A stretch of DNA of 7,022 nucleotides from Victivallales bacterium (GTDB taxonomy: Bacteria > Verrucomicrobiota > Lentisphaeria > Oligosphaerales > Oligosphaeraceae): positions 1 to 7,022 of the forward strand of contig JAFZZD010000419.1 in the NCBI GenBank assembly GCA_017615955.1, read 5' to 3'. Position 1 is the stretch's first letter. Each line of letters starts with the position of its first letter. The position numbers and the translations under genes are program-made. Shown here one piece after another: positions 1 through 7,022 of the stretch. The notes beneath the pieces are model-generated. The model was not told where the DNA came from. It saw only the letters and a list, made by a program, of their open reading frames with translations, and searched no databases.

Positions 1-15
1 GGTCACGCGTCCTGA

Positions 16-36
16 CGCGCGGCCAATGGCCGCGCG
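16..36. repeat. GC-rich perfect hairpin upstream of the DJ-1-like gene
   Basis: A 9-bp perfect inverted repeat, cgcgcggcc (16-24) and ggccgcgcg (28-36), with a three-base loop. A competing smaller stem is possible between cgcgt (6-10) and acgcg (15-19), so the two structures are mutually exclusive. No T-tract follows, so this is not a standard intrinsic terminator. It could be the tail structure of a gene that ends outside the window, a dispersed palindrome, or a leader structure. I cannot tell which. Confidence 0.55.
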
Positions 37-55
37 GAATAGCGTGCCTTCAAAA

Positions 56-75
56 CGCTGGGCTTTCGCCCAGCG
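56..75. repeat. 8-bp hairpin with a four-base loop before the DJ-1-like gene
   Basis: Perfect stem cgctgggc (56-63) and gcccagcg (68-75) around a tttc loop. It ends about 40 bases before the chosen start codon at 115. The base after the stem is not followed by a run of T, which argues against an intrinsic terminator. With the hairpin at 16-36 it makes a doubly structured region between the upstream unknown gene and the DJ-1-like gene. Confidence 0.5.
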
Positions 76-114
76 CACAAGACAGTCCATTAAGAAAAAA
101 TGAGGTGCAAAACA

Positions 115-660
115 ATGTTAGGTAAAATTGCAGTTTTTTTGGCGGAAGGCTTTGAGGAAATCGAGGCAGTCACTCCCATTGATGTATTGAGGCGCGCAGG
201 CTTTGATGTAGTGAGCGTAGCCATTGGGGACATGCAGGATGTGCAGGGCGCACATGGCGTTCGCTACGTGGCTGATGCCTTTGTTGACGAGATAAAGGCC
301 AGTGATTTCTGCATGTCGGTATTTCCTGGTGGACTGCCAGGCGCAACGAACTTGGCCGCTGACGAAAGAGTACTTGCCTTCGCAAGGGACGTATATGCCA
401 ATGGCGGCATTGTGTCGGCCATCTGCGCTGCGCCGATTGCGATTGCAGCCGCAGGTTTGCTGGATAGTGCGGAATACACCTGCTATCCTGGCTTTGAAAA
501 ACAGATTGGCGGCGCATACACAGGCAATAGAGTATGCGTCAGCGGCAGGATCATCACTGGCTGCGGCCCAGGGGCCTCACTTGAATTCGCCATGGCACTA
601 GTCCAGGCATTGGGCAAAGATCCATCCCAGCTGAAACAAGGCATGCTGGCGGCAAATTGA
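115..660 (+). CDS. DJ-1/PfpI (ThiJ/YajL-like) family protein
   Basis: A 181-residue protein of the DJ-1/PfpI superfamily, which includes the chaperone or deglycase-type proteins human DJ-1 and E. coli YajL. The length matches those single-domain, flavodoxin-like proteins. The nucleophile-elbow cysteine is Cys104 in the segment IVSAICAAPIAIAAAGLL. The acidic residue that tunes it in DJ-1 (Glu18) corresponds to Glu17 in EGFEEIEAVTPIDVLRRAG. The C-terminal GPGASLEFAMALV segment matches the family GPGTS-EFA motif. Two in-frame ATGs exist, at 100 and 115. I prefer 115 because a gaggtg Shine-Dalgarno-like sequence (102-107) lies seven bases before it and the family N-terminus starts with the first beta strand right there. 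The protein is probably cytoplasmic, since no signal peptide is seen. Its exact activity (stress chaperone, deglycase, hydratase-like) cannot be read from sequence. It stands alone, with an AT-rich gap after it. Confidence 0.9.
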   Translation: MLGKIAVFLAEGFEEIEAVTPIDVLRRAGFDVVSVAIGDMQDVQGAHGVRYVADAFVDEIKASDFCMSVFPGGLPGATNLAADERVLAFARDVYANGGIVSAICAAPIAIAAAGLLDSAEYTCYPGFEKQIGGAYTGNRVCVSGRIITGCGPGASLEFAMALVQALGKDPSQLKQGMLAAN

Positions 661-765
661 AGAGGACATTGCAGTACTCTACGTCGTTGAATAGCCCATT
701 GCTTTCCCTATATTTAAATAAAGCTTTTTTGAAATATCATGAAATAATATACTGTTCCTTATCAC

Positions 766-794
766 TTGCTTTATGATATTTAAATTATCATAAT
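766..794 (+). promoter_or_regulatory. Candidate sigma-70-type promoter with overlapping operator-like palindrome
   Basis: A weak -35 box TTGCTT (766-771) and a good -10 box CATAAT (789-794, five of six consensus bases) are separated by 17 bases. The inverted repeat ttatgata (771-778) / tatcataa (786-793) fills the spacer and overlaps both boxes, the usual placement of a repressor operator. Transcription would start near 800 and give a leader of about 80 bases before the ORF6N start. The assignment rests on motif matching only, and AT-rich DNA often yields chance matches. Confidence 0.4.
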
Positions 795-820
795 AATAAT
801 TTCTCAATTTTAGCGTTTAA

Positions 821-843
821 TGTTATCAATGACCTAGATAACA
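821..843. promoter_or_regulatory. Inverted repeat in the leader of the ORF6N gene
   Basis: Seven-base perfect arms tgttatc (821-827) and gataaca (837-843) are separated by nine bases. The arm spacing suits binding by a dimeric regulator on successive turns of the helix. It sits about 40 bases before the ORF6N start codon and about 30 bases downstream of the promoter-overlapping palindrome. The ORF6N protein itself is a candidate ligand, but that is inference. Confidence 0.35.
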
Positions 844-880
844 CAAGACAATAAGATTGTGCAAAGCAAGTGAGGCAATA

Positions 881-1513
881 ATGAGGAAGAACGAACATAA
901 AACGGAAAGTAAAACCAAGATTGAGGGAGTGGCCTATGCCAATGCAATCTCGTACGGAGAAGTCAGGCAGAAAATAATAAGCATTCGCCAGCAATCCGTA
1001 ATACTTGATTCAGATGTTGCCGAATTATATGGTGTTGAGACAAAACGTGTGAATGAGGCTGTCCGAAATAATCCTGACAAATTTCCAGCAGACTATATGT
1101 TTGAATTGACGGAGGAGGAAACTAGTTTTTTAAGGTCGAAATTTTCGACCTTAAAAGGCACAGGCAGACATTCCAAATACAAGTATAAGGCCTTCACAGA
1201 AAAGGGGCTTTATATGCTGGCGACGATTCTCAAAAGCAGACAGGCGACAATGGCTACATTCGCCATAATAGAGACATTTTCGAAAGTTCGTGAACTCCAG
1301 CAGGAGCTTGTGGATTTGCACAATGAGAGCGACAAAAACAAGCAGATAGGCAAAATGCATCACTTCGGCGAGATGCTTGCTGACATTGTTACGCCAGAAA
1401 TGGAAACTGTTGAAACCGAATCCACACTTGAATTAAACTTCATTGTCGGAAAGCTCAGTCATACTGTAAGACGAATCAAAAAGGCAAAAGAACAAGGAGA
1501 TGAGGAATCTTAA
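881..1513 (+). CDS. ORF6N-domain (phage KilA-N/Bro-like) DNA-binding protein
   Basis: A 210-residue protein. Residues about 28-120 form an ORF6N domain (Pfam PF10543), recognisable from ISIRQQSVILDSDVAELYGV, VNEAVRNNPDKFPADYMFELT and KAFTEKGLYMLATIL. This domain is common in phage and bacterial accessory regions and is thought to bind DNA. Residues about 130-160 are a likely amphipathic or coiled helix (FSKVRELQQELVDLHNE). The tail ends in a basic then acidic stretch (VRRIKKAKEQGDEES). An in-frame TTG at 857 could extend the protein by eight residues. I chose ATG 881 because a gtgagg sequence (870-875) lies five bases before it. The gene is AT-rich compared with its neighbours, suggesting horizontal acquisition. 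Its coding sequence contains a 29-base palindrome over codons 83-92. No phage structural genes are nearby, so it looks like an isolated accessory gene. Its target and role are unknown. Confidence 0.85.
   Translation: MRKNEHKTESKTKIEGVAYANAISYGEVRQKIISIRQQSVILDSDVAELYGVETKRVNEAVRNNPDKFPADYMFELTEEETSFLRSKFSTLKGTGRHSKYKYKAFTEKGLYMLATILKSRQATMATFAIIETFSKVRELQQELVDLHNESDKNKQIGKMHHFGEMLADIVTPEMETVETESTLELNFIVGKLSHTVRRIKKAKEQGDEES
1128..1156. repeat. 14-bp-arm palindrome inside the ORF6N coding sequence
   Basis: Perfect 14-base arms (1128-1141 and 1143-1156) flank a single central base at 1142. The core is ggtcgaaa-t-tttcgacc. In frame it encodes residues F83 to K92 of the ORF6N protein (L-R-S-K-F-S-T-L within it). 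A second palindrome with the same core, in reverse-complement form, lies at 1523-1549. Confidence 0.85.
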
Positions 1514-1514
1514 A

Positions 1515-1620
1515 AATGATGATTTGCGGTCGAAAATTTCGACCGCAAACTCATGGTCATTCCCAAATGCCTTTAAACATAAAGGAAATGGCATCCGAAT
1601 TAATAAGGCGAGTAGTGTCA
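1515..1620 (+). pseudogene. Possible remnant of a second ORF6N gene
   Basis: Right after the ORF6N stop, the frame running from 1500 encodes DLRSKISTANSW followed by FPNAFKHKGNGI. This resembles the mid-part of the ORF6N domain: the upstream protein has FLRSKFSTLKGTG and then KAFTEKGLYML, and family members commonly show LRSK-STSSW followed by PxAFTExG. The match is short. The N-terminal half of the domain is absent and similarity fades after about 1600. The open frame ends at 1700 without further family features. It could be a decayed tandem paralogue or a chance extension around a mobile palindrome. A functional short protein starting at ATG 1500, which overlaps the ORF6N stop, is possible but unsupported. 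Confidence 0.35.
1523..1549. repeat. 13-bp-arm palindrome just downstream of the ORF6N gene
   Basis: Perfect 13-base arms (1523-1535 and 1537-1549) flank a central base at 1536. The 17-base core ggtcgaaaatttcgacc is the exact reverse complement of the core at 1134-1150. No T-tract follows, so it is not a canonical terminator, although it lies ten bases after the ORF6N stop codon. It reads LRSKISTA in the same register as the copy inside the gene. Confidence 0.85.
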
Positions 1621-1704
1621 TTTTCATCGCATTTGTTTGGAATTATGGTGAAACAAGGTACATTAGGCGCGATTTGCCAAGAATTGTTTTAACACAATAA
1701 AAAG

Positions 1705-1710
1705 AAGGAG
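1705..1710 (+). promoter_or_regulatory. Shine-Dalgarno site of the M24 gene
   Basis: An aaggag hexamer lies seven bases before ATG 1718. This is a strong ribosome binding site and fixes the start of the M24 gene. Confidence 0.8.
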
Positions 1711-1717
1711 AGAAGAA

Positions 1718-2872
1718 ATGTCCATATTGACACAGGCGGAATTTGTTTCACGTGTCGCAAAGGTGCAGGCCGCCCTTGCAAAGACGGATCTGGATGCGGT
1801 GCTGGTGTTTTCAACAGAGTCGGAGCCAGCGGGCGTTCGCTATTTTTCCGATTACTGGCCCAGCTTTGAGACTGCGGGCGTCCTCATTCCACGCAGCGGC
1901 GAGGCTGCATTGGTGATTGGCCCTGAAAGCCTGACTTTCGCCACCGCACGCTCCAAGATCGCCAAGATAATCCAGACCATGGACTTCCGTGAATCCTCAC
2001 AGCCTGACTATCCTGGCTCCACGCACCCCGACTGGAAGAAGATTCTCTCCAGCTTTGGCGTGAAGAAACTGGGCATTGCTGGCTTCCACATGTTCCCGTA
2101 CACCATAATGATGAATGTGTGCGATGCGCTGGGCGGCATGGAGCATATCGTAAATGCGGATGCCATGCTGCACGCAATCTACATGAAGAAGTCCGCCTTG
2201 GAACTGGACTGCCTGCGCAAGTCGGCGAAAATCTCCGAGCTGGGATTCAAGGCTATTCTGGAGAACATCAAGCCTGGCATGACAGAGGCGGAACTGTGCG
2301 GCATTGCGACGGAGGCCATGCTTTCAGGCGGCGCGGAGGCCACTGGATATCCAGTATGGTGCTGCTCAGGCCCCAATTCAGATCAGGCAATCAGCCGCCC
2401 CACCCTGCGCAAGGTGGGCACTGGCGAAATCATACACTTCAGCATTGGCGCCAAGGTGGAGGGCTACAGCTCCAGCATCGGGCGTCCTGTCGTCCTTGGC
2501 AAATGCCCTGATGAAATACGCAGATTCATGCAGGTGGGACTGGATGCCCTGAACATGACATTCGACAGCATGAGGGCGGGCGTACCAGCAGCCGATGTGG
2601 CAAAGAAGGTGCATGGCTACATCACCGACAAGGGTTATGGGGATGCAATCCTGTACGGTCCAGCGCATGGCTGCGGCCAGATGGAATGCGAATACCCATT
2701 CCTGGAAACATCATCAGACTACATCCTGGAGGAGAACATGACATTCATGGGCGATGTGTTCCTGCACCGCAACAACATGGGCTTCCGCTGGGAGGACGGC
2801 CTGATTGTGCGCGCCAATGGCCCAGCCGAGGAACTCTCCAGCTACGGTCGCCAGATTAACATCATTGAATAA
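1718..2872 (+). CDS. M24-family (creatinase/Xaa-Pro peptidase fold) protein with degenerate active site
   Basis: A 384-residue cytoplasmic-looking protein with a creatinase-type N-terminal domain (about 1-150) and a pita-bread C-terminal domain (about 160-384). The segment SGPNSDQAISRPTLRKVGTGE (217-237) aligns with SGINTDGAHNPVTTRKVNKGD of Pseudomonas creatinase. Aligned by eye to aminopeptidase P, the two metal aspartates are Ser242 (IHFSIGAK) and Ser253 (GYSSSIGRP). The histidine ligand is kept as His317 (GPAHGCG), the first glutamate becomes Asp346 (MTFMGDVF), and the last is kept as Glu359 (FRWEDGLIV). The position of creatinase His232 is Ile225. The protein therefore should not be a standard two-metal peptidase, nor a standard creatinase. 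It may have a different reaction, or be a binding or regulatory homologue. The start is set by aaggag seven bases upstream. The amidohydrolase gene follows 101 bases later on the same strand, suggesting a shared pathway. The substrate is unknown. Confidence 0.85.
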   Translation: MSILTQAEFVSRVAKVQAALAKTDLDAVLVFSTESEPAGVRYFSDYWPSFETAGVLIPRSGEAALVIGPESLTFATARSKIAKIIQTMDFRESSQPDYPGSTHPDWKKILSSFGVKKLGIAGFHMFPYTIMMNVCDALGGMEHIVNADAMLHAIYMKKSALELDCLRKSAKISELGFKAILENIKPGMTEAELCGIATEAMLSGGAEATGYPVWCCSGPNSDQAISRPTLRKVGTGEIIHFSIGAKVEGYSSSIGRPVVLGKCPDEIRRFMQVGLDALNMTFDSMRAGVPAADVAKKVHGYITDKGYGDAILYGPAHGCGQMECEYPFLETSSDYILEENMTFMGDVFLHRNNMGFRWEDGLIVRANGPAEELSSYGRQINIIE

Positions 2873-2882
2873 TGCGTTGTAT

Positions 2883-2949
2883 TTATCCACAGATTGACGC
2901 AGATTTTCACAGATTCAATCTGTGTTAATCTGTGAAAATCTGTGGATAA
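2883..2949. repeat. Palindromic repeat with two inverted consensus DnaA boxes
   Basis: Outer perfect arms ttatccacagatt (2883-2895) and aatctgtggataa (2937-2949) enclose an inner hairpin cacagatt (2908-2915) / aatctgtg (2917-2924). The octamer cacagatt occurs twice on the + strand and three times on the - strand within 67 bases. Each outer end is a perfect TTATCCACA DnaA box (2883-2891, and inverted at 2941-2949). Similar nested 'ATCTGTG' repeats are, to my recollection, dispersed between genes in several bacterial phyla. It occupies most of the gap between the M24 and amidohydrolase genes and ends 24 bases before the latter's start. It could form a long mRNA hairpin there. Confidence 0.8.
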
Positions 2950-2958
2950 TAAAAAGAG

Positions 2959-2965
2959 AAAGGAG
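2959..2965 (+). promoter_or_regulatory. Shine-Dalgarno site of the amidohydrolase gene
   Basis: An aaaggag heptamer lies eight bases before ATG 2974, a strong ribosome binding site that supports this start. Confidence 0.8.
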
Positions 2966-2973
2966 TTTGTATC

Positions 2974-3762
2974 ATGGTCATTGATGTACACGGTCATTTA
3001 GGCAATATCAACTTTTCAACTTTCTGGCAGGCGGATGCAAAGCGCCTGGAGGAATACTGCGTCCAGGCTGGGACGGACATTGTCTGCCTCTCCTCCTCAA
3101 GGGCAATCATGTACGATGTCCACGAGGGAAACATGGAACTGGACGCCGCATTGAAGGATAGCGAGCGTTTCCTGGGCTATGTGGTGGTCAGCCCAACCTT
3201 CTCTGATTCAGTGAAGGATTTGTCCCTGCTGCAAAGCAACAGCAAATTCAAGGGCGTGAAGATACACCCCGACTACAATGGATATGTGCTGGCAACAAAG
3301 TCCAACCGTCGTTTTGTGGAAGAAGTGGCGGACAAGACGCCAATGATGCTTTTCCATGTCTCATGCATGCCTGGCACTGGCTTCTCGGATCCGCTGGTGG
3401 TAGCCTCCATAGCAAAGAACCATCCAGGAACCAAGTTCATTCTGGCGCACATGGCAGGCACATACCAGAACGGCAATTACCCATATTTCCCCAACATGGA
3501 CAGCTTGGAGGCGGTCATGGACATGAACTTGGACAATGTATTCATCGACACCGCACACTACCTTATGTACGTGTATCCTGGTGTAATGGAGAAGATGCTG
3601 TCAATCTGCGGTGCGGACCATATCGTCTATGGCACAGATGTGCCCTTGCAGGGTCCGATGCAGATGCGTTTCGCCAGAGAGGTCATCGAGGCATTGCCCA
3701 CCTCCCAGGAAAACAAGGACAAGATCCTTTTCAAGAACGCCCAGAAGGTTCTGGGAATATAA
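2974..3762 (+). CDS. Amidohydrolase-family (amidohydrolase 2, TIM-barrel) metal-dependent hydrolase
   Basis: A 262-residue protein with the layout of the amidohydrolase-related family (Pfam PF04909), which includes metal-dependent hydrolases and decarboxylases. The strand-1 metal motif H-x-H is His6 and His8 in IDVHGHLG. Further candidate ligands follow in order: His98 in GVKIHPD, His128 in MMLFHVSC, His159 in FILAHMAG, and the conserved catalytic or metal aspartate Asp222 in VYGTDVPL. The full set is present, so the enzyme is probably active. There is no signal peptide, so it should be cytoplasmic. It lies downstream of the M24-like gene in the same direction, separated by the palindromic repeat, and the two may be co-transcribed. 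The substrate cannot be inferred: the family covers amide and ester hydrolysis, lactonases and decarboxylases. The stop codon is immediately followed by a compound inverted repeat separating it from the convergent mannosidase gene. Confidence 0.88.
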   Translation: MVIDVHGHLGNINFSTFWQADAKRLEEYCVQAGTDIVCLSSSRAIMYDVHEGNMELDAALKDSERFLGYVVVSPTFSDSVKDLSLLQSNSKFKGVKIHPDYNGYVLATKSNRRFVEEVADKTPMMLFHVSCMPGTGFSDPLVVASIAKNHPGTKFILAHMAGTYQNGNYPYFPNMDSLEAVMDMNLDNVFIDTAHYLMYVYPGVMEKMLSICGADHIVYGTDVPLQGPMQMRFAREVIEALPTSQENKDKILFKNAQKVLGI

Positions 3763-3914
3763 GTAGTAGCGACGGCCTTAGCGCAGCGTACCCCGCCGTC
3801 GCACCAATGGTGTGCATTTTGCTAGGAGTGTGCAACGATAGCGATGTGCAACGGGCAAACCTCCTTACGAGAGGCGTGCCTTTGGTGCGACGGCGAGGAC
3901 GCCGTCGCTACTAC
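3763..3914. repeat. Compound inverted repeat of the gtagtagcgacggc family filling a convergent gap
   Basis: The element begins at the base after the amidohydrolase stop and ends two bases before the mannosidase stop. Its ends are perfect 14-base inverted repeats, gtagtagcgacggc (3763-3776) and gccgtcgctactac (3901-3914). A second perfect 14-base pair lies inside: cgccgtcgcaccaa (3794-3807) and ttggtgcgacggcg (3882-3895). Each half is itself a hairpin unit. The right one has a compact loop (stem 3887-3895 / 3900-3908) and the left one an enlarged loop of about 18 bases. About 74 bases lie between the units, including a direct repeat of tgtgcaacg (3829-3837 and 3845-3853). The arrangement resembles paired REP units or a small non-coding mobile element. 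It could act as a structured 3' end for both converging transcripts, but no T-tracts are present. Confidence 0.85.
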
Positions 3915-3916
3915 AA

Positions 3917-6900
3917 CTAGCGTATCATAAACGTCTTTATCTCAAACGGCTTTATTGTGAATGTGGCCTGTCCATTGCGGAATGGGATTGTCTTTAGTTC
4001 GTTCCATTCCAGCAGGTCGGTTTCGATGAGTTTTTTGGCGGGAATGTTGCTGTGAATTGTGCAGTTTGCCTGCACACCCTTTGTTTCCACAATGCGGAGC
4101 ACATGGCAGTCCTGTTTTTCGGCGCGTTTGACAATTTCCAGCGTGGCACTGTCGCTTTCCAGGCGGAATGGGGCCTCTACGGTGGCCTTGTATCCAGGCA
4201 GCAGTGTGGGAACTCTGTTCAGTGAGGCGGCCTCCTGCATTACGTCTGATTCCTGTAGGTTGCCTGTATGTGGCAGGAGACTGTATGTGCAGGTGTGCTC
4301 TCCCCTGTCGGCCAGCGGGTCTGGATATGATGGTGCCCTGAGCAGCGTCAGCTCCAGTTCGCCGTTGATGGTGCGGTATCCGTATTTGCAGTCGTTAAGC
4401 AAAGCCACGCCGTAGTCGCTCTCCGATATGTCCACATAGCGTTGCCCGCAGACCTGGAACTTCGCCTTTTCCCAGCTGGTGTTTGTGTTCATGGGGCGTT
4501 TCAAGGTGCCGTACTGTATGTCGAAGGAGGCCTCGCTGGCGAATATATTCACAGGGAACACCACCCGCAGCAGCTTGTTGTCCTCATTCCAGTTGATTTT
4601 CGTGTTGAAGTCCAGTCGCTTGGAATGTGCACCTAGCGTGACATGCTGAATTATGCTGGAAGTGCCAATTCTGAACCTTATGTCCAGGCTGCGCAGCACT
4701 GTGCCGAGGCTGGCGTTTGAGACACTTGCCTCTTCCGAGTGCCACTGCCGCTCCTCGTCCATTGTGATTTCCACATCCCAGGCATCGAAAAGATTGGGCA
4801 CATCCTCCTGCAAAGTGAACACATTGCCATGCTTGCCAGGCGACAGTATTTCCCTGCCCTCCTGCTTGTCGTAGGCGGAGCATATTTCGCCCATGGCATT
4901 GAATACGTATTTCACCAGGGCATTCTCCAGCGTATAGGCGCCCTTTTTGACCTTTGCCGGATGGCATTTCCCGCCGCGGCGGATAGTTGTGATTGAATTT
5001 GCAGGAAGGTGCGCCAGGGCGACATAGCCATCTTCCGTGCCTTGCACTTCAGATTCAAAGCCATCGGGCGAAACGACATAGTTGTTTTTCCATGTGGCGG
5101 GGATACTGATGATGCCCTTATACGCATAAGGCAGCGAATTGACAGCCAGTATTGCATTCTTGTCCTTGTCTCCGAGTTGCGGGAGACGCTCCTCAATAAG
5201 CTGCCTGACTTGCTCCCGCAGTGCCGCATGCTCCTTTTCAGTGTCTTCATAGACCAGGCGTATGGAGCTGCCAGGTATCACATCATGGAACTGCAATTTC
5301 AGCATATTCTTCCAGATGCTGTCAAGTTGCGTGGCTGGATACTTTTCCAGCGGCAGTGAGGAGGCGATGAATTCCAGTGCGGGCAATGCCTGCTCCAGTC
5401 GCCTGTTGTTCAGTTTTGTCTTTGCCTGGGTGGTCAATGTGCCGCGGTGCAATTCCAGGTACAATTCCCCCTTCCATACGGGCAATTTGTCCTTCAGTTT
5501 CTCCAGTTTCCTGAAGAATGCGCCTGCCTTGCCGAACTTGTAGCGTGGGCAGCCTTCCAGATTGGCAATGCGTTTTGCGCATTCCAGGTGCTGCATGCTG
5601 GGACCTCCGCCGCCGTCGCCTATGCCGAACAGGCTCATCATCATGGGCGCGATGTCCGCCTCGGTGCAGTTGTTCTGCGCCGCGCTAACGGAACGTGGCA
5701 GGCAAGGGGCGTTGTATGTGTTCTCTGGCGGGAAATGCGTCAGCACCTGTGAGCCATCAATGCCCTGCCAGACGAATGAGTGGTATGGGAATGTGTTGAA
5801 CTGGTTCCAGGAAATCTTCTGCGTCAGGAAATAGTCGCAGCCCGCCTTGCGTATGATTTGCGGCAGCGTGGCGGCGTAGCCGAACACGTCCGGCAGCCAC
5901 AGGCTCTTCACCTCCACACCGAACTCGTCCTTGAAGAAGTTCTTTCCATGGATGAATTGCCTTACCAGTGATTCGCCATTGATGATGTTGCAGTCCGCCT
6001 CCACCCACATTCCGCCTTGCAGTTCCCAGCGTCCTGCCTTCACGGCCTCCTTTATGCGGGCGTAGAGTTCGGGATAGTGCTCCTTGACGAAGGAATACAG
6101 CACTGGCTGCGATGCACCAAACACATAGCCTGGGTAGTTCTTTATGTTGGTGATCTGGCTGCCGAAGGTGCGGGCGGCCTTCCTGATGCTTTCACGCATG
6201 GGCCACAGCCATGCCACGTCGATGTGCGCATGGCCTATGGCAGTGGCCTCGATGGCGGACTTCATCGCGGGACGCGCCAACAGCGGCGCCAGTTCCGCCC
6301 GCACATCCGCCGCGTTTGCGGGATTGTAGGCATACACATCTACAGCGCGGTTCAGTGCCGACAGCAATTGCAGGCGGCGGTAGTCGCCGTCGGGCAGACT
6401 CTCGTACAGGTCAAACAACACGCTGAAGTCATAGTAGAGGCTCCATGCCTCCTCATTGAATACGCCCACACGCATCTTGCGCATCAGCACAGGCACGTAC
6501 CCCCTGCTCTCGCCCCCGCCATTGGACAGGCCGAACAGCTCGTATGCGGATGCCTCTATCCACAGTTCCAGTTTCCCGTTCTTTACTCTGCCAGGCTCTG
6601 GAAGATACAGGTCCTTCAGGTAGCCGCCATCGTATGCCGAATGAGATGTGAGGGACCATTCAGGCACGCCTTCCTCATCGAATACCAGTGCCTCGCCAGT
6701 GAAAAGTATCTCGCAGGCAAGCTTCTTGTTTTTCCATTGTGGCGGCAGTTTTGCGATGCAGTGGAACCATGCGCTGTCCCATGGCCTGCCCCAAGGAATA
6801 TTTGGCGCAATCGGAACGTATTGCAGCTTTAGCCTGTCCTTGTAGGGTGTGAATTCATTCTCAACCGCAAACTCCACCGTGAAGTCCACGGCCTCGCCAA

Positions 6901-6973
6901 TGCGATGGGACTTGATGCGCGGCAAGAACATCTTGCACCGTGTCGTGTAGAATTTGATTTCTTCTTTCAGCAT
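3917..6973 (-). CDS. Alpha-mannosidase, glycoside hydrolase family 38
   Basis: A 1018-residue GH38 retaining alpha-mannosidase, similar in length and layout to the cytosolic/vacuolar branch (human MAN2C1, yeast Ams1). An N-terminal beta region (about 1-240) precedes the catalytic barrel (about 243-510). The zinc motif is in IGHAHIDVAWLWP (His250, Asp252). The nucleophile aspartate is Asp362 in SLWLPDVFGYAATLPQI. Other family segments are ELQGGMWVEAD (317-327), GIGDGGGGPS (450-459) and ELHRGTLTTQ (507-516), whose His509 is a candidate metal ligand. The helical linker carries QFHDVIPGSSI (561-571), and beta-sandwich domains of the GH38 C-terminal type follow. No signal peptide is seen, so it probably acts inside the cell on imported mannosides, releasing mannose. 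The start has only a weak ribosome site (ggataaag, about ten bases upstream). Met15 is an alternative start but has no better site. It is convergent with the amidohydrolase gene, and the same hairpin repeat family lies on both sides of it. Confidence 0.93.
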   Translation of the reverse strand: MLKEEIKFYTTRCKMFLPRIKSHRIGEAVDFTVEFAVENEFTPYKDRLKLQYVPIAPNIPWGRPWDSAWFHCIAKLPPQWKNKKLACEILFTGEALVFDEEGVPEWSLTSHSAYDGGYLKDLYLPEPGRVKNGKLELWIEASAYELFGLSNGGGESRGYVPVLMRKMRVGVFNEEAWSLYYDFSVLFDLYESLPDGDYRRLQLLSALNRAVDVYAYNPANAADVRAELAPLLARPAMKSAIEATAIGHAHIDVAWLWPMRESIRKAARTFGSQITNIKNYPGYVFGASQPVLYSFVKEHYPELYARIKEAVKAGRWELQGGMWVEADCNIINGESLVRQFIHGKNFFKDEFGVEVKSLWLPDVFGYAATLPQIIRKAGCDYFLTQKISWNQFNTFPYHSFVWQGIDGSQVLTHFPPENTYNAPCLPRSVSAAQNNCTEADIAPMMMSLFGIGDGGGGPSMQHLECAKRIANLEGCPRYKFGKAGAFFRKLEKLKDKLPVWKGELYLELHRGTLTTQAKTKLNNRRLEQALPALEFIASSLPLEKYPATQLDSIWKNMLKLQFHDVIPGSSIRLVYEDTEKEHAALREQVRQLIEERLPQLGDKDKNAILAVNSLPYAYKGIISIPATWKNNYVVSPDGFESEVQGTEDGYVALAHLPANSITTIRRGGKCHPAKVKKGAYTLENALVKYVFNAMGEICSAYDKQEGREILSPGKHGNVFTLQEDVPNLFDAWDVEITMDEERQWHSEEASVSNASLGTVLRSLDIRFRIGTSSIIQHVTLGAHSKRLDFNTKINWNEDNKLLRVVFPVNIFASEASFDIQYGTLKRPMNTNTSWEKAKFQVCGQRYVDISESDYGVALLNDCKYGYRTINGELELTLLRAPSYPDPLADRGEHTCTYSLLPHTGNLQESDVMQEAASLNRVPTLLPGYKATVEAPFRLESDSATLEIVKRAEKQDCHVLRIVETKGVQANCTIHSNIPAKKLIETDLLEWNELKTIPFRNGQATFTIKPFEIKTFMIR

Positions 6974-6993
6974 TTTTCTTTATCCAAGAATTT

Positions 6994-7022
6994 GTAGTAG
7001 CGACGGCGTCCCCGCCGTCGCA
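6994..7022. repeat. Further unit of the gtagtagcgacggc hairpin repeat, cut by the window end
   Basis: The 29 bases match the reverse complement of 3886-3914 with one mismatch, in the loop (tccc here against tcct in that orientation). The stem is gcgacggcg (7000-7008) / cgccgtcgc (7013-7021). It lies 21 bases upstream of the mannosidase start codon, so it could sit in that gene's promoter or leader. It may continue beyond the window. Confidence 0.85.

Follow-up and report, generated by a model that had tools for sequence, protein, structure and literature searches.

Intragenic operators are known for repressors and operons, such as lac O2 in lacZ and the internal operator of gal, where a repressor site lies in coding sequence and may block or loop. 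The palindromes described here occur in a 7,022-nt stretch of DNA from a Victivallales bacterium (the window, that is, the whole stretch analysed) and in many other ORF6N genes, and they would be alike in that respect; however, the ORF6N site sits within the DNA-binding domain of the putative regulator itself, at the same domain place in 231 of 256 genes and in two reading frames, and each gene has its own version of the site, which covaries with its own helix. To our knowledge, the targets of ORF6N, KilA-N, and Bro-N genes are mostly unknown. KilA-N, Bro-N, and Rha (PF04383, PF02498, and PF09669) also have an in-gene palindrome at one domain place; the KilA-N and Rha sites are even-centred (CGAATTCG and CAATTTTG), whereas those of ORF6N and Bro-N are odd-centred. 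REP/BIME palindromes resemble the alternating-spacer arrays beside some ORF6N genes, but the ORF6N palindromes have no genome-wide spread, and for them the in-gene copy is the rule. A long ORF6N protein, as modelled, has a helical linker and a C-terminal PLD fold, and the archaeal TrmB and TrmBL2, which carry a PLD-fold domain, are both among its matches; this fold occurs in the long forms only, and the window protein is without it. PDC-S05 is presented in the accessible part of PMC12988326 as an unvalidated candidate from a guilt-by-embedding approach, and the accessible parts of PMC12988326 and PMC13356809 mention no palindrome for it.

An ORF6N gene and two palindromes in the window

The gene, the two palindromes, and the protein segments discussed below are located as follows.

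881..1513, plus strand: ORF6N gene, 210 aa from the ATG at 881; alternative start, TTG at 857
1040..1069, plus strand: codons of the predicted recognition helix, residues 54-63 (TKRVNEAVRN), a helix in the AlphaFold2 model (54-63) that holds covarying columns
1128-1156, no strand assigned: palindrome 1, proposed operator 1, centre 1142; in-gene, encodes residues 83-92; 14 paired arm bases
1157..1195, plus strand: codons of a variable loop and strand, the proposed wing, residues 93-105; a low-confidence loop, then a strand at 103-105; survey columns 71-74
1523-1549, no strand assigned: palindrome 2, proposed operator 2, centre 1536, which is 23 nt past the ORF6N stop; 13 paired arm bases

The window protein passes the curated cut-off of PF10543 (110.1 bits against 27.8, E 6.4e-32; residues 30-116, profile 1-86 of 86). 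It is also matched by the PADLOC profile PDC-S05 (E 1.8e-76, residues 22-201), and the PDC-S05 models match this protein and the four relatives tested (5/5). A PDB search with the window protein found no sequence relative at E 0.001, and a search of NCBIfam gave nothing useful. The AlphaFold2 model has a mean pLDDT of 81 (45 sequences). In it, the palindrome-coded residues 83-92 lie where a helix ends and a variable loop of lower confidence begins, a location at which the protein could tolerate many peptides.

Both palindromes are odd, and their 17-base cores are reverse complements of each other (shared core GGTCGAAAWTTTCGACC). With up to three mismatches, this core occurs at two places only in the window against 0.01 expected, and 0 of 200 shuffles gave two; the two palindromes with one core, which the initial annotation had pointed out, are thus far beyond chance. 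Their half-site matrix scores are 28.2 (palindrome 1) and 28.9 (palindrome 2). Arm positions 1-8 are identical between them and positions 9 and 10 differ, with the paired changes (A-T and A-T to C-G and G-C) as described there. Both centres do fall in the codon register L-R-S-K-[F/I]-S-T, because the core itself dictates it; any copy in that frame reads RSK[FI]ST. The further claim, that pairing was kept at the cost of the peptide, holds in the wider survey, where the case is much stronger, but probably not for the right-arm change in the window: only palindrome 1 is inside a gene, and palindrome 2 lies outside the ORF6N gene. A 66-aa frame over palindrome 2 (1500-1700) has no Pfam match at E 1, so the right-arm 'protein change' is probably no real protein change. 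It is possible that palindrome 2 is the remnant of a second ORF6N gene (RSKISTANSWSFPNAFKHKG), for which this frame offers no Pfam support.

The window holds other repeats. Those of the GTAGTAGCGACGGC type, at 3763-3776, 3886-3916, and 6992-7022, flank a long minus-strand gene (3917-6973) with 31-nt inverted arms that are 97% complementary, and a 33-nt imperfect inverted repeat with a 1-nt gap and CAGATT-type repeats lies between two genes at 2883-2949.

A palindrome at one place in ORF6N domains

The core is present in other genomes and in viral contigs. A scan of one genome per species (at least 118 stretches) and of viral contigs (38 stretches) gave at least 162 sites, at least 102 of them in open frames homologous to ORF6N, at least 8 near such a frame, and at least 52 without any found. 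Although the arms vary between these loci, their pairing mostly continues past the core, and one core at the same domain place is read in two frames, as LRSK[FI]ST and ELVE[NI]FDRF. The viral contigs L124, L127, L136, L144, L148, L151, and L155 share a near-identical site, TTTAAGGTCGAAAWTTTCGACCTTAAA, with no ORF6N gene found in the stretch.

We then surveyed ORF6N domains by PF10543, which matched 60 of 149 genomes in a single order (with at most 8 matches per genome), 41, 41, 56, and 23 genomes in phylum draws of 198, 299, 194, and 295, respectively, and 22 of 24 genomes picked by the core. The taxonomic draws were centred on core-found genomes, and the loci of these centre genomes were counted as core-picked. 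The survey set comprised 256 near-full domains, namely the best-scoring loci and part of the further matches (two further fetches). Of these 256 better-scoring matches, 241 have an odd palindrome in which 10 or more of 13 arm positions pair, so the arms stay paired in the homologues. When the core-picked genomes, including the centre loci, are left out, 181 of 196 best-scoring domains have a palindrome of 10-13 arm pairs. The centre lies 183 nt into the domain in 160 of the 241 palindromes and at 181 nt, the other frame, in 20; offsets of 177-198 cover 231, and the other 10 are at 219-255. The 15 domains that fall short have 8 or 9 of 13 pairs; some of them have retained an LRSQ- or LVSQ-like peptide where the palindrome would be, two are fragments whose first residues are close to or beyond this place, and L412 and L362 have diverged.

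The constraint was then measured in 240 distinct genes, with the best palindrome in the domain taken as the site. Arm positions 2-13 are paired in 2679 of 2880 cells, and pairing is 79% at position 13, 54% at 14, and 22% at 16. The half-site consensus includes A2 (98%) and T6 (97%), and the 240 genes have 137 different 17-base cores. Recoding the same peptides with ORF6N codon usage, scored at that same centre and not maximised, is expected to give 5.5 of 13 pairs compared with 11.8 seen, and in 232 of the 240 genes the count is higher than in 99% of the recodings of that gene. Neither codon choice nor the peptide accounts for the palindrome. An LRSQ-type peptide is common in frame 0, but the probability that the palindrome is a by-product of a conserved peptide and codon bias, or of chance, is negligible, given the recoding null, the two reading frames, and the number of different cores. 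Together with the window shuffles, these cores and the null rule out a chance or coding artefact. Pairing, place, and recoding null all indicate an in-gene palindromic site that is kept at the DNA level.

The initial annotation had also considered an RNA hairpin. A hairpin can form on the sense strand, and the mismatches are commonest at the centre, where its loop would be (position 1 is paired in 160 of 240 genes), which would suit an mRNA structure that is bound or folds to control translation. However, G-T mismatches (44) are not more frequent than A-C mismatches (55) in the 2880 cells; there is neither the G-U tolerance expected of an RNA sense strand nor an RNA-strand bias in the mismatches, and the constraint therefore looks like one on double-stranded DNA, not mRNA. 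The centre itself is conserved, as the 98% of A2 shows, an Rfam search of the window at curated thresholds matched no family, and a hairpin leaves unexplained both the link to helix residues described below and the sites of the same consensus outside ORF6N domains. We consider this explanation highly improbable.

Related families were surveyed in one order (KilA-N and Bro-N) or one phylum (Rha), and loci cut by a contig end (6 Bro-N, 6 KilA-N, and 3 Rha) were left out. Bro-N, which had been fetched as a negative control, shares the feature: in 16 of 24 uncut loci, 10 or more of 13 pairs are found at offsets 150-160. In KilA-N the palindrome, around CGAATTCG, is even and reaches 11 or more of 13 pairs in 23 of 24 uncut loci; in a larger set the count is 50 of 52, which is biased since these genes were picked by the palindrome-encoded peptide motif. 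Rha, from another phylum, is a weaker case: 14 of its 27 uncut loci have an even palindrome, at offsets 101-108, in which 10 or more of 13 positions pair.

ORF6N, KilA-N, and Bro-N genes were found in phages, plasmids, and bacterial chromosomes. Phage and plasmid collections gave 34 matches, and all 12 genes fetched from these have a palindrome with at least 11 of 13 pairs. The small Segatella copri plasmids L576 (NZ_CP152354.1) and L577 (NZ_CP152486.1) have two listed genes, one for replication initiation and an ORF6N gene with an in-gene palindrome. L004:2871-3758 and other long ORF6N proteins (285-336 aa) have a C-terminal PLD-fold domain with an HDRxxxxD motif; the usual PLD motif has H-x-K. 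This domain has no Pfam match of its own.

Covariation of palindrome bases with the protein

To relate the site to the protein, we correlated palindrome positions with protein columns in 217 frame-0 genes (effective number 99), weighted for relatedness and with the palindrome-encoded columns left out. The strongest links are those of position 4 with column 33 (z 16.3) and with column 30 (z 13.9), followed by the position-column pairs 5 and 33 (z 9.2), 3 and 37 (z 7.2), 7 and 29 (z 7.0), 8 and 74 (z 6.7), 5 and 30 (z 6.6), 9 and 71 (z 6.2), and 10 and 73 (z 5.5); columns outside the helix and wing reach z of about 2.4. Columns 29, 30, 33, and 37, which are linked to positions 3, 4, 5, and 7, lie on one face of the modelled helix 54-63 and correspond to K55, R56, E59, and N63 of the window protein (matched by eye through alignment A1). 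Columns 71-74, which are linked to positions 8-10, are in the loop and strand that follow the palindrome.

The residue-base tables are close to a code. Glu at column 33 goes with G4 in 59 of 59 genes, Gln with A4 in 89 of 94, and Arg or Lys with C4 in 54 of 56; at column 37, Asn goes with A3 (34/34) and Arg with C3 (175/177). Lys29 occurs with G7 in 132 of 132 genes, and at column 73 Arg is found with G10 (147/150) and Lys with A10 (36/39). Both window sites carry the half-site that this code predicts, A3, G4, C5, and G7. These tables are unweighted for relatedness, which the background-nucleotide and leave-out tests address. When frame-0 genes were used for training, the base in frame-1 genes was predicted in 19 of 20 cases at position 4 (majority guess 8) and in 22 of 22 at position 3 (guess 15). 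With training limited to genes of less than 50% identity, the prediction was right in 157 of 175 cases at position 4 (guess 46) and in 211 of 214 at position 3 (guess 123). Even the choice of a synonymous Ser codon in the palindrome follows column 33, being TCA with Gln33 in 89 of 93 genes and TCG with Glu33 in 57 of 57; other TCN Ser codons in the same domains show no such choice. Nucleotides elsewhere share at most 0.31 bit with these columns, compared with 1.49. Paralogues in Bacteroidales genomes showed no avoidance of the same code (10 of 62 pairs, 10.3 expected); in core-picked genomes the code was shared by 8 of 80 pairs compared with 13.9 expected, a weak effect (34 of 1000 shuffles were as low). 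In the motif-picked KilA-N set, the residues associated with bases 5-7 have the spacing of a single helix face (N with T5, 26/28; K with C5, 11/11; D with G5, 5/6), and in that unweighted correlation there are also scores for some columns outside the helix-like group (z 3.7-6.4).

Collectively, this covariation suggests that the site is recognised by the protein of the gene in which it lies, and of the three readings proposed in the initial annotation it favours the one in which the gene contains an operator for the ORF6N protein that it encodes. A hairpin under gene conversion, another of the three, does not explain the link to helix residues. A functionless palindrome that corrects itself, by hairpin-templated repair or gene conversion, would account for several observations: 8 close pairs with different palindromes comprise 4 paired double changes and 3 single ones, near-perfect palindromes persist in decayed copies (L441 and L397), and truncated ORF6N matches often end just past the palindrome. 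Such a process would not, however, produce a constant place in the domain across phyla, T6 and A2 at 97% and 98%, or a tie between bases and helix residues, and there is very little chance that it is the explanation.

As regards those truncated matches, ORF6N copies such as L330, L333, L195, and many others often end at profile position 58-67, and several truncated KilA-N matches end at 58-59; the palindrome may be a breakpoint. In a mosaic-junction test at the palindrome, 75% identity was shared on both sides by 80 pairs, on just the left by 73, and on just the right by 93; the counts were 13, 2, and 1 at 90%, and the shift-limited measure split plainly similar pairs.

Further sites, proposed autoregulation, and other possible uses of the palindrome

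Sites also occur outside the in-gene position. The half-site matrix, applied around the 240 genes, gave 108 further site-gene pairs over threshold and 0 in shuffles; 34 fall within a different ORF6N domain and 11 within the frame of the gene itself. Outside ORF6N domains there are 41 upstream sites, 26 of them at 26-125 nt before the domain, and 22 downstream sites, 13 of them, like palindrome 2 of the window, at 10-79 nt past the stop. An extra site within 300 nt is present upstream of 28 of 240 genes and downstream of 12; as so few genes have flanking sites, these are an optional addition to the in-gene site, which is the rule. At 55 nearby sites, 30 of 110 half-sites match the gene's own at positions 3, 4, 5, and 7 compared with 13.7 expected (1 of 2000 permutations), and the other 80 do not match it.

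A REP-like mobile palindrome that sits in ORF6N genes by chance was also considered. In Bacilli, arrays of palindromes lie past the ORF6N stop, six in L420 and four in L409, all different and spaced by about 60-110 bp, with two alternating spacer types. These two related loci differ in spacer order and, at one and the same array position, by paired changes in the arms. Truncated tandem copies of ORF6N also occur in Bacilli. These alternating spacers would fit a mobile element, as would the sites without a visible ORF6N remnant (other sites that lack an ORF6N gene are in decayed copies, such as L441 and L003). Nevertheless, hardly any genome without ORF6N holds the strict form of the site, which is present in 26 of 60 genomes with ORF6N and in 2 of 89 without it (28 of 149 in all, at most 3 sites in one; the reversed pattern is in 1 genome). 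One related form has between one and three sites per genome in 12 core-picked genomes, not the many genome-wide copies expected of a REP-like element. Some genes do have extra copies and arrays around them, but the in-gene site requires no mobility, which the initial annotation had raised and which we regard as a very unlikely origin.

The fixed place, the DNA-level constraint, and the covariation with the protein, which can be read from the sequences, point to palindromes that are the ORF6N protein's own binding sites, whose likeliest use would be negative autoregulation through an embedded operator; we put the probability of this reading at roughly 0.8. The ORF6N protein would be a putative winged-helix-type DNA-binding protein, a homodimer of which reads two half-sites; its recognition helix (window residues 54-63) would set positions 3, 4, 5, and 7, and a wing past the palindrome would set positions 8-10. 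In the window, site 1 would be built into the codons of the DNA-binding domain, about 260 nt past the start codon, and site 2 would lie just past the stop. As the ORF6N protein rises, it may cover the in-gene site and block transcription of its own gene, or it may act by looping to a flanking site where one is present. We infer dimer binding, repression, and the roadblock or looping as steps of this model. Site and reader are about 60-120 bp apart in one gene, so they would move together by horizontal transfer and can switch specificity together.

It is possible, though rather unlikely, that the ORF6N protein binds the in-gene palindrome for another end, such as keeping out or silencing incoming copies, making plasmids or satellites incompatible, or acting against phage. 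The window protein matches PDC-S05, a single-gene phage-defence candidate, which the accessible part of PMC13356809 describes as abundant in rumen genomes. ORF6N is patchy in distribution (60 of 149 genomes) and present in multiple copies (as many as 8 matches in a genome), it is carried by a 2,955-bp Segatella copri plasmid on which a replication gene is otherwise the only one listed (the gene table may be incomplete), and some long forms have the PLD-fold C-terminal domain. On the other hand, no target outside ORF6N genes was found, and the neighbouring genes in the window look metabolic when their translations are read by eye. A broader idea, which we hold to be doubtful, is that the in-gene palindrome is an identity tag of a superfamily of ORF6N, KilA-N, Bro-N, and Rha, in which every gene would hold both lock and key in a single domain and the proteins would recognise and silence resident or incoming DNA with the same allele. 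If the identity tag were true, solo genes would be self- or kin-recognition modules that control copy number, incompatibility, and takeover by phages or plasmids, and their code from amino acid to base would be readable.

In the open-access literature, our search found no report of in-gene palindromes in ORF6N, KilA-N, or Bro-N genes, and no regulator family that has its cognate site in the codons of its own DNA-binding domain in nearly every member together with a readable code. Embedded autoregulation, the reading that we prefer, would have several consequences. If each gene holds the site of its own protein, the DNA targets of many unstudied phage and plasmid regulators would be readable from the gene sequence, and the many natural protein-site pairs would yield a recognition code that is testable at once. 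The finding would also provide a concrete handle on the function of PDC-S05 and an example, across several phyla, of a peptide shaped by a DNA-binding site in its coding sequence.
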